From assembly GCF_007559335.1 (NCBI RefSeq), contig NZ_VMBG01000001.1, positions 620,001 through 684,000 on the forward strand: DNA of 64,000 nucleotides. Reading direction: 5' to 3'. Of this stretch, positions 1-64,000 are shown in pieces. The position numbers and the translations under genes were made by a program. Source of the stretch: Rariglobus hedericola. GTDB lineage: Bacteria > Verrucomicrobiota > Verrucomicrobiia > Opitutales > Opitutaceae. Within the stretch, counting starts at the first letter, position 1. Each line of letters starts with the position of its first letter. The notes below the pieces were generated by a model. That model saw only the letters and a list, made by a program, of their open reading frames with translations. It was not told where the DNA came from and did no database searches.

Positions 1-643
1 AGATTCCGCGGTCGGACGCTTTGTGGGTGAGCTCGATGCGTTCGCCGAGCGCGGCAAACATCACGGTGTGATCACCGACGACGTCACCGCCGCGCAGCGC
101 ATGGATACCGACCTCGGTCGAGGTGCGTTCGCCCGTGATGCCTTCGCGGCCGTGGCGCAGCGCGTCGGCGGTGAGCTTGCGTTCATCGAGGATGATTTCG
201 AGAAGGCGTGCCGCGGTGCCGCTGGGGGCATCCTTTTTGAAACGGTGGTGCATCTCAATCACCTCGGCGTCGTAGTCGGAGCCGAGCACGGCCGAGGCGC
301 GACGGGTGAGGGCGAAGAGCAAGTTGACGCCTACGGAGTAGTTGCCCGACCAGACGCAGGGGATTTTGGCGGCTTCGACGAGGAGGTGCTTTTTTTCGTC
401 GGCGGAGTGACCGGTCGTGCCGATGACGAGCGCCTTGTTGTGCTGGGCGCAGAGGCTGATGACGTTGGCCGTGGCGGCGTGGAAGCTGAAGTCAATAACG
501 GCGTCAGCCTGAGAGATGCCGGCGGCAAGATCGTCGCCTTGGTCAAGGGCGGCGACGACGGTGGCCCCGGCTTCTTTGGCGGCGGCAGTGATGGCCTGGC
601 CCATACGGCCGCGGGCCCCGATGAGAGCAATGCGAAGGGACAT
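1..643 (-). CDS. dapB: 4-hydroxy-tetrahydrodipicolinate reductase DapB (partial, C-terminus off the window)
   Basis: Reduces the DapA product to tetrahydrodipicolinate with NAD(P)H, the second committed step of lysine and diaminopimelate synthesis in the cytoplasm. I translated the minus strand by hand. It opens MSLRIALIGARGRMGQ, a GxxGxMG dinucleotide-binding loop at about residues 8-15. It then shows GTTGHSADE, the family signature VIEMHHRFKKDAPSGTA with the catalytic His and Lys region, and GIHALRGGDVVGDHTV. About 214 residues are present of a family length near 240-270, and the rest lies before base 1. The start ATG is 5 bases after the dapA stop on the same strand, so dapA-dapB is an operon and probably translationally coupled. 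Confidence 0.95.
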   Translation of the reverse strand, partial: MSLRIALIGARGRMGQAITAAAKEAGATVVAALDQGDDLAAGISQADAVIDFSFHAATANVISLCAQHNKALVIGTTGHSADEKKHLLVEAAKIPCVWSGNYSVGVNLLFALTRRASAVLGSDYDAEVIEMHHRFKKDAPSGTAARLLEIILDERKLTADALRHGREGITGERTSTEVGIHALRGGDVVGDHTVMFAALGERIELTHKASDRGI

Positions 644-648
644 GGAAA

Positions 649-1539
649 TTACTTGCCGAGGGACTTGAGGACAGCGACGAGCGTTTGCTCGCTGGCCTTG
701 GTGAGTTCGGAGAGCGGTTCGCGAACGAGCGCCTCGCGAATGATACCTGCGCGCACGAGCGCGTGTTTCACCGGAACAGGATTGGGCTCGATGAAGAGAG
801 CCTTAAAAATTGGGTAGAGCTTGCGGTGGAGCTTCGTGGCCTTGGCGAGATCGCCGGCGAGTCCGGCGTTCACCAGTTGCACGACTTCCTTCGCGAACAG
901 GTTGGATGCCACGCTGATCACGCCCTCGGCGCCGACGGCGATGAAGGGCAGGGTGAGGCTGTCGTCGCCGCTGAGCACGGTGATATCCTTGCCAAGCGCG
1001 GACTTCAGTTGGTCAACGCGATCGACGGAACCGCCGGCTTCCTTGATGTAGCGAACGTGGGGATACTTTGCGCGCAGGCGTTCGACGACCGGCACGCTGA
1101 TCTCGATACCACAGCGACCGGGAATCGAGTAGAGGATGACGGGCTTGTCGGTGGCCTCGGCCACGGACGAGAAATAACGAAACACGCCCTCCTGGGATGG
1201 CTTGTTGTAATAAGGCGCGACGACCAGCACGGCATCGGAACCTGCCTCGGTGGCCAGAGAAGTGAGTTCGACGGCTTCCTTGGTGGAATTGGAGCCGGTG
1301 CCGGCGATGACAGGAACACGACCGCGCGTCGTCTCAACCACGGCGCGGATGACGTCGAGATGTTCCTCGTGCGAAAGAGTAGGGGACTCGCCGGTTGTGC
1401 CGACGGGAACCAAGCCGTTGATGCCGGATTTGATCTGAAACTCCACGAGCTTGCGCAGATCGTCATAAGCGACGGACTGGTCTTTCTGAAAGGGAGTCAC
1501 CAGAGCGGTGATCGTGCCGGTAAGTGGGCGGAGTTTCAT
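649..1539 (-). CDS. dapA: 4-hydroxy-tetrahydrodipicolinate synthase DapA
   Basis: Condenses pyruvate with aspartate semialdehyde, the entry step of the DAP pathway. The 296-residue protein begins MKLRPLTGTITALVTPF and carries GTTGESPTL, VIAGTGSNST, the APYYNKPSQEG segment and YSIPGRCGIE. The Schiff-base lysine is in VRYIKEAGGS, followed by VLSGDDSLTLPF. These are the usual motifs of the TIM-barrel DapA/NAL family, and the length is normal. The reading frame extends 30 codons upstream, but the internal Met matches the family N-terminus, so I place the start there. It is first in a dapA-dapB operon and is divergent from the PilT-like gene across about 80 bases. Confidence 0.95.
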   Translation of the reverse strand: MKLRPLTGTITALVTPFQKDQSVAYDDLRKLVEFQIKSGINGLVPVGTTGESPTLSHEEHLDVIRAVVETTRGRVPVIAGTGSNSTKEAVELTSLATEAGSDAVLVVAPYYNKPSQEGVFRYFSSVAEATDKPVILYSIPGRCGIEISVPVVERLRAKYPHVRYIKEAGGSVDRVDQLKSALGKDITVLSGDDSLTLPFIAVGAEGVISVASNLFAKEVVQLVNAGLAGDLAKATKLHRKLYPIFKALFIEPNPVPVKHALVRAGIIREALVREPLSELTKASEQTLVAVLKSLGK

Positions 1540-1620
1540 GGAGGGATTTCTGAAGATACCTTGCACAGCACAGCACCCCACTTTACCAAATCCGCAACGT
1601 TTTTCATCTGCTCCAACTTC

Positions 1621-2709
1621 ATGTCGCAAACCACCGAAATCTTTAACGACTTGCTTAAACTGGCCGTGGAAAGCGGCGCCAGCGACATCGTTATCAAATC
1701 CAACAAGCCGGGCTATGTGCGTATGTCAGGCCGCTTGAAGCCCGTGGACATGGACCCGATCTCGGCCGATGAGGTGCGCGAGTTCGTGGATACACACGTC
1801 CCGCGCGTATTCAAAGCACGTTGGGAAGAGGAGGGGCAGGTCGACTTCGCCTATTCGGCGGAAGGCATCGGCCGTTTTCGCGTCAACGGCTTTCATCAAC
1901 GCGGCACGGCCAGCATCGTTTTACGTCACATCAAGAGCCGTGTGCCCACGTTCGCCAATCTCGGGCTCAATCCTGAGCCGCTCCTGAATCTCGCGAAATG
2001 CAAAGACGGCATCGTGCTGGTGTGCGGTGCGACCGGCTCGGGTAAGAGCTCCACGATGGCCGCCATGCTCGGTTGGATTAACGAGAACATGGACAAACAT
2101 ATCGTGACGCTCGAGGACCCGATCGAGTTCACCTTTCAAGACGACAAATCCGTGTTTCAACAGCGTGAGATCGGCCTCGATGTGCCGACCTTCGAACTCG
2201 CGATCAAATCCGTCCTGCGCCAAAACCCCGACATCATCTTGATCGGCGAAATGCGCGACAAAGAGACCTTTGAAACCGCCATTTCCGCCGCAGAAACCGG
2301 CCACTTGGTCTTCTCGACGATGCACGCGGCCACGGTGGCTCAATCACTCACGCGCCTGTTTGAGTTTTTCCCGCCCGAGCAACAGGTTCAGGCACGACGC
2401 CAAGTCGCCGGATCACTCCGCGGCTTCATCTGCCAAAAGTTGATCCCTACGATGGAAGGCGGCGGACGGGTTCCCGCCAACGAAATCCTGAGCGCCGATA
2501 CGGTCATCAAGACGCTCATCCTCGAAGGCCAGTTCGAGAAGATCCAAGGCTTGCTCGAAGCCGGCACTGACTCGGCGAGTTTCTCATTCAATCGCGATCT
2601 CTATCGCCTCGTGAAGGCCGGCACGGTGAGCAAGGCCGAGGCGCTGCGGTTCTCGCCCAACCCCCAAGCGCTGGAGATGAATCTCAAGGGTATCTTCTTC
2701 AAGACCTAA
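1621..2709 (+). CDS. PilT/PilU-family type IV pilus retraction ATPase
   Basis: Hexameric secretion-type ATPase expected to power pilus retraction at the inner membrane. The 362-residue protein has the N-terminal PAS-like region, then Walker A GATGSGKSS (about residues 136-144), the Asp box VTLEDPIEF, Walker B DIILIGEMRD and the His box GHLVFSTMHA. The C-terminal part (VPANEIL, then FNRDLYRLVKAG and a conserved ALEMNLKG end) looks more like PilU than PilT, since the AIRNLIRE retraction motif of PilT is not clear. No other pilus gene lies in the window. The frame runs far upstream, but the Met at MSQTTEIF is the only start that fits the family. Confidence 0.85.
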   Translation: MSQTTEIFNDLLKLAVESGASDIVIKSNKPGYVRMSGRLKPVDMDPISADEVREFVDTHVPRVFKARWEEEGQVDFAYSAEGIGRFRVNGFHQRGTASIVLRHIKSRVPTFANLGLNPEPLLNLAKCKDGIVLVCGATGSGKSSTMAAMLGWINENMDKHIVTLEDPIEFTFQDDKSVFQQREIGLDVPTFELAIKSVLRQNPDIILIGEMRDKETFETAISAAETGHLVFSTMHAATVAQSLTRLFEFFPPEQQVQARRQVAGSLRGFICQKLIPTMEGGGRVPANEILSADTVIKTLILEGQFEKIQGLLEAGTDSASFSFNRDLYRLVKAGTVSKAEALRFSPNPQALEMNLKGIFFKT

Positions 2710-2713
2710 CCCA

Positions 2714-2746
2714 ACGCGCCGGCCGTCCTGGCGGCGCGTCATTTTT
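2714..2746 (+). terminator. Rho-independent terminator after the PilT-like gene
   Basis: A perfect 8-bp stem (ACGCGCCG with CGGCGCGT, arms 2714-2721 and 2732-2739) is followed by a run of five T. It lies 5 bases past the stop of the pilus ATPase gene. Confidence 0.8.
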
Positions 2747-2795
2747 CGAGCTTGGTTTCGCGCGGGAGGGCCTTTAGCCGTGGTCGTTTCCAATC

Positions 2796-3701
2796 ATGGC
2801 TTCCGCACTCATTTTTTCCGGACAGGGCGCTCAAAAAGTCGGCATGGGCAAGTCGCTCTACGAAAACTCCGCCACCGCGCGCGCCCTCTACGACGAGGCC
2901 AATCGCGTCCTCGGCTGGGATCTCGCCAAGATTTGTTTTGAAGGCCCCGAGACCGAGCTGACGCAGACCAAAGTCTGCCAGCCAGCGCTCTTCGTTCATG
3001 GACTCGCGGTGCACGCGATTCTGAAAGAGCAGGGGAAACTGGGCGACGTTAAGTTTGCCTTCGGTTTGAGCCTCGGCGAAGTCACCGCGCTGACCGCCGC
3101 CGGCGTGTTTGATTTTGCAACCGGTCTCCAGGTCGTCGCCGAACGCGGCCGTCTCATGCAGCTCGCCTGCGAACAGTCCACGGGAAGCATGGCTGCCATC
3201 CTCGGGGAAGAACGCGCGACGATTTACGACTTGTGCGCGGCCTTCGACATCGAGGCGGCCAATTTCAACGCGCCCGGCCAGATCATCGTCTCGGGCGAAA
3301 AATCCAAGGTCGAGGCCGCCGTCGCCGCAGCCAAGGATCGCGGCATCAAAAAGGTCATCCCTCTGAACGTCGCCGGTGCCTACCATAGCCGTCTGATGGA
3401 GCCCGCCCGGGCATCCTTCGCGACCTATCTGCAGGGAATCACCTTCAATGCGCCGCAACTTAAGGTGTTCACGAACACCACTGGTCAGGCGGTCAGCGAG
3501 CCCGCCGCCATTCGCGAGGCGCTCGTGAAACAGGTCGTGTCGTCCGTCCTTTGGGAGGATTGCATGCGTTCGGCCGTCGCCGCCGGTGCGACCGAGTTCC
3601 TGGAGCTTGGCACAGGCGGGGTGTTGGCCGGTCTGGCCAAACGCACGGACAAGGCGTGGGTCGTCAAGAGCCTCGCCGAGTTTGCCGATTTGGGGGCTTG
3701 A
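2796..3701 (+). CDS. fabD: Malonyl-CoA:ACP transacylase FabD
   Basis: Loads malonyl groups onto acyl carrier protein for fatty acid synthesis. The 301-residue protein begins MASALIFSGQGAQKVGMG, where SGQGAQ forms the oxyanion-hole loop. It has the nucleophile elbow GLSLGE (GHSLGE in E. coli), the downstream QIIVSGEK and the catalytic His in NVAGAYHSRLM, then the C-terminal FLELGTGGVLAGL (family FxExGPGxVL). Length is normal. It is not clustered with fabH/fabG/acpP as in many bacteria, and is followed about 100 bases later by lepA. Confidence 0.93.
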   Translation: MASALIFSGQGAQKVGMGKSLYENSATARALYDEANRVLGWDLAKICFEGPETELTQTKVCQPALFVHGLAVHAILKEQGKLGDVKFAFGLSLGEVTALTAAGVFDFATGLQVVAERGRLMQLACEQSTGSMAAILGEERATIYDLCAAFDIEAANFNAPGQIIVSGEKSKVEAAVAAAKDRGIKKVIPLNVAGAYHSRLMEPARASFATYLQGITFNAPQLKVFTNTTGQAVSEPAAIREALVKQVVSSVLWEDCMRSAVAAGATEFLELGTGGVLAGLAKRTDKAWVVKSLAEFADLGA

Positions 3702-3798
3702 ATGCCGCGAGGGTGGGCCACACGCTCACCCCTTAACTCTCTTTAACCGCATCCGCGGTTCCGTTTCACGGGACTGCATTGCCTGCCAGCCCGACCGC

Positions 3799-5592
3799 AT
3801 GGACGTCTCCCTTACTCGTAACTTTTGCATCATTGCCCACGTTGATCACGGCAAGACGACGCTCTCCGACCGCCTGCTCGAATACACCAACACGGTTACT
3901 CAGCGCGTGCTGACTGCGCAGCACCTCGACTCCATGGACTTGGAGAAGGAGCGCGGCATCACGATTAAGAGCCATCCGGTCACGATGCATTATCCGGCCA
4001 AGGACGGCCTGATCTACAAAATCAACCTCATGGACACGCCCGGCCACGTGGACTTCGCCTACGAAGTCTCGCGCTCGCTGGCTGCCTGCGAAGGCGCCGT
4101 CCTCCTCATCGACGCCGCCCAAGGTGTCGAGGCCCAGACCGTGGCCAACGCCCATCTCGCGACCGCCCAAGGCCTGAAAATCATTCCGGTCATCAACAAG
4201 ATCGACCTGCCCTCGGCCAACCTCGATCTCTGCATCACGCAGCTCGAAGATATTCTCATGATCCCTGGCGAAGAGGCCATCCTTGCCAGCGGCAAGTCGG
4301 GCATCGGCATCCAGGATATTCTCGAAGCCGTCGTCGCGCGCATCCCGCCGCCACGCTGGTCTCATCATCCCGCCGTGCGCGCGCTCGTGTTCGATTCGCT
4401 CTACGATTCCTACCGCGGCGTCATCACCTATGCCCGCGTGTTCTCCGGTTCCGTGAAAGCCGGTGATCAGATGCTTCTGATGAGCAACAATCAGAAGTCC
4501 GAAATCAAAGAAGTCGGCGTCTTCACCCCGAAGATGACCAAGATGGATACGCTCGGTGCCGGCGATGTCGGCTACGTGATCTCCAACATCAAGGATACTT
4601 CCGACATCAAGATCGGCGACACGCTCACACTCGTGAAAAATCCGGCGACCGACATGTTGCCCGGCTACAAAGAAGTTCGCCCGATGGTGTTCTGCGGACT
4701 CTATCCGCTCGAGTCGCAGGATTATGAAAAGCTCAAGGCCGCCCTCAGCCGCCTGCGCCTCAACGACGCCGCATTCCTCTATTCCTCCGAAAGCTCGGTC
4801 GCCCTCGGTTTCGGTTTCCGCTGCGGCTTCCTTGGCTTGCTCCACATGGAAATCATCCAGGAGCGCGTGCGCCGCGAACACGACGTTGAGATCATCTCCA
4901 CGTATCCAAGCGTCGTCTACAAAGTGAAGACGCACGGCAAGGACGAGATCGAGGTTGATAACCCCGTTAACTTGCCCGACCCCGGCACGATTCTCTACAT
5001 CAGCGAGCCGACCATCCGCGCCTCGATCCACATCCCCAACGAGTCAATGGGCGACATTCTTTCGCTCATCATGGAAAAGCGCGGCGTGTGCGACCAGACC
5101 GACACACTCGACGGCAACCGCGTGATGCTCACCTGCAATCTCCCGCTCAATGAAATCCTCGTCGATTTCAACGACCGCCTTAAATCCGTCACCCATGGAT
5201 ACGGCTCGATGGACTACGAACTCGGCGCCTACCAAGAGTCGGACCTCGTGAAGATGGATATCATGATCAACGGCGATCCCGTTGACGCGTTCTCCAGCAT
5301 CGTCCACCGGGACAAAGCCGAAGGTAAAGGCCGCGTGCTCTGCGAAAAACTCGCCGAGATCATCCCGCCGCAGATGTTCAAAGTCGCGATTCAGGCTGCC
5401 ATCGGCGGCAAGATCATCGCTCGCGACAACGTGAAGGAAATGCGCAAGGACGTGACCGCAAAGTGCTACGGCGGTGACATCTCCCGTAAGCGCAAGCTCC
5501 TCGACAAACAGAAAGAGGGCAAAAAGAAGATGAAGATGATCGGCAAGGTTAACATCCCGCCCGACACCTTTATTCAAATCCTCAAAAACTAA
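3799..5592 (+). CDS. lepA: Elongation factor 4 (LepA) GTPase
   Basis: Ribosome-bound translational GTPase able to back-translocate or remodel ribosomes. The 597-residue protein has G1 AHVDHGKTT at about residues 12-20, G2 around RGITIKSHPV, G3 DTPGHVDF and G4 NKIDLP. It ends with the LepA-specific C-terminal domain (AKCYGGDISRKRKLLDKQ, then the GKVNIPPDTFIQIL tail). The frame continues upstream, but the start at MDVSLTRNFCIIAHVDHG agrees with the family. It is followed by a terminator and lepB, a conserved lepA-lepB neighbourhood. Confidence 0.96.
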   Translation: MDVSLTRNFCIIAHVDHGKTTLSDRLLEYTNTVTQRVLTAQHLDSMDLEKERGITIKSHPVTMHYPAKDGLIYKINLMDTPGHVDFAYEVSRSLAACEGAVLLIDAAQGVEAQTVANAHLATAQGLKIIPVINKIDLPSANLDLCITQLEDILMIPGEEAILASGKSGIGIQDILEAVVARIPPPRWSHHPAVRALVFDSLYDSYRGVITYARVFSGSVKAGDQMLLMSNNQKSEIKEVGVFTPKMTKMDTLGAGDVGYVISNIKDTSDIKIGDTLTLVKNPATDMLPGYKEVRPMVFCGLYPLESQDYEKLKAALSRLRLNDAAFLYSSESSVALGFGFRCGFLGLLHMEIIQERVRREHDVEIISTYPSVVYKVKTHGKDEIEVDNPVNLPDPGTILYISEPTIRASIHIPNESMGDILSLIMEKRGVCDQTDTLDGNRVMLTCNLPLNEILVDFNDRLKSVTHGYGSMDYELGAYQESDLVKMDIMINGDPVDAFSSIVHRDKAEGKGRVLCEKLAEIIPPQMFKVAIQAAIGGKIIARDNVKEMRKDVTAKCYGGDISRKRKLLDKQKEGKKKMKMIGKVNIPPDTFIQILKN

Positions 5593-5602
5593 CGAAGTCA
5601 GG

Positions 5603-5629
5603 GGCGCGTCATCACCGACGCGCCTTTTT
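5603..5629 (+). terminator. Rho-independent terminator after lepA
   Basis: Perfect 8-bp GC stem GGCGCGTC/GACGCGCC (5603-5610 and 5617-5624) with a 6-base loop and five T. It separates lepA from lepB, so lepB presumably has its own promoter in the 39 bases that follow or depends on read-through. Confidence 0.85.
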
Positions 5630-5667
5630 CATATTACGAATTTCGCTAAACCTCGTCTCTATTTCCC

Positions 5668-6972
5668 ATGTTTTTTGGCCTCTTTGATTCGGTTGAGAAA
5701 AAAATGCGTAACAACGCCGCCAACTGGCTCGAGTTGTCCGACAAGGTTTACAACTACCGTCGCGACGTGCTGACCGAGGCCGAGCGCAACACGCTTCAGC
5801 AAGCAGCCGGCACCGTCCGCCGCCAGCTCAACGAGAAAAGCGACGCCAGCAAACTGAAGCTGGCCATCGAGGCGCTCGAGAACGCGCTCCGGCGCACGGG
5901 TGGCACGCATTACCCGAAGTCGGGCTTGATGGAGAACGTCGAATTCTTCCTCGTGGCCGCCATCGTGATTTTGGGTGTGCGCATGTATTTCGTGCAGCCG
6001 TTCAAGATCCCGACCAATTCGATGTGGCCGAGCTACAACGGCATGACGCCTGAAGTATTCGCATCGAAAGCCGATGAACCGAGCGCGGCGGGCAGGGTGG
6101 TTCGACTGGTCGCCATGGGCGCACGTCCACGCACACTGGATGCGCCTGCATCAGGCGAAGTGCTGATTCCAATCGCCGGACGCCAGTCCCGCGGAATCGT
6201 TAAATATCGCGAAGTCCCCGGCCGCGCTTGGTTTGTTTTCCCGTCACGAGATCGTGAATACAGCCTGCTGGTTGGCGATCGTGTGGTTACCACCCAAGTC
6301 CCGCTGGACTTCGATTTTGACTGGGTTATCCGCGATGCGTTTTTCCCGGGCAACCAGTCGCTAAGTGAAAGTTTGGAAGCCGTCGTTGCTCGTGGTGATT
6401 TCGTGGACAAGGACGTAACCACGGCGTCGGGCACCGAGCGCATGCGGTTCATCCGCACCGGTAAAACCGTCCGTGCCGGTGAACGCGTCCTGTCATTCGA
6501 TATCCTCACGGGGGATCAGCTCTTCGTGGATCGCGTGAGCTACCATTTTATTAAGCCGCAGCCGGGCGACGGGTTTGTTTTCCGGACCGATAACATCGAC
6601 AGTCCTTACATGAAGGATGCCGCAGGCCGTCAGCTGGAACAGTATTACATCAAGCGTCTGGCCGGCACTCCGGGCGACAAGTTGGAGATTCGGGAGCCCG
6701 TTCTTTATCGCAATGGAGCGCCGATCACGGGGTCGACCGCGTTTAACCGCAACGCCACGCATGAAGAAAAGTATCCCGGTTATCGCTCGGTAGGCTTACT
6801 CGCACCCGGCCAGACCTTCACGGTTCCGCCTGACTCGTATGTCGCGCTAGGGGATAATTCCGCTAACAGCCAAGATAGCCGTTATTGGGGCACGGTGCCG
6901 GCCAAAGACGTAGTCGGCCGTCCGCTATTCATCTATTATCCGTTCACGAAGCGCTGGGGCGTTGCTCCTTAA
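5668..6972 (+). CDS. lepB: Signal peptidase I LepB (enlarged)
   Basis: Membrane-bound serine/lysine protease that removes signal peptides of exported proteins. The catalytic serine is in IPTNSMWPS (about residue 118), just after a membrane segment (about 91-111). The catalytic lysine is in YYIKRLAGTPGDKLEI, and the C-terminal box is ALGDNSANSQDSRYWG followed by VPAKDVVGRPLFIYYP. At 434 residues it is long: there is an N-terminal cytoplasmic stretch of about 90 residues before the membrane segment, and about 170 residues lie between the Ser and Lys boxes, including a DFDFDW region not seen in E. coli-type enzymes. Confidence 0.93.
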   Translation: MFFGLFDSVEKKMRNNAANWLELSDKVYNYRRDVLTEAERNTLQQAAGTVRRQLNEKSDASKLKLAIEALENALRRTGGTHYPKSGLMENVEFFLVAAIVILGVRMYFVQPFKIPTNSMWPSYNGMTPEVFASKADEPSAAGRVVRLVAMGARPRTLDAPASGEVLIPIAGRQSRGIVKYREVPGRAWFVFPSRDREYSLLVGDRVVTTQVPLDFDFDWVIRDAFFPGNQSLSESLEAVVARGDFVDKDVTTASGTERMRFIRTGKTVRAGERVLSFDILTGDQLFVDRVSYHFIKPQPGDGFVFRTDNIDSPYMKDAAGRQLEQYYIKRLAGTPGDKLEIREPVLYRNGAPITGSTAFNRNATHEEKYPGYRSVGLLAPGQTFTVPPDSYVALGDNSANSQDSRYWGTVPAKDVVGRPLFIYYPFTKRWGVAP

Positions 6973-7055
6973 GTCACCGGTTTTAATGGAGTTAAGTTGC
7001 TTTAGTGGCAATCTCAGCCCCCAGTGACAGGTATCGCACAATAGATATTATGTCT

Positions 7056-7076
7056 AATTGCGCTTTGGGCGCAATT
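7056..7076. other. Hairpin between lepB and the DUF3300 gene
   Basis: Perfect 8-bp inverted repeat AATTGCGC/GCGCAATT (7056-7063 and 7069-7076) with a 5-base loop in the 180-base gap after lepB. No T-run follows, so it may be a weak terminator or a protein site. Confidence 0.35.
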
Positions 7077-7152
7077 GGTGCCGGGCACATTGGTAATTAA
7101 TCAGGGTCTTTTGCTGTGATTGGTATTAGTGCTTACGCTCAATCCAACCCCT

Positions 7153-8229
7153 ATGAAGTCCTCATTGTTGATCAGCGGTATAATCTGTGTGTCGACGCTT
7201 CGTGCGCAGGCATTGGATTTCCCTACTCCGGTTAACGTCGCCCCCACCAACTCGTCAGCTGCTTCAGTCGCCACGAACGCACTGCGCAGCGACTCGGATC
7301 TCGACACAATGCTGGGGTCAATCGCTCTATATCCGGACGCATTGATCGCGTTGATTCTGCCGGCTTCGACCAATCCGGCGAATCTGGTGCTCGCTGCCCG
7401 GCATGTGGCGGCAAACGGAACTCAGGCAACCCTCGCCGCCCAACCATGGGACGAAAGTATCAAGGCTCTCACTCATTACCCGGACGTGCTGCGTTGGATG
7501 GATCAAAATCTCAGCTGGACCCAGGCACTCGGCCAGGCGTTCGTGGCTCAGCCGGCTGATGTCATGAATGCGGTTCAGCGCCTGCGTTCCCAGGCACGTG
7601 CTTCCGGCACCCTCGTGGATACGCCACAGCAACGAGTCCTGTTGGAAAACGGCTCGCTCGTAATCGTGCCCACGCAGCCGGAAATCATTTATGTGCCAGT
7701 GTATGATCCGGCCGTCGTCTATGTGCCGGTTTCTTCACGTGTCACCATCAGTTATATTCACTTTCAATCCGGCTACCCGTCGGGCCCGTGGTTGAACCAT
7801 GGCTTTGACTGGCGGCAACGTCGCTTGCGCCCGGTATCGTATCCATACTATGGACACATTTACGGATATAATTATCCCGTAGCGCACCGGCCTCAAGGTC
7901 GCACGCAAGTTTGGGAGACCGGTTCACCCAATTCCCCTGCCTACCGCCTGAATCCCGTCCAGATTAACCGGCCCCCAACGGTGTATCCCAAGGCGCAACA
8001 GCCAGGCCAACCTAAGGTTGATCTTCGTCCACGTGAATTCCCCCGGCCAATCAATCAGCCCGTTGCGCCGGCCGCCTCCCAGATACCCCGGCGTATGGAT
8101 ACGCCGCAGAGGTCTCAACTTCAGCAGCGCATAATTACACCGCCTGCGAGCAGCGTGCCAGTCGGCCCCGTCGACACTCACTCAGGCACGCAGAACCTTC
8201 AGCGTAACCGCCCGCGCACGACGCCCTGA
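7153..8229 (+). CDS. Secreted DUF3300-family protein
   Basis: Function unknown. The 358-residue protein has a short hydrophobic leader (MKSSLLISGIICVSTLRAQA). The DUF3300 core follows from about residue 45 to 190: LGSIALYPDALIALILPAST, then QPWDESIKALTHYPDVLRWM, the repeated alpha-helical part, and TQPEIIYVPVYDPAVVYVP. The C-terminal third is rich in Pro, Arg and Gln and is probably disordered. The frame starts 11 codons earlier, but the Met before the hydrophobic leader gives a plausible signal peptide. DUF3300 proteins are exported and of unknown biochemical role. Confidence 0.75.
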   Translation: MKSSLLISGIICVSTLRAQALDFPTPVNVAPTNSSAASVATNALRSDSDLDTMLGSIALYPDALIALILPASTNPANLVLAARHVAANGTQATLAAQPWDESIKALTHYPDVLRWMDQNLSWTQALGQAFVAQPADVMNAVQRLRSQARASGTLVDTPQQRVLLENGSLVIVPTQPEIIYVPVYDPAVVYVPVSSRVTISYIHFQSGYPSGPWLNHGFDWRQRRLRPVSYPYYGHIYGYNYPVAHRPQGRTQVWETGSPNSPAYRLNPVQINRPPTVYPKAQQPGQPKVDLRPREFPRPINQPVAPAASQIPRRMDTPQRSQLQQRIITPPASSVPVGPVDTHSGTQNLQRNRPRTTP

Positions 8230-8335
8230 TTCGGACGGAACCGAGGGCCGGTTCACGTTTCTAGTTGGCGAGTATTACGCCGAAGTTCCAGCCGCGAGCT
8301 TGCGGCCAACTCTACTAAAAACAAAATTCACCTAC

Positions 8336-9886
8336 ATGGCCTCCACCGCTACGTTGCAAGCACCCCTGTTTTCATGGCTCCAGCAACGCTCTTCAGGCGT
8401 GCTTCTTCATCCGACCTGCCTCCCTAACGATCAGGGCATTGGCGTGCTCGACGGTTCAGTCGATCAACTGCTGGAATTCCTGAAGGATTCCGGAGTGAGC
8501 CAATGGCAACTGTGCCCGCTCGGGCCGACCGGTTATGGCGACTCGCCCTACCAGTGTTTTTCGTCGTTCGCGGGCAATCCTTACCTGATTGATTTATATC
8601 CGCTGGTTCATTGCGGGCTGCTGACACACGGGGATCTCGATAGTGTGCGGCAATTGCCTCGCGACCGCGTCGATTACGGCTGGCTCTACTCCACGAAGTT
8701 CCCCCTGCTCTTCAAGGCATTCGAGCTCTACGCAGGCCAGCGGGACTCGGTTAAATTACCTTACGGTGATTTCGAGTCATTCAAATCCACGCACGCCTCG
8801 TGGCTCGCACCCTACTCGCTGTTTTTGGCGATCAAAGATTACTATCACGGGGCCGCCTGGTGGGACTGGCCGGAGGATGTGCGGTTCTTTGCCAAAGCTC
8901 AAAAAAGCCAGCTGGCTAAAACCGTGGCGGCCCGCGCCGAAGCGCACGCGTTTTTCCAATACTTGTTCTTCGGCCAGTGGGCGCGTGTGCGCACCAAGGC
9001 GACGTCGCTGGGCATTGAAATCATTGGCGACGCCCCGATTTTTGTCGCCCGTGACAGCGCCGACGTGTGGGCCGCTCCCCGACTTTTCCAGATCAACCAG
9101 AAAACCGGCGTGCCTCTGGCCGTTGCCGGTGTGCCGCCCGATTATTTTTCGGCCGACGGACAACTCTGGGGTAATCCACTTTACGCGTGGGACGAACATG
9201 CGGCCGATGGCTACTCCTGGTGGCTGGCGCGATTGAAGGCTAACTTCGCGTTGTGCGATATCGTGCGCATCGACCATTTTCGCGCCTTTGACACCTATTG
9301 GTCTATTCCGGCCTCCGCCACGACCGCGAAGAATGGTGAATGGAAAAAGGGACCGGGCTTAGCTTTCTTTAAAGCCGTTCATGACGCCCTGCCCACCGCA
9401 CGGCTCATCGCCGAGGATTTGGGCGAGCTCTTCCAGTCCGTCCGGGATTTGCGCGATGCCACCGGGCTTCCCGGCATGACTATCCTGCAATTCGCTTTTG
9501 GCGGTGAAGCGGACAACCTTTACCTCCCTCATAACCTTCAGGCGAACAGCGTCGTGTATCCAGGAACCCACGACAACAACACGACCATCGGCTGGTATCG
9601 CTCTGCATCCGAAAAGGAACGGGACTACGTCCGTCGTTATTTCAGGATCGGCGGCGAAGAAATCGGCTGGGATTTCATCCGTGTTGCCTATGCCTCCGTG
9701 AGCAACCTGGCGGTTATTCCGATGCAGGATTTTTTCAGCCTGGGTGCCGAAGCACGTTTCAATACCCCCGGCGAAGCTGCGGGCAACTGGCAGTGGCGCT
9801 ATTCCGAGCAGCAGTTGCGCCAGCTCCACCATGAAGGTGGCGCGGCCTATCTGCGCGACTTGGCGACGCTTTACGGTCGCCTTTGA
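8336..9886 (+). CDS. malQ: 4-alpha-glucanotransferase (amylomaltase) MalQ
   Basis: GH77 enzyme that transfers alpha-1,4-glucan segments between maltooligosaccharides in glycogen and maltodextrin metabolism. The 516-residue protein shows the N-terminal GPTGYGDSPYQCFSSFAGNP and the GDAPIFVARDSADVWAAP signature. The nucleophile Asp is in DIVRIDHFRAFDTYW, the acid/base Glu in IAEDLGEL, and the third acid in VYPGTHDNNTTIGWY. Length is normal. The first in-frame start lies 12 codons upstream, but MASTATLQ is preferred as close to the conserved domain. There is no maltose regulon nearby; the gene stands alone, convergent with the PII gene. Confidence 0.93.
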   Translation: MASTATLQAPLFSWLQQRSSGVLLHPTCLPNDQGIGVLDGSVDQLLEFLKDSGVSQWQLCPLGPTGYGDSPYQCFSSFAGNPYLIDLYPLVHCGLLTHGDLDSVRQLPRDRVDYGWLYSTKFPLLFKAFELYAGQRDSVKLPYGDFESFKSTHASWLAPYSLFLAIKDYYHGAAWWDWPEDVRFFAKAQKSQLAKTVAARAEAHAFFQYLFFGQWARVRTKATSLGIEIIGDAPIFVARDSADVWAAPRLFQINQKTGVPLAVAGVPPDYFSADGQLWGNPLYAWDEHAADGYSWWLARLKANFALCDIVRIDHFRAFDTYWSIPASATTAKNGEWKKGPGLAFFKAVHDALPTARLIAEDLGELFQSVRDLRDATGLPGMTILQFAFGGEADNLYLPHNLQANSVVYPGTHDNNTTIGWYRSASEKERDYVRRYFRIGGEEIGWDFIRVAYASVSNLAVIPMQDFFSLGAEARFNTPGEAAGNWQWRYSEQQLRQLHHEGGAAYLRDLATLYGRL

Positions 9887-9929
9887 AGTTGTGAGATGCG
9901 GAGCGCGTCATCAGGCGCGTCGCGTGTGG

Positions 9930-9965
9930 GCAGTCCGAAGTTGGTCTAAGACTCCGGACTGCTTT
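9930..9965 (+). terminator. Probable terminator after malQ
   Basis: Inverted repeat GCAGTCCG/CGGACTGC (9930-9937 and 9955-9962), 43 bases past the malQ stop, followed by only three T. The loop is 17 bases, so this is a weaker candidate than the other terminators in the window. Confidence 0.5.
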
Positions 9966-10090
9966 AACTATCCCCTGCCCTTGCGGCTTTGAATGCCACA
10001 TGGGCAGGGAAAGATTCACGCGACGCTGCCGCGCGGCACACACTGCCGCATAACAACGACGTTATTGATTTCTGGAACACCTGGTTTCCA

Positions 10091-10127
10091 CCCGCAAAGT
10101 CCCCCGTAACAGGTGTGGCTTTGCGGG
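10091..10127 (-). terminator. Hairpin downstream of the PII gene
   Basis: Perfect 9-bp inverted repeat CCCGCAAAG/CTTTGCGGG (10091-10099 and 10119-10127) in the convergent gap between malQ and glnK. No T-run on either strand. It may stop or stabilise the amt-glnK transcript. Confidence 0.4.
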
Positions 10128-10165
10128 CGAAACAGGCGGCTGCGCTTTATCGTATTCGAAGGCGC

Positions 10166-10513
<348 letters not shown>

Positions 10514-10523
10514 TCAGTTGGGG

Positions 10524-11963
10524 TTAGCCGATGTAACCTTCTTCGCCGTGTTCAGCGGTATCCAGACCGGCCGATTCGACTTCAGCAGTCGGACGAAGGC
10601 CAATGGTGAATTTAACGATGAGGGCAATGATGGCGGTGGCCACGACGCTCCAGACGATGGTCAGGGCGCAGGCTTTGAGCTGGGCCATCACGAGACCTTC
10701 CTTGAGAGGACCGACCACGGAGTTGATCTTCTCGTCGGCAAACACGCCGGTGAGGATCGCACCCATGGTGCCGCCGACGCCGTGCACGCCGAAGGTGTCG
10801 AGCGCGTCATCGTAGCCGAGGATCTTTTTCAGGTAGGAAACCGCGATGAACGGAACGATACCGGCGAGCACGCCGATCAAGACGGCCGAGTTCATGGAAA
10901 CGAAACCGGCGCCGGGGGTGATGACCACCAGACCAGCAACAATACCGGAGCAGAAGCCGAGGACGGAGGGATGGCCCTTGAGGACCCACTCGGCCATACC
11001 CCAGGTGAAACCGGCGATGGCGGCTGCGAGGGTCGTGGTCGCGAAGGCATTGGAGGCGATCGCATCGGCGCCGAGGGCGGAACCGGCGTTGAAGCCATAC
11101 CAGCCGACCCAGAGCATACCGGTGCCGACGGTGCAAAGCACCAAGGAGTGCGGAGGCATCGGGACTTTGCCGAAGCCGTTACGCTTGCCGAGGATGATAC
11201 AGAGAACCAGCGCAGACCAACCCGAGGTCATGTGCACCACGGTGCCACCGGCGAAGTCGATCGCCTTGATGCCGGCGCCGGCGTTAAGGATGCCCGACAT
11301 AAAGCCCGTGCCGCTCCACACCATGTGGGCGAATGGGAAATAGACCGCGAACATCCAGAGCGTCACGAACACGAGGACCGAGATGAACTTCATGCGCTCG
11401 GCGATCGCACCGACGATCAGGGCCGGCGTGATGATGGCGAAGGACAGCTGGAACATCGCCCACATGGAGTCACTGATCCAATAGTAACCGGCGCCGACGT
11501 TGCCTGGCTCCACGCCCTTCAGGAACGCGAAGGTCGTATCACCGATAAAGGCATTGCCGCCACCGAAGGCCAGGCTGTAACCGACAGCCCACCACAGGAT
11601 GGTAACCAGACCGGCGACACCCATACACTGGGCGAGGACGGAGAGAACGTTCTTCTTGCGAACCAAGCCGCCGTAGAAGAGAGCCAAACCGGGTAGCGTC
11701 ATGAAAATGACCAGCGCAGTGCTGACCATCTGCCATGCGTTGTGGCCGGGACCGGGTCCGGGGATCTTCGAAACGACATCCGGCGTGCGCGCCGTGTTGT
11801 TCACGTAGGCCTCGAGATCGGCCAGGCGTTGTTCAACGGTAGGCTCAGCCGGTGCTGCTGGTGCCGCGGGTGCGGCTTCCTGAGCCTGGCTCGTGGTGAG
11901 AGCACAGGCTATTAAAAGAGATGCAAAGATGAGTCGCGCGTAGCGCGAAAAAAGGTGTTTCAT
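10524..11963 (-). CDS. amt: Ammonium transporter (Amt/MEP/Rh), copy 1
   Basis: Trimeric inner-membrane ammonium channel. The 479-residue protein opens with a leader (ARLIFASLLIACALTTSQA), then a short Ala/Pro linker and the helical segment VEQRLADLEAYVNNTART. The eleven-helix Amt fold begins around FMTLPGLALFYGGLVRKKN. The signature DFAGGTVVHMTSGWSALV is present, as are WVGWYGFNAGSA and GYDDALDTFGVHGVGGTMGAILTGVF with the twin-His pore residues. It is followed by glnK on the same strand, so the PII partner is made from the same transcript. About 60% of positions look shared with the second copy just upstream. Confidence 0.95.
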   Translation of the reverse strand: MKHLFSRYARLIFASLLIACALTTSQAQEAAPAAPAAPAEPTVEQRLADLEAYVNNTARTPDVVSKIPGPGPGHNAWQMVSTALVIFMTLPGLALFYGGLVRKKNVLSVLAQCMGVAGLVTILWWAVGYSLAFGGGNAFIGDTTFAFLKGVEPGNVGAGYYWISDSMWAMFQLSFAIITPALIVGAIAERMKFISVLVFVTLWMFAVYFPFAHMVWSGTGFMSGILNAGAGIKAIDFAGGTVVHMTSGWSALVLCIILGKRNGFGKVPMPPHSLVLCTVGTGMLWVGWYGFNAGSALGADAIASNAFATTTLAAAIAGFTWGMAEWVLKGHPSVLGFCSGIVAGLVVITPGAGFVSMNSAVLIGVLAGIVPFIAVSYLKKILGYDDALDTFGVHGVGGTMGAILTGVFADEKINSVVGPLKEGLVMAQLKACALTIVWSVVATAIIALIVKFTIGLRPTAEVESAGLDTAEHGEEGYIG

Positions 11964-11974
11964 GAGACGGAAAT

Positions 11975-12376
11975 TCAGAGTGATTTAAAACGAGCAATGG
12001 AGAACGAAGTGACCTGCCGTCGAGGGACGGGAGGATCCTTGTTTCGCATGCCACTCGTTTCGGCACTTTGAGCTTCCGGCAAAGACTGGTCCAAAAGACG
12101 TTCGAGTGTGAAAACGGGAATCAACACGTCCAACGGCCTATCCACACCAAAAACAAACGAAGGTAGCTCGGCACGATTGGGCCGACTGACGCCTTGGATT
12201 GAGAAATCCTGACTGACGGCAAACACCGGTCCCTCCTCGTAAACCGACTCAAGTATCACCAAGTCCCTGGGCGTTTCCTCGGGCGCGGCATTCAGGTGAA
12301 TGCAGCTTAAACCGCAGAACCCCAAGCACGCACAAATGGCTAGGATTATACGATAAATGGAGGGCGATGATGCCAT
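11975..12376 (-). CDS. Small protein with signal peptide, upstream of amt copy 1
   Basis: I do not recognise this family. The 133-residue ORF begins with a basic then hydrophobic leader (IYRIILAICACLGFCGLS, with LNAAPEE around a possible cleavage site). The remaining hundred or so residues contain ELPSFVFGVDRPLDVLIPVF. It ends 11 bases before the amt start on the same strand, so it is likely co-transcribed with amt-glnK. A comparable signal-peptide ORF precedes the second amt gene. It could be an exported or periplasmic accessory, or a leader ORF that is only translated to tune amt. Confidence 0.45.
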   Translation of the reverse strand: MASSPSIYRIILAICACLGFCGLSCIHLNAAPEETPRDLVILESVYEEGPVFAVSQDFSIQGVSRPNRAELPSFVFGVDRPLDVLIPVFTLERLLDQSLPEAQSAETSGMRNKDPPVPRRQVTSFSIARFKSL

Positions 12377-12679
12377 GAATGAGATGCATAAGCAGTTCCC
12401 GTTCCACTCTCGGATGCTTGGCCGTGTTTTGAATTAAAGATCATCATGTCTGTTCGTCATATGAAAACAGCCCCGCGGTGGTCTAGGCCGGGGGCTGTAG
12501 TGTTCATGGGAGAACTCCATTCACAAATCACACGACTAACTTGAGAATGGAAAGTGGTTGGCTGGACAGGTGGCCCCAAATGCACGCCATGGGGCTGAAT
12601 CGTTCAGTGCGCACCTGTCCGCCGTAATCCCTACCCCGGGACTACGCCTCTCGGGTCAGGGGATTCACGTAAGCGAAGA
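12377..12679. other. Gap of about 300 bases between the two amt units
   Basis: Contains the terminator of amt copy 2 (described separately) and must hold the promoter for the small ORF-amt-glnK unit. The stretch 12400-12470 is AT-richer than its surroundings. I see no ORF with a leader or family motif, no clear sigma-54 GG-N10-GC box and no RNA gene. Confidence 0.5.
12464..12497 (-). terminator. Rho-independent terminator of amt copy 2
   Basis: Read on the minus strand, CAGCCCC pairs with GGGGCTG (arms 12491-12497 and 12468-12474) and is followed by TTTT. It lies about 180 bases after the amt copy 2 stop and before the next unit, so the two amt genes are separate transcripts if it works. Confidence 0.6.
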
Positions 12680-14149
12680 TTACAGGCTGTAGCCTTCTTC
12701 GTTGTGTTCGCTGATATCGAGGCCGAGTCGCTCGACTTCAGGTGATGCACGAAGTCCCATGACGACCTTGATTGCGTAAGCGATAATGATGGTGGCCACG
12801 ATCGACAGCACGGTAGTGAGGGCGATCGCTTTGAGCTGCTCAATCCACAGCGAACCGTTGGCTACGATATGGGCGAGTCCGTTGGACTTGGCGTAGCCAT
12901 TGGCGACCGTGAGATTGGCGTTAATCGAACTGTTCGCGAGCAAGCCCGTGAGCAACGCGCCCAATGTTCCTCCGACCGCATGCACACCAAATGTATCCAG
13001 AGCGTCATCGTAACCGAAAACCGCCTTCAGCTTCACGCAGAACAGAAACGGAATCGCACCGGCCAGAACACCAATGATGACCGCACCGTTGGCACTGACG
13101 AAGCCTGCGGCCGGCGTGATCACGACCAAGCCCGAAACCGCACCGGAGCACATGCCGAGGATTGAAGATGTTTTCTTAAATACCACGACCTCAAGACCGG
13201 CCCACACCAGTGAGGCGATGGCAGCTGAGAGGGTGGTGGCCAAAAATGCGCCCCCTGCGATGCCGTCGGCAGCCGCGGCAGAACCGGCATTGAAACCATA
13301 CCACCCCACCCAGAGCATACCCGTGCCCACCATGCAAAGCACCATGCTGTGCGGAGCCATGGGCTCTTTTCCGAAACCAATACGCGGCCCGAGGATAATG
13401 CACAGCACCAGTGCCGACCAGCCTGCCGACATATGCACAACGGTGCCTCCGGCGAAATCGATCGCGCGAATCATCGCACTGCCGTTCCACACGCCATTCA
13501 TGAGACCGTCGACGCCCCACACCATGTGGGCCAAGGGAAAATACACCGCAAACATCCAGAGAATCACGAACGCCACGACGGCCGAGAACTTCATGCGCTC
13601 GGCGATCGCACCAATGATCAGCGCGGGAGTGATGATCGCGAACATCATCTGATACATTGACCAGACGGAGTGCGAAATCCACGCCGAGTAATCGAGATTG
13701 GGCGCTGCCCCGACCCCCTCAAGAAAGACGTATTTCAAGCCTCCCAAATAAGGTGTTCCGGGAGCGAAAACCAAACTGTAGCCCACGCCCCACCAGAGCA
13801 GGGTGACCACACCCGTGATGGCCATGCATTGCGCCAGCACGGACAGCACATTTTTGCGACGCACCAAACCACCGTAAAACAACGCCAAGCCGGGGAGCGT
13901 CATGAAGAGAACGAGTGCCGCGCTCGTCATCATCCATCCATTATGGCCTGGACCGGGTCCGGCGACCCTTGAAGCGACATCCGCAGTGCGGGCGCTATTG
14001 TTGATGTAGGCCTCTACGTCAGCGACACGTTGGTCGAGCGTAGGTTCAGGAGGAGTCGCGGATTGCGCCCGGCTCGCAACAGCGAGCGTGCAGGCAATGA
14101 AAAGTGATCGGATGAATACGCGGAAGCCGCGCAAAAAAGTGAGTTGCAT
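12680..14149 (-). CDS. amt: Ammonium transporter (Amt/MEP/Rh), copy 2
   Basis: Second ammonium channel, 489 residues. It has the same design as copy 1: leader (VFIRSLFIACTLAVASRAQS), helical segment LDQRVADVEAYINNSARTADV, then the transmembrane core with FMTLPGLALFYGGLVRRKN, DFAGGTVVHMSAGWSALV, WVGWYGFNAGSA and GYDDALDTFGVHAVGGTLGALLTG. It differs by an inserted loop (LANSSINANLTVANGYAKSN) near the C-terminus that copy 1 lacks. No PII gene follows; the downstream region ends in a terminator. The tandem arrangement suggests a duplication with later specialisation, for instance transport versus sensing. Confidence 0.94.
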   Translation of the reverse strand: MQLTFLRGFRVFIRSLFIACTLAVASRAQSATPPEPTLDQRVADVEAYINNSARTADVASRVAGPGPGHNGWMMTSAALVLFMTLPGLALFYGGLVRRKNVLSVLAQCMAITGVVTLLWWGVGYSLVFAPGTPYLGGLKYVFLEGVGAAPNLDYSAWISHSVWSMYQMMFAIITPALIIGAIAERMKFSAVVAFVILWMFAVYFPLAHMVWGVDGLMNGVWNGSAMIRAIDFAGGTVVHMSAGWSALVLCIILGPRIGFGKEPMAPHSMVLCMVGTGMLWVGWYGFNAGSAAAADGIAGGAFLATTLSAAIASLVWAGLEVVVFKKTSSILGMCSGAVSGLVVITPAAGFVSANGAVIIGVLAGAIPFLFCVKLKAVFGYDDALDTFGVHAVGGTLGALLTGLLANSSINANLTVANGYAKSNGLAHIVANGSLWIEQLKAIALTTVLSIVATIIIAYAIKVVMGLRASPEVERLGLDISEHNEEGYSL

Positions 14150-14565
14150 ATAGCCAAAGTGTTAAGTGACCGAAGATGAAGTGGAGAGATGGACGCCGTT
14201 CCCCAGAGGGCGGGCGGACCATTATTTCTCACATATTCAACTGCGGCCTCATACACTTTGCATGCAGGCGGATTGACCGAAGCCTGGACTCGCAGCACCG
14301 GCTCGGGCACTTCGATACCCGCGATAAGCAACGCGTAAAACTGTGTTTCGTTGGAACGTTTTACCGGAGCAGTCGCCTTACCCGAGTCCTTTTCTTTATC
14401 GATGCTGACGAAATACGGAATCTCGGCATTCGAAGAATTGGTGAACTGTAACTCATGCGTGGAGGCTTCTTTGTTTCCCGCCTCCACTGAGCCCAAATTC
14501 AAGCCAAACAGGCCGCAGCATAGGAGTGCGGTCAGCAGGCGTGAAAATGGAGGTGCGCGAAACAT
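14014..14565 (-). CDS. Putative signal-peptide ORF upstream of and overlapping amt copy 2
   Basis: I do not recognise it. From the ATG at 14565 the frame gives about 183 residues with a convincing leader (LLTALLCCGLFGLNLGSVEA), then a polar segment (NAEIPYFVSIDKEKD, IEVPEPVLRV). The frame does not stop before amt copy 2: the last 136 bases overlap the start of amt in another frame and look like non-coding translation rich in Ser/Leu/Arg. Either the true protein ended near 14150 and was altered by a frameshift or lost stop, or the ORF is partly fortuitous. The leader and its position match the small ORF before amt copy 1. Confidence 0.35.
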   Translation of the reverse strand: MFRAPPFSRLLTALLCCGLFGLNLGSVEAGNKEASTHELQFTNSSNAEIPYFVSIDKEKDSGKATAPVKRSNETQFYALLIAGIEVPEPVLRVQASVNPPACKVYEAAVEYVRNNGPPALWGTASISPLHLRSLNTLAICNSLFCAASAYSSDHFSLPARSLLRAGRNPRLLLNLRSTNVSLT

Positions 14566-14613
14566 TGCGCACAACGGAAAGCAGCTCTCGTTCCAGTTAC
14601 CAGAGAGACGTGA

Positions 14614-15192
14614 TTAGTGCGCAATCTCGACATCGCGCGCCGGATGACGCGTGAGCTTGTCGATCCAGGCGAGCACCACGGCGGACAACACGAAGGTGAT
14701 GTGGATGATCACCTGCCACTTCATCGTCTGCTCGCTCATCTTGTCTGCATTGATGAAGGTCTTGAGCAGGTGGATCGACGAAATGCCGATCAAGGCCATT
14801 GCCAGCTTCACTTTCAGCACGCCGGCATTCACATGAGAAAGCCACTCGGGCTGGTCGGGGTGGTTCTTCAAATTCAGACGTGAAACGAAGGTCTCGTAGC
14901 CGCCCACGATCACCATGATGAGCAGGTTCGCGATCATCACCACATCGATGAGGCCCAGAACGGTGAGCATCACGATCGTCTCGGTGTCATTCACGCCGGC
15001 GGGCACCGAAGAGGGCGGCAGGTGCCCGAGGACGGCGAAACCAATCAGATGCCACAACTCGACGAGAAAACGGTAAACATAGACAACCTGCGCGACGATC
15101 AGTCCGACATAAAGAGGCGCCTGCAGCCAGCGGCTGAGAAAGATCAAATCGGCAAGCGGAGAGAGCGTTTTGCGTTGAGCGGGCGAAGACAT
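14614..15192 (-). CDS. UPF0114 (YqhA) family inner-membrane protein
   Basis: Function unknown in the family. The 192-residue protein has four predicted membrane segments: around [60 protein letters not shown] and [20 protein letters not shown]. It carries the family stretch [16 protein letters not shown] followed by [14 protein letters not shown]. Length and topology fit YqhA-like proteins, which have the same VGGYE(T/I)F block. It starts 33 bases after the oleB stop on the same strand, so it may be the last gene of the fabZ-fabI-oleA-oleB transcript. Confidence 0.85.
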
Positions 15193-15225
15193 GGATCGGA
15201 ATAGAAGGGGGTGAAAGGTTTTCGT

Positions 15226-16104
15226 TTAACGAAGAAACTGGGTGATGCGCGGGATCGCCTCGGTGTTGGCGTCGGCGAGCACATAGTGTCCGGCATCTTC
15301 CAGATAATAGGTCTGGGCCTGCGGCAAACGTTTTTTCCACTCGTTGAAAAAGTGATCATTGAAGCAGAAATCACGTCCGCCCCAAATGATCAGCGCCGGG
15401 TTTTGTTTAAAGTGTTTCAAGCCCGCAGCCGTGTCACTGAGCGTGCGCCAGGTCGGGTGCGAGGGAACCATGGGGATGTCTTTGACGAACGCGTCGACGG
15501 CCACTCGATTCGCCCATGAGTCGTAAGGGAGCAGGAAACCGCGCTTCTCGTCTGAACTCAGCTTCCGGCGGTTCATGGACATCCACACGGCCGGCCCGGC
15601 GAAGCCATTGAGGCCGCGAACGAGCGCCGTCCCAGGGAACTTCGTTTTGCACACGCCGATGCGACGGGGAATGTGCGGCGAAGGAAATGCCCCGGTGTTT
15701 AAAACAACCAGCTTTCCGATGCGTTGCGGATAACGCGCCGCGTAACCGAAGCCGATCGCACCACCCCAATCATGCACCACGAGGTGAATACGCTTAACAC
15801 CCAAGTGCGTCACCAGTGCATCCACATCTCCGATACGCGCCTCGAGCGTGTAGGGATAATTCTCGGGTTTTTCGGAAAGCCCCATGCCGATGTGGTCGGG
15901 AACGATGCAGCGCATCGTCGGCGAGACGGCCTGCACGAGTTCGCGGTAATAGAACGACCAAGTCGGGTTGCCGTGCAGCATCAGCACGGCCTCCTCGCTC
16001 TCGCCGCCTTCGTCGAGATAGCTCATGCGGGCACCGCGCGGCGTCTCAAAGGACTTCGGCGTGAAAGGATAGAGCGGCTTGAGCCAATCAGGAATCGTTA
16101 CCAT
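15226..16104 (-). CDS. oleB: Alpha/beta hydrolase, OleB/haloalkane-dehalogenase class
   Basis: OleB decarboxylates the beta-lactone made by OleC to give a cis-olefin in long-chain hydrocarbon synthesis. The 292-residue protein has the oxyanion region HGNPTW (44-49), the nucleophile elbow VVHDWGGAIG with Asp112, the acid in IIWGGRDFCF and the catalytic His in LEDAGHYVLAD. An Asp nucleophile places it with haloalkane dehalogenases, epoxide hydrolases and OleB rather than esterases. It overlaps the end of oleA by 7 bases, and this linkage favours OleB. No oleC (AMP-ligase-like) or oleD (reductase) follows, so either those lie elsewhere or the substrate differs. Confidence 0.72.
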   Translation of the reverse strand: MVTIPDWLKPLYPFTPKSFETPRGARMSYLDEGGESEEAVLMLHGNPTWSFYYRELVQAVSPTMRCIVPDHIGMGLSEKPENYPYTLEARIGDVDALVTHLGVKRIHLVVHDWGGAIGFGYAARYPQRIGKLVVLNTGAFPSPHIPRRIGVCKTKFPGTALVRGLNGFAGPAVWMSMNRRKLSSDEKRGFLLPYDSWANRVAVDAFVKDIPMVPSHPTWRTLSDTAAGLKHFKQNPALIIWGGRDFCFNDHFFNEWKKRLPQAQTYYLEDAGHYVLADANTEAIPRITQFLR

Positions 16105-17138
16105 TCGAGTGCGAGCATCAGACAGTTGAGGCCGCTGCCGATGCCGAGCAGCGCAACCTTGGTTCCCTCGCCCACCGCGCCGGCTTCGACGGCCTTGGCG
16201 AGCGTGGCGGGCAGCGCCACCGAGCCGGTGTTGCCGAGGGTTTCAAACGTGGAAAAATCCTTGGTCAAATCGAGGCCGAGCGCCTCGTAGAGTTTGCGGC
16301 GGTGCGTGCTGCCCACCTGATGGCAGATGAAGCGGTCCGCCGTCGCCGCATCATAACCCGTCTCGGCGGTGAACGCGTCCCATGTCTCGCGGGCGAGCGT
16401 GAGGCCGGCGGTGAGCAGAGCCTCGCTGTCAGTCTGCATCGCGAGCGCTTCGGCACCGTGGCTGTCGCCCTGGCAGAGTTCGCTATGAACCGTCGCGGCG
16501 CGCGCGATGCCGCCCAGCAGCCGGTGCGGACGCACACCTTTCGGGATCAGTGAATCGTGACAGACCACTGCTCCAACCGCACCGGAGCCGATGGTAAGAT
16601 TGGCGAAGAAGGGTTTGATGCCGTTGCGATCGAGTGGTGCTTCCAGCAGGGTCTTCAGTGTTTGCTGAACGAGCGGCCCGCCGTTCTCACCGGACACAAT
16701 GAGCGCGCATTTGATTTGACCGCTTTCAATCATACCGGCGGCAACGGTCAGAGCGTTGAGGAAACCAAGACAGGCGTTCGATACGTCAAAAATTTGCGCG
16801 GTGGTGGGAAGTCCGATCTTGCGATGGGCGAACGACGCGGTGGCGGGCTCCATCATGTCGCGACAGACGGCGCTGTGGATAAAGAGCTCAACCTGTTCGG
16901 CGCGCAGACCGGACTTGGCGAGCGCAGCCTTGCCGGCAGCCGCGCTGGCATCGGACGGACGCGTGCCCTGCGGCCATACGCGACGCTCGCGAATGCCCGT
17001 CATGAGTTCGAGACGGCCAAAGGGAAGCTTCAGGCGTTCGTAGAGCGGACGCAGGGTTTCCTCCACCTGCGTGGTGGTGATGATCTCGTCAGGCAGTGCG
17101 ACGGCCAGCGATTCGATGCACGTGTGGGCGAAGCGCAT
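16098..17138 (-). CDS. oleA: OleA-type thiolase (acyl-CoA head-to-head condensing enzyme)
   Basis: OleA joins two long-chain acyl-CoAs to a beta-keto acid, the first step of olefin synthesis. The 346-residue protein resembles Xanthomonas OleA along its length from memory. Matching points are GIRERRVWPQGTRPSDA, RDMMEPATAS with the OleA-type Glu (E97), the nucleophile in FDVSNACLGF (C123), His273 in ICHQVGSTH, Asn303 in LGNTGSV, and the ending LLGIGSGLNC. The Glu and the C-terminal signature separate it from housekeeping FabH. It overlaps fabI by one base upstream and oleB by seven downstream, so the four genes fabZ-fabI-oleA-oleB form one tightly coupled unit. Confidence 0.8.
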   Translation of the reverse strand: MRFAHTCIESLAVALPDEIITTTQVEETLRPLYERLKLPFGRLELMTGIRERRVWPQGTRPSDASAAAGKAALAKSGLRAEQVELFIHSAVCRDMMEPATASFAHRKIGLPTTAQIFDVSNACLGFLNALTVAAGMIESGQIKCALIVSGENGGPLVQQTLKTLLEAPLDRNGIKPFFANLTIGSGAVGAVVCHDSLIPKGVRPHRLLGGIARAATVHSELCQGDSHGAEALAMQTDSEALLTAGLTLARETWDAFTAETGYDAATADRFICHQVGSTHRRKLYEALGLDLTKDFSTFETLGNTGSVALPATLAKAVEAGAVGEGTKVALLGIGSGLNCLMLALEW

Positions 17139-17956
17139 CAGGCTTTGTTTTCCATGCGCATCGTCAGACGCACAATTTCCTTATCGAAGAAGTTGCTGCC
17201 GAGGCCGGCATCCACCGTGACCGTGGTTGCGTTGAGTCCGCTGCTGCGTTCGCTGAGAAGGAACACCGCGGTGTTGGCGACTTCCTGCGTGGCGAGATTG
17301 CGTTTACGGAGGGTGAGTTTTTCCGCGTAGAGATAGCTCTCCAAATATCCGGGGATGCCCGCCGAGGCACTGGTTTTGAGCGGCCCGGCGCCGACGACGT
17401 TGAAGCGGACCTCGCTGTGATCGCTGAAGGATTTGGCGAGAAAACGTGATGCGGAATCGAGAGCCGCCTTGATCGGCCCCATGTAGCCGTAGTTGTCCGG
17501 CGTCACGAGCAGCGACGAGATGCCGATGGTCACGACCGAAGCGTGTTTTGCGAGCAACGGCTTGAAGGCGTTGGCGACTTCGACGAGCGAGAAAGCCGAG
17601 ATCGCGGTGGCCTGCAGAAAATCTTTGCGCTTGGTCTCGTGGAAGGGCTTGAAGCCCTCGCTGTAGTTGGCGAAAGCGATCGAGTGAACGATGCCGTGGA
17701 TCGTCTCGTAGCCGGCGGCGCGAATCTCGGCGGCGAGCAACTCCGCAGAGCCCTCGGCCTCGACATCGCAAACGAACACCGGCTTTCCGGCGAGCGTGGC
17801 TTCAAGCGAGGCTTTGCGGGCGGGTGAACGCACGCTGTAGAGAACGGTGGCGCCCTGCTCCTCCAGCGTCTTCGCGGTGAACCACGCGACGCTTTTCTTG
17901 TTGGCGACGCCGATCACGAGGATCGTCTTGCCGGTGAGATTGAGGAAATCGCTCAT
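17138..17956 (-). CDS. fabI: Enoyl-ACP reductase FabI
   Basis: NAD(P)H-dependent last reduction of fatty acid elongation. The 272-residue SDR-fold protein has the FabI-type N-terminus LTGKTILVIGVANKKSVAW. The catalytic pair is in DNYGYMGPIKAALDS (Tyr-x6-Lys). A C-terminal glycine-rich stretch follows (GAGPLKTSASAGIPGY, TVTVDAGLGS). Length is normal. Its start overlaps the fabZ stop by 4 bases and its stop shares a base with the oleA start. Being the fabI copy next to fabZ and oleA rather than next to fabD, it may be dedicated to the coupled pathway, or it may be the only copy. Confidence 0.9.
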   Translation of the reverse strand: MSDFLNLTGKTILVIGVANKKSVAWFTAKTLEEQGATVLYSVRSPARKASLEATLAGKPVFVCDVEAEGSAELLAAEIRAAGYETIHGIVHSIAFANYSEGFKPFHETKRKDFLQATAISAFSLVEVANAFKPLLAKHASVVTIGISSLLVTPDNYGYMGPIKAALDSASRFLAKSFSDHSEVRFNVVGAGPLKTSASAGIPGYLESYLYAEKLTLRKRNLATQEVANTAVFLLSERSSGLNATTVTVDAGLGSNFFDKEIVRLTMRMENKA

Positions 17957-18417
17957 TGCTGCGCCTGCTGCTGCTGGCCCTCGGGGGTCTTCCAGGCGAC
18001 GGCGAAATCAACCGTCAGCACGCGCGTGCCGTCGGCTTTTTTAACAGCACCGTTCATCATGGTGAAACCGCCCATCATTTCCTTTTTTTTCACTTCGATG
18101 ACGATCTGGTCGCCGGGGTAAACCGGGTTGCGGAAGCGCACGTCGGAGATCTTGGCGAGAAGCGGCACGCCTTCACCCGGTTTCGCGCCGGCGGCCTGTG
18201 CCTGACGGGCCATGAAAAGAGCGCCGGTCTGAAACACCGCTTCACACAACAACACGCCGGGCGTGATCGGGGCATTCGGATAATGCCCCTTGTAGAAATC
18301 TTCCTCGGCGCGCCAAGTGCGGCGGGCAACGAGTCCGTCGGCTGTCTCGGACACGATATCGTCAACAAACAGGAAAGGCGGACGGTGCGGGATGAGGTCG
18401 GTGACAGCTTGTGACAT
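17953..18417 (-). CDS. fabZ: FabZ-type 3-hydroxyacyl-ACP dehydratase
   Basis: Hot-dog-fold dehydratase that makes trans-2-enoyl-ACP. The 154-residue protein begins MSQAVTDLIPHRPPFLFVDDI, the usual LPHRPPFL(L/F)VD N-terminus. It has the catalytic His in KGHYPNAPITPGVLLCEA and the Glu in the same helix, followed by FQTGALFMA. The frame opens 13 codons earlier, but the Met before the family N-terminus is preferred. It heads the fabZ-fabI-oleA-oleB overlap cluster. A long Gln tail (TPEGQQQQAQQ) closes the protein. Confidence 0.88.
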   Translation of the reverse strand: MSQAVTDLIPHRPPFLFVDDIVSETADGLVARRTWRAEEDFYKGHYPNAPITPGVLLCEAVFQTGALFMARQAQAAGAKPGEGVPLLAKISDVRFRNPVYPGDQIVIEVKKKEMMGGFTMMNGAVKKADGTRVLTVDFAVAWKTPEGQQQQAQQ

Positions 18418-18478
18418 GGGAACGTAAACCACACCGTTCCCGCCCCGTTCCTGCAAGTTTGGAAATAGCCCCCCTGCC

Positions 18479-19303
18479 CTATTGCAGGCCGTTCCAAATC
18501 GGGCCCTTTGTCGCGATCACCGGACCCTGTTTCACCGATTGCGGCTGCGGGGTGTCATAAGGTGCCAATTGGAAAACCGGGAGCACGGGCTTGCCGTTGA
18601 GCATTTCATAATGATCGCCCCGTTTTTCGATGAGCAAATAGGAGGCAAACACGCCGCCGCCGCGCTCACCGATGAGCACATCGATGTCCACCACTTCGCC
18701 GGCCTTGAGATCTATCCAGTCGCCAGCCTTGAGGTAGCCGCTGGCGGCAGGCTGGCCGGGTGGCTCGGGCGACTTCCATTTCACGGAAGGCGTGGTGATT
18801 TCCTTCCAGTTGCTCAGAAGCACGTTTTTCCCGTTGATCGCCACGCTGCACACTTCCTCGCCGTAGCCCCAGAAACGCCACTGTCCGGAGGTGGGCGGAG
18901 AGATTTGGCCTTTGTAGTGAATAAGCCAGAACATCGGTTTCACAATGCCGTCCACTCCAAACGCCTTGGGTGCGGCGTTGGCTGAAATGAGCGGGATAAA
19001 CACCTGCGTCGTGTAAAGTGGGCGGGCGGCGCGAAAATACCGGTTCAACACGCTTTCGTCCCACTTGCTCGCGATGAATTCATCGACCAGCCGGCCATAG
19101 GCGGGAATGTCCATCTTCATGGGTTTACGCGCCTGGTCCTGTTTCAAATCGTAAAGAATGCCGACCATCGCCGCGCTACTCGCCTCGGCCGAGCCGAATT
19201 CAGAGCGGGACACGGTTTGCGCTCCGAGCGAACCGACCCAAAAAAAGACGATCAACGCAATGACAGGGACGTGGGGCATGGCTGAGAATTTGCACGGTTT
19301 CAT
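18479..19303 (-). CDS. Secreted protein with a PA14-like domain
   Basis: No precise function recognised. The protein of about 274 residues has an N-terminal signal peptide (VPVIALIVFFWVGSLGAQ). The middle part resembles PA14 carbohydrate-binding domains: PLYTTQVFIPLISANAA, then ISPPTSGQWRFWGYGEEVCSVAINGKNVLLSNW, followed by DWIDLKAGEVVDIDVLIGERGGG and a short C-terminal tail. Such secreted PA14-like proteins are common in Verrucomicrobiota. Several Met codons could start it; I use the one at 19303, which gives a basic n-region before the hydrophobic core. It lies 32 bases after a glycosyltransferase gene on the same strand. Confidence 0.55.
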   Translation of the reverse strand: MKPCKFSAMPHVPVIALIVFFWVGSLGAQTVSRSEFGSAEASSAAMVGILYDLKQDQARKPMKMDIPAYGRLVDEFIASKWDESVLNRYFRAARPLYTTQVFIPLISANAAPKAFGVDGIVKPMFWLIHYKGQISPPTSGQWRFWGYGEEVCSVAINGKNVLLSNWKEITTPSVKWKSPEPPGQPAASGYLKAGDWIDLKAGEVVDIDVLIGERGGGVFASYLLIEKRGDHYEMLNGKPVLPVFQLAPYDTPQPQSVKQGPVIATKGPIWNGLQ

Positions 19304-19335
19304 CGAAGTGAAAACCACAAACATCTGCCTCAGAT

Positions 19336-20301
19336 TCATCCCTCCAACGCGCGCAGGATACCGCCGACATCGGCCATGATATCCTCGCGATTGGCATTAC
19401 GCTCCTTGCCGACTGGTCCCTCGCCTGCCGGAACCACCGCACGATAATCCAATCGCGCCGCGCGCGCCCAGTGCTCGAAACACGGGTTCACATACGACCG
19501 ATTAAAAAACTCCACCACGCGCGTTCCTTCGCGGCAGAAAACGACATTCGCCAGCCCCGCGCCATGAGGTGCCACCACGACTCGCGCCGCCGCAAACGCC
19601 GCCACTTGCTCGCGCCAAGACATCGCCTCCAACTGCAACTTCACAAACCCGCGCCGCTCTAGCTGCGCCCACAATTCGCCTTCGTTGCCCACCCGCCGTC
19701 GCGTCGCGTTTTCCCGCGTGATGTAGAGTTTCTCACCGAAGCCCGACACCGGCAGTTGTTGCCCAAACGCAAATACTCTCACCGTTTCCACCGTCCGCGC
19801 GTCCATCGTCACCACGGGTGGAATCACCAGCGTCTCGCACACCCAATGTCCGTGCCGTGTCGCCGAAACCACCCGCTGTTTAAACCCGGCCAATGCGCAC
19901 ACTTCGCTGATGAACGGCGCGCGGTCATGCGCGATTACGTTCTCCGCCTCATCGGCACGCAGGCTCAACCAGCGTGGAAACTCCTCCAGCAACCAGTGCG
20001 CGTAACCTTTACCCAAATTCACCGCGACCACCGCAGTCCGTCCCTCCACCGGCGTCGGCGGCCCCATCCATCGGTAGTTCTGCAACCAATGCCGCCCGTC
20101 GCCGCGGTAACCAAAATTCCGCGTCAGGTCGCTGACGACTGTCGCGCCGTCCGGCGTCAGCACGATACCCGCATCATAGACCCGTCCGCCCGCTAGCACG
20201 ACGACGCCGCGTTCATCGCGCGCGGCGCCGAAACGCGGCAGCACCGCGTCCAGCGTTTCATATGAAACCGGCGACGGGTAATGGGACCGACGACCACTCA
20301 C
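19336..20301 (-). CDS. Glycosyltransferase family 61 protein
   Basis: Predicted glycosyltransferase of the GT61/DUF563 type, acting on surface or secreted glycans. The 321-residue protein carries the family's late signatures: EKLYITRENATRRRVGNE, a GF.K..LE.MSWREQVAAF helix, and ARVVVAPHGAGLANVVF with an EFFNR after it. The N-terminal half has GKGYAHWLLEEFPRW, also typical. The start is GTG, the only usable codon near the frame opening, 6 bases after the helicase stop, so it is transcribed with the DEAD-box gene. The acceptor and sugar are unknown. Confidence 0.78.
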   Translation of the reverse strand: MSGRRSHYPSPVSYETLDAVLPRFGAARDERGVVVLAGGRVYDAGIVLTPDGATVVSDLTRNFGYRGDGRHWLQNYRWMGPPTPVEGRTAVVAVNLGKGYAHWLLEEFPRWLSLRADEAENVIAHDRAPFISEVCALAGFKQRVVSATRHGHWVCETLVIPPVVTMDARTVETVRVFAFGQQLPVSGFGEKLYITRENATRRRVGNEGELWAQLERRGFVKLQLEAMSWREQVAAFAAARVVVAPHGAGLANVVFCREGTRVVEFFNRSYVNPCFEHWARAARLDYRAVVPAGEGPVGKERNANREDIMADVGGILRALEG

Positions 20302-20307
20302 GACGTA

Positions 20308-21663
20308 TCAACGCTTCCGTCCCGGCGGCGTGCGCGGAGACCACGAGAAATACTCTTTCGGTTCTTCCTGTCCGGGGCGAATGGTCTTCTCCGCCGAGGC
20401 GGATTTCGGCGCAGGTGCCGTCGGAGGCAGTCCGGCGGCTTCGCGAAGTTTGTCCTTCTTGCTCTTGCGCGCGCCCTTGATCCCACCGGTCTGCACCGGG
20501 GCCGGCACGATGGTCTCCATGGGCTCGAGTCCGGGGAGCTGCTCGCGCTCGATCGAGAGTTTGTTGCGCTTTTCGATCACGCGAAAATGCGCGTCGGTCT
20601 CCGCGCTGATGAAGCTCACGGCGACCCCACTCTCCCCTGCCCGTCCGGTCCGTCCGATCCGGTGCGTGTAGTCGTCCGGCGAACGCGGCAGGTCGTAGTT
20701 CACGACCACGGGCAGGCTCGCGATATCGATGCCACGCGACGCGAGGTCGGTGGCGATGAGCACGCGGACCTTGCTTGCCTTGAAATCCGCGAGTGCCTGG
20801 GTGCGGGCGCCTTGGCTTTGCTCGCCATGAAGGGCGGCGGCGGGAATCCCGGAGCGATTCAGTTTTTCGGCGACGTGCTCGGTCGCGTATTTGGTGGCGA
20901 CGAAAACGAGGACGCGCGTCCAGCCATTCAACTCGATCAGATTACGGAGGAGTTGCGTGCGCATCGGCACATCGACCTCGAAAGCGCGTTGCTGGATGTC
21001 CGGCGCATCGGCCGGCTCGGACGGCATCTCGATGCGTGTCGGATTCAGGAGAAGGTTCTCCGCAAGTTTCCAGACCGCCGGAGGAAATGTCGCCGAAAAG
21101 AGCAGGCTCTGCCGGCGTGCCGGTAGCAGGGCGATGATGCGATTCAATTCATCCGCAAATCCGAGTGCGAAGAGCCGGTCGGCTTCGTCCAGCACCAACG
21201 TGCCGACATGCGACAGCGACACGGAGTTGTGATCGATCAGATCGAGTAAGCGGCCGGGCGTCGCCACGATGATGTCGGCACCGCCGCCGAGGGCCATCAT
21301 CTGCGGGTTGATGGAAACACCGCCGACGGCGACGAGTGTTTTGAGCGCGGAATCCTGCGCAAGATGCTGGCTGTAGTCCTGGATTTCACCCGCGATCTGC
21401 GCCGCGAGTTCGCGTGTCGGCACAAGAATGAGCGCGCGCACGTAACGGCCGCGACCACGCGGGCCGTCCGTCACCAAACGCTCGATGATCGGCAGGACAA
21501 ACGCCGCAGTCTTGCCCGAACCGGTTTGCGCCGAAGCCCACACATCGCCGCCGCGCAAGATGGGCGGAATCGCGGCGGACTGAATGGGGGTCGGCGCGAG
21601 GTAGCCACGCTCGGTCAGAGCTTGCAGGATCGGCGCGGACAGCCCGAGGGAGGAAAACGACAT
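20308..21663 (-). CDS. DEAD-box ATP-dependent RNA helicase (RhlE-like)
   Basis: RNA remodelling ATPase, probably in ribosome assembly or mRNA decay. The 451-residue protein has the Q motif (FSSLGLSAPILQALTERGY, PTPIQSAAIP), motif I AQTGSGKT, Ia PTREL, II DEAD, III SATFPP, V DLASRGIDI and VI HRIGRTGRAG. The last 70 residues are basic and Pro/Lys-rich (GARKSKKDKLREAAG, ending TPPGRKR), as in RhlE-type proteins. Length is normal for the family. It follows gpx on the same strand, with an inverted repeat between them. Confidence 0.9.
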   Translation of the reverse strand: MSFSSLGLSAPILQALTERGYLAPTPIQSAAIPPILRGGDVWASAQTGSGKTAAFVLPIIERLVTDGPRGRGRYVRALILVPTRELAAQIAGEIQDYSQHLAQDSALKTLVAVGGVSINPQMMALGGGADIIVATPGRLLDLIDHNSVSLSHVGTLVLDEADRLFALGFADELNRIIALLPARRQSLLFSATFPPAVWKLAENLLLNPTRIEMPSEPADAPDIQQRAFEVDVPMRTQLLRNLIELNGWTRVLVFVATKYATEHVAEKLNRSGIPAAALHGEQSQGARTQALADFKASKVRVLIATDLASRGIDIASLPVVVNYDLPRSPDDYTHRIGRTGRAGESGVAVSFISAETDAHFRVIEKRNKLSIEREQLPGLEPMETIVPAPVQTGGIKGARKSKKDKLREAAGLPPTAPAPKSASAEKTIRPGQEEPKEYFSWSPRTPPGRKR

Positions 21664-21701
21664 GGCTCAGAGATGCGCGTAGTCCGTGAGGAAGGGAACG
21701 T

Positions 21702-21785
21702 CGGAATTTTTGACAGGATTAACAGGATACAATCTGGGATGAATTCATCCTGCCTTATAGCCCGTCCATCCTGTCCAAAATTCCG
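21702..21785. repeat. Inverted repeat of the GACAGGAT type between gpx and the helicase gene
   Basis: Arms 21702-21719 and 21768-21785 pair 17 of 18 bases. The left arm holds TTGACAGGATTAACAGGAT and the right holds ATCCTGTCC. A perfect 14-bp palindrome GGATGAATTCATCC (21737-21750) is nested inside. It occupies most of the 127-base gap. The look is that of a non-coding REP-like repeat, not a terminator, as no T-run follows on the minus strand. Confidence 0.7.
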
Positions 21786-21790
21786 AATTC

Positions 21791-22339
21791 TTACTTCGGC
21801 GCCAACGCAGCCTCGACGGCGGCGATCAACTCGGTGGATTCGGGTGCAACCTTCGACTCGTAGCGGGCGATCACCTGGCCGTCGCGACCGACGAGGAACT
21901 TGTTGAAATTCCAGCCGATCTTACCGGGGAATTTCGAACCTTCGCCGGACAAGAACGTATAGAGCGGCGCACGACCGGAACCGTTGACCTCGAGCTTCGA
22001 AAACAGCGGGAACTTCACATCGAACTTCGTGGAGCAAAACGCGGCGATTTCTTCCTCGGTGCCCGGCTCTTGTCCGCCGAACTGGTTGCAGGGGAAACCG
22101 AGAACGACGAGGCCGCGCTCCTTGTAGGTGGCGTAAAGCGCCTCGAGGCCGGTGTATTGCTTCGTGTAGCCGCACTTCGACGCGACGTTGACGATGAGCA
22201 ACACCTTGCCGCGGTAGGCGTCGAGGGAGACGTCGGTGCCCTTGATGTCTTTGACGGTGATATCGAAAACGGATTCGGCGGCGTGCATGGTGGTGACGGA
22301 AGCGGTAAAGAGAGCGGTCAGAAGGAGCAGGAGTTTCAT
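21791..22339 (-). CDS. Exported glutathione-peroxidase-family protein
   Basis: Thiol peroxidase that reduces peroxides, using thioredoxin or glutathione. The 182-residue protein has an N-terminal signal peptide (MKLLLLLTALFTASVTTMHA), so it probably acts in the periplasm. It carries the catalytic Cys56 in NVASKCGYTKQY (Cys, not selenocysteine), Gln in GFPCNQFGGQEPG and Trp in KIGWNFNKFLV, together the Cys-Gln-Trp-Asn tetrad. Length without the leader is typical. It follows the FAD oxidoreductase on the same strand after 29 bases. Confidence 0.9.
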   Translation of the reverse strand: MKLLLLLTALFTASVTTMHAAESVFDITVKDIKGTDVSLDAYRGKVLLIVNVASKCGYTKQYTGLEALYATYKERGLVVLGFPCNQFGGQEPGTEEEIAAFCSTKFDVKFPLFSKLEVNGSGRAPLYTFLSGEGSKFPGKIGWNFNKFLVGRDGQVIARYESKVAPESTELIAAVEAALAPK

Positions 22340-22368
22340 TTTAGTGGGTAACGAAATAACGGACGGGA

Positions 22369-23817
22369 TCAGGCAACGGACGCCTGCTGTTTCAATGCGA
22401 AGAGGTATTTGTCGATCTTGTTGGAGGTGATCACGCCGTAATTAATGGTGCCCAACCAGCCCGACATGATGATGCCGACGCTGCCGGCGTGGAAGAGGCC
22501 GGGGAGCTTTTCGGACAAATTCATCGAGACCGGCAGGCCTTCAAACTTCGTGCCGAATGAGGTGCCTTGGAAATGAGTCGTATATCGCTCGATGGTGCGT
22601 GGTGTGGCCGCCTCCTTCCAATCGATTTTGGCGCGCACATCCGGGATGTATTTTTCGAGAGCCACGATGCTCTCTTCGATCATGCGTTCTTTTTCCTTTT
22701 CGTAGTCTTCCTCCGAAAGCGAATTCCAGTCGGGGTAACGGCCGTTTAGGGACGCGACCACGGTGTAGCGGTCCGAGCCGGGGCGCGTGTCGGGATAATA
22801 CACCGAGAACGTGCGGCTCGTCGTGTTGATGGAAGTGAGTTCCTCGTTGCTGTAAGCCGGCGCTTCCGAGGTGAACACGAGGTCGCCGATGTGCGGGATT
22901 GACTCGCCCTTGCGGATGCCGAGATAGACCTGACACGAGCTGGTGTTGATGCGCACGGCCTTGGCCTGCTCGATGAAATCGGCTGGGAAGTTCTCTTCGC
23001 CGGCGAGGCGGAAGATGGTGTTCTTGATGTTGGCGTTGGAAAGAATCGCCTTGGCGCGGATGACGCGGCCGCTCTTGGCGACGATACCGCAGGCCACTTT
23101 TTTACCGTCACGCTCTTCGATGAGGATTTTATCGACGAGGACTTTTTTGCGAAGCTCGACGCCGTTTTTACGGAGCTCGTCGGCCATTTTTTCAATGAGC
23201 ACGTCGGAGCCTCCTTGGAACGTGAACACGCCCGCACCCATGAAATTGGAGAACACGATGCCGAAGGTGATCGCGGGATCATCGAAGTTGGAACCGTTGG
23301 CGTAGGAGATCGGCTCCATCAGCAGGCGGTGCACATCGGGACGGCCGGGGAAGAACCGGTTGAACATCTGCCCGGTGGTCTCGGTATTGTTATCGTAGTA
23401 GTTCATCGCCCGCAGATGGTCGTAGAACGATTCGACCTGGGCCAAAGGAAGTTTGAACTGCTCGACGAGCACGCGGGTGTAATCCTCGCGGGTGAAGGTG
23501 GTCCACACGTCCATCTGCGGGTTCACGAACCGCACGTCCTTGAGTTGGTGAATGGAGTCGGCGATTTCCTTGGTCCAGTAACGGCGGCAGCTCTTGATCA
23601 TGCCGCTCGGGAAACCGTGCAGGGAGATGTCGAAGATGTGACCGCCCTTGCGGGTGAACCACGTGGCGAGGCCTCCGAACTGGTAGTGGTGTTCAAGGAG
23701 GAGGACCTTGTGTCCGGCCTTCGCGAGCACGTTCGCGCCAGTCATGCCGCCAAGGCCGGAGCCAATGACGATGACGTCGTATTCATCTGCAACACCTTTG
23801 AGCCAGTCGTAAGCCAT
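22369..23817 (-). CDS. FAD-dependent oxidoreductase, CrtI/CrtISO/RetSat family (copy 1)
   Basis: Likely acts on a polyene, retinoid-like or acyl substrate; the substrate is not predictable. The 482-residue protein has the Rossmann FAD fingerprint [30 protein letters not shown] at about residues 15-44, then [15 protein letters not shown]. The middle has the [19 protein letters not shown] region and the C-terminal FAD box [24 protein letters not shown]. These are phytoene-desaturase and carotenoid-isomerase family features. No carotenoid gene (crtB, crtE) is in the window. A second, clearly related but divergent member lies at 28.5-30.0 kb. Confidence 0.8.
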
Positions 23818-23868
23818 GCGGGTAAAGGAAACGAGTGAAGGCGCGCGGCGGACGGGCGCAAGGGGGTT

Positions 23869-24765
23869 TTATCCAACCACCGTCAGCACGATGCCGGTCA
23901 GGATGCCGAGGACCGGGATGATCTTTTGGCGTCCGTTGGCTTCTTTGAAGAGCCACAGGCTGCCCGCAAACGCCACCAAGGTGCTGCCTCGGCGCAAACT
24001 GGAGACAAGCGAGACCAGGGCCTCGGGGTTGCGGAGGGCGTCGAAATAAAGGAAGTCGGCAATCAGCAGGGCGAACGAAATACCGAGAATCGTCCAGCGC
24101 CATTGGAACGTGTTGCGCGGCCACCAGCGCAGTTTCCATCCGATGACGAGCGGCAGAAAAATGAGCGCGAGGTAGATCGAAAACCAACACTGCACGGTCC
24201 CGGCTCGAAAGCCGGCATGCGCCATGAGGAACTTATCGTAGAGTCCACTGACCGCGCCGAGCAAAGTCCCGGCAAGGAGCCAGGCGATCGCTTTGTTTTT
24301 ATGGAAGTGAATGCCTTCGCGGGCACCGGCGAGTGACAAGCCGACGAAGGACGCGAGGGTGATCCCCACGCCCAGCATCTCGATCCAGTTCGGACGCTCA
24401 CCGAGGACGAGCAGCGCACCAAAGAGCGTCCACATGGGACCGGTCGAGCGGATGGGCGCAGCGATGGAAAGCGGCAGGCTCTTGAGAGCGAAATAACTGC
24501 ACAGCCAGGACGCCGCAACGATGGTGGATTTGAGCAGTAGTTGCAGGTGTTGCGTGCCGGTCAACGCATCGACTTGCAATGCCACCGGCAGCGCCACCAG
24601 CGCGGAGTTGTCTAGGGCGAGCAACAGGAGCCAGACCGCCGTGCTGCATACGTTGGCAAAAAACAGCACCGGCAGCACGGCATTATCGCGCACCGCATGC
24701 TTCGTGCTCAGGTCGTAAAACCCGAGGAAGAAGGCGGACAATAAACTGGCGGCAATCCAGGGCAT
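23869..24765 (-). CDS. EamA/DMT-family transporter
   Basis: Inner-membrane drug/metabolite-type permease of unknown substrate. The 298-residue protein has about ten hydrophobic segments in two EamA halves: MPWIAASLLSAFFLGFYDLSTKH first, APIRSTGPMWTLFGALLVLGERPNW in the first half, and LVSLVSSLRRGSTLVAFAGSLWLFKEANGRQK in the second. Both halves end in the E(R/A)xxx segment common in DMT proteins. I start at the second Met of the frame, right before the first helix. Neighbours do not suggest a substrate. Confidence 0.75.
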   Translation of the reverse strand: MPWIAASLLSAFFLGFYDLSTKHAVRDNAVLPVLFFANVCSTAVWLLLLALDNSALVALPVALQVDALTGTQHLQLLLKSTIVAASWLCSYFALKSLPLSIAAPIRSTGPMWTLFGALLVLGERPNWIEMLGVGITLASFVGLSLAGAREGIHFHKNKAIAWLLAGTLLGAVSGLYDKFLMAHAGFRAGTVQCWFSIYLALIFLPLVIGWKLRWWPRNTFQWRWTILGISFALLIADFLYFDALRNPEALVSLVSSLRRGSTLVAFAGSLWLFKEANGRQKIIPVLGILTGIVLTVVG

Positions 24766-24863
24766 AAAACCCTCAGGACTGCCTGCGTCGTGAACCTCAC
24801 GCAAGCGTCACGTCAACCGACGGGTGCCTCGGCCTCCATCGGGCGCGTCCTGCGCGGGACACC

Positions 24864-25268
24864 TCAATCGAGGGTGATCTTCACCGAGACGTTGCCCTTG
24901 GTCGCCTTCGAGTAGGCGCACATCGCATGAGCCTTGGCCACGACATGCTCGGCCTTGTGTTCGTCGAGACCGGGAATGCTCACCAACAACTCGACAGAGA
25001 ACGGCTGCGGTCCTTCCGGATGCAGCTGCACATGCGCGGTCACGGTGATGCCGTCGTCCGCATGGCCCGACTCCTTGGCGATGTATTTGACCGCGCCGTT
25101 GAAACAGGCCGCCCAAGCTGCACCGAACAGATGCTCAGGAGTAAGGCCTTGGGAGTTTTCGGCCGAAGGAGCCTTAAAATGGAGATTAAAGCCTTCTTGG
25201 GCGGTTTCGACGGAACCGGTGCGGCCGCCTTGGGAGATCGTTTCTGCGATGGGAGGAAGGGTGCTCAT
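24864..25268 (-). CDS. ohr: Organic hydroperoxide resistance protein Ohr (OsmC/Ohr family)
   Basis: Dithiol peroxidase that reduces organic and fatty-acid hydroperoxides with lipoylated partners. The 134-residue protein has the first reactive Cys in AAWAACFNGAV (C55) and the second in AKAHAMCAYSKATKGN, with the OsmC-fold strands between. Length is slightly short of typical Ohr (about 140). It stands divergent from trhO across about 110 bases. A MarR-type OhrR gene, often adjacent in other bacteria, is not visible in the window. Confidence 0.9.
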   Translation of the reverse strand: MSTLPPIAETISQGGRTGSVETAQEGFNLHFKAPSAENSQGLTPEHLFGAAWAACFNGAVKYIAKESGHADDGITVTAHVQLHPEGPQPFSVELLVSIPGLDEHKAEHVVAKAHAMCAYSKATKGNVSVKITLD

Positions 25269-25380
25269 GCTGCGGTTAGTCCCTACGCAAGGCTGAGCGT
25301 TCCGGATTCATTCATACAAAACCGGTGCAAATATCCGCGCTTGGCGAAACCTCGGCGAGGCCTTCACAGTGCACCCAGCC

Positions 25381-26217
25381 ATGTCTTCGGCCTTTCTCAA
25401 CATTTCCAGCTACAAGTTCACGCCGTTCGAGAGCGACGAACTCCCGGCCATCCGCGACCGGCTCCTCGAGGTGAGCATCGCCCAGGGATTAAAAGGCACG
25501 ATCTTGCTGAGCACGGAAGGCATCAATCTCTTCGTTGCCGGCCCGACGGACAACGTGAACGCGCTCCTCGCCGAGATCCGCACACTGCGCGGTCTGGACG
25601 ATCTCACGCCCAAGGAAAGTTTCAGCGGCGACCAGCCGTTCAACCGGATGCTGGTGAAGATCAAAAAAGAGATCATATCCTTTGGTCTTGAAGGCATCGA
25701 TCCGGCGCGCAAACCGGCCCCGAAACTTTCCCCGAAGACTCTGAAGCAGTGGCTCGACGAAGGCCGCAAGATCACGCTGCTCGACACGCGCAACGACTAC
25801 GAAGTGCGCCTCGGCACGTTCACCGGTGCGATCGATCCCCGCATCAACACCTTTCGCGCGTTTCCCGACGCGGTGAGCAAGTTGCCCGAGGAATTAAAAA
25901 CGCAACCGATCGTGATGTTTTGCACGGGCGGAATCCGCTGCGAGAAGGCCGGTCCGCTCATGATGCGCGAGGGGTTTGAAAACGTATTCCAGCTCGACGG
26001 CGGGATTCTCAAATATTTCGAGGAGTGCGGCGGCGCACATTACGAAGGCGAATGTTTCGTGTTTGACCGTCGCGTGGGCGTGAATGCCGACCTAAAACCA
26101 ACCGGCTCCGCGTTGTGCTGGGTATGCCAGATGCCACTGACCCTCGCAGAGCAACGCGACGAGCGCTACGTTTACGAGAAATCCTGCCCGTATTGTTTTA
26201 AGACGGCAGGCGCGTAA
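25381..26217 (+). CDS. trhO: tRNA uridine-34 hydroxylase TrhO (rhodanese-like, YceA)
   Basis: Oxygen-dependent hydroxylation of U34 in tRNA to 5-hydroxyuridine. The 278-residue protein has an acylphosphatase-like N-terminal domain (GTILLSTEGINLFVAG), a rhodanese domain with the active Cys in MFCTGGIRCEKAG, and FQLDGGILKYFEE. It ends with a C-terminal cysteine segment (ALCWVCQMPL, SCPYCF) that is often kept in the family. Start: the Met four codons inside the frame, where MSSAFLNISSYKF matches the family. Its stop lies within the end of trmO on the other strand; the two coding regions overlap by 20 bases. Confidence 0.9.
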   Translation: MSSAFLNISSYKFTPFESDELPAIRDRLLEVSIAQGLKGTILLSTEGINLFVAGPTDNVNALLAEIRTLRGLDDLTPKESFSGDQPFNRMLVKIKKEIISFGLEGIDPARKPAPKLSPKTLKQWLDEGRKITLLDTRNDYEVRLGTFTGAIDPRINTFRAFPDAVSKLPEELKTQPIVMFCTGGIRCEKAGPLMMREGFENVFQLDGGILKYFEECGGAHYEGECFVFDRRVGVNADLKPTGSALCWVCQMPLTLAEQRDERYVYEKSCPYCFKTAGA

Positions 26218-26887
26218 CTGAAATGACTTCGACGGCGTTGTCCGGCAATGCGCGCCAGCTGATATTCCAACCGGCAAGCGCCATCCCGTAGATGCGTTCG
26301 GGCTCGTCTTGGTAGGCGGGTTGCAAGTCGAGACGCAGAACCTGGCGAACCAGTCGCACCGTCGTCTCTCCGAGTAACGCGGCAATCTCGGGCGTAAGTT
26401 GCACGGCGGTTTCCTCGCGGGCAAACGGTGTGCTTTGCGACCAGTCCGAAGTCGCCTCGGTGCGCGCTTCGCACCACGGCAGGTAAGGCTTGATGTCGTA
26501 AACCGGCGTGCCCTCCACCGCGTCGATACCGGCGACGCGCAATACACCGTCTTCGATCGCCAGCAGCCGCACGAGAGACAAGCCAAGTCCATTGGGGCGA
26601 TTGGGTGCGCGCGAAGCGAACACCCCTACCCGCTCGTTACCGCCGAGCCGGGGCGGACGCACGGTTGCGGCACCTGTCCAGGGTGGGTTTTGATGAAACC
26701 CCGTCACCAGCCAGATGTGAGAAAACGCAGTCAGTCCACGCACGAAATCCGGCGCGGAAAACTCAGGGAGGAATTCCACGCGGCCCTCGGCTTCCGGGAT
26801 AAATCCGCTCTGCCGCGGCACGCCGAATTTTTCAGCAAAAGGTGTGCGCAGGGTTGCGACGGGACGCAGTGAAAGGAGGGCGGACAT
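26198..26887 (-). CDS. trmO: tRNA (N6-threonylcarbamoyl-A37) N6-methyltransferase TrmO
   Basis: SAM-dependent enzyme that methylates t6A37 in tRNA-Thr to m6t6A. The 229-residue protein starts LSLRPVATLRTPFAEKFGVPRQSG and has the TsaA/YaeB fold motifs FSHIWLVTGFHQN, RPPRLGGNERVGVFASRAPNRPNGLGLSLV and the IDAVEGTPVYDIKPYLPW region. The frame opens 25 codons earlier; the Met preceding the family N-terminus is used. Its 3' end overlaps that of trhO, so two tRNA anticodon-loop modification genes are convergent and interlocked. Confidence 0.9.
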   Translation of the reverse strand: MSALLSLRPVATLRTPFAEKFGVPRQSGFIPEAEGRVEFLPEFSAPDFVRGLTAFSHIWLVTGFHQNPPWTGAATVRPPRLGGNERVGVFASRAPNRPNGLGLSLVRLLAIEDGVLRVAGIDAVEGTPVYDIKPYLPWCEARTEATSDWSQSTPFAREETAVQLTPEIAALLGETTVRLVRQVLRLDLQPAYQDEPERIYGMALAGWNISWRALPDNAVEVISVTRLPS

Positions 26888-26970
26888 GTCGTTGATTGGA
26901 TCGAGCGTGCAGTCGTGCCAGCACATGACCAGCTTTGATAAGCCTTGGCCGATGGAATGCACGGGCCGTA

Positions 26971-27006
26971 TTTATCGATACTATATTATTGATAAACCGA
27001 GTTTAT
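26971..27006. promoter_or_regulatory. AT-rich operator/promoter region of the HipBA-type operon
   Basis: Upstream of the HTH gene is a tract almost without G or C. It holds an imperfect palindrome (TTTATCGATA, 6-base spacer, TATTGATAAA; arms 26971-26980 and 26987-26996, 9 of 10 paired). It also holds a second one, ATAAAC-CGA-GTTTAT at 26992-27006. Such paired palindromes are what a HipB-type dimeric repressor binds for autoregulation. Exact -35/-10 boxes are ambiguous. Confidence 0.55.
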
Positions 27007-27023
27007 ATAGGTTTATTAATTAT

Positions 27024-27326
27024 ATGTTATCGCTTAAATCCACACAAGAAGTAGCCAAAGATCTGGCTATTCGCGTGCGGGAGCACCGGTTGCAACGCGG
27101 GTGGACTCAAGACGAAATGGCTCTTCGGGCCGGCATGAAGACACCTACCTATGTGTTGTTTGAGCGCACCGGACGCATCGCTGTGGCGCGGTTGCTAAAG
27201 GTGTTTGAAGTCCTCGATTGGCTGGAGGCGTTTGACCAGATCGGTCGCGGCCAGGATCTCGCAGGTGTGTCTCTCGATGACCTCACGCAGCCGGAACGAA
27301 AACGCGGACGGAGGAAAACGTCATGA
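27024..27326 (+). CDS. HipB-like XRE-family HTH antitoxin
   Basis: DNA-binding antitoxin that would bind and silence the HipA kinase and repress its own operon. The 100-residue protein has an HTH (VREHRLQRGWTQDEMALRAGMKTPTYVLFERTG, with the recognition helix near residues 39-47) and a basic C-terminal tail (PERKRGRRKTS). The frame begins far upstream, but the ATG at 27024 follows the AT-rich operator and gives a normal HipB length. It overlaps the hipA-like start by 4 bases, the usual translational coupling of a toxin-antitoxin pair. Confidence 0.8.
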   Translation: MLSLKSTQEVAKDLAIRVREHRLQRGWTQDEMALRAGMKTPTYVLFERTGRIAVARLLKVFEVLDWLEAFDQIGRGQDLAGVSLDDLTQPERKRGRRKTS

Positions 27327-28516
27327 GTCGGGTCACGGTGAATTATCAAGGGATCAAGGTCGGTGAACTCGCGGTCGCGCGTGGAGGGATTTTTTTTGAA
27401 TACGCGGCAGAGTTCATCGCAAGCGGACACGAGCTGTCGCCGTTTCACCTGTCGCTGAGTTCGGGTGTGAAGGCGCGCGATACGGCGGTGCCGACGATGC
27501 GTTTGCACGGTTTGTTTGAAGACTCGCTACCCGATCATTGGGGCCGTCGCGTGATGACCGCATGGTTCCGTGAACGCGGCACGCCGGAGCATGCGGTGAC
27601 TCCGCTCATGATGCTGGCCTACGTCGGTCAACGCGCGATGGGCGCGCTCGATTACACGCCGGAGCTCGACGTGTCTGCGCCCGGCGAAGTCACCCTGCCC
27701 GATCTCTACACCGCCGCGGCCGAGGCGGAAAAAAGCGGCGAGATCGATCTGGATGTGCTCGCGCAAATCGGTTCATCGGCCGGCGGTGCGCGCCCCAAGG
27801 CGTTGCTCAATTTGCCCGATTCGGGCACCGGTCCGGCGCAGGCCGCCGCGGTGGTGGCGGATGGCTATTCGTCATGGATCGTCAAATTCGACACGACACG
27901 CGATGGCACGGCGGGGCCGCTGGAAGAAGCTTATGCGCGCATGGCGCGTGCGGCGGGCGTGGATTTCCCAGAGACGCGTTTACTGGAGACAAAACACGCG
28001 GACGGCGTGCGTCGTCACTTTGCGGTGAAGCGTTTCGACCGCGAAGGTGCGGAGCGTCTGCATCACCACACGCTCGGTAGTTTGCTGCATGCGGGCGGCG
28101 GCGATCTGGATTATCAGACGCTGCTACGCGCCACGCGCCGTCTCACCAAGGATGAACGTGAAGTCTGGCGCGCCTATCGTCGGGCCGTGTTCAACGTGCT
28201 CGCCGGCAATCGCGATGACCACGCGAAGAACCACGGTTTTATTTATCGTAACCGCGCGTGGACTCTCGGGCCTGCTTATGACCTCACGTTTACGAGCGCT
28301 CAACAAATGCCCGAACGCGGCATGGCCGTGTGCGGCGAACGCCGACGCGCGGGACTGGAGCACCTGAAGAAACTCGCGGCGTCGGAATCTCTGGATGCGA
28401 AGGAAGCGGCCCGGATTATCGACGAGGTGCGCGCAGCCTTGGCGAAGTGGCGGGCATTTGCGAATGACGCCGGTGTGCCCACGCTAACCGCCGCTGAGAT
28501 TGAAGCGGCTTGGTAG
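27323..28516 (+). CDS. HipA-family Ser/Thr kinase toxin
   Basis: In characterised members HipA phosphorylates an aminoacyl-tRNA synthetase and causes dormancy. The 397-residue protein has the N-terminal HipA_N part (GLFEDSLPDHWGRRVM), the loop SSAGGARPKALL that carries the autophosphorylation site in E. coli HipA, and the ATP-binding HFAVKRFDR. The catalytic core is FNVLAGNRDDHAKNHGFIY with the metal site near LGPAYDL. Length is close to the 440-residue E. coli protein. It ends 13 bases before a convergent oxidoreductase gene. The target cannot be read from sequence. Confidence 0.85.
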   Translation: MSRVTVNYQGIKVGELAVARGGIFFEYAAEFIASGHELSPFHLSLSSGVKARDTAVPTMRLHGLFEDSLPDHWGRRVMTAWFRERGTPEHAVTPLMMLAYVGQRAMGALDYTPELDVSAPGEVTLPDLYTAAAEAEKSGEIDLDVLAQIGSSAGGARPKALLNLPDSGTGPAQAAAVVADGYSSWIVKFDTTRDGTAGPLEEAYARMARAAGVDFPETRLLETKHADGVRRHFAVKRFDREGAERLHHHTLGSLLHAGGGDLDYQTLLRATRRLTKDEREVWRAYRRAVFNVLAGNRDDHAKNHGFIYRNRAWTLGPAYDLTFTSAQQMPERGMAVCGERRRAGLEHLKKLAASESLDAKEAARIIDEVRAALAKWRAFANDAGVPTLTAAEIEAAW

Positions 28517-28529
28517 CCGCGGAAATCGT

Positions 28530-29975
28530 TTACTTCCCTCCTGCGAGGATGTGGAAGTTCGCCATCGAGATGCCGCTGAGCATCGCGCCGATAATTCCAA
28601 GGAAACCCTGGTCTGTTCCTGCGATGTAGAGGTTGTCGATCGCAGTGCGGCCGTCGCGGATTTTTTGCGGCGAACCGTAGATCGCGCCTCCGAGACGGCC
28701 CGTGTATTTGATGATCGTGCGCGGCGTAAACATGTCGGTCGCCAGCGTGGCTTTCGCCAGCGCGTCAGGTGTTGGCAACGCCGGAAGGAAACGCTGCGCG
28801 CTCTTCTGGATTTCGGCATACCAGCGGGCTTTGTCCGCGAGGTATTGGTCTTCCGGCAGGTTCACCCACTGGTCGTAGCTCGCTAGACAGGTGCACCGGA
28901 AAAGCCCTTCAGGTAGATGCGTATCGGGCCCGAAGTCGAAGTTGTTCGGCATACAGATGACGCCGCTGCGCGTATCAACCTGCGCCTCGCTGCGGGCGTA
29001 GGTGAATTTCTCCGAGTCGTTGAAGAAAACGATGGTGTCGTCCCCCCAGCCTAGCGCAGACGGCTCACGATCCAGGACCGTGATCGTCTCCGTGTAGCTG
29101 AGCGCGCCGGTCGGTGCGGAAAGTTGGGAGTTGAGAGATGAGAGTTGAGAGTTCAACAGCGCTTCAGTCTCCGGCGCGCCGACCGTGCTGATGACATGCG
29201 TGGCGGTGACCTCGGTGCCGTCATCAAGGAGCAACGCACTCGCGTAGCCGTCGCGCGTGATGATCTTTTGGACGCCACACTTCATGCGCCGCTCGCCGCC
29301 GGCGGCGCGGTATTTATCGAGGAGCACGCGCAGGATCACGCGCACTCCATCGAGCGGACGGGCAAAGCCTTCCAAGAAGAGTGCCTTGAACATGATCACG
29401 AACTGGCCGAACTCCATATCGTGCTCGGTCGCGCTGCCGTAATACATGACCGGGCAGAACAGCATGTCTTCGAGCAGCGGATCCGTCACGTGGCGACGAA
29501 TCACGGTGCGAGCTGACTCAGGCAACGCGCCGAGCGAGACGTCATCGTAGGTGCGAATGAGCGCGACGAGGCGCCGGAAGCCGTCGATCTGCGCGGGAAA
29601 CTGGCGGGCGACTTCGCTTTCAAAAACAGTGAAATCGTTGGTGAATGTAAGCGACACTTCGCCACGCGGGCCGAACGCGACGCGCGAACGCTTTTGTTCG
29701 CAGAGGGCAAACTCGTCGCGCTCGATGCGCAGCTGGCGAAGGAGCTTGGTGAGCGGCGTGCCTTTGACGCCGGCGCGCACGAAGTTGGTCATCGCGTGTA
29801 GGCCCACGTCGTATTTGCGCCCGTCGATGCTGTAAAAACTGTTGAGTCCACCCGTAACGTTGTGCCGTTCGAAGATGCACACCTTCTTGCCGAAGTGTGC
29901 GAGACGGATGCCGGCGGCGAGGCCGGACATGCCAGCTCCGATGATGGCGACGTCGTAGTGGGTGGAGGTGTTCAT
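28530..29975 (-). CDS. FAD-dependent oxidoreductase, CrtI/RetSat family (copy 2), with an in-frame repeat
   Basis: Probably acts on an acyl-ACP-derived or polyene substrate. The 481-residue protein has the FAD fingerprint VAIIGAGMSGLAAGIRLAHFGKKVCIFERH, then NVTGGLNSFYSIDGRKYDVGLH, and a C-terminal FAD box DNLYIAGTDQGFLGIIGAMLSGISMANF. It is the third gene of a ketosynthase-ACP-oxidoreductase set on the minus strand. A 33-bp repeat inserts the peptide NSQLSSLNSQL after GAPETEALL (about residue 274). A rho-independent terminator lies directly before its start codon. The start ATG at 29975 has no clear ribosome binding site. Confidence 0.78.
   Translation of the reverse strand: MNTSTHYDVAIIGAGMSGLAAGIRLAHFGKKVCIFERHNVTGGLNSFYSIDGRKYDVGLHAMTNFVRAGVKGTPLTKLLRQLRIERDEFALCEQKRSRVAFGPRGEVSLTFTNDFTVFESEVARQFPAQIDGFRRLVALIRTYDDVSLGALPESARTVIRRHVTDPLLEDMLFCPVMYYGSATEHDMEFGQFVIMFKALFLEGFARPLDGVRVILRVLLDKYRAAGGERRMKCGVQKIITRDGYASALLLDDGTEVTATHVISTVGAPETEALLNSQLSSLNSQLSAPTGALSYTETITVLDREPSALGWGDDTIVFFNDSEKFTYARSEAQVDTRSGVICMPNNFDFGPDTHLPEGLFRCTCLASYDQWVNLPEDQYLADKARWYAEIQKSAQRFLPALPTPDALAKATLATDMFTPRTIIKYTGRLGGAIYGSPQKIRDGRTAIDNLYIAGTDQGFLGIIGAMLSGISMANFHILAGGK
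29122..29154 (-). repeat. 33-bp in-frame repeat, copy in the FAD oxidoreductase
   Basis: On the coding strand it begins GAACTCTCAACTCTCATC and ends CTCAACTCCCAACT. It matches the mutS copy at 31 of 33 positions. It is 11 codons long and encodes NSQLSSLNSQL in frame. Internally it is a near-tandem of the unit CTCAACTCTCA. Confidence 0.85.
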
Positions 29976-29983
29976 GCGGCTAC

Positions 29984-30010
29984 AAAAAAGGCCTGACGCG
30001 AGGTCAGGCC
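29984..30010 (-). terminator. Rho-independent terminator between the ACP and FAD oxidoreductase genes
   Basis: On the minus strand GGCCTGAC pairs with GTCAGGCC (arms 30003-30010 and 29990-29997, 5-base loop) and is followed by six T at 29989-29984. It lies 24 bases after the ACP stop and ends 8 bases before the oxidoreductase ATG. It would attenuate expression of the last gene of the set. Confidence 0.85.
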
Positions 30011-30034
30011 CTGTGGAATCGAAGTCGGGCCGGC

Positions 30035-30292
30035 TTACTTGCCGAGCGCGGTGAACTTTGGCGTGAGGTAATCGGCGCAGCTATCGAGCGAAGCGAGCTG
30101 CGGATAATCGGCCTCGGGCACCTCGATGTTGTGGCGCTTGCGGAGCTCCATGACGATGTCGAGGAAGTCCATTGAATCCAATTGCATCTGGTCGCGGAGG
30201 CGAACGTCGGATTTCAGATTGGAGATATCTTCGTCCGGCGCGATGTCGGCGATGATTTCGAGGACCGCTTGTTTGGTTTCGTCTTTCGTCAT
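30035..30292 (-). CDS. Acyl carrier protein
   Basis: Carries acyl chains on a phosphopantetheine arm. The 85-residue acidic protein has the attachment serine in QMQLDSMDFLDIVMELRKRH (DSMDFLD instead of the housekeeping DSLDxVE), helix 1 (VLEIIADIAPDEDI) and an acidic pI. The DSMDF motif and its place between a ketosynthase and an oxidoreductase suggest a pathway-specific ACP, not the AcpP of primary fatty acid synthesis. It starts 22 bases after the ketosynthase stop on the same strand. Confidence 0.88.
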   Translation of the reverse strand: MTKDETKQAVLEIIADIAPDEDISNLKSDVRLRDQMQLDSMDFLDIVMELRKRHNIEVPEADYPQLASLDSCADYLTPKFTALGK

Positions 30293-30314
30293 TTTGAGAA
30301 TGTAAGGGGCAAGA

Positions 30315-31559
30315 TTACGCCACGTAGCGTTTCACAATCAACGTGGAATTTATGCCGAGCATACCGAATGAGTTGTTCAGGATGGCGTCAACTTTACCGA
30401 CCTTTTTCGGGTGATTAATCACCAGACCTGGCAACGCGCACTGCGGATCGAGGTCATCGACGTTGATCGTCGGGTGGACAATCAGATCGTCAAACGACGG
30501 CAGGTTGCCCGCCAACTCCAACGCGCCGGCCGCGCCCATACAGTGGCCAATGTAGCTCTTCGTGTTGTTGATGTAGGTGTCGGGGCAATTCTCGCCGAAG
30601 ACGGCGCGGATCGCTTCGCACTCCTGGATGTCGCCCATCGGCGTGGCGGTCGCGTGGGTGTTGACGATGTGGATGTCGTGCGCGTTCAGGCCTGCGTTGG
30701 TCAGGGCTTTGCGCACGCACTCGGCCTGGCGGCCGGGGTTCGGCAACACGTAGTCGGAAGCGTCGGAGTTCACGCAGTAACCGCCGATTTCGCCGTAGAT
30801 TTTGGCGCCGCGTGCAAGGGCGTCGTCGAGACGTTCGAGCGTGTAGAGCGCGCCGCCCTCGGAGATGACGATGCCGTTGCGGGCCTTGTCGAACGGACGC
30901 GACGCCTTCAGCGGGTCGGGGTGCGTCGCGAGGGCGTTCTGGGATTTGAAACCGGCGTAGATGCCAAAGGTGTGGATCGATTCGCTGACGCCGCCGCAGA
31001 TCGCGAGATCCACTTCGCCGAGACGAAGCATTTGCGCGGCGTGGATGAGGCCCATGTTACCGGCGGCACAGGCGGCGCCGATCGTGTAGGCGGGACCGGT
31101 GATGCCGAGATTGAGCGAGACTTCACCGGCGGGGTTGTTGGAAACCGTGCGCGGGTTGTGGTAGTGCGACCAATACTTCGTGTCGTAGTTAAACTTCGAA
31201 ATGGCGTAGATTTCGTTCTCGGTCTCGACGTTACCGTGCTCGGTGGTGCCGACGTAGATGCCGATGCGATCTTTGGGGAAATTGGCGAAGTCGATTTTGC
31301 TGTCCGTAACAGCCTCGCGGGCGCAGTAGATCGAGATGGAGCCGGCGCGGGTGCCCACGCGAAGTTCTTTCTTCGTCTGGTATTTAAGGGCGTCGTAATG
31401 GCAGACGCCGGCGAGCAATTCGCCCATGTAGCGAATCTCCTTTTTTTCGATGCCGCCTACCCCGTTAAGGAGATTTTGGCGGAATTCGGACAACGTGTTG
31501 CCATTGGGGGCGGTGAGACCGACTCCGGTGATGACGATGCGCGGGGATTTAAACGACAT
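30315..31559 (-). CDS. Beta-ketoacyl-ACP synthase (KAS I/II, FabF-like)
   Basis: Elongates an ACP-bound chain by decarboxylative condensation. The 414-residue protein has the N-terminal RIVITGVGLTAPNGNT, the nucleophile Cys in TIGAACAAGNMGLIHA, His in VNTHATATPMGD, and the Lys/His box NNTKSYIGHCMGAAGALE. These are the Cys-His-His triad of FabB/FabF. Several stretches (NVETENEIYAISKFNYDT, ESIHTFGIYAGF) differ from housekeeping FabF, supporting a role in a dedicated polyene or lipid pathway. It heads a set with the ACP and FAD oxidoreductase and is divergent from galE. Confidence 0.87.
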   Translation of the reverse strand: MSFKSPRIVITGVGLTAPNGNTLSEFRQNLLNGVGGIEKKEIRYMGELLAGVCHYDALKYQTKKELRVGTRAGSISIYCAREAVTDSKIDFANFPKDRIGIYVGTTEHGNVETENEIYAISKFNYDTKYWSHYHNPRTVSNNPAGEVSLNLGITGPAYTIGAACAAGNMGLIHAAQMLRLGEVDLAICGGVSESIHTFGIYAGFKSQNALATHPDPLKASRPFDKARNGIVISEGGALYTLERLDDALARGAKIYGEIGGYCVNSDASDYVLPNPGRQAECVRKALTNAGLNAHDIHIVNTHATATPMGDIQECEAIRAVFGENCPDTYINNTKSYIGHCMGAAGALELAGNLPSFDDLIVHPTINVDDLDPQCALPGLVINHPKKVGKVDAILNNSFGMLGINSTLIVKRYVA

Positions 31560-31619
31560 GAGCAGGAAAAACCGCTAGCCAACCGGACCATAAACGCAAT
31601 ACAAGCCTAGGCTCCAAAT

Positions 31620-32609
31620 ATGAACGTCCTTGTTGTTGGTGGAGCGGGCTACATCGGTAGTCACTGTGTTCGGCAATTAATCGCTGCGGGGCACAACCCC
31701 GTCGTGCTCGACAACCTTGTCTTCGGCTATCGAGCCGCGGTGGACAAGGATGTGCCTTTCTACTCCGTCAACCTCGGCAACGAGAGCGAAGTCGGAAAGA
31801 TTCTCCGCAAAGAGAAAATCGACATTGTTATGCATTTCGCGGCCTTCGCCTATGTCGGCGAGAGCGTGACCGATCCGTTGAAGTATTATTTCAACAACGT
31901 CGCCTCCACGCTCCACTTGTTGCGCTGCATGATTGGCTCCGGCGTGAAGAAGTTCGTCTTCTCTTCGACCTGCGCGACCTACGGCATTCCCGAGAAAATG
32001 CCGCTGGTTGAGACCATGCCGCAGGCCCCGATCAATCCTTACGGCCAGACCAAGCTCGACATCGAGAACGCGCTCAAGTCGTTCGCGCACGCATATGGCC
32101 TGAGCTTCGCTGCCTTCCGCTATTTCAACGCCGCCGGCGCAGCCGAGGACGGTCGTATCGGTGAATGCCACAATCCCGAGACGCACCTCATCCCGCTCGT
32201 GATCGATGCCGCCATCGGCAAACGCGAGAACGTGCAGGTGTTCGGCACCGACTACCCTACTCCGGACGGCACCTGCCTCCGCGACTACGTGCACGTCGAT
32301 GATTTGAGCCGCGCCCATATCGCCGTGTTTGACAAACTAGAAAAGCCAGGCACCGCGCTCTTCTATAATCTAGGCACCGGCACGCCCACCTCCGTGCTCG
32401 AAGTCATCCAGGCTGTAGAGAAAGTCACCGGCAAGAAAGTCCCCTACGTCACTGCTCCCCGCCGTGCCGGCGATCCGCCCGCACTTTACGCCGATTCCAC
32501 CAAGGCCAAGACCGAGCTCAACTGGGAGCCGAAGTTCACCACGATCGAGCCGATCGTCGCTTCCGCCTGGAAGTGGCACTCGCAGCATCCGGACGGTTTC
32601 AAAAAGTAA
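31620..32609 (+). CDS. galE: UDP-glucose 4-epimerase GalE
   Basis: Interconverts UDP-glucose and UDP-galactose for surface polysaccharides or galactose use. The 329-residue extended SDR has the NAD loop VGGAGYIGSHCVRQL at residues 5-19, the Ser in VFSSTCATYG, catalytic Tyr/Lys in NPYGQTKLDIE (YxxxK) and GTDYPTPDGTCLRDYVHVDDL. Length is normal. It is divergent from the ketosynthase gene with 60 bases between, and followed by a bidirectional terminator. Confidence 0.92.
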   Translation: MNVLVVGGAGYIGSHCVRQLIAAGHNPVVLDNLVFGYRAAVDKDVPFYSVNLGNESEVGKILRKEKIDIVMHFAAFAYVGESVTDPLKYYFNNVASTLHLLRCMIGSGVKKFVFSSTCATYGIPEKMPLVETMPQAPINPYGQTKLDIENALKSFAHAYGLSFAAFRYFNAAGAAEDGRIGECHNPETHLIPLVIDAAIGKRENVQVFGTDYPTPDGTCLRDYVHVDDLSRAHIAVFDKLEKPGTALFYNLGTGTPTSVLEVIQAVEKVTGKKVPYVTAPRRAGDPPALYADSTKAKTELNWEPKFTTIEPIVASAWKWHSQHPDGFKK

Positions 32610-32637
32610 ACCGCTCGGGCCGCATGTGCCGGTCCGC

Positions 32638-32672
32638 AAAAAAAGGCGTCCTGATTTCAGGACGCCTTTTTT
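32638..32672. terminator. Bidirectional terminator between galE and the NtrC-type gene
   Basis: A perfect 9-bp stem GGCGTCCTG/CAGGACGCC (32645-32653 and 32658-32666) is flanked by seven A on one side and six T on the other. It can therefore stop galE on the plus strand and the regulator gene on the minus strand. Confidence 0.9.
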
Positions 32673-32713
32673 ATTGTCCGGTTAAACCCAGATCCAACCG
32701 AGCCTGCGTATGC

Positions 32714-34246
<1,533 letters not shown>

Positions 34247-34325
34247 GGGAACAAGTGGGAGCGGATTAGGGTCGCCTGACAAGCACGCTGGCGAATCCCG
34301 AGAACGCGTGTTTACTACGTATCCA

Positions 34326-35111
34326 ATGCTTCGATGGTCAATGAACTTGTTCCGCATCCGCGGCATCCAACTCTCGGTGCACGCGAGTTTTTTCCTGCTG
34401 CTCGCCTACGTGGCGTGGCAAGGCTGGACGGCCGCCGCGTGGCAAGGCGCGGCGTGGCTCACACTGGGGACCGTGGTGATGTTCGTGTGCGTTACTCTGC
34501 ACGAACTGGGACACGCGGCAGCAGCGCGTTATTTCGGCATCCGGGTGCCACGTATTCTGCTGCTACCGATTGGCGGTATGGCGGAGATGGAATCGATTCC
34601 GCGTCGACCCCGTGAAGAAATCATCATCGCACTCGCGGGACCGGCGGTGAATTACCTGATCATCGGGGTGCTGTTGATTTTCGTGCGGTTCCCCGAGGGA
34701 TGGAACTGGGCTTATTTTGAACTCAGTCTGCCCGGTCTGGGGCGCTATCTGGTTCTCGTGAATTTGATCCTCGGCGTGTTCAATCTGCTCCCCGCTTTTC
34801 CAATGGATGGCGGTCGAGTGTTACGGGCTTTGCTGGCGATGCGTTTTCCGTATCTGCGCGCCACGCAGATCGCGGCACACGCGGGTAAAGTCGTGGCATT
34901 GGCCGGTGCGGCCTACCTCGTTTTTTATTGGAAGAATTATCCGGCCTGCGTGCTGTTCGGCTTCATCATTTTCGCCGGACACCGCGAATTGCAGGCGGTG
35001 GCGCGCAAGGAGAAAGAGGCCGCACACTGGCGTATGATTGAAGCGCGCTTCAATCAACCGACCGTCGTGACGGTCACCCCGATCGACGAAGTTCCGCCAC
35101 GGGCCATTTAA
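34326..35111 (+). CDS. Site-2 protease family (M50) membrane metalloprotease
   Basis: Intramembrane zinc protease that may cleave membrane-bound regulators. The 261-residue protein begins [19 protein letters not shown]. It has the zinc motif [16 protein letters not shown] at about residues 58-62, then [10 protein letters not shown] and the second zinc ligand in [18 protein letters not shown]. Five to six membrane segments are predicted. No CBS domains follow, unlike some relatives. It lies 80 bases upstream of and divergent from the NtrC-type regulator. A second Met five codons on is an alternative start. Confidence 0.87.
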
Positions 35112-35155
35112 GTGCGAGCGCTGGCGTTTATCGCAAACCGCGCTTTGATGCCCGC

Positions 35156-35839
35156 ATGCCTTCCGCCCCAGCTGACACGGTTTTTGACGTCGTCGACGTG
35201 ACCAAAGCCTACGGTGCCCGCCGGGTGCTGGATACCGTTTCGTTTTCGGTCAAAGCGGGCGAGCGAGTCGCTCTCACTGGCCCCTCGGGCAGCGGAAAAA
35301 CTACGTTACTCAACTGTCTCGGCGGCGTGGACCGGCCCGATTCAGGTTCGATTACGCTCAACGGTCTTCGCATCGACCAACTCGACAGCGATGCCCTCGC
35401 CCGGTTGCGGCGCGAACGGGTCGGGACGGTGTTTCAGTTTTTCCACCTATTGCCCACTTTGACCGCAGAGGAAAACATCGGCCTGCCGCTGCAACTCCTC
35501 GATGTGCCCGCCGCCGAGCGCCGCGAACGCGTGAATCATTTTCTCACACGTATCGGTTTGGAACATCGCGCCCATGCCCTGCCCTCGCAGCTTTCCGGCG
35601 GCGAACAACAGCGAATCGCGATTGCCCGCGCACTTATTCACCGGCCCGCGCTGATTCTCGCCGATGAACCGACCGGCAATCTCGATTCCACCAACGGAGC
35701 CAACATTCTCGCCCTCCTGCGCGAATTGACCGACGAGACCCGCACCGCGCTTATTTTGGTCACGCACAGCGAAGAGGCCGCCACGATCTGCCATCGCCGT
35801 ATTCATCTGCGCGACGGGCGGGTCGTCGATCGCACATGA
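35156..35839 (+). CDS. ABC transporter ATPase, LolD/MacB-type
   Basis: Energises the FtsX-type permease encoded next. The 227-residue protein has Walker A LTGPSGSGKTT, Q-loop VFQFFHLLP, signature LSGGEQQRIAIARAL, Walker B LILADEPTGNLD and H-loop LVTHSEE. Its length matches LolD. The first gene of a four-gene operon: its stop overlaps the permease start by 4 bases. In other bacteria the ATPase-FtsX-AttH set exports or processes lipoproteins or lipids. Confidence 0.93.
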   Translation: MPSAPADTVFDVVDVTKAYGARRVLDTVSFSVKAGERVALTGPSGSGKTTLLNCLGGVDRPDSGSITLNGLRIDQLDSDALARLRRERVGTVFQFFHLLPTLTAEENIGLPLQLLDVPAAERRERVNHFLTRIGLEHRAHALPSQLSGGEQQRIAIARALIHRPALILADEPTGNLDSTNGANILALLRELTDETRTALILVTHSEEAATICHRRIHLRDGRVVDRT

Positions 35840-38478
35840 GCGCACCGCTGCTCCCGTTTCTCTTACGCCGTTTCACGCTGCGACACTGGCTGCTTGCACC
35901 CAAGCAAAGCGCGTTGCTGGTCGTCATCCTCGCGCTCGGCGTGGCGGTGTTTGTATCTGTGCGTCTGGCCAACCGCGCGGCGGTATCCAGTTTTTCGAAC
36001 TTCACGGATACGCTCACCGGTCAAAGCGATTGGATCATCCAGCCTCCCGCCGGGACGTTGCCCGAAAGCGTCCTGCCTGAACTGCGCTCAGCGCTCGACG
36101 GTCGTGCGGTGCACATTATTCCGGTCGTGGAGACCACGGCGTCGCCTCCACCGGAATCCGGCAACGAGGCGAAATTCGGCCGCCCGACTTACACGCTGCT
36201 GGGTGTGGATCTAATCAGTATCGCCAACCTCGCGCGCCCTCAGGACGGCTCGTTTCTGAATCAGAAAAAAACCGGCGCACGCGGCCAGGAAGCCGAAGGC
36301 GATCAAGGATTCTGGTCGGCGTTTAACAACGGTCCGCAGGTCTGGATCAGCGCAGATTTCGCCGCGACACCACCCGAGCAGATCACACTCGTCATCGACG
36401 AAACGGTGCGGTCGCTGCCGGTCGCTGGCATCATTCCGAGCGCGCCTGATGCGCCCCGTGCACCCGCCACATTGATAATCGCCGATCTGGCGCAGCTACA
36501 AAAAATAACCGGCAAAACCGGGCGTGTTGACCGCGTGGAGTTCATCATCGAAAGCGGTCCGCGTTCCGACGAACGCCGCGCCGAATTGCGGGATATTTTA
36601 GAAAAGCTCGCTCAATCACCCAGCGGCGCACGCTGGCTGGTCACCGCACCCGGAGCCAAGCGCGACACCGCCGAGGCGATGACCCGCGCATTCCGACTGA
36701 ACCTCACGATTCTCTCGCTCATCGCGTTGCTCACGGGGCTTTATTTGATTTTTCAGGCACTCGACGGCGCGGTGGTGCGTCGACGTCCGGAAATTGCGAT
36801 TCTGCGTTCACTCGGAGTCGAGGAACGCACCATCCGCCGGTTGTGGCTGGCGGAGTCGGCTTTGCTCGGACTCGCGGGCGGAGCGCTCGGGTTGTTGCTC
36901 GGTTGGGCCGGTGCGCAAGTCGCGGTGCGCGCCGTGGGCCAGACCGTCAACGCGCTCTATTATGCAACGACCGTGGCGTCGGCGAATCTTACGTTCGGCG
37001 AATCGCTGCTCGGTTTGGCGCTCGGCGTGAGCGCGGCCTTGGTGGCGGGTTTCTGGCCGGCCCGTGAAGCTGCACGCACGCCTCCGGCGCAGGTGTTGCA
37101 ACGCGGCGCGCCGCCCGCAGCCGGGGCCCGCTTGTGGCGCAGCATCGGGCTCGGACTGGCATGTATCATTGCGGGAATTATCTGCGCGCAACTGCCACCG
37201 GTGCGCTTCGCGGGCGGCGGACGGTTTCCTTTCGCGGGCTACGTGGCGGCGTTCCTTTGGGTGTTTGGCGCGGGCATTTCGTGCGCGTTTCTTCTACCTC
37301 CGCTGGCTCGGTTGGCGCAGGCGGCGGGCGGGCGTTATGCAACGGCACGGATCGCGCTGGGTCATCTGCGAACACCGTCGGGCCGGCACCGGCTCGCGGC
37401 GGCGGCATTGGTGTGCGCGATCGGCATGACCGCCGGCATGACCATCCTCGTCGCGAGTTTTGAGCAGACAATGCAGGGCTGGGTTCGCCGGGCCTTGCAG
37501 GCCGACCTCTACATCTCGAGTGCGGGCGCGCAAAGCGCCTCGTCGCAAAATCGGATCTCGGCCGACGCCGCGCAGGCCCTCGCAACGCATCCGGCCGTGG
37601 CGCACGCCGGCATGTTGGTTGCCCACCCGATCGACATGGAGGGAGTTTCCACGTTGCTCTCGGGCGTTGATCTCGAAGATCCGGCCACGCGTCCGGATCT
37701 GCCGTGGATCACTCCGCCGCATGACGACGCCGTGTTCGATCCAGCGCGCAACGAACACCTCGCGCTCGTGAGTGAAAGTTTCACCGAACGGTTTCGCGTC
37801 GGCGTGGGAGCAATGCTGCGATTACCGACGCCGGCGGGCATGCGTGAAGTCACCGTGGCGGGCGTGTTTGCCGACTACGGAAACGAGCGTGGGTCCATCC
37901 TCGTGCCGCGACGCTTGACGCGAGCGTGGTTCGCCGAGGATTCCGTCACCAGCGTGGCGCTCTATGTAAAACCGGGCGTGGATCCCGACACGCTTCGCGC
38001 CGAATTGACCAAACTTTATCCGGGACTATCGGTCTTCACCAACGCCCGGTTGCGGGCCGAAGTGCTGCGCGTGTTTCGACAGACCTTTTCGATCACGCAC
38101 GCGTTGGAAGTGATTGGCGTGGCGGTCGCGATGACGGGGCTCGCGCTCACGTTGATCAGCGTGTTGCTGGATCGCCGTGACGAACTCACCACGTTGCGTG
38201 CGCTGGGGTTTCGCCGGCGGCAGATTGCTGCATCGGCGTCACTCGAAGGCCTGGCGGTTTCCGCGTGCGCCGTGGCTGTCGGACTCGTGCTCAGCCTCGC
38301 GCTGGGCTGGCTGCTCATTCATGTAATCAACAAACAATCCTTCGGCTGGACACTGGCGACGGCAGTGCCGGTCGGCCGACTCGCGTTGCTCGGGCTCGGG
38401 GTGACGCTGACCGGCTGGATCGTCAGTTATGCCGTCGGCCTCTGGGGCGCGGACCTGCCCGCGGATCGCGAAGAATAA
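35836..38478 (+). CDS. FtsX-family ABC transporter permease
   Basis: Membrane subunit of an export or lipid-handling ABC transporter. At 880 residues it carries two FtsX repeats: membrane segments near LLVVILALGVAVFVSVRLANR, LTILSLIALLTGLYLIFQALDGAVVRRRPEIAILRSLG, a middle membrane pair, and at the end VIGVAVAMTGLALTLISVLLDRRDELTTLRALGFRRRQI with GLVLSLALGWLLIHVIN. Two large periplasmic parts lie between. Both EIAILRSLG and ELTTLRALG are the typical cytoplasmic FtsX loops. Coupled to the ATPase upstream and the AttH-like gene 2 bases downstream. Confidence 0.9.
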   Translation: MSAPLLPFLLRRFTLRHWLLAPKQSALLVVILALGVAVFVSVRLANRAAVSSFSNFTDTLTGQSDWIIQPPAGTLPESVLPELRSALDGRAVHIIPVVETTASPPPESGNEAKFGRPTYTLLGVDLISIANLARPQDGSFLNQKKTGARGQEAEGDQGFWSAFNNGPQVWISADFAATPPEQITLVIDETVRSLPVAGIIPSAPDAPRAPATLIIADLAQLQKITGKTGRVDRVEFIIESGPRSDERRAELRDILEKLAQSPSGARWLVTAPGAKRDTAEAMTRAFRLNLTILSLIALLTGLYLIFQALDGAVVRRRPEIAILRSLGVEERTIRRLWLAESALLGLAGGALGLLLGWAGAQVAVRAVGQTVNALYYATTVASANLTFGESLLGLALGVSAALVAGFWPAREAARTPPAQVLQRGAPPAAGARLWRSIGLGLACIIAGIICAQLPPVRFAGGGRFPFAGYVAAFLWVFGAGISCAFLLPPLARLAQAAGGRYATARIALGHLRTPSGRHRLAAAALVCAIGMTAGMTILVASFEQTMQGWVRRALQADLYISSAGAQSASSQNRISADAAQALATHPAVAHAGMLVAHPIDMEGVSTLLSGVDLEDPATRPDLPWITPPHDDAVFDPARNEHLALVSESFTERFRVGVGAMLRLPTPAGMREVTVAGVFADYGNERGSILVPRRLTRAWFAEDSVTSVALYVKPGVDPDTLRAELTKLYPGLSVFTNARLRAEVLRVFRQTFSITHALEVIGVAVAMTGLALTLISVLLDRRDELTTLRALGFRRRQIAASASLEGLAVSACAVAVGLVLSLALGWLLIHVINKQSFGWTLATAVPVGRLALLGLGVTLTGWIVSYAVGLWGADLPADREE

Positions 38479-38480
38479 CC

Positions 38481-39557
38481 ATGCGCCACATACTGATATT
38501 TTTTTGCGCCGTCTGCGCCTTGTGCGGCCAAACTCCGACTCCATTGGTGACCGCCGAGGGTTTTGCCGTGCCGCAACCCGGCCACGTGTTTTCGTTTCCG
38601 CGCGACCACGGCTCGCATTCGGAGTTTAAGATCGAGTGGTGGTATATCACCGGACACCTCGCGGCCGCCGACGGTCGTCGCTTCGGTTATCAGGCGACTT
38701 TTTTCCGCAGCGCCTCGGCGGATAAAACCTCACAGCTCCACCTCGCGCACATGGCGCTGACCGACGTAGGCACGGGAAAATTTTATTATCAGGAACGACT
38801 CAACCGCGAAGGCTGGGATGCGGGCGCATCCACGAGCACACTCGATGTGCACAATGGTCCGTGGTCTTTGCGGTTTATCGACGAGACAAGTGAGCGCATG
38901 GAATTGCGCGGCGGCGTGCGTGCCGAGGGTGCGTTCAACTTTACGCTGACTCCGACGAAACCGCTGGTCGTCTTTGGCGAGAATAGCATTTCGCGCAAAG
39001 GCTCCGCGCCGACCGCCGCCAGTTACTATCTCACGTTCACCCGACTGCGCACCGAAGGCGTGCTCACGCTCGGGGAGGAGTCGTTAAAGGTGACCGGCGA
39101 GTCGTGGATGGACCACGAAATCAGCAGCAGTCAGCTCGACCAAAACCAGATCGGCTGGGACTGGGTGAGCATCCATTTCAAAGACGGTCGTGAACTGATG
39201 TTCTACCGACTGCGACTTCGAGATGGCACGGCGGATCCAGCCTCTTCGCTCACTTGGGTGGACGCCGCGGGGCATCCGAAAAAAAGCTCATTCACGTGGG
39301 ACGTGCTGGATCGCTGGACGAGTCCGCGGACCGGCGCGGTTTATCCTTCGCGCGTTCGACTCATCTCAACCGACCCCGCCACTGGAAAACCCGCCGCCCT
39401 CACGCTCGAACCGCTCGTGAAAAATCAGGAACTGTCCGGCAGTCTCGGCGGCATTCCGTATTGGGAAGGTGCGTGTCGCGTGTTGGACGCCGACGGCCGC
39501 GAGGTGGGCTCGGCCTACATGGAGCTCACCGGCTACGCTAAAGATCTCAAATTATGA
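38481..39557 (+). CDS. AttH/CrtC-like lipocalin-related secreted protein
   Basis: AttH-family proteins accompany MacB/FtsX-type ABC exporters; members include carotenoid 1,2-hydratases, but most have no known reaction. The 358-residue protein has a signal peptide (MRHILIFFCAVCALCGQT). Family motifs follow: HVFSFPRDHGSHSEFKIEWWYITGHL, GRRFGYQATFFR, the QLHLAHMALTD segment and GESWMDHEISSSQLDQNQIGWDWVSIHFKDGRELMFYRLR. The Met right after the permease stop is used; the frame itself runs upstream inside the permease gene. The stop overlaps the SDR gene start by 4 bases. Confidence 0.85.
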   Translation: MRHILIFFCAVCALCGQTPTPLVTAEGFAVPQPGHVFSFPRDHGSHSEFKIEWWYITGHLAAADGRRFGYQATFFRSASADKTSQLHLAHMALTDVGTGKFYYQERLNREGWDAGASTSTLDVHNGPWSLRFIDETSERMELRGGVRAEGAFNFTLTPTKPLVVFGENSISRKGSAPTAASYYLTFTRLRTEGVLTLGEESLKVTGESWMDHEISSSQLDQNQIGWDWVSIHFKDGRELMFYRLRLRDGTADPASSLTWVDAAGHPKKSSFTWDVLDRWTSPRTGAVYPSRVRLISTDPATGKPAALTLEPLVKNQELSGSLGGIPYWEGACRVLDADGREVGSAYMELTGYAKDLKL

Positions 39558-40324
39558 CCACTGATTCCGCGCCCCAATCCCAGCCTGTCGTCCTTATTGC
39601 AGGCGTATCCGGAGGCATAGGCTCCGATGTCGCCCGCCGGCTCACCGCCGCAGGCTGGCGGGTCGCGGGCTATGCACGCGGCGCCGATAAACTCGCCGCC
39701 CTTCAAGCTCTCTTGCCGGATCTTCACGTGATCGAGGCCGATGCGACTCAATCTGAGGCGGTCGCTGCTGCGGTCCAGTCCACCGTGGCGCGCTTTGGCC
39801 GGCTCGATGCCTACGTGCACGCGGTCGGTTCGATACTGATCAAACCCGCACACCTCACCCAGATCGAGGAGTGGCATCGTGTGATCGACCTGAATCTCAA
39901 CTCGGCATTTTACGGCGTGAAGTCCGCGCTCGGTCCGATGCAGGCGCAAGGCGGCGGCTCCATAGTGTTGATCAGCTCGGTCGCGGCGCAGGCCGGCCTG
40001 CCGGGCCACGATGCCATTGCGGCGGCCAAGGGCGGCATCAACGGACTCGTGCTCGCCGCTGCGGCCAGTTACGCGGGCAAAGGGATTCGTGTGAATGCGG
40101 TGGCTCCCGGCTTGGTCGATACTCCGCTCGCGGCCGGCTTGCTCGGCTCCGAACAGGCGCGGCAGTTCTCCGACAAAATGCACCCCTTGGGCAAAGTCGG
40201 ACGGCCGGCCAATGTAGGCAGCCTGATCGCCTGGCTGGTGTCACCCGACGCAGACTGGGTGACCGGACAAATCTGGTCGGTCGATGGCGGCATGGCGCAC
40301 GTGCGGACGAAACCAAAAGGCTAA
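39554..40324 (+). CDS. Atypical short-chain dehydrogenase/reductase lacking the catalytic Tyr
   Basis: Rossmann-fold protein of unknown substrate, last gene of the ABC/AttH operon. The 256-residue protein has the cofactor loop LIAGVSGGIGSDVARRLTAAG, an NxxG-like HAVGS, Ser in VLISSVAAQAG, and then HDAIAAAKGGINGL where SDRs have YxxxK. The Lys is present but the Tyr is Ile. The C-terminal GWxxG region is VTGQIWSVDGGMAHV. Without the Tyr a normal oxidoreductase mechanism is unlikely, so it may be a binding or structural protein, or use another residue. I have seen IAAAK variants in the family, so this may be a subfamily feature. Confidence 0.8.
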   Translation: MTTDSAPQSQPVVLIAGVSGGIGSDVARRLTAAGWRVAGYARGADKLAALQALLPDLHVIEADATQSEAVAAAVQSTVARFGRLDAYVHAVGSILIKPAHLTQIEEWHRVIDLNLNSAFYGVKSALGPMQAQGGGSIVLISSVAAQAGLPGHDAIAAAKGGINGLVLAAAASYAGKGIRVNAVAPGLVDTPLAAGLLGSEQARQFSDKMHPLGKVGRPANVGSLIAWLVSPDADWVTGQIWSVDGGMAHVRTKPKG

Positions 40325-40406
40325 ATATTCAGCGCGTTTAAAATTTCGAAAAAACCTCTTGCCTTCACTCCTCAAAACCTGATTTTCACCACCTCCCGTC
40401 AGTTAC

Positions 40407-40482
40407 GGGCTCTTAGCTCAGTTGGTAGAGCGCCTGCATGGCATGCAGGAGGTCAGCGGTTCGACCCCGCTAGGGTCCACCA
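40407..40482 (+). tRNA. tRNA-Ala, anticodon GGC
   Basis: 76 bases with CCA encoded. Acceptor arms GGGCTCT and AGGGTCC pair (G-T wobbles), the D-arm is GCTCAGTTGGTAGAGC, the anticodon stem CCTGC/GCAGG encloses loop ATGGCAT with anticodon GGC (reads GCC), and the T-arm is AGCGGTTCGACCCCGCT. A strong terminator follows. Confidence 0.97.
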
Positions 40483-40499
40483 TTTTGGACAAATAAAAA

Positions 40500-40526
40500 G
40501 CCCCGGTTAATGACCGGGGCTTTTTT
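40500..40526. terminator. Terminator after tRNA-Ala, bidirectional with the TonB gene
   Basis: Perfect 8-bp stem GCCCCGGT/ACCGGGGC (40500-40507 and 40513-40520) with a 5-base loop, T6 on the plus side. On the minus side the preceding AAAAA supplies a T-run for the TonB-like gene. Confidence 0.9.
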
Positions 40527-40551
40527 GTGTCCTAAAATCAAAAACACTGAA

Positions 40552-41508
40552 TCACGTATCCTCACGCATCTTGAACGTGATGGTGTAATCATTGGTTTTC
40601 AGATTTGCAGGCGGCGGCGGCAGCGAGATGCGGCGGAAGGCGGCCAGAACCGATTGATCGAACTCGGAGTTTCGCGACGAACTGATGATGGTGACGTTCA
40701 CCACAGAGCCACTCGAAGTGAGGCGGAATTTTACGGAGGCCTCCAGAAGGTCGCTCACGCCCTCGGGTTTTTTATGCGCTTCCTTGAGGCGTTGGATGAG
40801 CAACGAGATGTAGGCTTCCGAAAGCTCGATATCCTGGCGCGTGAGAGCTTTGCCGCCGGCGCCACCGGTTTTATTCGCCGTGGAGCCGCCCGCGACGCCG
40901 CCGGCGATGCCTTCGGCGTCGATGCGTTTGAGTGAACCGGTGCCGCCACCGGCGGTCGGGGCTTTTTGCGAAGGCGACGACTTGCCTTTGTTCATGCGGT
41001 CGAATTCGGCCTTGGTCGTCCGCTTGCTGTTGAGCTCGGCTTCCTTGGCGGCGCGGGCATCAGCGGCGGCTTTGTCAGCCTTGACCTGCTTCTCGATCTT
41101 CGCGGCGCGTTTATCGGCGATGCGGTCCACCATCTTGGCCATGTTGACCGGTTTGTAGTCGGTCGGCTTAGGCTTGGCGGGTTTCGGCGGGGTTTTGACC
41201 GGAGGCGCGACCGCTTCGATCGGGCTGGTCACGGGCTCCGGTTCGGCAGGGGCGGCTTCAGCCGGCGCGGCGGCGGCGGGGATGGGCGCAGGCGGTTCGG
41301 GGGCTTCAAACTTTACGCCACCGGGAACACCGAGTGCGGGCGCCTCGGTTGCGGCGAAGTTATCGCCCGCGCCGGCGACGAGCTCAAAAACCTGCGGAGC
41401 CTCTTGGTCGGACTGGTGAGCCCGATAGGCAAACCACGCAATTAAACACAGCAGCAGCGCGTGAAGCGCGGCCGAGGCGAAAAAGGCGTTGGTGGTGCGG
41501 GCAGACAT
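40552..41508 (-). CDS. TonB/TolA-like energy transducer
   Basis: Periplasm-spanning protein that would use the ExbB/ExbD proton motor encoded upstream. The 318-residue protein has one N-terminal membrane anchor (FFASAALHALLLCLIAWFAYRA). A long Ala/Pro/Lys-rich region follows (PPKPAKPKPTDYK, then a coiled-coil-like IEKQVKADKAAADARAAKEAEL). The C-terminal TonB/TolA domain is LLEASVKFRLTSSGSVVNVTI and FDQSVLAAFRRISLPPPP. The charged helical middle is closer to TolA than to TonB. The order is exbB-exbD-tonB on the minus strand with 12 and 38 base gaps. Confidence 0.85.
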   Translation of the reverse strand: MSARTTNAFFASAALHALLLCLIAWFAYRAHQSDQEAPQVFELVAGAGDNFAATEAPALGVPGGVKFEAPEPPAPIPAAAAPAEAAPAEPEPVTSPIEAVAPPVKTPPKPAKPKPTDYKPVNMAKMVDRIADKRAAKIEKQVKADKAAADARAAKEAELNSKRTTKAEFDRMNKGKSSPSQKAPTAGGGTGSLKRIDAEGIAGGVAGGSTANKTGGAGGKALTRQDIELSEAYISLLIQRLKEAHKKPEGVSDLLEASVKFRLTSSGSVVNVTIISSSRNSEFDQSVLAAFRRISLPPPPANLKTNDYTITFKMREDT

Positions 41509-41546
41509 GACTCGTTAACTAAGACGACGCTCGAGAAACCGTTTTC

Positions 41547-41978
41547 TTACTGCTGCGCCTGCGTATCGAAGGAAATTTTCGAGAGACCGTTTTTCTTCAA
41601 CGCATCCATGACGCTGATGAACTGCTGTGCGGTGGAATTCGCATCCATGCGGATGTGAAACACCGGCGGTTTAGACTGGCTGGCATAACGGGCGAGTTCC
41701 TGCGTCATGCGGGTCAACGGAACGGGTGTGTCACCGAGGAGGCAGCTGCCATCGGCGCGAATCACGATGTTTTCCGATTTCGTATCGGGGTCGGGCTTCT
41801 GTTGTTCGCTGCTGGATTCGACGGGGAGATTCACGGGCACCGTTTGCTCCGACTGCGTGATCAACGGCGTGGCGATCATGAAGATGATCAACAGCACGAA
41901 GGCGAGGTCGAGGAGGTTGGTGACGTTCAACTCCGAGACCGCGTGCATCGAACGGCGTTGGCGAAAAGTGCGGGCCAT
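41547..41978 (-). CDS. exbD: ExbD/TolR-family protein
   Basis: Component of the proton-driven motor that energises a TonB or TolA protein. The 143-residue protein has the single membrane helix with the essential Asp in VTNLLDLAFVLLIIFMIATPLI, then a periplasmic domain. The ATPLI end and the RADGSCLLGDTPVPL domain are typical of ExbD. The start overlaps nothing and lies 12 bases after exbB. Whether the set is Exb (TonB-dependent import) or Tol (envelope division) cannot be settled from sequence; no TonB-dependent receptor, TolB or Pal lies in the window. Confidence 0.88.
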   Translation of the reverse strand: MARTFRQRRSMHAVSELNVTNLLDLAFVLLIIFMIATPLITQSEQTVPVNLPVESSSEQQKPDPDTKSENIVIRADGSCLLGDTPVPLTRMTQELARYASQSKPPVFHIRMDANSTAQQFISVMDALKKNGLSKISFDTQAQQ

Positions 41979-41990
41979 GGTCGTGGGCGC

Positions 41991-42677
41991 TTAGTTCTTC
42001 GACTCGAGCTCGAGGCGGTCGGCCAGCGAGCTGGCGTAGTTCTCGAGTTCGGTGGAGAGCTGCTTCACTTTTCCGATAAGGAAATTGTAGCCGAACATCG
42101 ACGGGATGGCGACGACTAGGCCGGCGATCGTGGTCATGAGCGCGGCGGATACACCCGGCGCGAGATCGCGAATGCTGGCCGTGGCGCCGGTCATCGCGCT
42201 GAACGCCTCCATCACGCCCCAGACGGTGCCGAGCAGGCCGAGGAACGGCGCGCCAGAGACGATCGTCGCGAGAAAAATCATGCTAGCCTCGTAGCGCAGC
42301 AACTGGCGGGCGATGGCGCGCTGGATGGCGTTTTCGGAGTGTTCGAGACGCGAGCGGCTGTTGTCCTCGCCCTTTTCCTTGAGGATGGACGCGGCGCGCC
42401 AGTAGGCCTCGACCGCATCTGCGAACAGATCGGCGTAGGGAATCGAGCGCTTGTTGCGCAGCGACTCGGGCAGATCGAGCAACGTGCGCTCTTCGCGGAG
42501 ACGTTGTTCGAACGCGAGGTTCAGGTCGCGCAGGCGTTTCAGTTCGTTGTATTTCCCGAACATCACGGTCCAGGCGATCAGACTGAAAACGCCGAGGCCG
42601 ATGGTGAGAATCTGACCAAAAACATCGGTATCACCGAAGATTTTCAGGAGGTTGGCGGAGGCAAAAAAGAGTGTCAT
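41991..42677 (-). CDS. exbB: ExbB/TolQ-family proton channel protein
   Basis: Three-helix membrane protein of the MotA/TolQ/ExbB family. The 228-residue protein begins MTLFFASANLLKIFGDTDVFGQILTIGLGVFSLIAW. It has the cytoplasmic helix with LREERTLLDLPESLRNKRS, then the conserved core LATIVSGAPFLGLLGTVWGVMEAF and VSAALMTTIAGLVVAIPSMFGYNFLIGKV. These are typical ExbB motifs. The start is the Met before TLFFASANL, 18 codons into the frame, since the upstream codons do not fit the family. It is divergent from the PfkB gene across 138 bases. Confidence 0.9.
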   Translation of the reverse strand: MTLFFASANLLKIFGDTDVFGQILTIGLGVFSLIAWTVMFGKYNELKRLRDLNLAFEQRLREERTLLDLPESLRNKRSIPYADLFADAVEAYWRAASILKEKGEDNSRSRLEHSENAIQRAIARQLLRYEASMIFLATIVSGAPFLGLLGTVWGVMEAFSAMTGATASIRDLAPGVSAALMTTIAGLVVAIPSMFGYNFLIGKVKQLSTELENYASSLADRLELESKN

Positions 42678-42815
42678 CGAAAAGTGCGTGTAGCGGCGAC
42701 AAGCGTTGCAGGCTTTGGTTCGCACCTTCAATGGAAATCAAGATTTCGCACGACGGAGAATCTGATTGCCGCTCGCGACGGCGGAATCTTCCCTGACCGC
42801 TCCCTCTTCTTTCCT

Positions 42816-43925
42816 ATGGATTTCAAAGCCCGCACGCTGGACGCCCTGCTCAAAACCGGATCTTCCCTCACAGGAAAACTCTCGGTCGTCGGTCTCGACG
42901 GATTTGTGGACACCATCGTCACGCCGGTCGCGCTGCGCACCGCCCAGGGCGAGGCGTTTACCCCGATCACCACGATCAACGAATTCGGCCAGCGCATCCT
43001 CGGCGCCGCGGGCAAGAGCACCAACATCGAGTTCTATCCGCGCATGGACAAACTGGGCGGCAACGGCCCGATCATGGCCAACGCCCTCATCTCCGCCGGC
43101 GGCCGCCTCAAATACATCGGTGCCCTTGGTCGCGCCGCGATTCACCCCGTTTTCCAGGAATTCGCCGGCAAGGCCGATGTTGTTTCCCTCGCCGATCCCG
43201 CCTCCACGACCGCCGTCGAGTTCACCGATGGCAAACTCATGCTCGGCCAGATGCGCAGCCTCGATGAAATCACCTTCGAGCGCATCGTCGAAAAGATGGG
43301 CCGCGCCGGCGTCGATCAGGCCTTTGGTGCCGCCGACCTCATCGCCCTCGTCAACTGGACGATGATCCCGAACATGACGGCGATTTTTGAGGCGCTGGTG
43401 AACGACGTGCTCCCCGCCCTGCCCGCCAAGGACCGCATTTTCTTCTTCGACCTCGCCGACCCCGAGAAGCGCTCGCGCGACGATTTGCTCAAGGCCTTGG
43501 AGGTCATTGGCAAATTCGAGAAATTCGGCCGCGTCACCCTCGGTCTCAATCTCAAGGAAGCCCAGCAGGTGTGGGCCGCGCTCGACTACCCGATCATCAA
43601 GGAAGACGAGGCCGGCCTCCGCAAAATGGCCGCCGACATCCGCGCGCGCCTCGGGCTTTCCACGGTGGTCGTTCATCCCAAGGAGTCTGCCGCCTGCGCC
43701 ACCGCCGAGGGCACCGCGTGGATTCCCGGTCCTTACACGCCCAAGCCGCTCATCACCACGGGTGCCGGCGACCACTTCAACGCCGGTTTCTCCAACGGCC
43801 AGCTCCTCGGCTTGTCGCCTGAATCCTGCCTCGCGGTCGGCGTCTGCACCTCCGGCCACTACGTCCGCACCGGCCAGAGCCCCACGCTCAACGACCTCAC
43901 CACCTTCCTCCAGACTTGGAATTAA
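42816..43925 (+). CDS. PfkB-family carbohydrate kinase
   Basis: Transfers phosphate from ATP to a sugar or nucleoside; the exact substrate cannot be assigned. The 369-residue protein has the N-terminal VVGLDGFVDTIVTPV, the sugar-binding PRMDKLGGNGPIMANALISAGGRLKYIGALG, and the anion-hole/base signature GAGDHFNAGFSNGQLLGL with the catalytic Asp. This GAGD motif defines the family. Start: MDFKARTLDALLKTG, because the upstream part of the frame has unlike composition and no domain. It stands before tmk with 25 bases between. Confidence 0.88.
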   Translation: MDFKARTLDALLKTGSSLTGKLSVVGLDGFVDTIVTPVALRTAQGEAFTPITTINEFGQRILGAAGKSTNIEFYPRMDKLGGNGPIMANALISAGGRLKYIGALGRAAIHPVFQEFAGKADVVSLADPASTTAVEFTDGKLMLGQMRSLDEITFERIVEKMGRAGVDQAFGAADLIALVNWTMIPNMTAIFEALVNDVLPALPAKDRIFFFDLADPEKRSRDDLLKALEVIGKFEKFGRVTLGLNLKEAQQVWAALDYPIIKEDEAGLRKMAADIRARLGLSTVVVHPKESAACATAEGTAWIPGPYTPKPLITTGAGDHFNAGFSNGQLLGLSPESCLAVGVCTSGHYVRTGQSPTLNDLTTFLQTWN

Positions 43926-43950
43926 CCCGTCACCCCGCATTCTCCCGACC

Positions 43951-44598
43951 ATGCCTCTGAAAAACAAAACCACCGGTAAGCTCATCTCGTTCGAGGGTTC
44001 CGAAGGCAGCGGCAAATCCACGCAGATTGCCCGTCTCGCCAAACACCTCCAGCTCCTCGGTCGCGAGGTCGTGACCACCCGCGAGCCCGGCGGCACCGAG
44101 ATCGGCGAACAGATCCGCAACATCATCGTCCACAACTCCAAGGGCGACGAGATGTGCGCCGAGACCGAGTTGCTCCTCTTCACCGCTGCCCGCGCCCAGG
44201 TCGTGCGCGAGGTCATCGCCCCCGCCCTCACCCGTGGCGCCGTCGTGCTCTCCGATCGCTTCCTCGACTCGACCACGGTTTATCAAGGCATCGCGCGCAA
44301 CCTCGCCAGCGATCCGGTCAACCTCATCAACCAGTTCGCCGTCGGCAACGTCATGCCCGACCTCACCGTCATCATCGACGTGCCTACCGAGATCGGACTC
44401 CAGCGCATCCGCCAGCGCGCCTCCGACCTGCCCGACCGCATGGAGCGCGAGAACATCGATTTCTACAACAAGGTCCGCGAGGGCTACCTGCTCCTCGCCA
44501 AGAGCATGCCGCAGCGTTTCCTCGTCATCGATGGCTCGCAGTCCGAAGACGCGGTTGAAAAGGCCACCTGGACCGGTCTGCAAAAGCTGTTGGTTTAA
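43951..44598 (+). CDS. tmk: Thymidylate kinase
   Basis: Phosphorylates dTMP to dTDP in DNA precursor synthesis. The 215-residue protein has the P-loop ISFEGSEGSGKSTQ at about residues 12-25, the DR(Y/F) box VLSDRFLDSTTVYQG, the dTMP-binding TREPGGTEIGEQIR and a LID region RASDLPDRMERENIDFY. Length matches the family. It is directly followed by a gene for the DNA polymerase III delta-prime subunit, a common tmk-holB linkage. An inverted repeat separates them. Confidence 0.93.
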   Translation: MPLKNKTTGKLISFEGSEGSGKSTQIARLAKHLQLLGREVVTTREPGGTEIGEQIRNIIVHNSKGDEMCAETELLLFTAARAQVVREVIAPALTRGAVVLSDRFLDSTTVYQGIARNLASDPVNLINQFAVGNVMPDLTVIIDVPTEIGLQRIRQRASDLPDRMERENIDFYNKVREGYLLLAKSMPQRFLVIDGSQSEDAVEKATWTGLQKLLV

Positions 44599-44602
44599 TG
44601 CG

Positions 44603-44680
44603 AAACCTGAAGCGTGAGACTTGAAGCCTGAAACTTCGGGGCGTCTCGTCTTCAGGCTTCAAGTCTCCGCCTTCAGGTTT
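44603..44680. repeat. Long inverted repeat (hairpin) between tmk and holB
   Basis: Arms 44603-44632 and 44651-44680 pair 26 of 30 bases: AAACCTGAAG then four mismatched bases then AGACTTGAAGCCTGAA. The 18-base loop is followed after the right arm by TTTTT (44678-44682). It fills most of the gap and could also serve as a terminator. The word CTTCAGGCTTCAAGTCT is a repeated type, suggesting a REP-like family. Confidence 0.75.
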
Positions 44681-44693
44681 TTCTCCCGCCCTC

Positions 44694-45653
44694 ATGTCCG
44701 CTCCTCTTTCCTGGCCTTCTTCGCTCGCCGGCACGCCTGCCGTCGCCGTGATCGAACGCGCCATCGAGCGTAAGCGGCTCTCGCACAGCCTGCTCATCAC
44801 CGGCGACGACCACGATATCCTGCTGGCCGTGGCGCTCTCCATCGCCGACCGCCTGCTCAACACGCCGCAGTCCAGCGCCCCGTTTCCGCCCGACGCCCAC
44901 CCCGACTGCTTCCACCTGCGTCCCGCGAAAAAAATGCGCCAGATCGGCGCCGAGCCCACGCGTGAGTTGATCGGTAAAGTCCAGGTCTCGCCCACCGTCG
45001 CCACGCAAAAGGTCGCCATCATCCACGAGTGCGACCGCATGAACATTTCCGCGGCCAACATCTTCCTCAAGACCTTGGAAGAACCGCCCGCCCACACCAC
45101 GATTCTCCTCCTGACGACGCGCCCCTATGCGTTGCTCACCACGATCCGCAGCCGCTGCCTCCACTTTCGTTTCCCCGGCGTCGGTGCCGCGTTCACGCCC
45201 GACGGCTGGTCGTCCTGGCTTATCGATTATCAAACTTGGCTCGGTCGCCTCGTCGGAGGCCTGGTCGACAAAAAAGCCGTCGCTGATTCCGTCTTCGGCG
45301 CCTACGGCCTCGCCGCCCGCTTCGCCGCGGTGCTCGACTTCGCCACCTCCGACATCTGGAAAAAACAAAAGGCGCTCATCACGGCCGAACTCACCGACGA
45401 CGAGGAAGAGGCGATGGAAGTCGGCATTTCCAACGGCCTGCGCACGCGCCTCTTTGCCGACATCGAGCGCGCCACCCGCGACTTCGCCCTGCCTGCGTTG
45501 CGCAAAAACAACGAAGTCACCCGTCGTGCGCTCACCGGTTCGATTGAGAAATTGGAACACAACGTCGGCCTGCTCCGCCTTAACTTGAACGAGTCCGCCG
45601 CCCTCGAAGATTTCCTCCTGAGTTCCCTGCGCCTCTGGACGCGCAAGAGCTGA
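44694..45653 (+). CDS. holB: DNA polymerase III delta-prime subunit
   Basis: Clamp-loader subunit that helps load the beta clamp. The 319-residue protein has the AAA+ delta-prime fold: RKRLSHSLLITGDDHDILL, HPDCFHLRPAKK (an ADP/ATP-lid area), the PTRELIGKV region, KVAIIHECDRMNISAANIFLKTLEEPPAHTTILLLTT and SRCLHFRF. Walker A is degenerate, as expected for delta-prime. Length is normal. Linkage to tmk supports the call. Ends 16 bases before a remnant ORF. Confidence 0.83.
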   Translation: MSAPLSWPSSLAGTPAVAVIERAIERKRLSHSLLITGDDHDILLAVALSIADRLLNTPQSSAPFPPDAHPDCFHLRPAKKMRQIGAEPTRELIGKVQVSPTVATQKVAIIHECDRMNISAANIFLKTLEEPPAHTTILLLTTRPYALLTTIRSRCLHFRFPGVGAAFTPDGWSSWLIDYQTWLGRLVGGLVDKKAVADSVFGAYGLAARFAAVLDFATSDIWKKQKALITAELTDDEEEAMEVGISNGLRTRLFADIERATRDFALPALRKNNEVTRRALTGSIEKLEHNVGLLRLNLNESAALEDFLLSSLRLWTRKS

Positions 45654-45669
45654 GCGCTCGGCCCCGTCC

Positions 45670-45786
45670 ATGATCTTCGTGCTACCAGGCATGGGCGCCG
45701 ATTCGAGCATGTTCACTGGTAGCGGACACCTGATCGCGATGACGCACGCCCGCGAGTGCTGCGACTTTGTTGCCGCATCGCTATAA
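45670..45786 (+). pseudogene. Truncated alpha/beta hydrolase remnant
   Basis: A 38-codon ORF starting MIFVLPGMGADSSMFTG, the typical first strand and glycine loop of a short alpha/beta hydrolase (xxVLPGMGADxxxF). It is followed by an unrelated end (SGHLIAMTHARECCDFVAAS) and a stop. Only the N-terminal motif is kept. It lies just before a full-length alpha/beta hydrolase gene, so it looks like the remains of a deleted neighbour or a partial duplication. Confidence 0.5.
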
Positions 45787-45805
45787 CTCTTACCCGTATC
45801 CCTGC

Positions 45806-46600
45806 ATGACCGCAGCTCCTTCCATCCACGTTCGCTTCCTCAAGAGCCTGGTTCGGTCGCTCTCCATTGTCTTCGTTCTCACCCTTCTCCTGTTCCTTGC
45901 CGGTTTAACTCCGCCCGCCCACGCCATGCTCGAAGGCAAGCTCCTCTATTTCCCCTCCCACGAGCCCAACCGCTCCGCGCTCACCGAGTGGAAGGTCGAC
46001 GGCGCGCTGGCCGGCTACGCCCGCCTCGTCGCCCAACCGCGCGCGATCTGGCTCATCACCCATGGCAATGGCGGACAAGCCGCCGACCGCACCTACATCA
46101 TCGACAATCTGCCCGCCGACACATCCGTCTACGTTCTCGAATATCCCGGCTACGGCCTTCGCCCCGGCAAGCCCTCGATGAAATCGATCAACGCCGCCGC
46201 TCTCTCCGCCTACGAAGCCTTACGCGCACTCCACCCCGGCCTTCCGCTCAATGTCTTTGGTGAATCCCTCGGCAGCGGTCCCGCCAGTTACCTCTGCTCT
46301 TTGCCGGTCCCGCCCGACGCACTCGTCCTCGCCGTGCCCTACGACAACCTCCTCTCCGTCGCCAAAGAGAGCATCAGCTTTCTCCCCGTCGGCCTCCTCA
46401 TGCGTGACAAATGGGACAACGTGAAAACCCTCTCGGCGTATAAAAATCCCGTCACGATCTTCGGCGCGCTCCACGACACCATCATCCGGGTTACTCACGC
46501 ACGCGCTCTCGCCAAAACCATCCCGCACGTCCGCTACATCGAGCTCCCTTGCGGCCACAACGAATGGTCCCTCAGCCCGCAGGTCAGAATCACCGACTAA
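45806..46600 (+). CDS. Exported or membrane-anchored alpha/beta hydrolase
   Basis: Unassigned hydrolase of the serine alpha/beta type. The 264-residue protein has an N-terminal hydrophobic segment (LSIVFVLTLLLFLAGLTPPAHA), either a signal peptide or anchor. It continues with LLYFPSHEPN, IWLITHGNGGQAADR (the HGxGG oxyanion loop) and the nucleophile elbow NVFGESLGSGPA (GxSxG). The acid is probably in PVTIFGALHDTIIRV and the catalytic His in LPCGHNEWS. This is close in layout to YfhR/BEM46-like hydrolases. The Met before TAAPSIHVRF is used. Confidence 0.75.
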   Translation: MTAAPSIHVRFLKSLVRSLSIVFVLTLLLFLAGLTPPAHAMLEGKLLYFPSHEPNRSALTEWKVDGALAGYARLVAQPRAIWLITHGNGGQAADRTYIIDNLPADTSVYVLEYPGYGLRPGKPSMKSINAAALSAYEALRALHPGLPLNVFGESLGSGPASYLCSLPVPPDALVLAVPYDNLLSVAKESISFLPVGLLMRDKWDNVKTLSAYKNPVTIFGALHDTIIRVTHARALAKTIPHVRYIELPCGHNEWSLSPQVRITD

Positions 46601-46619
46601 TCCGCAGCGCCATCCTCCG

Positions 46620-46669
46620 CCCTTCGGTCCCCTGTTTTTCCGTCCGCTGTCCTCCGTATTCTGTCCCCC
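46620..46669. repeat. Short CTGTCC-type repeat stretch between convergent hydrolase genes
   Basis: The 73-base gap between the two hydrolase genes holds several near-repeated words: CCCCTGTTTTTCCGTC, then CGCTGTCCTCCGTATTCTGTCC. The gap is pyrimidine-rich on the plus strand, and looks like another REP-like family. It is too degenerate to define arms. Confidence 0.4.
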
Positions 46670-46673
46670 GCCC

Positions 46674-47435
46674 TCACGCCACCGCCGCGACAAACTCCGC
46701 GCGCGTTTCCATGTGCGGATTATGCCCCGACTCCGCGATGGTCTTCACCTGCGCCTTCGGGAAATGCGCGGTGATCACGGAAAAATCTTCTTCGCGCACG
46801 TAACGCGATTTCCCGCCGGTCACGAACAGCACCGGCCCGTCGAATTTGTCCTCCGACACCAGTGAGTTCCCTTCGATCTCCGTCAACGCCGCCGTGATCA
46901 CCGGCAGGTTGATCTGCCAGCGCCAGCCCGTGCCGGCTTCGTCGCGCTCCAGATTCGTCGTTAAAAATTTCCGCATGCCCCAGTCGCTCACGCGTGCCTC
47001 GAAACGCAGTTCCGCTTCGCCGCGTGATTGCAGCGTGTCGAGTCGCAGCTCGTTCATCGCCGCAAACTCCGCCCGGTGCGCGTGCGACAGATAATCCTTC
47101 GGCGCGATGTCCACCACGACCAGCCGTTCCACCCGTTCCGGATGCCGGCACGCGAGCAGCATCGCCACCTTGCCGCCCATGCTGTGCCCCATGAGTGTCA
47201 CTTTCTCGAGTCCTTGCGCATCCATCCAAGCGAGCACATCGGCCATCATGGTTGGATAATCCATCGGTGCGTCGTGCGGTGATTTGCCGTGGTTGCGCAG
47301 ATCCGGCGCCAGCACGTGATAGCGCGACGCCAGGTCGCCGCCCGTCGTCAGCCAGTTGCGCGACGAGCCCAGCAGCCCGTGCAACACCACCAAGGGCGGA
47401 TTCCCCGCGCCGCCCAGATCACGATGAAAAAGCAT
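46674..47435 (-). CDS. Alpha/beta hydrolase, YbfF-like esterase
   Basis: Putative acyl-CoA or ester hydrolase. The 253-residue protein has LVVLHGLLGSSRNWLT (oxyanion loop), APDLRNHGKSPHDAPMDYPTMMADVLAWMD, the nucleophile Ser in LMGHSMGGKVAMLL, VVVDIAPKDYLSHAH (the PxDY stretch typical of YbfF), the acid in VLFVTGGKSRYV and the catalytic His in ESGHNPHMETR. The ATG at 47435 gives MLFHRDLGG; a GTG two codons earlier is possible. It is convergent with the exported hydrolase. Confidence 0.85.
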   Translation of the reverse strand: MLFHRDLGGAGNPPLVVLHGLLGSSRNWLTTGGDLASRYHVLAPDLRNHGKSPHDAPMDYPTMMADVLAWMDAQGLEKVTLMGHSMGGKVAMLLACRHPERVERLVVVDIAPKDYLSHAHRAEFAAMNELRLDTLQSRGEAELRFEARVSDWGMRKFLTTNLERDEAGTGWRWQINLPVITAALTEIEGNSLVSEDKFDGPVLFVTGGKSRYVREEDFSVITAHFPKAQVKTIAESGHNPHMETRAEFVAAVA

Positions 47436-47493
47436 GGTCACACCATTAACGAAACCGGTCGCGTGACCCGAGGCAATGTCGCGTTAGTTGCCG

Positions 47494-49044
47494 TTACCGT
47501 TTCGCATCTTCCACGCGTCGGGCCAGCTGCGCGTCATGCAAATTCTGCGGATACAGCACATCCTTCGGAATGGCTTCACGCCACAGTCCCAACGCGTCGA
47601 GTCTGCTCGGCCGGCCCAGGTCAACCGCCACGAAGTTCATCGACCACGGGCCGTATTCCTTCGTCGGCTCGGGCAGCGTTCCGGCCGCCTGCAGATTCCA
47701 AAACGTGATGCGCGCGCCGCCATGTTTGCCCAGCGCCGCACCACCGCCGCTTTTCCACGGACGCGTGCCGCGGCCGAGATCCACCTGCGTGATCAGGATG
47801 TCGTAAGGCGCGCGTTTGTGGAAATCGAAACACAGGTCCACGCCTTTGCCTTCCGAAATCACCGCGCCCGCACACTTGCTGGAAGTGATGTCGTGCACGA
47901 ACTTCATGCGGAAATCAAAACGCGTGAATAGGTGATCACCGATGTTTTGCAGATAAATTCCGTGATGCCCCTGGTTGCCGCCCGAGTCGGGTGCGCGCTG
48001 CGATTCGAACACCACATCCGACACGGTGTTGAACACGCCGCCGACCATCGGGCCGCTGTCGGGATTGATGAACTTCAAGCGACGCGCCCAGCAATCCGCC
48101 ACATTGCCAAACGCCACCGGATTAAATCCCTTTTCGGTAAAATGTCCTTCGTAAGGCACGTTGGGGAATTCAAACGCCAGGTCCTCCACGCCCGAGTCAC
48201 GCACCGTCGGCTCGAAGGCGCGCACTTCCGGTTTCCACTCAGGGCGCAGATCGAAGCGCAACGCACGTTGCAGCTCCACGCGATCTCCGTCGATGCGCGT
48301 GATCTTGGTGATGATCGAGGTAAACGTCGTGCCCTTCAGCTGCGACATGTCGCCCGCGTCATCCGAATACAGGTAGGACGCCAGGGTGTTCTCCGGCGTG
48401 TCGGTCACGCGCACTTCGATGCTTTGCCCAACCTTTAATGCGGCGGGCTTTTCCACCACGATGATGCGTTCGCCCCGCACCGCCGGACTCGTGATCGGCG
48501 TGAGCGGCGCGGATTTGAAATCACCTTGGAGCCGCACAAAGCCGCCCGACCACGAGTAGTTGGAGGTCGGCCGGCCTCCCGTCGTCGCCCCGGTATTCGG
48601 TTCGAGGTCATCCAATGGCTTGGGGAAAAACAGGGTCGTGCGTTCCGTGCCCGAGCCGCGCAACACCACGCCCGGTTTGTTGATCCGCAGCAGTCCACTG
48701 ATGATGTAGCGACCGGGCGGCACCAGCACCGCGCCCGGTCCGGACTTCGCCAAGGCCGCTTGAAAGGCCGCCGTATCGTCCACGTCGTCGTCACCCTTTG
48801 CGCCGAAGTCCGTCACCGTGGCGACCACCGGATAATCCGGGATCGGCGTCTCCCCGTTGCGATAGCCCGCGTAGGAAAAGTCCGGCAGTCGTCCGCCTTG
48901 GATCCACACGTCGCCATGGCTGCCCCAGAGTTTGGAAAATTTATACGCCGGTTCGGGAGTTTCCGGCACTTTGGGCGCCGCCTGGCAGCCCGAAAGCAAG
49001 GTCAACGATAGGAGTAACGGGGCACAGAACGTGGGGCGCATCAT
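47494..49044 (-). CDS. Secreted beta-helix lipoprotein, polysaccharide-lyase-like
   Basis: Probable surface or periplasmic glycan-degrading or glycan-binding protein. The 516-residue protein has a lipoprotein signal (CAPLLLSLTLLSGCQAAP, lipobox LSGC). The pectate-lyase/GH55-type opening follows: TVTDFGAKGDDDVDDTAAFQAALAKSGPGAVLVPPGRY, then RINKPGVVLRGSGTERTTLFFP. Later repeats suit a right-handed beta-helix (VEDLAFEFPNVPYEGHF, ADCWARRLKFINPDSGPM). Catalytic residues cannot be picked out. The frame extends 75 codons upstream, but the Met-Met pair before the lipobox leader is the plausible start. It is divergent from mutS. Confidence 0.72.
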   Translation of the reverse strand: MMRPTFCAPLLLSLTLLSGCQAAPKVPETPEPAYKFSKLWGSHGDVWIQGGRLPDFSYAGYRNGETPIPDYPVVATVTDFGAKGDDDVDDTAAFQAALAKSGPGAVLVPPGRYIISGLLRINKPGVVLRGSGTERTTLFFPKPLDDLEPNTGATTGGRPTSNYSWSGGFVRLQGDFKSAPLTPITSPAVRGERIIVVEKPAALKVGQSIEVRVTDTPENTLASYLYSDDAGDMSQLKGTTFTSIITKITRIDGDRVELQRALRFDLRPEWKPEVRAFEPTVRDSGVEDLAFEFPNVPYEGHFTEKGFNPVAFGNVADCWARRLKFINPDSGPMVGGVFNTVSDVVFESQRAPDSGGNQGHHGIYLQNIGDHLFTRFDFRMKFVHDITSSKCAGAVISEGKGVDLCFDFHKRAPYDILITQVDLGRGTRPWKSGGGAALGKHGGARITFWNLQAAGTLPEPTKEYGPWSMNFVAVDLGRPSRLDALGLWREAIPKDVLYPQNLHDAQLARRVEDAKR

Positions 49045-49189
49045 GGAACGAAAAGTAACACGAAAAAGCCCTCCACATGGCAAGAACACCCTCCTCGTGG
49101 CGAAACGGTGGATGCCGTTTAGCCCTGCCTGCGGTTCCCGCTGAAATTTTTCGTGCCTCCCGCCCCGTTTCCCGTTCGCATCGCACCCC

Positions 49190-51760
49190 ATGTCCTCCGC
49201 TCCCGAGAAACTCACCCCGATGATGCAGCAATACTTCGAGGTGAAGCGCGGACTCCCCAAGGACATCATCCTGATGTTTCGCCTCGGTGACTTCTACGAG
49301 ATGTTCCATGACGACGCCGCCACCGCGTCGAAGATCTGCGGACTCACCCTCACCAAGCGCGGCGAGACCCCCATGGCGGGCATCCCCCACCACGCGGCCG
49401 ACAACTACATCACCAAGCTCCTCGCCGCCGGCAAAAAGATCGCCATCTGCGACCAGGCCGAGCCCGCCAAAGCCGGCAAACTCGTCCGCCGCGCCGTCAC
49501 CCGCATTCTCTCCCCCGGCACCACCCTCGCCGCCAACCAGCTCGACGCCCAGCGCAACCACTACCTCTGCGCCCTCACGCTCGACAAAGCCGGCCTCCAC
49601 GCCGCCTGGCTCGACCTCTCCACCGGCGAATTCCGCGTCGCCACCGACGCCCGCCCCGAAAACCTCCTCCCCGTCCTCACCGCCCTCGACCCCGCCGAAC
49701 TCATCCTCATCGAAGGCGACCTCGAGCGCTGGAAAACCGCCCCCCACGACCAATCCGCCATCCACGCGCTCCACGCCTTCTGCGAACCGCGCCTCTGCAC
49801 CGACCTCCCCGGCTACCACTTCGAAACCGCCGAAGGCCTCCGCACCGTCACCACCATCCTCGGCGTCCTCAACCTCCAAGGCTTCGGCCTCGCCCACGAC
49901 CACCCCGCCCTCGGCCCCGCCGGCGCGCTCGTCCACTACGCCACCGAAAACCTCTGCGCCAAACCGGAAAACCTCCGCTCGCTCCAGGAATACCGCAGCG
50001 CCCGCACGCTCCTCCTCGACCCCGCCACCCTCCGCAACCTCGAGATCTTCCAATCCTCCCGCGGCACCCGCGACGGCTCGCTCCTCTCCGCCATCAACCG
50101 CACCGGCACCGCCGCCGGCGCCCGCCTCCTGGAACGCTGGCTCGCCGCCCCCACGCTCGACCTCGCCGAGATCCAGCGCCGCTCCGCCCTCGTCGGCGAA
50201 TTGCTGGCCGACCCGCTCCACCTCGGCGAACTCCGCGAATGGCTCGATAACGTCCGCGACATCCCGCGCATCCTCGGCCGCCTCCAAAACCGCCTCCGCA
50301 ACCCCCGCGAACTCGGCGGCATCCGCGACACGCTCAGCCAGCTCCCCGCCATCCGCGCGACGCTCAGTGCCTTCGGCCCGAACTCTCAACTCTCATCACT
50401 CAACTCTCAACTAGAGGAGCTGCCTTCTCTCCTGCAGCTCCTGACGTCGGCCCTCGCCGACGCCCTCCCGAACGACCTCGCCGACGGCAACTACATCCGC
50501 GCCGGCCACTGCCCCGAGCTCGACCGCCTCCGCTCGCTCACGACCGACAACAAGACCTGGCTCTCCGACCTCGAACGCGGCGAACAGGAGCGCACCGGCA
50601 TCCGCAGCCTGAAGATCAAATTCACGAACAATTTCGGCTACTACATCGAGATCACCAAGGCCAACCTCCACCTCGTCCCGCCCGACTACATCCGCCGCCA
50701 GACCACCGTGAACGGCGAGCGCTACGTCACCGAAGACCTCCGCACCAAAGAAAAAGAAATCTTCCACGCCGAGGAAAACGCCCTCGCCCGCGAACAAGCC
50801 CTCTTCGCCGCCCTCGTCGCCGCCGTCCTCGACGAATCCATCGCCCTCGCCCGCACCGCCGACACCCTCGCCGAACTCGACGTCCTCGCCGGCTGGTCCG
50901 TCCTCGCCCGCGAGTGGGACTACTGCCAACCTGTCCTCGACGAAGGCGACACCCTCGAAATCATCGAAGGCCGCCACCCCGTCGTGGAGCAGATGCTCAA
51001 GGACCCGGCGGTCGCCGCCGGACGCGGCACCACGAGCTTCGTCCCCAACGACACCCTCCTCTCCTCGACCGACGCCCAACTCGCGCTCATCACCGGCCCC
51101 AACATGGCCGGTAAATCGACCTACATCCGCCAGGTCGCGCTCATCACCCTCCTCGCCCAAGTCGGCTGCTGGACCCCCGCCAAAACCTGCCGCGTCGGCC
51201 TCGTGGACCGCATCTTCTCCCGCGTCGGCGCCAGCGACGACCTCGCCCGCGGCAACTCGACCTTCATGGTCGAGATGAACGAGACCGCCAACATCCTCAA
51301 CAACGCCACCGATCGCTCCCTGATCATCCTGGACGAGATCGGCCGCGGCACCTCGACCTACGACGGCCTGTCCATCGCCTGGGCCGTGGTCGAGCACCTC
51401 CACCGCGACCCCGAACGCGGCCCCCGCACGCTCTTCGCGACGCATTACCAAGAGCTGACCCAACTCGAAAAACACCTCGCCCGCCTCCGCAATTTCTCGG
51501 TGGCGGTAAAAGAGTGGAACGACGAAATCGTCTTCGTCCGCCGAGTGATCCCCGGCGCCGCCGACCGCAGCTACGGCATCCAAGTCGCCCGCCTCGCCGG
51601 TCTGCCGATCACCGTCATCGACCGCGCCAAGGTGATTCTGCAAAAACTAGAATCCGACGACACCAGCGTCGAACTTCCGAGTGCAGCGACGCCCAAAGCC
51701 CGCCCAAAAAAGAAAATCACCGTCACCCCTGAAGATAACGCCCAGCTCAACCTGCTTTAG
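49190..51760 (+). CDS. mutS: DNA mismatch repair protein MutS
   Basis: Recognises mismatches and starts repair with MutL. The 856-residue protein has the mismatch-reading FRLGDFYEMFHDDA (Phe-x-Glu, about residues 26-39). The lever and clamp domains follow, then the ATPase core with Walker A ITGPNMAGKSTYIRQ, DRIFSRVGASDDLARGNSTFMVEM, Walker B LIILDEIGRGTSTYDG and FATHYQELTQLE. A 33-bp repeat adds NSQLSSLNSQL at about residues 398-408 in the lever region, where E. coli MutS has an ordinary loop. Codon use is strongly GC-rich. The last 14 bases overlap the STAND gene on the other strand. Confidence 0.96.
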   Translation: MSSAPEKLTPMMQQYFEVKRGLPKDIILMFRLGDFYEMFHDDAATASKICGLTLTKRGETPMAGIPHHAADNYITKLLAAGKKIAICDQAEPAKAGKLVRRAVTRILSPGTTLAANQLDAQRNHYLCALTLDKAGLHAAWLDLSTGEFRVATDARPENLLPVLTALDPAELILIEGDLERWKTAPHDQSAIHALHAFCEPRLCTDLPGYHFETAEGLRTVTTILGVLNLQGFGLAHDHPALGPAGALVHYATENLCAKPENLRSLQEYRSARTLLLDPATLRNLEIFQSSRGTRDGSLLSAINRTGTAAGARLLERWLAAPTLDLAEIQRRSALVGELLADPLHLGELREWLDNVRDIPRILGRLQNRLRNPRELGGIRDTLSQLPAIRATLSAFGPNSQLSSLNSQLEELPSLLQLLTSALADALPNDLADGNYIRAGHCPELDRLRSLTTDNKTWLSDLERGEQERTGIRSLKIKFTNNFGYYIEITKANLHLVPPDYIRRQTTVNGERYVTEDLRTKEKEIFHAEENALAREQALFAALVAAVLDESIALARTADTLAELDVLAGWSVLAREWDYCQPVLDEGDTLEIIEGRHPVVEQMLKDPAVAAGRGTTSFVPNDTLLSSTDAQLALITGPNMAGKSTYIRQVALITLLAQVGCWTPAKTCRVGLVDRIFSRVGASDDLARGNSTFMVEMNETANILNNATDRSLIILDEIGRGTSTYDGLSIAWAVVEHLHRDPERGPRTLFATHYQELTQLEKHLARLRNFSVAVKEWNDEIVFVRRVIPGAADRSYGIQVARLAGLPITVIDRAKVILQKLESDDTSVELPSAATPKARPKKKITVTPEDNAQLNLL
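50380..50412 (+). repeat. 33-bp in-frame repeat, copy in mutS
   Basis: Starts GAACTCTCAACTCTCATC and continues ACTCAACTCTCAACT; 31 of 33 bases equal the copy in the FAD oxidoreductase, and it is also read as NSQLSSLNSQL. It is AT-rich compared with the surrounding mutS sequence. Confidence 0.88.
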
Positions 51761-54700
51761 GCCTCCGTTTACTTATTACCCGCTGCCGCGACGGTTCGTC
51801 ATACAGCACGGTAACTTTGCCGTCATGCAATAGTTCCCGTGTATGACGGGTGGCGCCGCTATAAACCCCCTTTTCCTGTTTTTTCAGCAGCGTGATGTCA
51901 CGTGCAGTAATTCCTCCGGATACACTGCCATCTTTCTCTAAAACAAATACACCGCTGAATGACATCAGTTTATCCGCAACGCTTCCCGTGGCCATTTCGC
52001 TGTGACAGCTACGCTCTCCAACCAATGACCAAATAAGAGCCAGCTTGTGTTTCGCCAACACTCCCAGCAACTGGGCTCGATCTACTAGGCAAGGCGGTGT
52101 GCTAGACCTCGGTGCTTGCCGTGGGGCAAAGACGACTACCTTCCCGTTCGCATCGGAGAATGTGAAGTCGTTCCCTGTCCATTTAACACCTAACAACCCC
52201 GCCAACTGCGGGGATGGAACTGAGGCCGACGTATCACCTTCTGAGTATTCGGCTACCGTGTGCACAAAACCGGCAGGGAACTCTCCCCCAAACTTTTTTT
52301 GAGCTGCGCACGCTTCACGAACGCGGTCAAAACGCGAAGACCACGGATATTCACCAAGCCCTTCACTACCGAACTGCGGAACTTGGACGCCGTCGCCCCA
52401 GAAATGCATTTTCTGGAGGAACTTCACTCGCTGGGCCAACTCCGCTTTCGGAACTAACCACGAGCGGAAATGCATAAACTGATGGCAGCTTCCCTTGTCG
52501 CTCGTTCTCGGCGGATATGATTCCGGTTCATCCCAACTGATCCATGCGTTCAGCAAAAGCGCGGGATGCACGAAGCCGGGCGCGGATGGCAACGATAGCA
52601 TTTCACCAGGGTTTTCGGGTAATGTGGCGACCCATTTCGACGGATTCTTTACGAGGGTTGGCTCTGCAAACGGATCCGCGCTGCCTTTCCACCATTCATT
52701 CTTTGTCTCAGCTTCGGGTTCTTTGGCTGCCACCGGATCCCGCAGAGGTTGGGCCGGATCAAAGTTACGCGAGTATAATTGCCATGCTCCTTCGAATTTC
52801 TCCGGAGAATCGTCCCACTGGCGCCCAAAATGGAAATGGTCCGAAGCATATCCTTCGAGTTCATGAAGCGCGATCCACTGGTATTTCTTGCTGATCCGTT
52901 CCTGCTTAGTGTCCTCGTCGGCGCTTCGACCTCGATAAGGCAGATTACGCTCATACTCGACGAAACGTTCGGGCGTCCAGCCGAGTTCCACAATCCGCTG
53001 GAGAGTCCATGCTCTGGCCACGAGTCCTTTGAACGCCCGACGCTTTTCCTTCGACGGGTATGGTCGGTTTCGCCGCACGTTCAGCCAATGATGCATGTGC
53101 GACTCCATGACATAACGGCCAAAGTCACCGTATCCTCCAACTCCGTTGCCGTATTCTGGCTCAATCGAAGAAACGATAGTGTGCCAGCCATCCGGTCTTC
53201 CAAACGCCCTAGCCTTCTTCTCAGACCAGATCTTCGGCCAGCTCGAACGATAGGGCGGACTATAGTCTGCGTGCGAAACCCCAGGAGGAAGGCATTGTAA
53301 GTTCCGGGCGCACTCCATGACGGTAAATGCAAAGTCGCGCTGTAGCACATGTGGGGGCACCTGCTTCGCGGCGAATACTCGTTTCCATACCACCTTCGCT
53401 AACACGGAGAGTTTTTCCGGATCTTTTTCGCGCACAGCCACTCCCGCCGCTACTGCGAACACCCGCTCGACGACATAAGAATCGTCGATCGCGTAAAACG
53501 CCTCAATCAGCTTCGCCGCCAATTCGCTACGTCCGGTCACAACGCGTATCGCAGCTAGTGTTGCGCGGCGCCGGAACCTGCGATCATTCGAACTGAAGAA
53601 CCAACAGAGAAGTGTGGAGACGAGAGTAGCCTGTTCATTAGACAGGCGCGATGAATCAACAGTAAATAGCCATCGAATGAAGGTTGTTGGCATCGATGTC
53701 TCGCCGTAATCCGCCAGTTGCTGGCTGGTCGGAATAGTCCATTCGAGTTCCCTCTGCCACAGGGGGAGTTCGCGTAACCAGCGATCAATGAATTCGGCAT
53801 TAAACGGATGCCCAGTTACCCCTGCCGTCCGAATAAGCACCGCAAGCACAGACTCCTCTGTCAGTTCGACTCGAGCTTTTGCCATTAAGGCATGGGAATT
53901 CGGCGTGAAGCTGGTTGGACTACGCCAAGGCACCGATGCGAGGAAGTCCTCCAGCAAGGCCTCACGTATTTTTCTGCCGTTAACGACACTCGCCAATTCC
54001 ATTTTAAACTTTTCCGGAAGTAAAATTGCCAGCGCTTTAAGCAAGCCGCGATGAGCGTAGTAACCTTCGTATGTTCGCCAGTAGGCAATGAGCCCACGAG
54101 TTTTCCAGTTTTGGACCAATTGAGGGAGGCTTTTCACCCCCGCCAATAGGCGCCCAGCAACGAAGTAGTCCGAAAAACGCTCGTAGGCAAAGCGCACCCG
54201 CACCTCAGAAGTTCTAGTCGCGTAATCGTAGTGGCCGACTTCCGTCACCAATCCGCTTGAACAGAGATGATGAAACAATGAGCGGCTGAGAGGCCGACCA
54301 GGAAACAACGCGTCTATTTTAGCGCGAGCCGTCGTAATTGGCACCGGTTGGCCTTCAGCATCGGCGACCAATGTCGCCAAGATATTCACAGCCTCGTGCG
54401 TGACGTCCGATGGACAGTCGATCGTATCCTTCAGCAAATTCGCAGTTCTCGTGATACGCTTGCGCATCACGACATCCAAAGTGATTGGACCTGCCGGCAC
54501 CGAAGAGTTCTCGAAAGCCTCGCAAAAAGTTTTCAGAAAAAGCGGATTCTGAAACTCGGCGAGCAGTGGAGGAAGATCGCGCGCTCTCACGCCATAAGCC
54601 GCGAAATATCTAGCTGTCGCCTCAAACGTCGTGTCGCCAAAACCATAATGCTTTGAAAAGGCCCACGCTGAATCCTGTTGGCGAGCGATAGTCGCTGGGA

Positions 54701-56105
54701 GACAGATCGGGCCAAAATCACTGCGGCAACTCACAATCAAGCGCACATGGGGCCAAGCATCGATGCGGTTGGAAAACGCTGCAAGATGGCTAAACCACAC
54801 CGCGCGTTCCGGCGATTCATTGATTGCATCAATGACCAGAAGCGCCGGCAGCCCTCGGACTTCGCCCGCGTGGTTCAATGCGGCCAAAAGATCGTCGGCG
54901 TCGCCTTTCCATCCTAAGCGTGCAACCAGCTGACTCCAAGGCTCCGCTGATGTCGTGAAAAACTCACCGAGCAGAAATAACGCAGTCTGCCCCCGCGCCC
55001 CGCACTCCTCCACGAGGCGTGCCAGAAGGTGGCTCTTCCCCGTCCCAGCCTCGCCAGTTACGAGCAGCCGTCGGCGATCAGCCGCAATGTGGTCGTCGAT
55101 GAACTGTCGGAAGTCATATATGGCCCCTATCGCCTTATCGAGTTCGTGCTGTCGAAACCCTAGTTGCTCTTCGGGACGCGGCTGATACGAGCCGTCCGCT
55201 GGCCGTGCTGGGGCGGGCATTTTCTTTGCCTCTTCCTTTGCCAGCCGCACTGCTTCGGAAAACTTGATGACGGCTTCCTGCATTCGCTCAGCGGCCAATC
55301 GGGCTGCGTCCATCGGAGGAAGCGATTCACCGTCACCCAGCCTAGAAAGATTTTCTTCTGCGGCTTTGGCCATGACATTAAAAGGCGCCTTCAACAAACC
55401 GACAAACTCCTTGGGCGGCGGATACTCCGTTGCCTTGCGCATCGCTTTCCAGACTTCCCGTGCCTGTTGATAAAAGCGGGTTATGTGTCGGGGATCGCGA
55501 GCCAGTGCTGACAGCACGTCTTGCACTTGAACCCGCACATGCTGTTTGGGTGTGTAGCGGGTATCTAGGGCGTTCCGTGCCTCTTGATTACGCGCGGACA
55601 GCCACTTCTCGTCGAATTGCGGACATCCAAACCAATACGCTGCTCGTCCGGCATGACGACTTACCGTCAGCATCCCCGTCAGCTCTGACGCTCCCCACCA
55701 AATGAGTTGCAGCGAGGGGCGCTTGCCCCGAGCTGCGTTTTGTAGTGCTTTCCATTTTTTTGCGGTGCTTGGGTTCAGATCAAGCGGCACCGCTACATAA
55801 TAAACTTTCAGAGTCGGGTGATTTTCACGCGCCCGCTGGATCGATTCGGCGATTTGCTTCCATTGCGGATCGCGCAGTTGGGGAAAAAACTTTGCCTGTA
55901 GGCCCACTGTTTTTTTCGAAGTATCCACGAAATATGCTTCTACACCACCATCTCCCCCCGCGCCGTCGATTCGGATCATGCTTTGGGGATTCCCCATTTC
56001 CTCCCGAAACAAACTGACACACAACTCTTCGAATCCGCTATGTCGCGTGCCTTTGACCGGACGAATTAATTGGTAGTCGATTGGGGCGGACGCGAGAGCA
56101 GGCAT
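51747..56105 (-). CDS. Avs-like STAND NTPase with N-terminal nuclease-like domain (probable anti-phage defence)
   Basis: A 1,452-residue protein. Residues 20-75 look like a restriction-type nuclease fold (GTRHSGFEELCVSLF, then GAGGDGGVEAYF with Asp52 and GLQAKFF giving QxK at 70-72). There is a WFGCPQFDEKWLS and LDTRYTPKQHV linker, then a STAND NTPase core with Walker A VTGEAGTGKSHLL (351-358), Walker B ALLVIDAINES (421-431) and LIVSCRSDF. The remaining 800 or so residues have no domain I can name; they are helical-looking and probably sense a phage protein. This order matches Avs-type immunity proteins. The gene has lower GC than its flanks, stands alone between mutS and a VOC gene, and overlaps the mutS 3' end. 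Confidence 0.72.
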   Translation of the reverse strand: MPALASAPIDYQLIRPVKGTRHSGFEELCVSLFREEMGNPQSMIRIDGAGGDGGVEAYFVDTSKKTVGLQAKFFPQLRDPQWKQIAESIQRARENHPTLKVYYVAVPLDLNPSTAKKWKALQNAARGKRPSLQLIWWGASELTGMLTVSRHAGRAAYWFGCPQFDEKWLSARNQEARNALDTRYTPKQHVRVQVQDVLSALARDPRHITRFYQQAREVWKAMRKATEYPPPKEFVGLLKAPFNVMAKAAEENLSRLGDGESLPPMDAARLAAERMQEAVIKFSEAVRLAKEEAKKMPAPARPADGSYQPRPEEQLGFRQHELDKAIGAIYDFRQFIDDHIAADRRRLLVTGEAGTGKSHLLARLVEECGARGQTALFLLGEFFTTSAEPWSQLVARLGWKGDADDLLAALNHAGEVRGLPALLVIDAINESPERAVWFSHLAAFSNRIDAWPHVRLIVSCRSDFGPICLPATIARQQDSAWAFSKHYGFGDTTFEATARYFAAYGVRARDLPPLLAEFQNPLFLKTFCEAFENSSVPAGPITLDVVMRKRITRTANLLKDTIDCPSDVTHEAVNILATLVADAEGQPVPITTARAKIDALFPGRPLSRSLFHHLCSSGLVTEVGHYDYATRTSEVRVRFAYERFSDYFVAGRLLAGVKSLPQLVQNWKTRGLIAYWRTYEGYYAHRGLLKALAILLPEKFKMELASVVNGRKIREALLEDFLASVPWRSPTSFTPNSHALMAKARVELTEESVLAVLIRTAGVTGHPFNAEFIDRWLRELPLWQRELEWTIPTSQQLADYGETSMPTTFIRWLFTVDSSRLSNEQATLVSTLLCWFFSSNDRRFRRRATLAAIRVVTGRSELAAKLIEAFYAIDDSYVVERVFAVAAGVAVREKDPEKLSVLAKVVWKRVFAAKQVPPHVLQRDFAFTVMECARNLQCLPPGVSHADYSPPYRSSWPKIWSEKKARAFGRPDGWHTIVSSIEPEYGNGVGGYGDFGRYVMESHMHHWLNVRRNRPYPSKEKRRAFKGLVARAWTLQRIVELGWTPERFVEYERNLPYRGRSADEDTKQERISKKYQWIALHELEGYASDHFHFGRQWDDSPEKFEGAWQLYSRNFDPAQPLRDPVAAKEPEAETKNEWWKGSADPFAEPTLVKNPSKWVATLPENPGEMLSLPSAPGFVHPALLLNAWISWDEPESYPPRTSDKGSCHQFMHFRSWLVPKAELAQRVKFLQKMHFWGDGVQVPQFGSEGLGEYPWSSRFDRVREACAAQKKFGGEFPAGFVHTVAEYSEGDTSASVPSPQLAGLLGVKWTGNDFTFSDANGKVVVFAPRQAPRSSTPPCLVDRAQLLGVLAKHKLALIWSLVGERSCHSEMATGSVADKLMSFSGVFVLEKDGSVSGGITARDITLLKKQEKGVYSGATRHTRELLHDGKVTVLYDEPSRQRVISKRRPKAG

Positions 56106-56210
56106 ATAAATCAACTAGACGTTCAGACGTTTCCCGCAACCCATTGGTTAGGTGTTACCACCGTTCCGTCGAACCCGGCACAATTACAGATGTCTCGATC
56201 AAATATCCCC

Positions 56211-56696
56211 ATGAACAAAACCATCCCCAAAAACACCATCTGCCTCTGGTTCGACAAGGACGCCGAAGCGGCCGCGCGGTTTTACGCGGCGACCTTTCCC
56301 GACAGCAAAGTGACCGGCGTGCACAAGGCGCCGAGCGACTATCCCTCGGGCAAGGCGGGTGACGTCCTCACCGTCGAATTCACCGTCCTCGGCATTCCCT
56401 GCATCGGCCTGAACGGCGGCCCCATCTTCCCGCACAGCGAAGCCTTCTCCTTCCAAATCGCGACGGACACCCAGGAGGAAACCGACCGCTATTGGAACGC
56501 CATCGTAGGCAACGGCGGACAAGAAAGCCAATGCGGCTGGTGCAAAGACAAGTGGGGCCTCAACTGGCAGATCACTCCCCGCACCCTCACCGAGGCGATG
56601 GCCGCAGGAGGTGCAGAAGCCAAACGCGCCTTCGAAGCGATGATGGAGATGGGCAAGATCGACATCGCCAAAATCAACGCCGCCCGCCGCGGCTGA
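56211..56696 (+). CDS. VOC superfamily protein, PhnB-like
   Basis: Small glyoxalase-fold protein of unknown substrate. The 161-residue protein begins MNKTIPKNTICLWFDKDAEAAARFYAATFPDSK, the PhnB-like opening, and has VLTVEFTVLGIPCIGLNGGPIF, FSFQIATDTQEETDRYWNAI, GWCKDKWGLNWQITP. It ends with an extra AMMEMGKIDIAKINAARRG. The family includes 3-demethylubiquinone-9 methyltransferase-like and PhnB proteins, most of unknown activity. A Met seven codons upstream (56190) is an alternative start. Divergent from the STAND gene. Confidence 0.8.
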   Translation: MNKTIPKNTICLWFDKDAEAAARFYAATFPDSKVTGVHKAPSDYPSGKAGDVLTVEFTVLGIPCIGLNGGPIFPHSEAFSFQIATDTQEETDRYWNAIVGNGGQESQCGWCKDKWGLNWQITPRTLTEAMAAGGAEAKRAFEAMMEMGKIDIAKINAARRG

Positions 56697-56706
56697 TTCC
56701 CGATCC

Positions 56707-56811
56707 TAAACGCAAAGACGCGAAGTCGCTAAGACGGATCGATCCAAGGGTCCGGATATAAACACTTGGTTTGCTGGCTCCGAACTTCGCGCCTTCGCGT
56801 CTTTGCGTTTA
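56707..56811. repeat. Inverted repeat of the ACGCAAAGACGCGAAG type
   Basis: Arms 56707-56725 and 56793-56811 are a perfect 19-bp inverted match (TAAACGCAAAGACGCGAAG). It nearly fills the 154-base gap between the convergent VOC and aminotransferase genes. The inner part has looser repeat pieces (TCGCTAAG, AACTTCGCGC). No T-run. Confidence 0.75.
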
Positions 56812-56850
56812 ACTCCGACTTCCGGCAAATCTGTCGAAGCAGTGGCAACT

Positions 56851-58116
56851 TTATGCGAACTGCTTGGCCACGCCGACGAAACGACGGGCGGCTTCAATCA
56901 AGTCGGTCTCGTTCAGCACACCAAAGCTCAGGCGGATAAAATTTTTGGGCGCGTCGTCGCCGAAGCAGAGGTCGCCAGGCACGTAGAGCACACCGGCCTT
57001 CACGCAGGCGTGGCAGAACGCCGAATCCATGCCGGTGTCCAAGCCCGCCGGAGCGGTGAGCCACAGGTAAAGGCCGCCGCCCGGCACGGCCCAGCTCCAG
57101 CCGAGCGCAGGGAGACCGCCGGCGGTCAGCGCACCGTGGAGCGCGCGCATCTTGCGCTGGTAGCCGGGACGGATCACCGCGAGCTGCGCATCGAGTCCGC
57201 CTTCGGAGAGGATCTGCTCGAAGAGCGCCTGGTTATAGTTGGCCGTGCCGAAATCGTGATGGCCTTTCACGTGAAGCATTTTGGCGAGCAACGCGCTGTC
57301 GCTGCTGGTGCCGTAGCCGACCTTCAGGCCGCTCGCGAAGGGCTTGGTGAGCGTGGACAGGTAGAGCTTGGGAAACGCAGCCCACGACGGGAGACTCAGC
57401 ACACTGCGCGCGGCATGCGGCTGGTTGTAGTAAAGTTCCCGATACGCGGCATCCTCGACCACCGGCACGATCACACCGGCTTGGGTCAGGACGTCGGCGA
57501 TGGCGTTTTTCTCGGACTCGTCGAGACTGCGCGCCGAGGGGTTGGAAAAGTAGCTGACGAAATAAACCGCCTTCACCCGCTTGAGCTCGCCGCGCGTGCG
57601 CAGGGTTTCGAGCAACGCAGACAAGCCCGCGGCATCAATGCGTCCGTCGGCATCGACCGGCATGGAGCGCGCCTGCACGCCGAGACCGACGAGCATCTCC
57701 AGATAGACGAAGTAGCTGGGGCGATCCACCAGCACGATGTCACCCGGATCACAGAGCACCTGCATGGCGAGATAGAGCGCCTGCTGGGAACCGTTGGTGA
57801 CGAAGAAATTCTTACGGACCGTGTCGGCATCGGGCGGCGTCTCCAACGAGAGCAGACGGTCGGCGAGCAACGCACGCAGTTTCGGACGGCCTTGATTGGT
57901 GCCGTATTGCAGGTATTCGGGCTCGCCGGCGCGCTTCGCCAGTGCCGTGACCGCCGCCTGGACTGCGGGGACGGGCAGCGTCTGATTGTCGGTAAAGCCG
58001 GCGGCCAGCGACAACAGTTTCGGGTTCTCCAGCATCAGCGTCATCAAGCGCGCAATGGTCGGAGGCTGGGAGCGTTCGCCCAGGGCGGAGTAATTGATCG
58101 AGACAGGGGAAGACAT
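56851..58116 (-). CDS. PLP-dependent aminotransferase, class I/II fold
   Basis: Amino-group transfer with pyridoxal phosphate; similar to the aminotransferase half of MocR-type proteins or to 2-aminoadipate/aromatic transaminases, but with no HTH domain. The 421-residue protein has NGSQQALYLAMQVLCDPGD (PLP loop), VYFVSYFSNPSARSLDE (NPxG-like region), EDAAYREL, the probable PLP Lys in LYLSTLTKPFASGLKVGY and GGGLYLWLTAP near the end with the C-terminal Arg in IRLSFG. The substrate cannot be named. It is convergent with the VOC gene. Confidence 0.82.
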   Translation of the reverse strand: MSSPVSINYSALGERSQPPTIARLMTLMLENPKLLSLAAGFTDNQTLPVPAVQAAVTALAKRAGEPEYLQYGTNQGRPKLRALLADRLLSLETPPDADTVRKNFFVTNGSQQALYLAMQVLCDPGDIVLVDRPSYFVYLEMLVGLGVQARSMPVDADGRIDAAGLSALLETLRTRGELKRVKAVYFVSYFSNPSARSLDESEKNAIADVLTQAGVIVPVVEDAAYRELYYNQPHAARSVLSLPSWAAFPKLYLSTLTKPFASGLKVGYGTSSDSALLAKMLHVKGHHDFGTANYNQALFEQILSEGGLDAQLAVIRPGYQRKMRALHGALTAGGLPALGWSWAVPGGGLYLWLTAPAGLDTGMDSAFCHACVKAGVLYVPGDLCFGDDAPKNFIRLSFGVLNETDLIEAARRFVGVAKQFA

Positions 58117-58146
58117 GGGCGGTGCGAAGCGTTATTTCGGATAAAT

Positions 58147-58182
58147 AAAAAGGCGCGGAGAAAAAATCTCCGCGCCTTTTTT
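58147..58182. terminator. Bidirectional terminator after ftsH
   Basis: A 10-bp stem (GGCGCGGAGA/TCTCCGCGCC, 58152-58161 and 58167-58176) flanked by AAAAA on the left and TTTTTT on the right. It is placed to stop ftsH on the minus strand, 20 bases after its stop codon. Confidence 0.9.
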
Positions 58183-58201
58183 AAACACGCGAACCTGAAG
58201 T

Positions 58202-60214
<2,013 letters not shown>

Positions 60215-60259
60215 TGCAATAGGGACTAGGGAAGAACCGTGCGGGTTCCCTTGGATAAG

Positions 60260-61339
60260 TCAATTGGTGGCCCCGAGGTTATTGAGGGGTGTCTCGGGCG
60301 GATCAACGGGAAGTTTCTCCTCGAACAACAAAACTCCTTTTCGCAGCACTGCAAATCCGCCGCGCCCCAAACTGAAACGGGTGAAACTCCCCTTCTCCAC
60401 CGCGGCGAGCAACGTGTTGAAACCCTGCCGCGACAGGTCACCGATGTCGCGCTGGCCCGCCAACCAACGGTGCAAGGCGCGGCGCACGACGGCGCGGGGC
60501 TTGTCCTTGAGGACCTTCACGTCGAGACATCGCCCATCGGCCGACACCGGCGACAACGCGTCCACCCAGGCCTCCAGCGCAACGTCATCCTCCTCGATGA
60601 GCTCGCGGGAGAGCGCTGCACCAGCGAGCGCATCGCGACCTTCGGCGGCGGCGATCCAGTGCGGGAGCGCCTCGTGGCGGATGCGGTTGCGGAAATAATC
60701 CGCCGTTTCGTTGCTGGCATCCTCACGCCACACCGCGCCCGCCGCGGTCAAGGCCTCGATGATCACCTGTTTTTTCAAAGCCAGCAGCGGGCGCACATGC
60801 ACGCGCCCTTCCGGCATCACGTGAACGGGACGCGGAGCAGCCAACCCGGCGCTGCCACTGCCGCGAGCGAGCCGCATGAGCAGCGTCTCCGCGATGTCGT
60901 CCTGCTGATGCCCAAACCAAAGCGCACGAATACGGCGACGGCCCAGTTCGCGCTGGAAAAACGCGAAGCGCGCCGTCCGCGACTCGGCCTCGCTGGCGCC
61001 TTTGCGAGATTTCGTCCAGCTGCCTGTCACGAACCGCACGCCCAGCCCGAGGCACACGCGTTCGCAAAATTTCGCATCCGCCGTCGAGGCCCGCCCGCGC
61101 AGCCGATGATCAAAGTGCAACGCGACCAGCTTGGCGCGCCGCTCGGGCCAGTGAGCCCAGATTAAAAGCAACAGTGCAAGAGAATCGGCTCCACCCGAGA
61201 AGGCGACGCCCCACGATGCCGCCGCGTCATCGTGGTTATGCGCCCACTTCACTGTCGCCGGATGCAATGCGGCGCGGGGCACGCGCGTCGCCAACTCTGC
61301 GGCAACGCGCGGCCAATCAGTCTTAAGGGTGCGAGGCAT
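60260..61339 (-). CDS. tilS: tRNA(Ile)-lysidine synthase TilS
   Basis: Converts C34 of tRNA-Ile(CAU) to lysidine, needed for AUA decoding. The 359-residue protein has the PP-loop VAFSGGADSLALLLL (SGGxDS), the LVALHFDHRLRG region, ARFAFFQRELGRRRIRALWFGHQQDDIAET, and LMRLARGSG. The C-terminal part has LAGQRDIGDLSRQGFNTLL. This is a shorter version than the E. coli 430-residue enzyme; the C-terminal domain is reduced. It is between serS (27 bases upstream) and ftsH on the same strand. Confidence 0.9.
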   Translation of the reverse strand: MPRTLKTDWPRVAAELATRVPRAALHPATVKWAHNHDDAAASWGVAFSGGADSLALLLLIWAHWPERRAKLVALHFDHRLRGRASTADAKFCERVCLGLGVRFVTGSWTKSRKGASEAESRTARFAFFQRELGRRRIRALWFGHQQDDIAETLLMRLARGSGSAGLAAPRPVHVMPEGRVHVRPLLALKKQVIIEALTAAGAVWREDASNETADYFRNRIRHEALPHWIAAAEGRDALAGAALSRELIEEDDVALEAWVDALSPVSADGRCLDVKVLKDKPRAVVRRALHRWLAGQRDIGDLSRQGFNTLLAAVEKGSFTRFSLGRGGFAVLRKGVLLFEEKLPVDPPETPLNNLGATN

Positions 61340-61366
61340 GTTTCAAACAGACGGCCTCGCAGCCGT

Positions 61367-62635
61367 TCAGGCAAACGTCAGGTATTCCTTGCCGAAGAAC
61401 GGCACGAGCGCGGCGGGAATTTTAACGCGTCCATCGGCCTGCAGGTTGTTTTCCAAGAGCGCGGCGAGCACGCGGGGCACGGCGAGACCGGAGCCATTGA
61501 GCGTGTGAACCAGCTCGGGCTTGCCGTCTTTGCCACGGAAACGGATCTGGGCGCGACGGGCCTGGAACGTTTCGAAGTTCGAGCAGCTCGACACTTCCAA
61601 CCAACGCTTCTGGCCGGCCGACCAGACCTCGATGTCGAACTTCTTGGCCTGCGAAAAACCGAGGTCGCCACCGCACATCAGTAGCACGCGATAAGGCAGT
61701 CCGAGGAGTTGCAGCAGGTGTTCGGCGTCGCCGCGCAACGCATCGAGTTCGTCGTAGCTGGTCGACGGATGAACCCACTTCAGGAGCTCGACCTTGTCGA
61801 ACTGGTGCAGGCGGTTGAGGCCGCGCACATCCTTGCCGTAGCTGCCCGCTTCACGACGGAAGCAAGGCGTGTAGGCACAACGCTTCACGGGCAGCGCGGT
61901 TTCGTCGATAATCTCGTCGCGAAAGAAATTCGTGAGCGGCACCTCGGCGGTGGGCACGGCGTAGAAACCGTCGGCGACGGCTTCATACATCTGGCCTTCC
62001 TTGTCGGGCAGCTGGCCGGTCGCCGTGGCGCTGGCGGCGTTGACGAAGATCGGCGGGTTAACCTCCACGTAGCCGGCCTTGCCATTCTCATCCAAAAAGA
62101 AATGGAGCAGCGCACGCACGATCTTCGCACCGTCACCGATGTAGAACGGGAAGCCTGCGCCGGTGACCTTGGAGCCGCGGGCGAAGTCGAAGAGTTTCTC
62201 GAAGCCGGCGATCTCCCAGTGTGCCTTCGCGTCGGGCGAAAGCGTGGCAATGTCGCCCCAGGTCGAGAACGTCACGTTTTCCTCGGGCGTGCGGCCTTCG
62301 GGAACGGATGCGTGCGGGAGGTTGGGCAGCGTCATCATGAGCTGTTTCAACTTATCCTCGGTGTCCTTCAGGCTGAGTTCGCCTTCCTTCACCTGGGCCG
62401 ACACGGCCTTCATCTCGGCGACCTTGGCGATGAACTCGGGGGAACCCTTGGGCAGCTTCACCATCTCGGCATTGGCGGCCTTTTGGGCACCGCGCAGGCT
62501 CTCGACCTGCTGAAGCTGGATTCGCCACGCGCTGTCCAGCGCAACGATGGCATCGAGATCGACGTCGAGATGTTTTTTGGCAATCGCCGCACGGACTAAG
62601 TCGGGCGATTCACGAAGGAGCTTGGGATCGAGCAT
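61367..62635 (-). CDS. serS: Seryl-tRNA synthetase
   Basis: Charges tRNA-Ser and tRNA-Sec with serine. The 422-residue protein has the N-terminal antiparallel coiled coil (VAALDSAWRIQLQQVESL onward to about residue 100). It continues with motif 2 AYTPCFRREAGSYGKDVRGLNRLHQFDKVELL, FDIEVWSAGQKRWLEVSSCSNFETFQARR and motif 3 HTLNGSGLAVPRVLAALLEN. Length is normal. It heads a serS-tilS-ftsH transcript on the minus strand. It is divergent from the SGNH-like gene with 256 bases between, in which I see no other gene. Confidence 0.95.
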   Translation of the reverse strand: MLDPKLLRESPDLVRAAIAKKHLDVDLDAIVALDSAWRIQLQQVESLRGAQKAANAEMVKLPKGSPEFIAKVAEMKAVSAQVKEGELSLKDTEDKLKQLMMTLPNLPHASVPEGRTPEENVTFSTWGDIATLSPDAKAHWEIAGFEKLFDFARGSKVTGAGFPFYIGDGAKIVRALLHFFLDENGKAGYVEVNPPIFVNAASATATGQLPDKEGQMYEAVADGFYAVPTAEVPLTNFFRDEIIDETALPVKRCAYTPCFRREAGSYGKDVRGLNRLHQFDKVELLKWVHPSTSYDELDALRGDAEHLLQLLGLPYRVLLMCGGDLGFSQAKKFDIEVWSAGQKRWLEVSSCSNFETFQARRAQIRFRGKDGKPELVHTLNGSGLAVPRVLAALLENNLQADGRVKIPAALVPFFGKEYLTFA

Positions 62636-62891
62636 GGCGGGTGTCTTAAATGCGAACTATCGCGGTCCGCTCATGAACGCAGCAAGTGGAAAGTAGTTGG
62701 GGCGGCGGCCTCCCCAAGACCTAAAGAATAAGCCTTGCATCGCTTCCACCACTCTAGCGGCATAATTGTTTAACTTCGATGTCCCGACTTCGTTCGCCTC
62801 TTTTTCATCCCAACGCCGGACTTTGTCCGGCCCTGTCCACCCCTATGGACCTGAAGCGGATCTGAGCAGGCTGAGACCGCGTTAATTGCTC

Positions 62892-63752
62892 ATGGATGCC
62901 GCCACTCTGGCCGAGATTAACTCGCTTGAAAGCGCACTGAACGGCTGCAAACGACATCCGTTACCGCCCGACTTGGAAGCGCGCAGGCATGCCTTGCTCG
63001 CCCGTCATCTGGGATACGAGCCTCGTCGGCCGCTGCCGATTGTTTACGTGATCGGTGACAGTCATTCCGCCTTTTTCGCCGGAGCCGAAAGCTGCCGGTT
63101 TAAAAAAGGGCGTGGCATTTTCACGGGATTCTTTCGCCGTCGTTACGTTGGCGCATTCACGGAGTTGTTGCCCGTGTTCCGCGTGTTCCATGTTGGACCC
63201 GGCACGGCATGGAAGGCCGATGATCACGGCTCCTCCACGCGCAGCCGGGAAAAAATCGATGCGCTCATCCGTCACGATATTCCAAAGGGCGCGACCATCC
63301 TCGTGGCCTTTGGCGAAATCGATTGTCGCTGCCATATTCCCCGTGCCGTGCTCGCCGGCCAATCGATCGAACAGGCGGTGGACGCAACCTTGGCGCGCTT
63401 CATGCGCTTGGTGGATCGGCTGAGCAGTCTCGGGTTTCGCATGGCGGTGTGGGGACCACCGGCCGTTGGTCTGCTCAAAGAGGGCAAACCCGACGAACCC
63501 TTTCCCGCCACCGGCACCTACGAACTGCGTTTACAGGTGACTCATGCCTATTGTGAGGCGTTGGCCCGCGCTTGTGCGCAACGGCACGTGCCCTGCGTAT
63601 GCCTGGCCGGAACCTATCACGACTGGAACGAGCGCCCGGACAGGCGAAACTTTCTCGATAACGCGCATGTGTCGCAAAATTTAATGCCCCTCGCTCTGCG
63701 TTTGCTAACCGCCGCGAATGTCCTGAATCTTCCCGCATCCACGTCCCGATGA
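62892..63752 (+). CDS. SGNH/GDSL-like protein
   Basis: Predicted esterase or acyl-transferring fold, function unknown. The 286-residue protein has YVIGDSHSAFFAG at about residues 54-60 (GDSHS in place of the GDSL block), then the region ILVAFGEIDCRCHI (G and D/N-block position) and a C-terminal DWNERPDRRNFLDNAHVSQNLMPLAL (DxxH). Such proteins occur beside glycosyltransferases in surface-polysaccharide loci. The ATG at 62892 is used; a TTG lies two codons upstream. It overlaps the next gene by 4 bases (ATGA). Confidence 0.65.
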   Translation: MDAATLAEINSLESALNGCKRHPLPPDLEARRHALLARHLGYEPRRPLPIVYVIGDSHSAFFAGAESCRFKKGRGIFTGFFRRRYVGAFTELLPVFRVFHVGPGTAWKADDHGSSTRSREKIDALIRHDIPKGATILVAFGEIDCRCHIPRAVLAGQSIEQAVDATLARFMRLVDRLSSLGFRMAVWGPPAVGLLKEGKPDEPFPATGTYELRLQVTHAYCEALARACAQRHVPCVCLAGTYHDWNERPDRRNFLDNAHVSQNLMPLALRLLTAANVLNLPASTSR

Positions 63753-64000
63753 ACACGCCCCCCGTCAACATCCTCTGCATCAAGTGGGGCACTCGCTACG
63801 GCCCGCATTACGTCAACATCCTGCGTCGTTCGGTGTCCCGTCACCTCAACCGCCCGTTCATTTTCCACTGCTGCACGGAGGATGCCACCGGGCTCGATCC
63901 TGAGATTCGGGTCATTCCGTTTCCGGCCGATCCCGGCTTAAAGCGCGGATGGCCCGACGTGCTGGTGAAACTGATGGTGACTAAGGATGGTTTCGGCGGA
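63749..64000 (+). CDS. Probable glycosyltransferase (partial, C-terminus off the window)
   Basis: Only 84 residues are present. They start MNTPPVNILCIKWGTRYGPHYVNILRRSVSRHL, then FIFHCCTEDATGLDPEIRVIPF and RGWPDVLVKLMVTKDG. The opening ILCIKWGTRYGPHYVN and the FxCxTxD pattern are typical of GT-A-fold glycosyltransferases related to LPS and capsule synthesis. The start codon overlaps the SGNH-like stop, so the two are an operon. The family cannot be fixed without the rest. Confidence 0.55.
   Translation, partial: MNTPPVNILCIKWGTRYGPHYVNILRRSVSRHLNRPFIFHCCTEDATGLDPEIRVIPFPADPGLKRGWPDVLVKLMVTKDGFGG

Follow-up and report, generated by a model that had tools for sequence, protein, structure and literature searches.

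Small dispersed repeats in Nostoc were reportedly described by Elhai et al. in 2008. Arrays of heptanucleotide units are a kind of bacterial repeat that is already known, under the names STRR and long simple sequence repeats (LSSR), and the arrays described here are of this kind. That heptanucleotides are over-represented in bacteria has been on record since 2007; slippage was put forward as the cause, but only as a proposal (as cited in PMC4679880 and PMC4692102). STRR and LSSR, known from Calothrix and from the 2007 survey, resemble the present arrays in their period of 7 nt, their dispersal and their presence in many groups (PMC4679880, PMC4692102). In contrast to these, the present arrays are built of AACTCTC, have exact runs with a preferred length of about 32 nt, often lie in the sense direction in enzymes and, at orthologous sites, show a unit favoured by the species. 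The GGGAATC arrays of Xanthomonas and the GGGGA(C/T)T arrays of Nostoc are also heptamer arrays with a preference for four units and with close convergent inverted pairs, of which 70 and 75 cases were given for GGGAATC in Xanthomonas (PMC4692102). As read from that source, the convergent GGGAATC pairs have the same geometry as the pairs with the purine-rich arm first described below. However, these arrays are G-rich and mostly intergenic, and their four-unit bias was tied to G-quadruplexes (PMC4692102). No G-tracts able to form a G-quadruplex are present in AACTCTC/GAGAGTT, and the array length is nonetheless similar.

The TAACTGA repeats of Beggiatoaceae, Cyanobacteria and Bacteroidetes likewise form heptamer arrays in distant phyla, some of them in ORFs (PMC4679880). 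A stop is present in every frame of forward TAACTGA, which mostly lies upstream of starts, whereas the sense strand of AACTCTC is open and the arrays are often located in genes. Rickettsia palindromic elements are short and lie in frame in unrelated genes, but they are palindromes of about 150 bp with a conserved peptide, compared to arrays of about 32 nt in the present case; no heptamer period is mentioned in the passages cited (PMC10969869). PARCELs are repeated coding sequences found across distant clades with an amphipathic product, but consist of 25-residue repeats in tracts of variable number in ORFs without assigned function (PMC2996958). REPINs and their RAYT transposases provide a parallel for dispersed inverted pairs with hairpin potential, but here the arms are arrays and the Y1_Tnp genes that were read had no neighbouring heptamer arrays (PMC3116915). 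An exact-sequence search of the literature listed two papers, both judged unrelated by title, and searches of this kind do not establish AACTCTC as undescribed.

The window, the whole stretch of 64,000 nt that was analysed, contains two copies of a 33-nt sequence, at 29122-29154 on the minus strand and at 50380-50412 on the plus strand. In a repeat search of the window they matched at 31 of 33 bases, as arms of 94% complementarity. Translation of both copies gave the peptide NSQLSSLNSQL, located in an 856-aa MutS and a 481-aa CrtI-like protein. A sequence-only reading had pointed out this match and the common peptide, and both were confirmed by the repeat search and by translation. Its proposal of an 11-codon unit was rejected, as TRF found a period of 7 nt and 4.6 copies of the unit AACTCTC at both places, on opposite strands (Table 1). 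The same peptide is found in mutS and crtI because near-identical DNA is read in the same phase, and the three frame translations of AACTCTC are rotations of one heptapeptide. The shared reading frame is a coincidence of phase, since the ten copies located in Pfam-supported frames of the genome use all three phases and AACTCTC can be read in the sense direction in any frame without meeting a stop. The opposite strand has a stop in every frame.

Table 1. Heptamer arrays of the window, adjoining sequence and host genes.
Feature	Position	Strand	Remarks
AACTCTC x4.6 array	29122..29153	-	in frame in the CrtI-like gene; third unit ATCTCTC, fourth unit AACTCCC
AACTCTC x4.6 array	50381..50412	+	in frame in mutS; third unit ATCACTC
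Extra unit-like AACTTTC continuing the crtI array	to 29119	-	beyond the 4.6 copies
TCCG immediately 3' of the crtI array	29117..29120	-	word enriched on both sides of arrays genus-wide
CrtI-like FAD oxidoreductase, array host	28530..29975	-	Pfam Amino_oxidase; loop with the array varies in length and sequence among relatives
mutS, array host	49190..51760	+	array inside the Pfam MutS_III match; sequence variable, length constant in the genus

Seven matches to (AACTCTC)2 with up to two mismatches were observed in the window, compared to 0.26 expected, and this number was reached in none of 100 shuffles. All seven were at the crtI and mutS places, in agreement with the sequence-only reading, in which no third copy had been found. 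When the window was scanned for 13 periods at threshold 12, period 7 gave two arrays and the other 12 periods 0 or 1 each; no period-7 arrays were found at this threshold in three Markov shuffles of the window. Both copies are single arrays. Folded alone, the crtI copy formed a 5-bp hairpin of -3.0 kcal/mol (z -3.6) and the mutS copy gave -2.2 kcal/mol (z -0.7). Codon quality was ranked with 14 hand-chosen long ORFs of the window as background. In mutS the array was third poorest of 846, and that of crtI, where the stretch scored was off by one codon, was 24th of 471. Poor codons in the array indicate that the DNA, and not the peptide, recurs. Convergence on a protein feature, in which an amphipathic SQLxxLxSQL helix has been selected in both proteins, would fit the leucines spaced 3-4 residues apart and the similar peptide without a clear array in some mutS relatives. 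It is nevertheless regarded as extremely improbable, being already contradicted by copies outside recognised genes and by the use of all three reading phases, in addition to the poor codons and the period of 7 at the DNA level.

A genome-wide search had been suggested for the sequence, and a 23-mer of the AACTCTC unit, with up to three mismatches, gave 32 hits in the 4.15-Mb genome of the window (G000), grouped into 21 sites. Nineteen of the 21 sites were read, the remaining two being those without a locus, and each of the 19 contained about four heptamers as judged by eye. Ten arrays were located inside open frames with a Pfam match, all in the sense direction, with phases 0, 1 and 2 used by six, three and one of them. 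The host frames encode a methyltransferase, an SNF2 helicase (two arrays in one gene), an AMP-binding enzyme, DsbD, the CrtI-like oxidase, MutS, RmuC, an aldehyde dehydrogenase and an outer-membrane efflux protein. This supports the claim that the sequence recurs in genes unrelated to each other, on either strand of the chromosome, and preserves the frame in coding DNA. At four sites (L126, L138, L141 and L146) the frame had a Pfam match and the array was before or near the likely start, and five sites (L134, L139, L142, L145 and L152) were without a Pfam match. L145 and L146 form an inverted pair just upstream of a RecR frame, with a single-stranded DNA fold of -27 kcal/mol (z -4.9).

At threshold 12, no period-7 arrays were detected in 400 kb of G000, sampled as 20 stretches at even spacing, though three of the 21 sites lie there. 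The threshold-12 scan therefore misses weak arrays, and the CACTCGT and CTACTCG arrays of G000 are of the same weak kind. In 400 kb of genome G002 the scan detected 12 arrays, and in 200 kb each of G015 and G016 it detected six. A 316-bp array of AGCTCAT/AGCTCAC was observed in G002 (L220:12236-12551), where RVT_1 had 31 matches as well.

Within the genus, the favoured unit tends to differ from species to species, orthologous sites included, though there are exceptions. Hits for AACTCTC numbered 32 in G000, 57 in G004, 8 in G003, 7 in G010, 2 in G011 and 0 in both G001 and G008. For AAATCTC the numbers were 60 in G008, 8 in G011, 3 in G003, 2 each in G001 and G010, 1 in G004 and 0 in G000, the lone hit in G004 really being an AACTCTC array. 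These hits overlap and are hence not counts of arrays, and the G001 genome is 77% complete. At matching positions in the AMP-binding gene and the SNF2 gene, AACTCTC was found in G000 and AAATCTC in G008. In a small, hand-picked set, the mean similarity of arrays was 0.87 for the same species at another site (n=9), 0.74 for the same site in another species (n=13) and 0.74 when neither was shared (n=33). The exceptions are G003 and G010, which hold both AACTCTC and AAATCTC, and G008, which also has AGCTCTC arrays.

Arrays of relatives were compared with G000 in 28 alignments, several of which repeat one region or involve another unit. In five of these an array was present in the relative, none was recognised in G000, and the relative was longer. 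The extra length was 54 nt at two places in G004, 51 nt in G012 and 24 nt in G008 at one shared place of G000, and 12 nt in G004 at a place where an array of 33 nt is aligned to about 21 nt. The five cases all lie in open frames on both sides, and the direction of change (gain or loss) is not polarised. No target-site duplication was recognised by eye at these places, where the flanks have diverged. At other places G000 itself carries another heptamer, CACTCGT/CACTCAT against CTCTCAA of G004 in one case and, between genes, a CTACTCG-like unit against AACTCTC of G010. At one further site three units were found in G004, G000 and G001. At these places the length differs either way. One gene (L443, G000:C1:235001-255000; L360 in G004), which we take to be uvrA from its protein sequence, has several array sites with heptamers differing by species.

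The mutS gene was compared at 30 loci, from 53 genomes with a match. The aligned stretch was 27 codons long in all ten members of the genus that were read, with or without an array, which speaks against the insertion into mutS that had been proposed. At the 20 loci outside the genus it was 26 codons (11 loci), 27 (five), 29 (two), 33 (one) or 25 (one). Within the genus, the mutS array was of AACTCTC in G000, G004 and G010, of AAATCTC in G011 and AGGTCTC-like in G001; the stretch ended in GTCCCTC units in G003, looked decayed in G009 and G005, and showed no array in G002 and G012. Outside the genus AACTCTC/AGCTCTC was carried by G016 and G015, and no full array was recognised in the rest. In a FastTree tree of 29 mutS sequences, array-less lineages stand between G015/G016 and the genus, which calls for either repeated gains at a single tolerant place or many losses of an old array. 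The mutS arrays of G011 and G000 are out of phase, with an in-register identity of 0.31, and point-by-point conversion of one array into the other was rejected for this reason.

The crtI gene was also compared at 30 loci, from 52 genomes with a match. The units in the loop were AACTCTC in G000, AAATCTC in G008, AGCTCTC in G007 and G006, AGCTCxx in G002 and AAATSCC-like in G001, with labels assigned by eye as at the other orthologous sites. No loop array was recognised by eye in crtI of G010, G011, G009 and G004. It had been suggested that orthologues carrying the peptide with unrelated codons would mark an old protein feature, and on this point the two genes gave a mixed picture. In mutS, G004 and G010 have a like peptide encoded by the same heptamer DNA, and G011 and G001 have other heptamers at the same place; the crtI orthologue of G010, the nearest relative, has nothing resembling the array peptide.

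Some arrays precede likely starts, and some occupy the same sites in relatives; such positions could be explained by selected binding sites for a DNA- or RNA-binding protein, the preferred unit drifting between species. A role as translational sites has been proposed for the TAACTGA arrays (PMC4679880). This explanation is considered very unlikely, as ten of the 19 copies sit inside frames of unrelated Pfam families, crtI of the nearest relative has no array, and the out-of-phase mutS array of G011 could hardly have arisen by point mutation under selection.

Exact (AACTCTC)3 was found in at least 119 stretches of genome contigs, which together cover 861 kb and were chosen for the unit. By their titles, the 119 contigs listed are mostly from metagenome-assembled genomes of Bacteroidales, Fibrobacterota, Verrucomicrobia, Planctomycetota, Acidobacteria, Anaerolineae, Gemmatimonadota, Cyanobacteria and others. 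They contained 266 period-7 arrays, 140 of the selected unit and 126 of other units. For periods 4-6 the numbers were 0, 0 and 3, for periods 8-13 they were 18, 15, 3, 4, 5 and 2, and period 15 gave 7; period 14 gave 63, including several doubled heptamers. A sense ORF of 100 aa or more contained 82 of the 140 AACTCTC arrays and an antisense one 2, the other 56 being in none. The 37 viral stretches chosen for AACTCTC contained 48 arrays (37 sense, 0 antisense, 11 in no ORF). This bias follows from the stops on the other strand and is hence no evidence of mechanism. Within the phylum (AACTCTC)3 was present in 14 of 387 genomes (7 of 197 genera), and neither the permuted (ACCATCT)3 nor its reverse was found in any of the 387. 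Eight of the 14 belong to one genus sharing one orthologous array, at loci that match one named Akkermansia locus with 85-100% identity over 3 kb, and the phylum count is therefore inflated, with fewer independent cases. A class-mate of G000, G083, matched a named Akkermansia contig at 100% over 3,021 bases, which places G000 in the phylum and class of Akkermansia, the phylum being Verrucomicrobiota. The unit matters, yet AACTCTC is not alone: compared to its 37 stretches in viral contigs, the permuted units gave 26 (ATCACTC), 12 (AACCTTC), 1 (ACACTCT) and 1 (ACCATCT). The automatic control of the pattern search was useless for AACTCTC, as the reversed unit gives the same array. Single Bacteroidales arrays at L062, L058 and L116 were located just upstream of TAnnTTTG, presumably the Bacteroidales -7 promoter element.

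The length of the arrays was assessed from exact runs, because lengths that tolerate mismatches are biased against short imperfect arrays. The 128 exact runs of the 119 contigs, selected at a minimum of 21 nt, showed a preferred length, with 61 at 29-34 nt, 42 at 22-27 nt, including a smaller bump at 25 nt (14 runs), and 9 at 36-42 nt. Fifty-four of the 128 start with the rotation AACTCTC and 50 finish in CTCAACT. Polymerase slippage at each site would make the arrays ordinary simple-sequence repeats, in which heptamers are favoured by the polymerase footprint and the unit recurs by chance and bias. Heptanucleotides are indeed over-represented among bacterial simple repeats, with slippage tied to a 7-nt polymerase contact as the proposed cause (PMC4679880, PMC4692102), and long arrays such as that of 316 bp in G002 do exist. 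Slippage should, however, give a steady fall from the minimum length and not a peak at 29-34 nt. One unit scattered over 21 sites, the TCCG flanks enriched in the genus and the fixed geometry of pairs also argue against it, as does the rarity of two of the permuted heptamers, which have an identical base composition; the other two are not rare. We regard slippage as rather unlikely.

In a scan at a lower threshold, adjacent AACTCTC arrays no more than 200 nt apart in the 119 contigs had a marked preference in their arrangement, with 37 pairs in which the purine-rich arm came first, 1 opposite and 14 direct. In a unit-free scan of the cross-phylum, viral and genus sets, all chosen for holding heptamer arrays, the purine-rich arm was first in 44 of 44 inverted AACTCTC pairs and in 44 of 49 pairs of other heptamers, of which 2 were opposite and 3 unclassed. 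Altogether, 88 of 93 inverted pairs had this geometry (2 opposite, 3 unclassed). The word TCCG was present within 12 nt to the left of 36 of 77 arrays of the genus and to the right of 21, with 5.9 expected on each side. It was located in the spacer of the L134 inverted pair and was absent from the enriched flank words of 11 arrays of G008. A candidate leader motif, TTCCGATCC, was rejected as a genome-wide feature, with 5 occurrences in 464 kb compared to a permuted median of 3.

The RVT_1 reverse transcriptase was absent from six of eight genomes, including G000, G004 and G008, which have the most hits, and it was therefore rejected as a required maker of the arrays; G010 had 1 match and G002 had 31. 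Y1_Tnp was present in all eight genomes (21 matches), but no period-7 arrays flanked the Y1_Tnp genes at the eight loci read, and linkage to Y1 transposases was rejected for these. No mobilising gene was identified in the RVT_1 and Y1_Tnp searches of the eight genomes.

The geometry of the pairs and the single period could also be due to a process at breaks or stalled forks in which a purine-rich strand of heptamers is synthesised reiteratively and then copied by fold-back; a single array would be formed without fold-back and an inverted pair with it. Such a process would further explain the replacement in mutS and the net difference of 12 nt between a 33-nt array and the roughly 21 nt aligned to it. 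Without a template, though, it does not account for the use of a single unit at so many places in a genome, and RVT_1, one candidate maker, is missing in the three genomes with most hits. We regard fold-back synthesis as improbable.

The explanation that we favour, with some reservation, is that the two copies of the window belong to a dispersed mini-element of about 4.5 heptamers (about 32 nt) that is copied in trans and in this way reaches tolerant loops and intergenic DNA. Copying in trans is inferred from the species-favoured unit, the presence of one unit at many sites, the TCCG flanks, the preferred length and the fixed geometry of pairs. New elements would arise and spread when array sequence is copied in trans within one genome, and would take the form of single arrays or, judging from the sets searched, of inverted pairs with the purine-rich arm first. 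Single sense arrays could persist in tolerant protein loops because only the pyrimidine-rich strand of AACTCTC is free of stops; a full inverted AACTCTC pair would, as follows from the sequence, end the protein because of the stops on the other strand. In variable protein segments, an array may replace other sequence with no net change in length, as in mutS, or add codons, as in other genes; arrays are in fact present in genes with and without a change in length. The constant length of mutS in the genus counts against spreading of a mini-element, since an inserting element would predict a change; no target-site duplication was recognised and no mobilising gene was identified, which likewise counts against it.

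It is conceivable, though we would not expect it, that all bacterial heptamer arrays are made by a single machinery, so far unrecognised, whose product is about 4.5 units (about 32 nt) long, with the purine-rich arm first when arrays are paired. The four-unit bias of the G-rich arrays would then come from the machinery and not from G-quadruplexes, and proteins such as MutS would be repeatedly rewritten by it. Any mechanism is strongly constrained by the common length and common pair geometry over many units and groups, together with the unit favoured by each species at orthologous sites. These features also make the mechanism testable, and they cast doubt on G-quadruplexes as the source of the four-unit bias. 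Arrays in segments of core proteins are also an easily missed source of loop variation.

Other repeats were observed in the window. An inverted pair at 44602-44680 has a heptamer-like repeat, AAGCCTG/TTCAGGC, which differs in unit from AACTCTC; its 30-nt arms are 90% complementary with 18 nt between them. A second inverted pair, at 56707-56811, has an octamer-like repeat with arms TAAACGCAAAGACGCGAAG... and ...CTTCGCGTCTTTGCGTTTA (27 nt, 93%, 51 nt between). A long quasi-palindrome at 21701-21786 consists of ACAGGATTAACAGGAT and its inverse, in overlapping 50-nt arms of 80% complementarity. A direct repeat of 300 nt with 74% identity, at 11056-11355 and 13257-13556, is located in two long minus-strand ORFs, which are perhaps paralogous genes.
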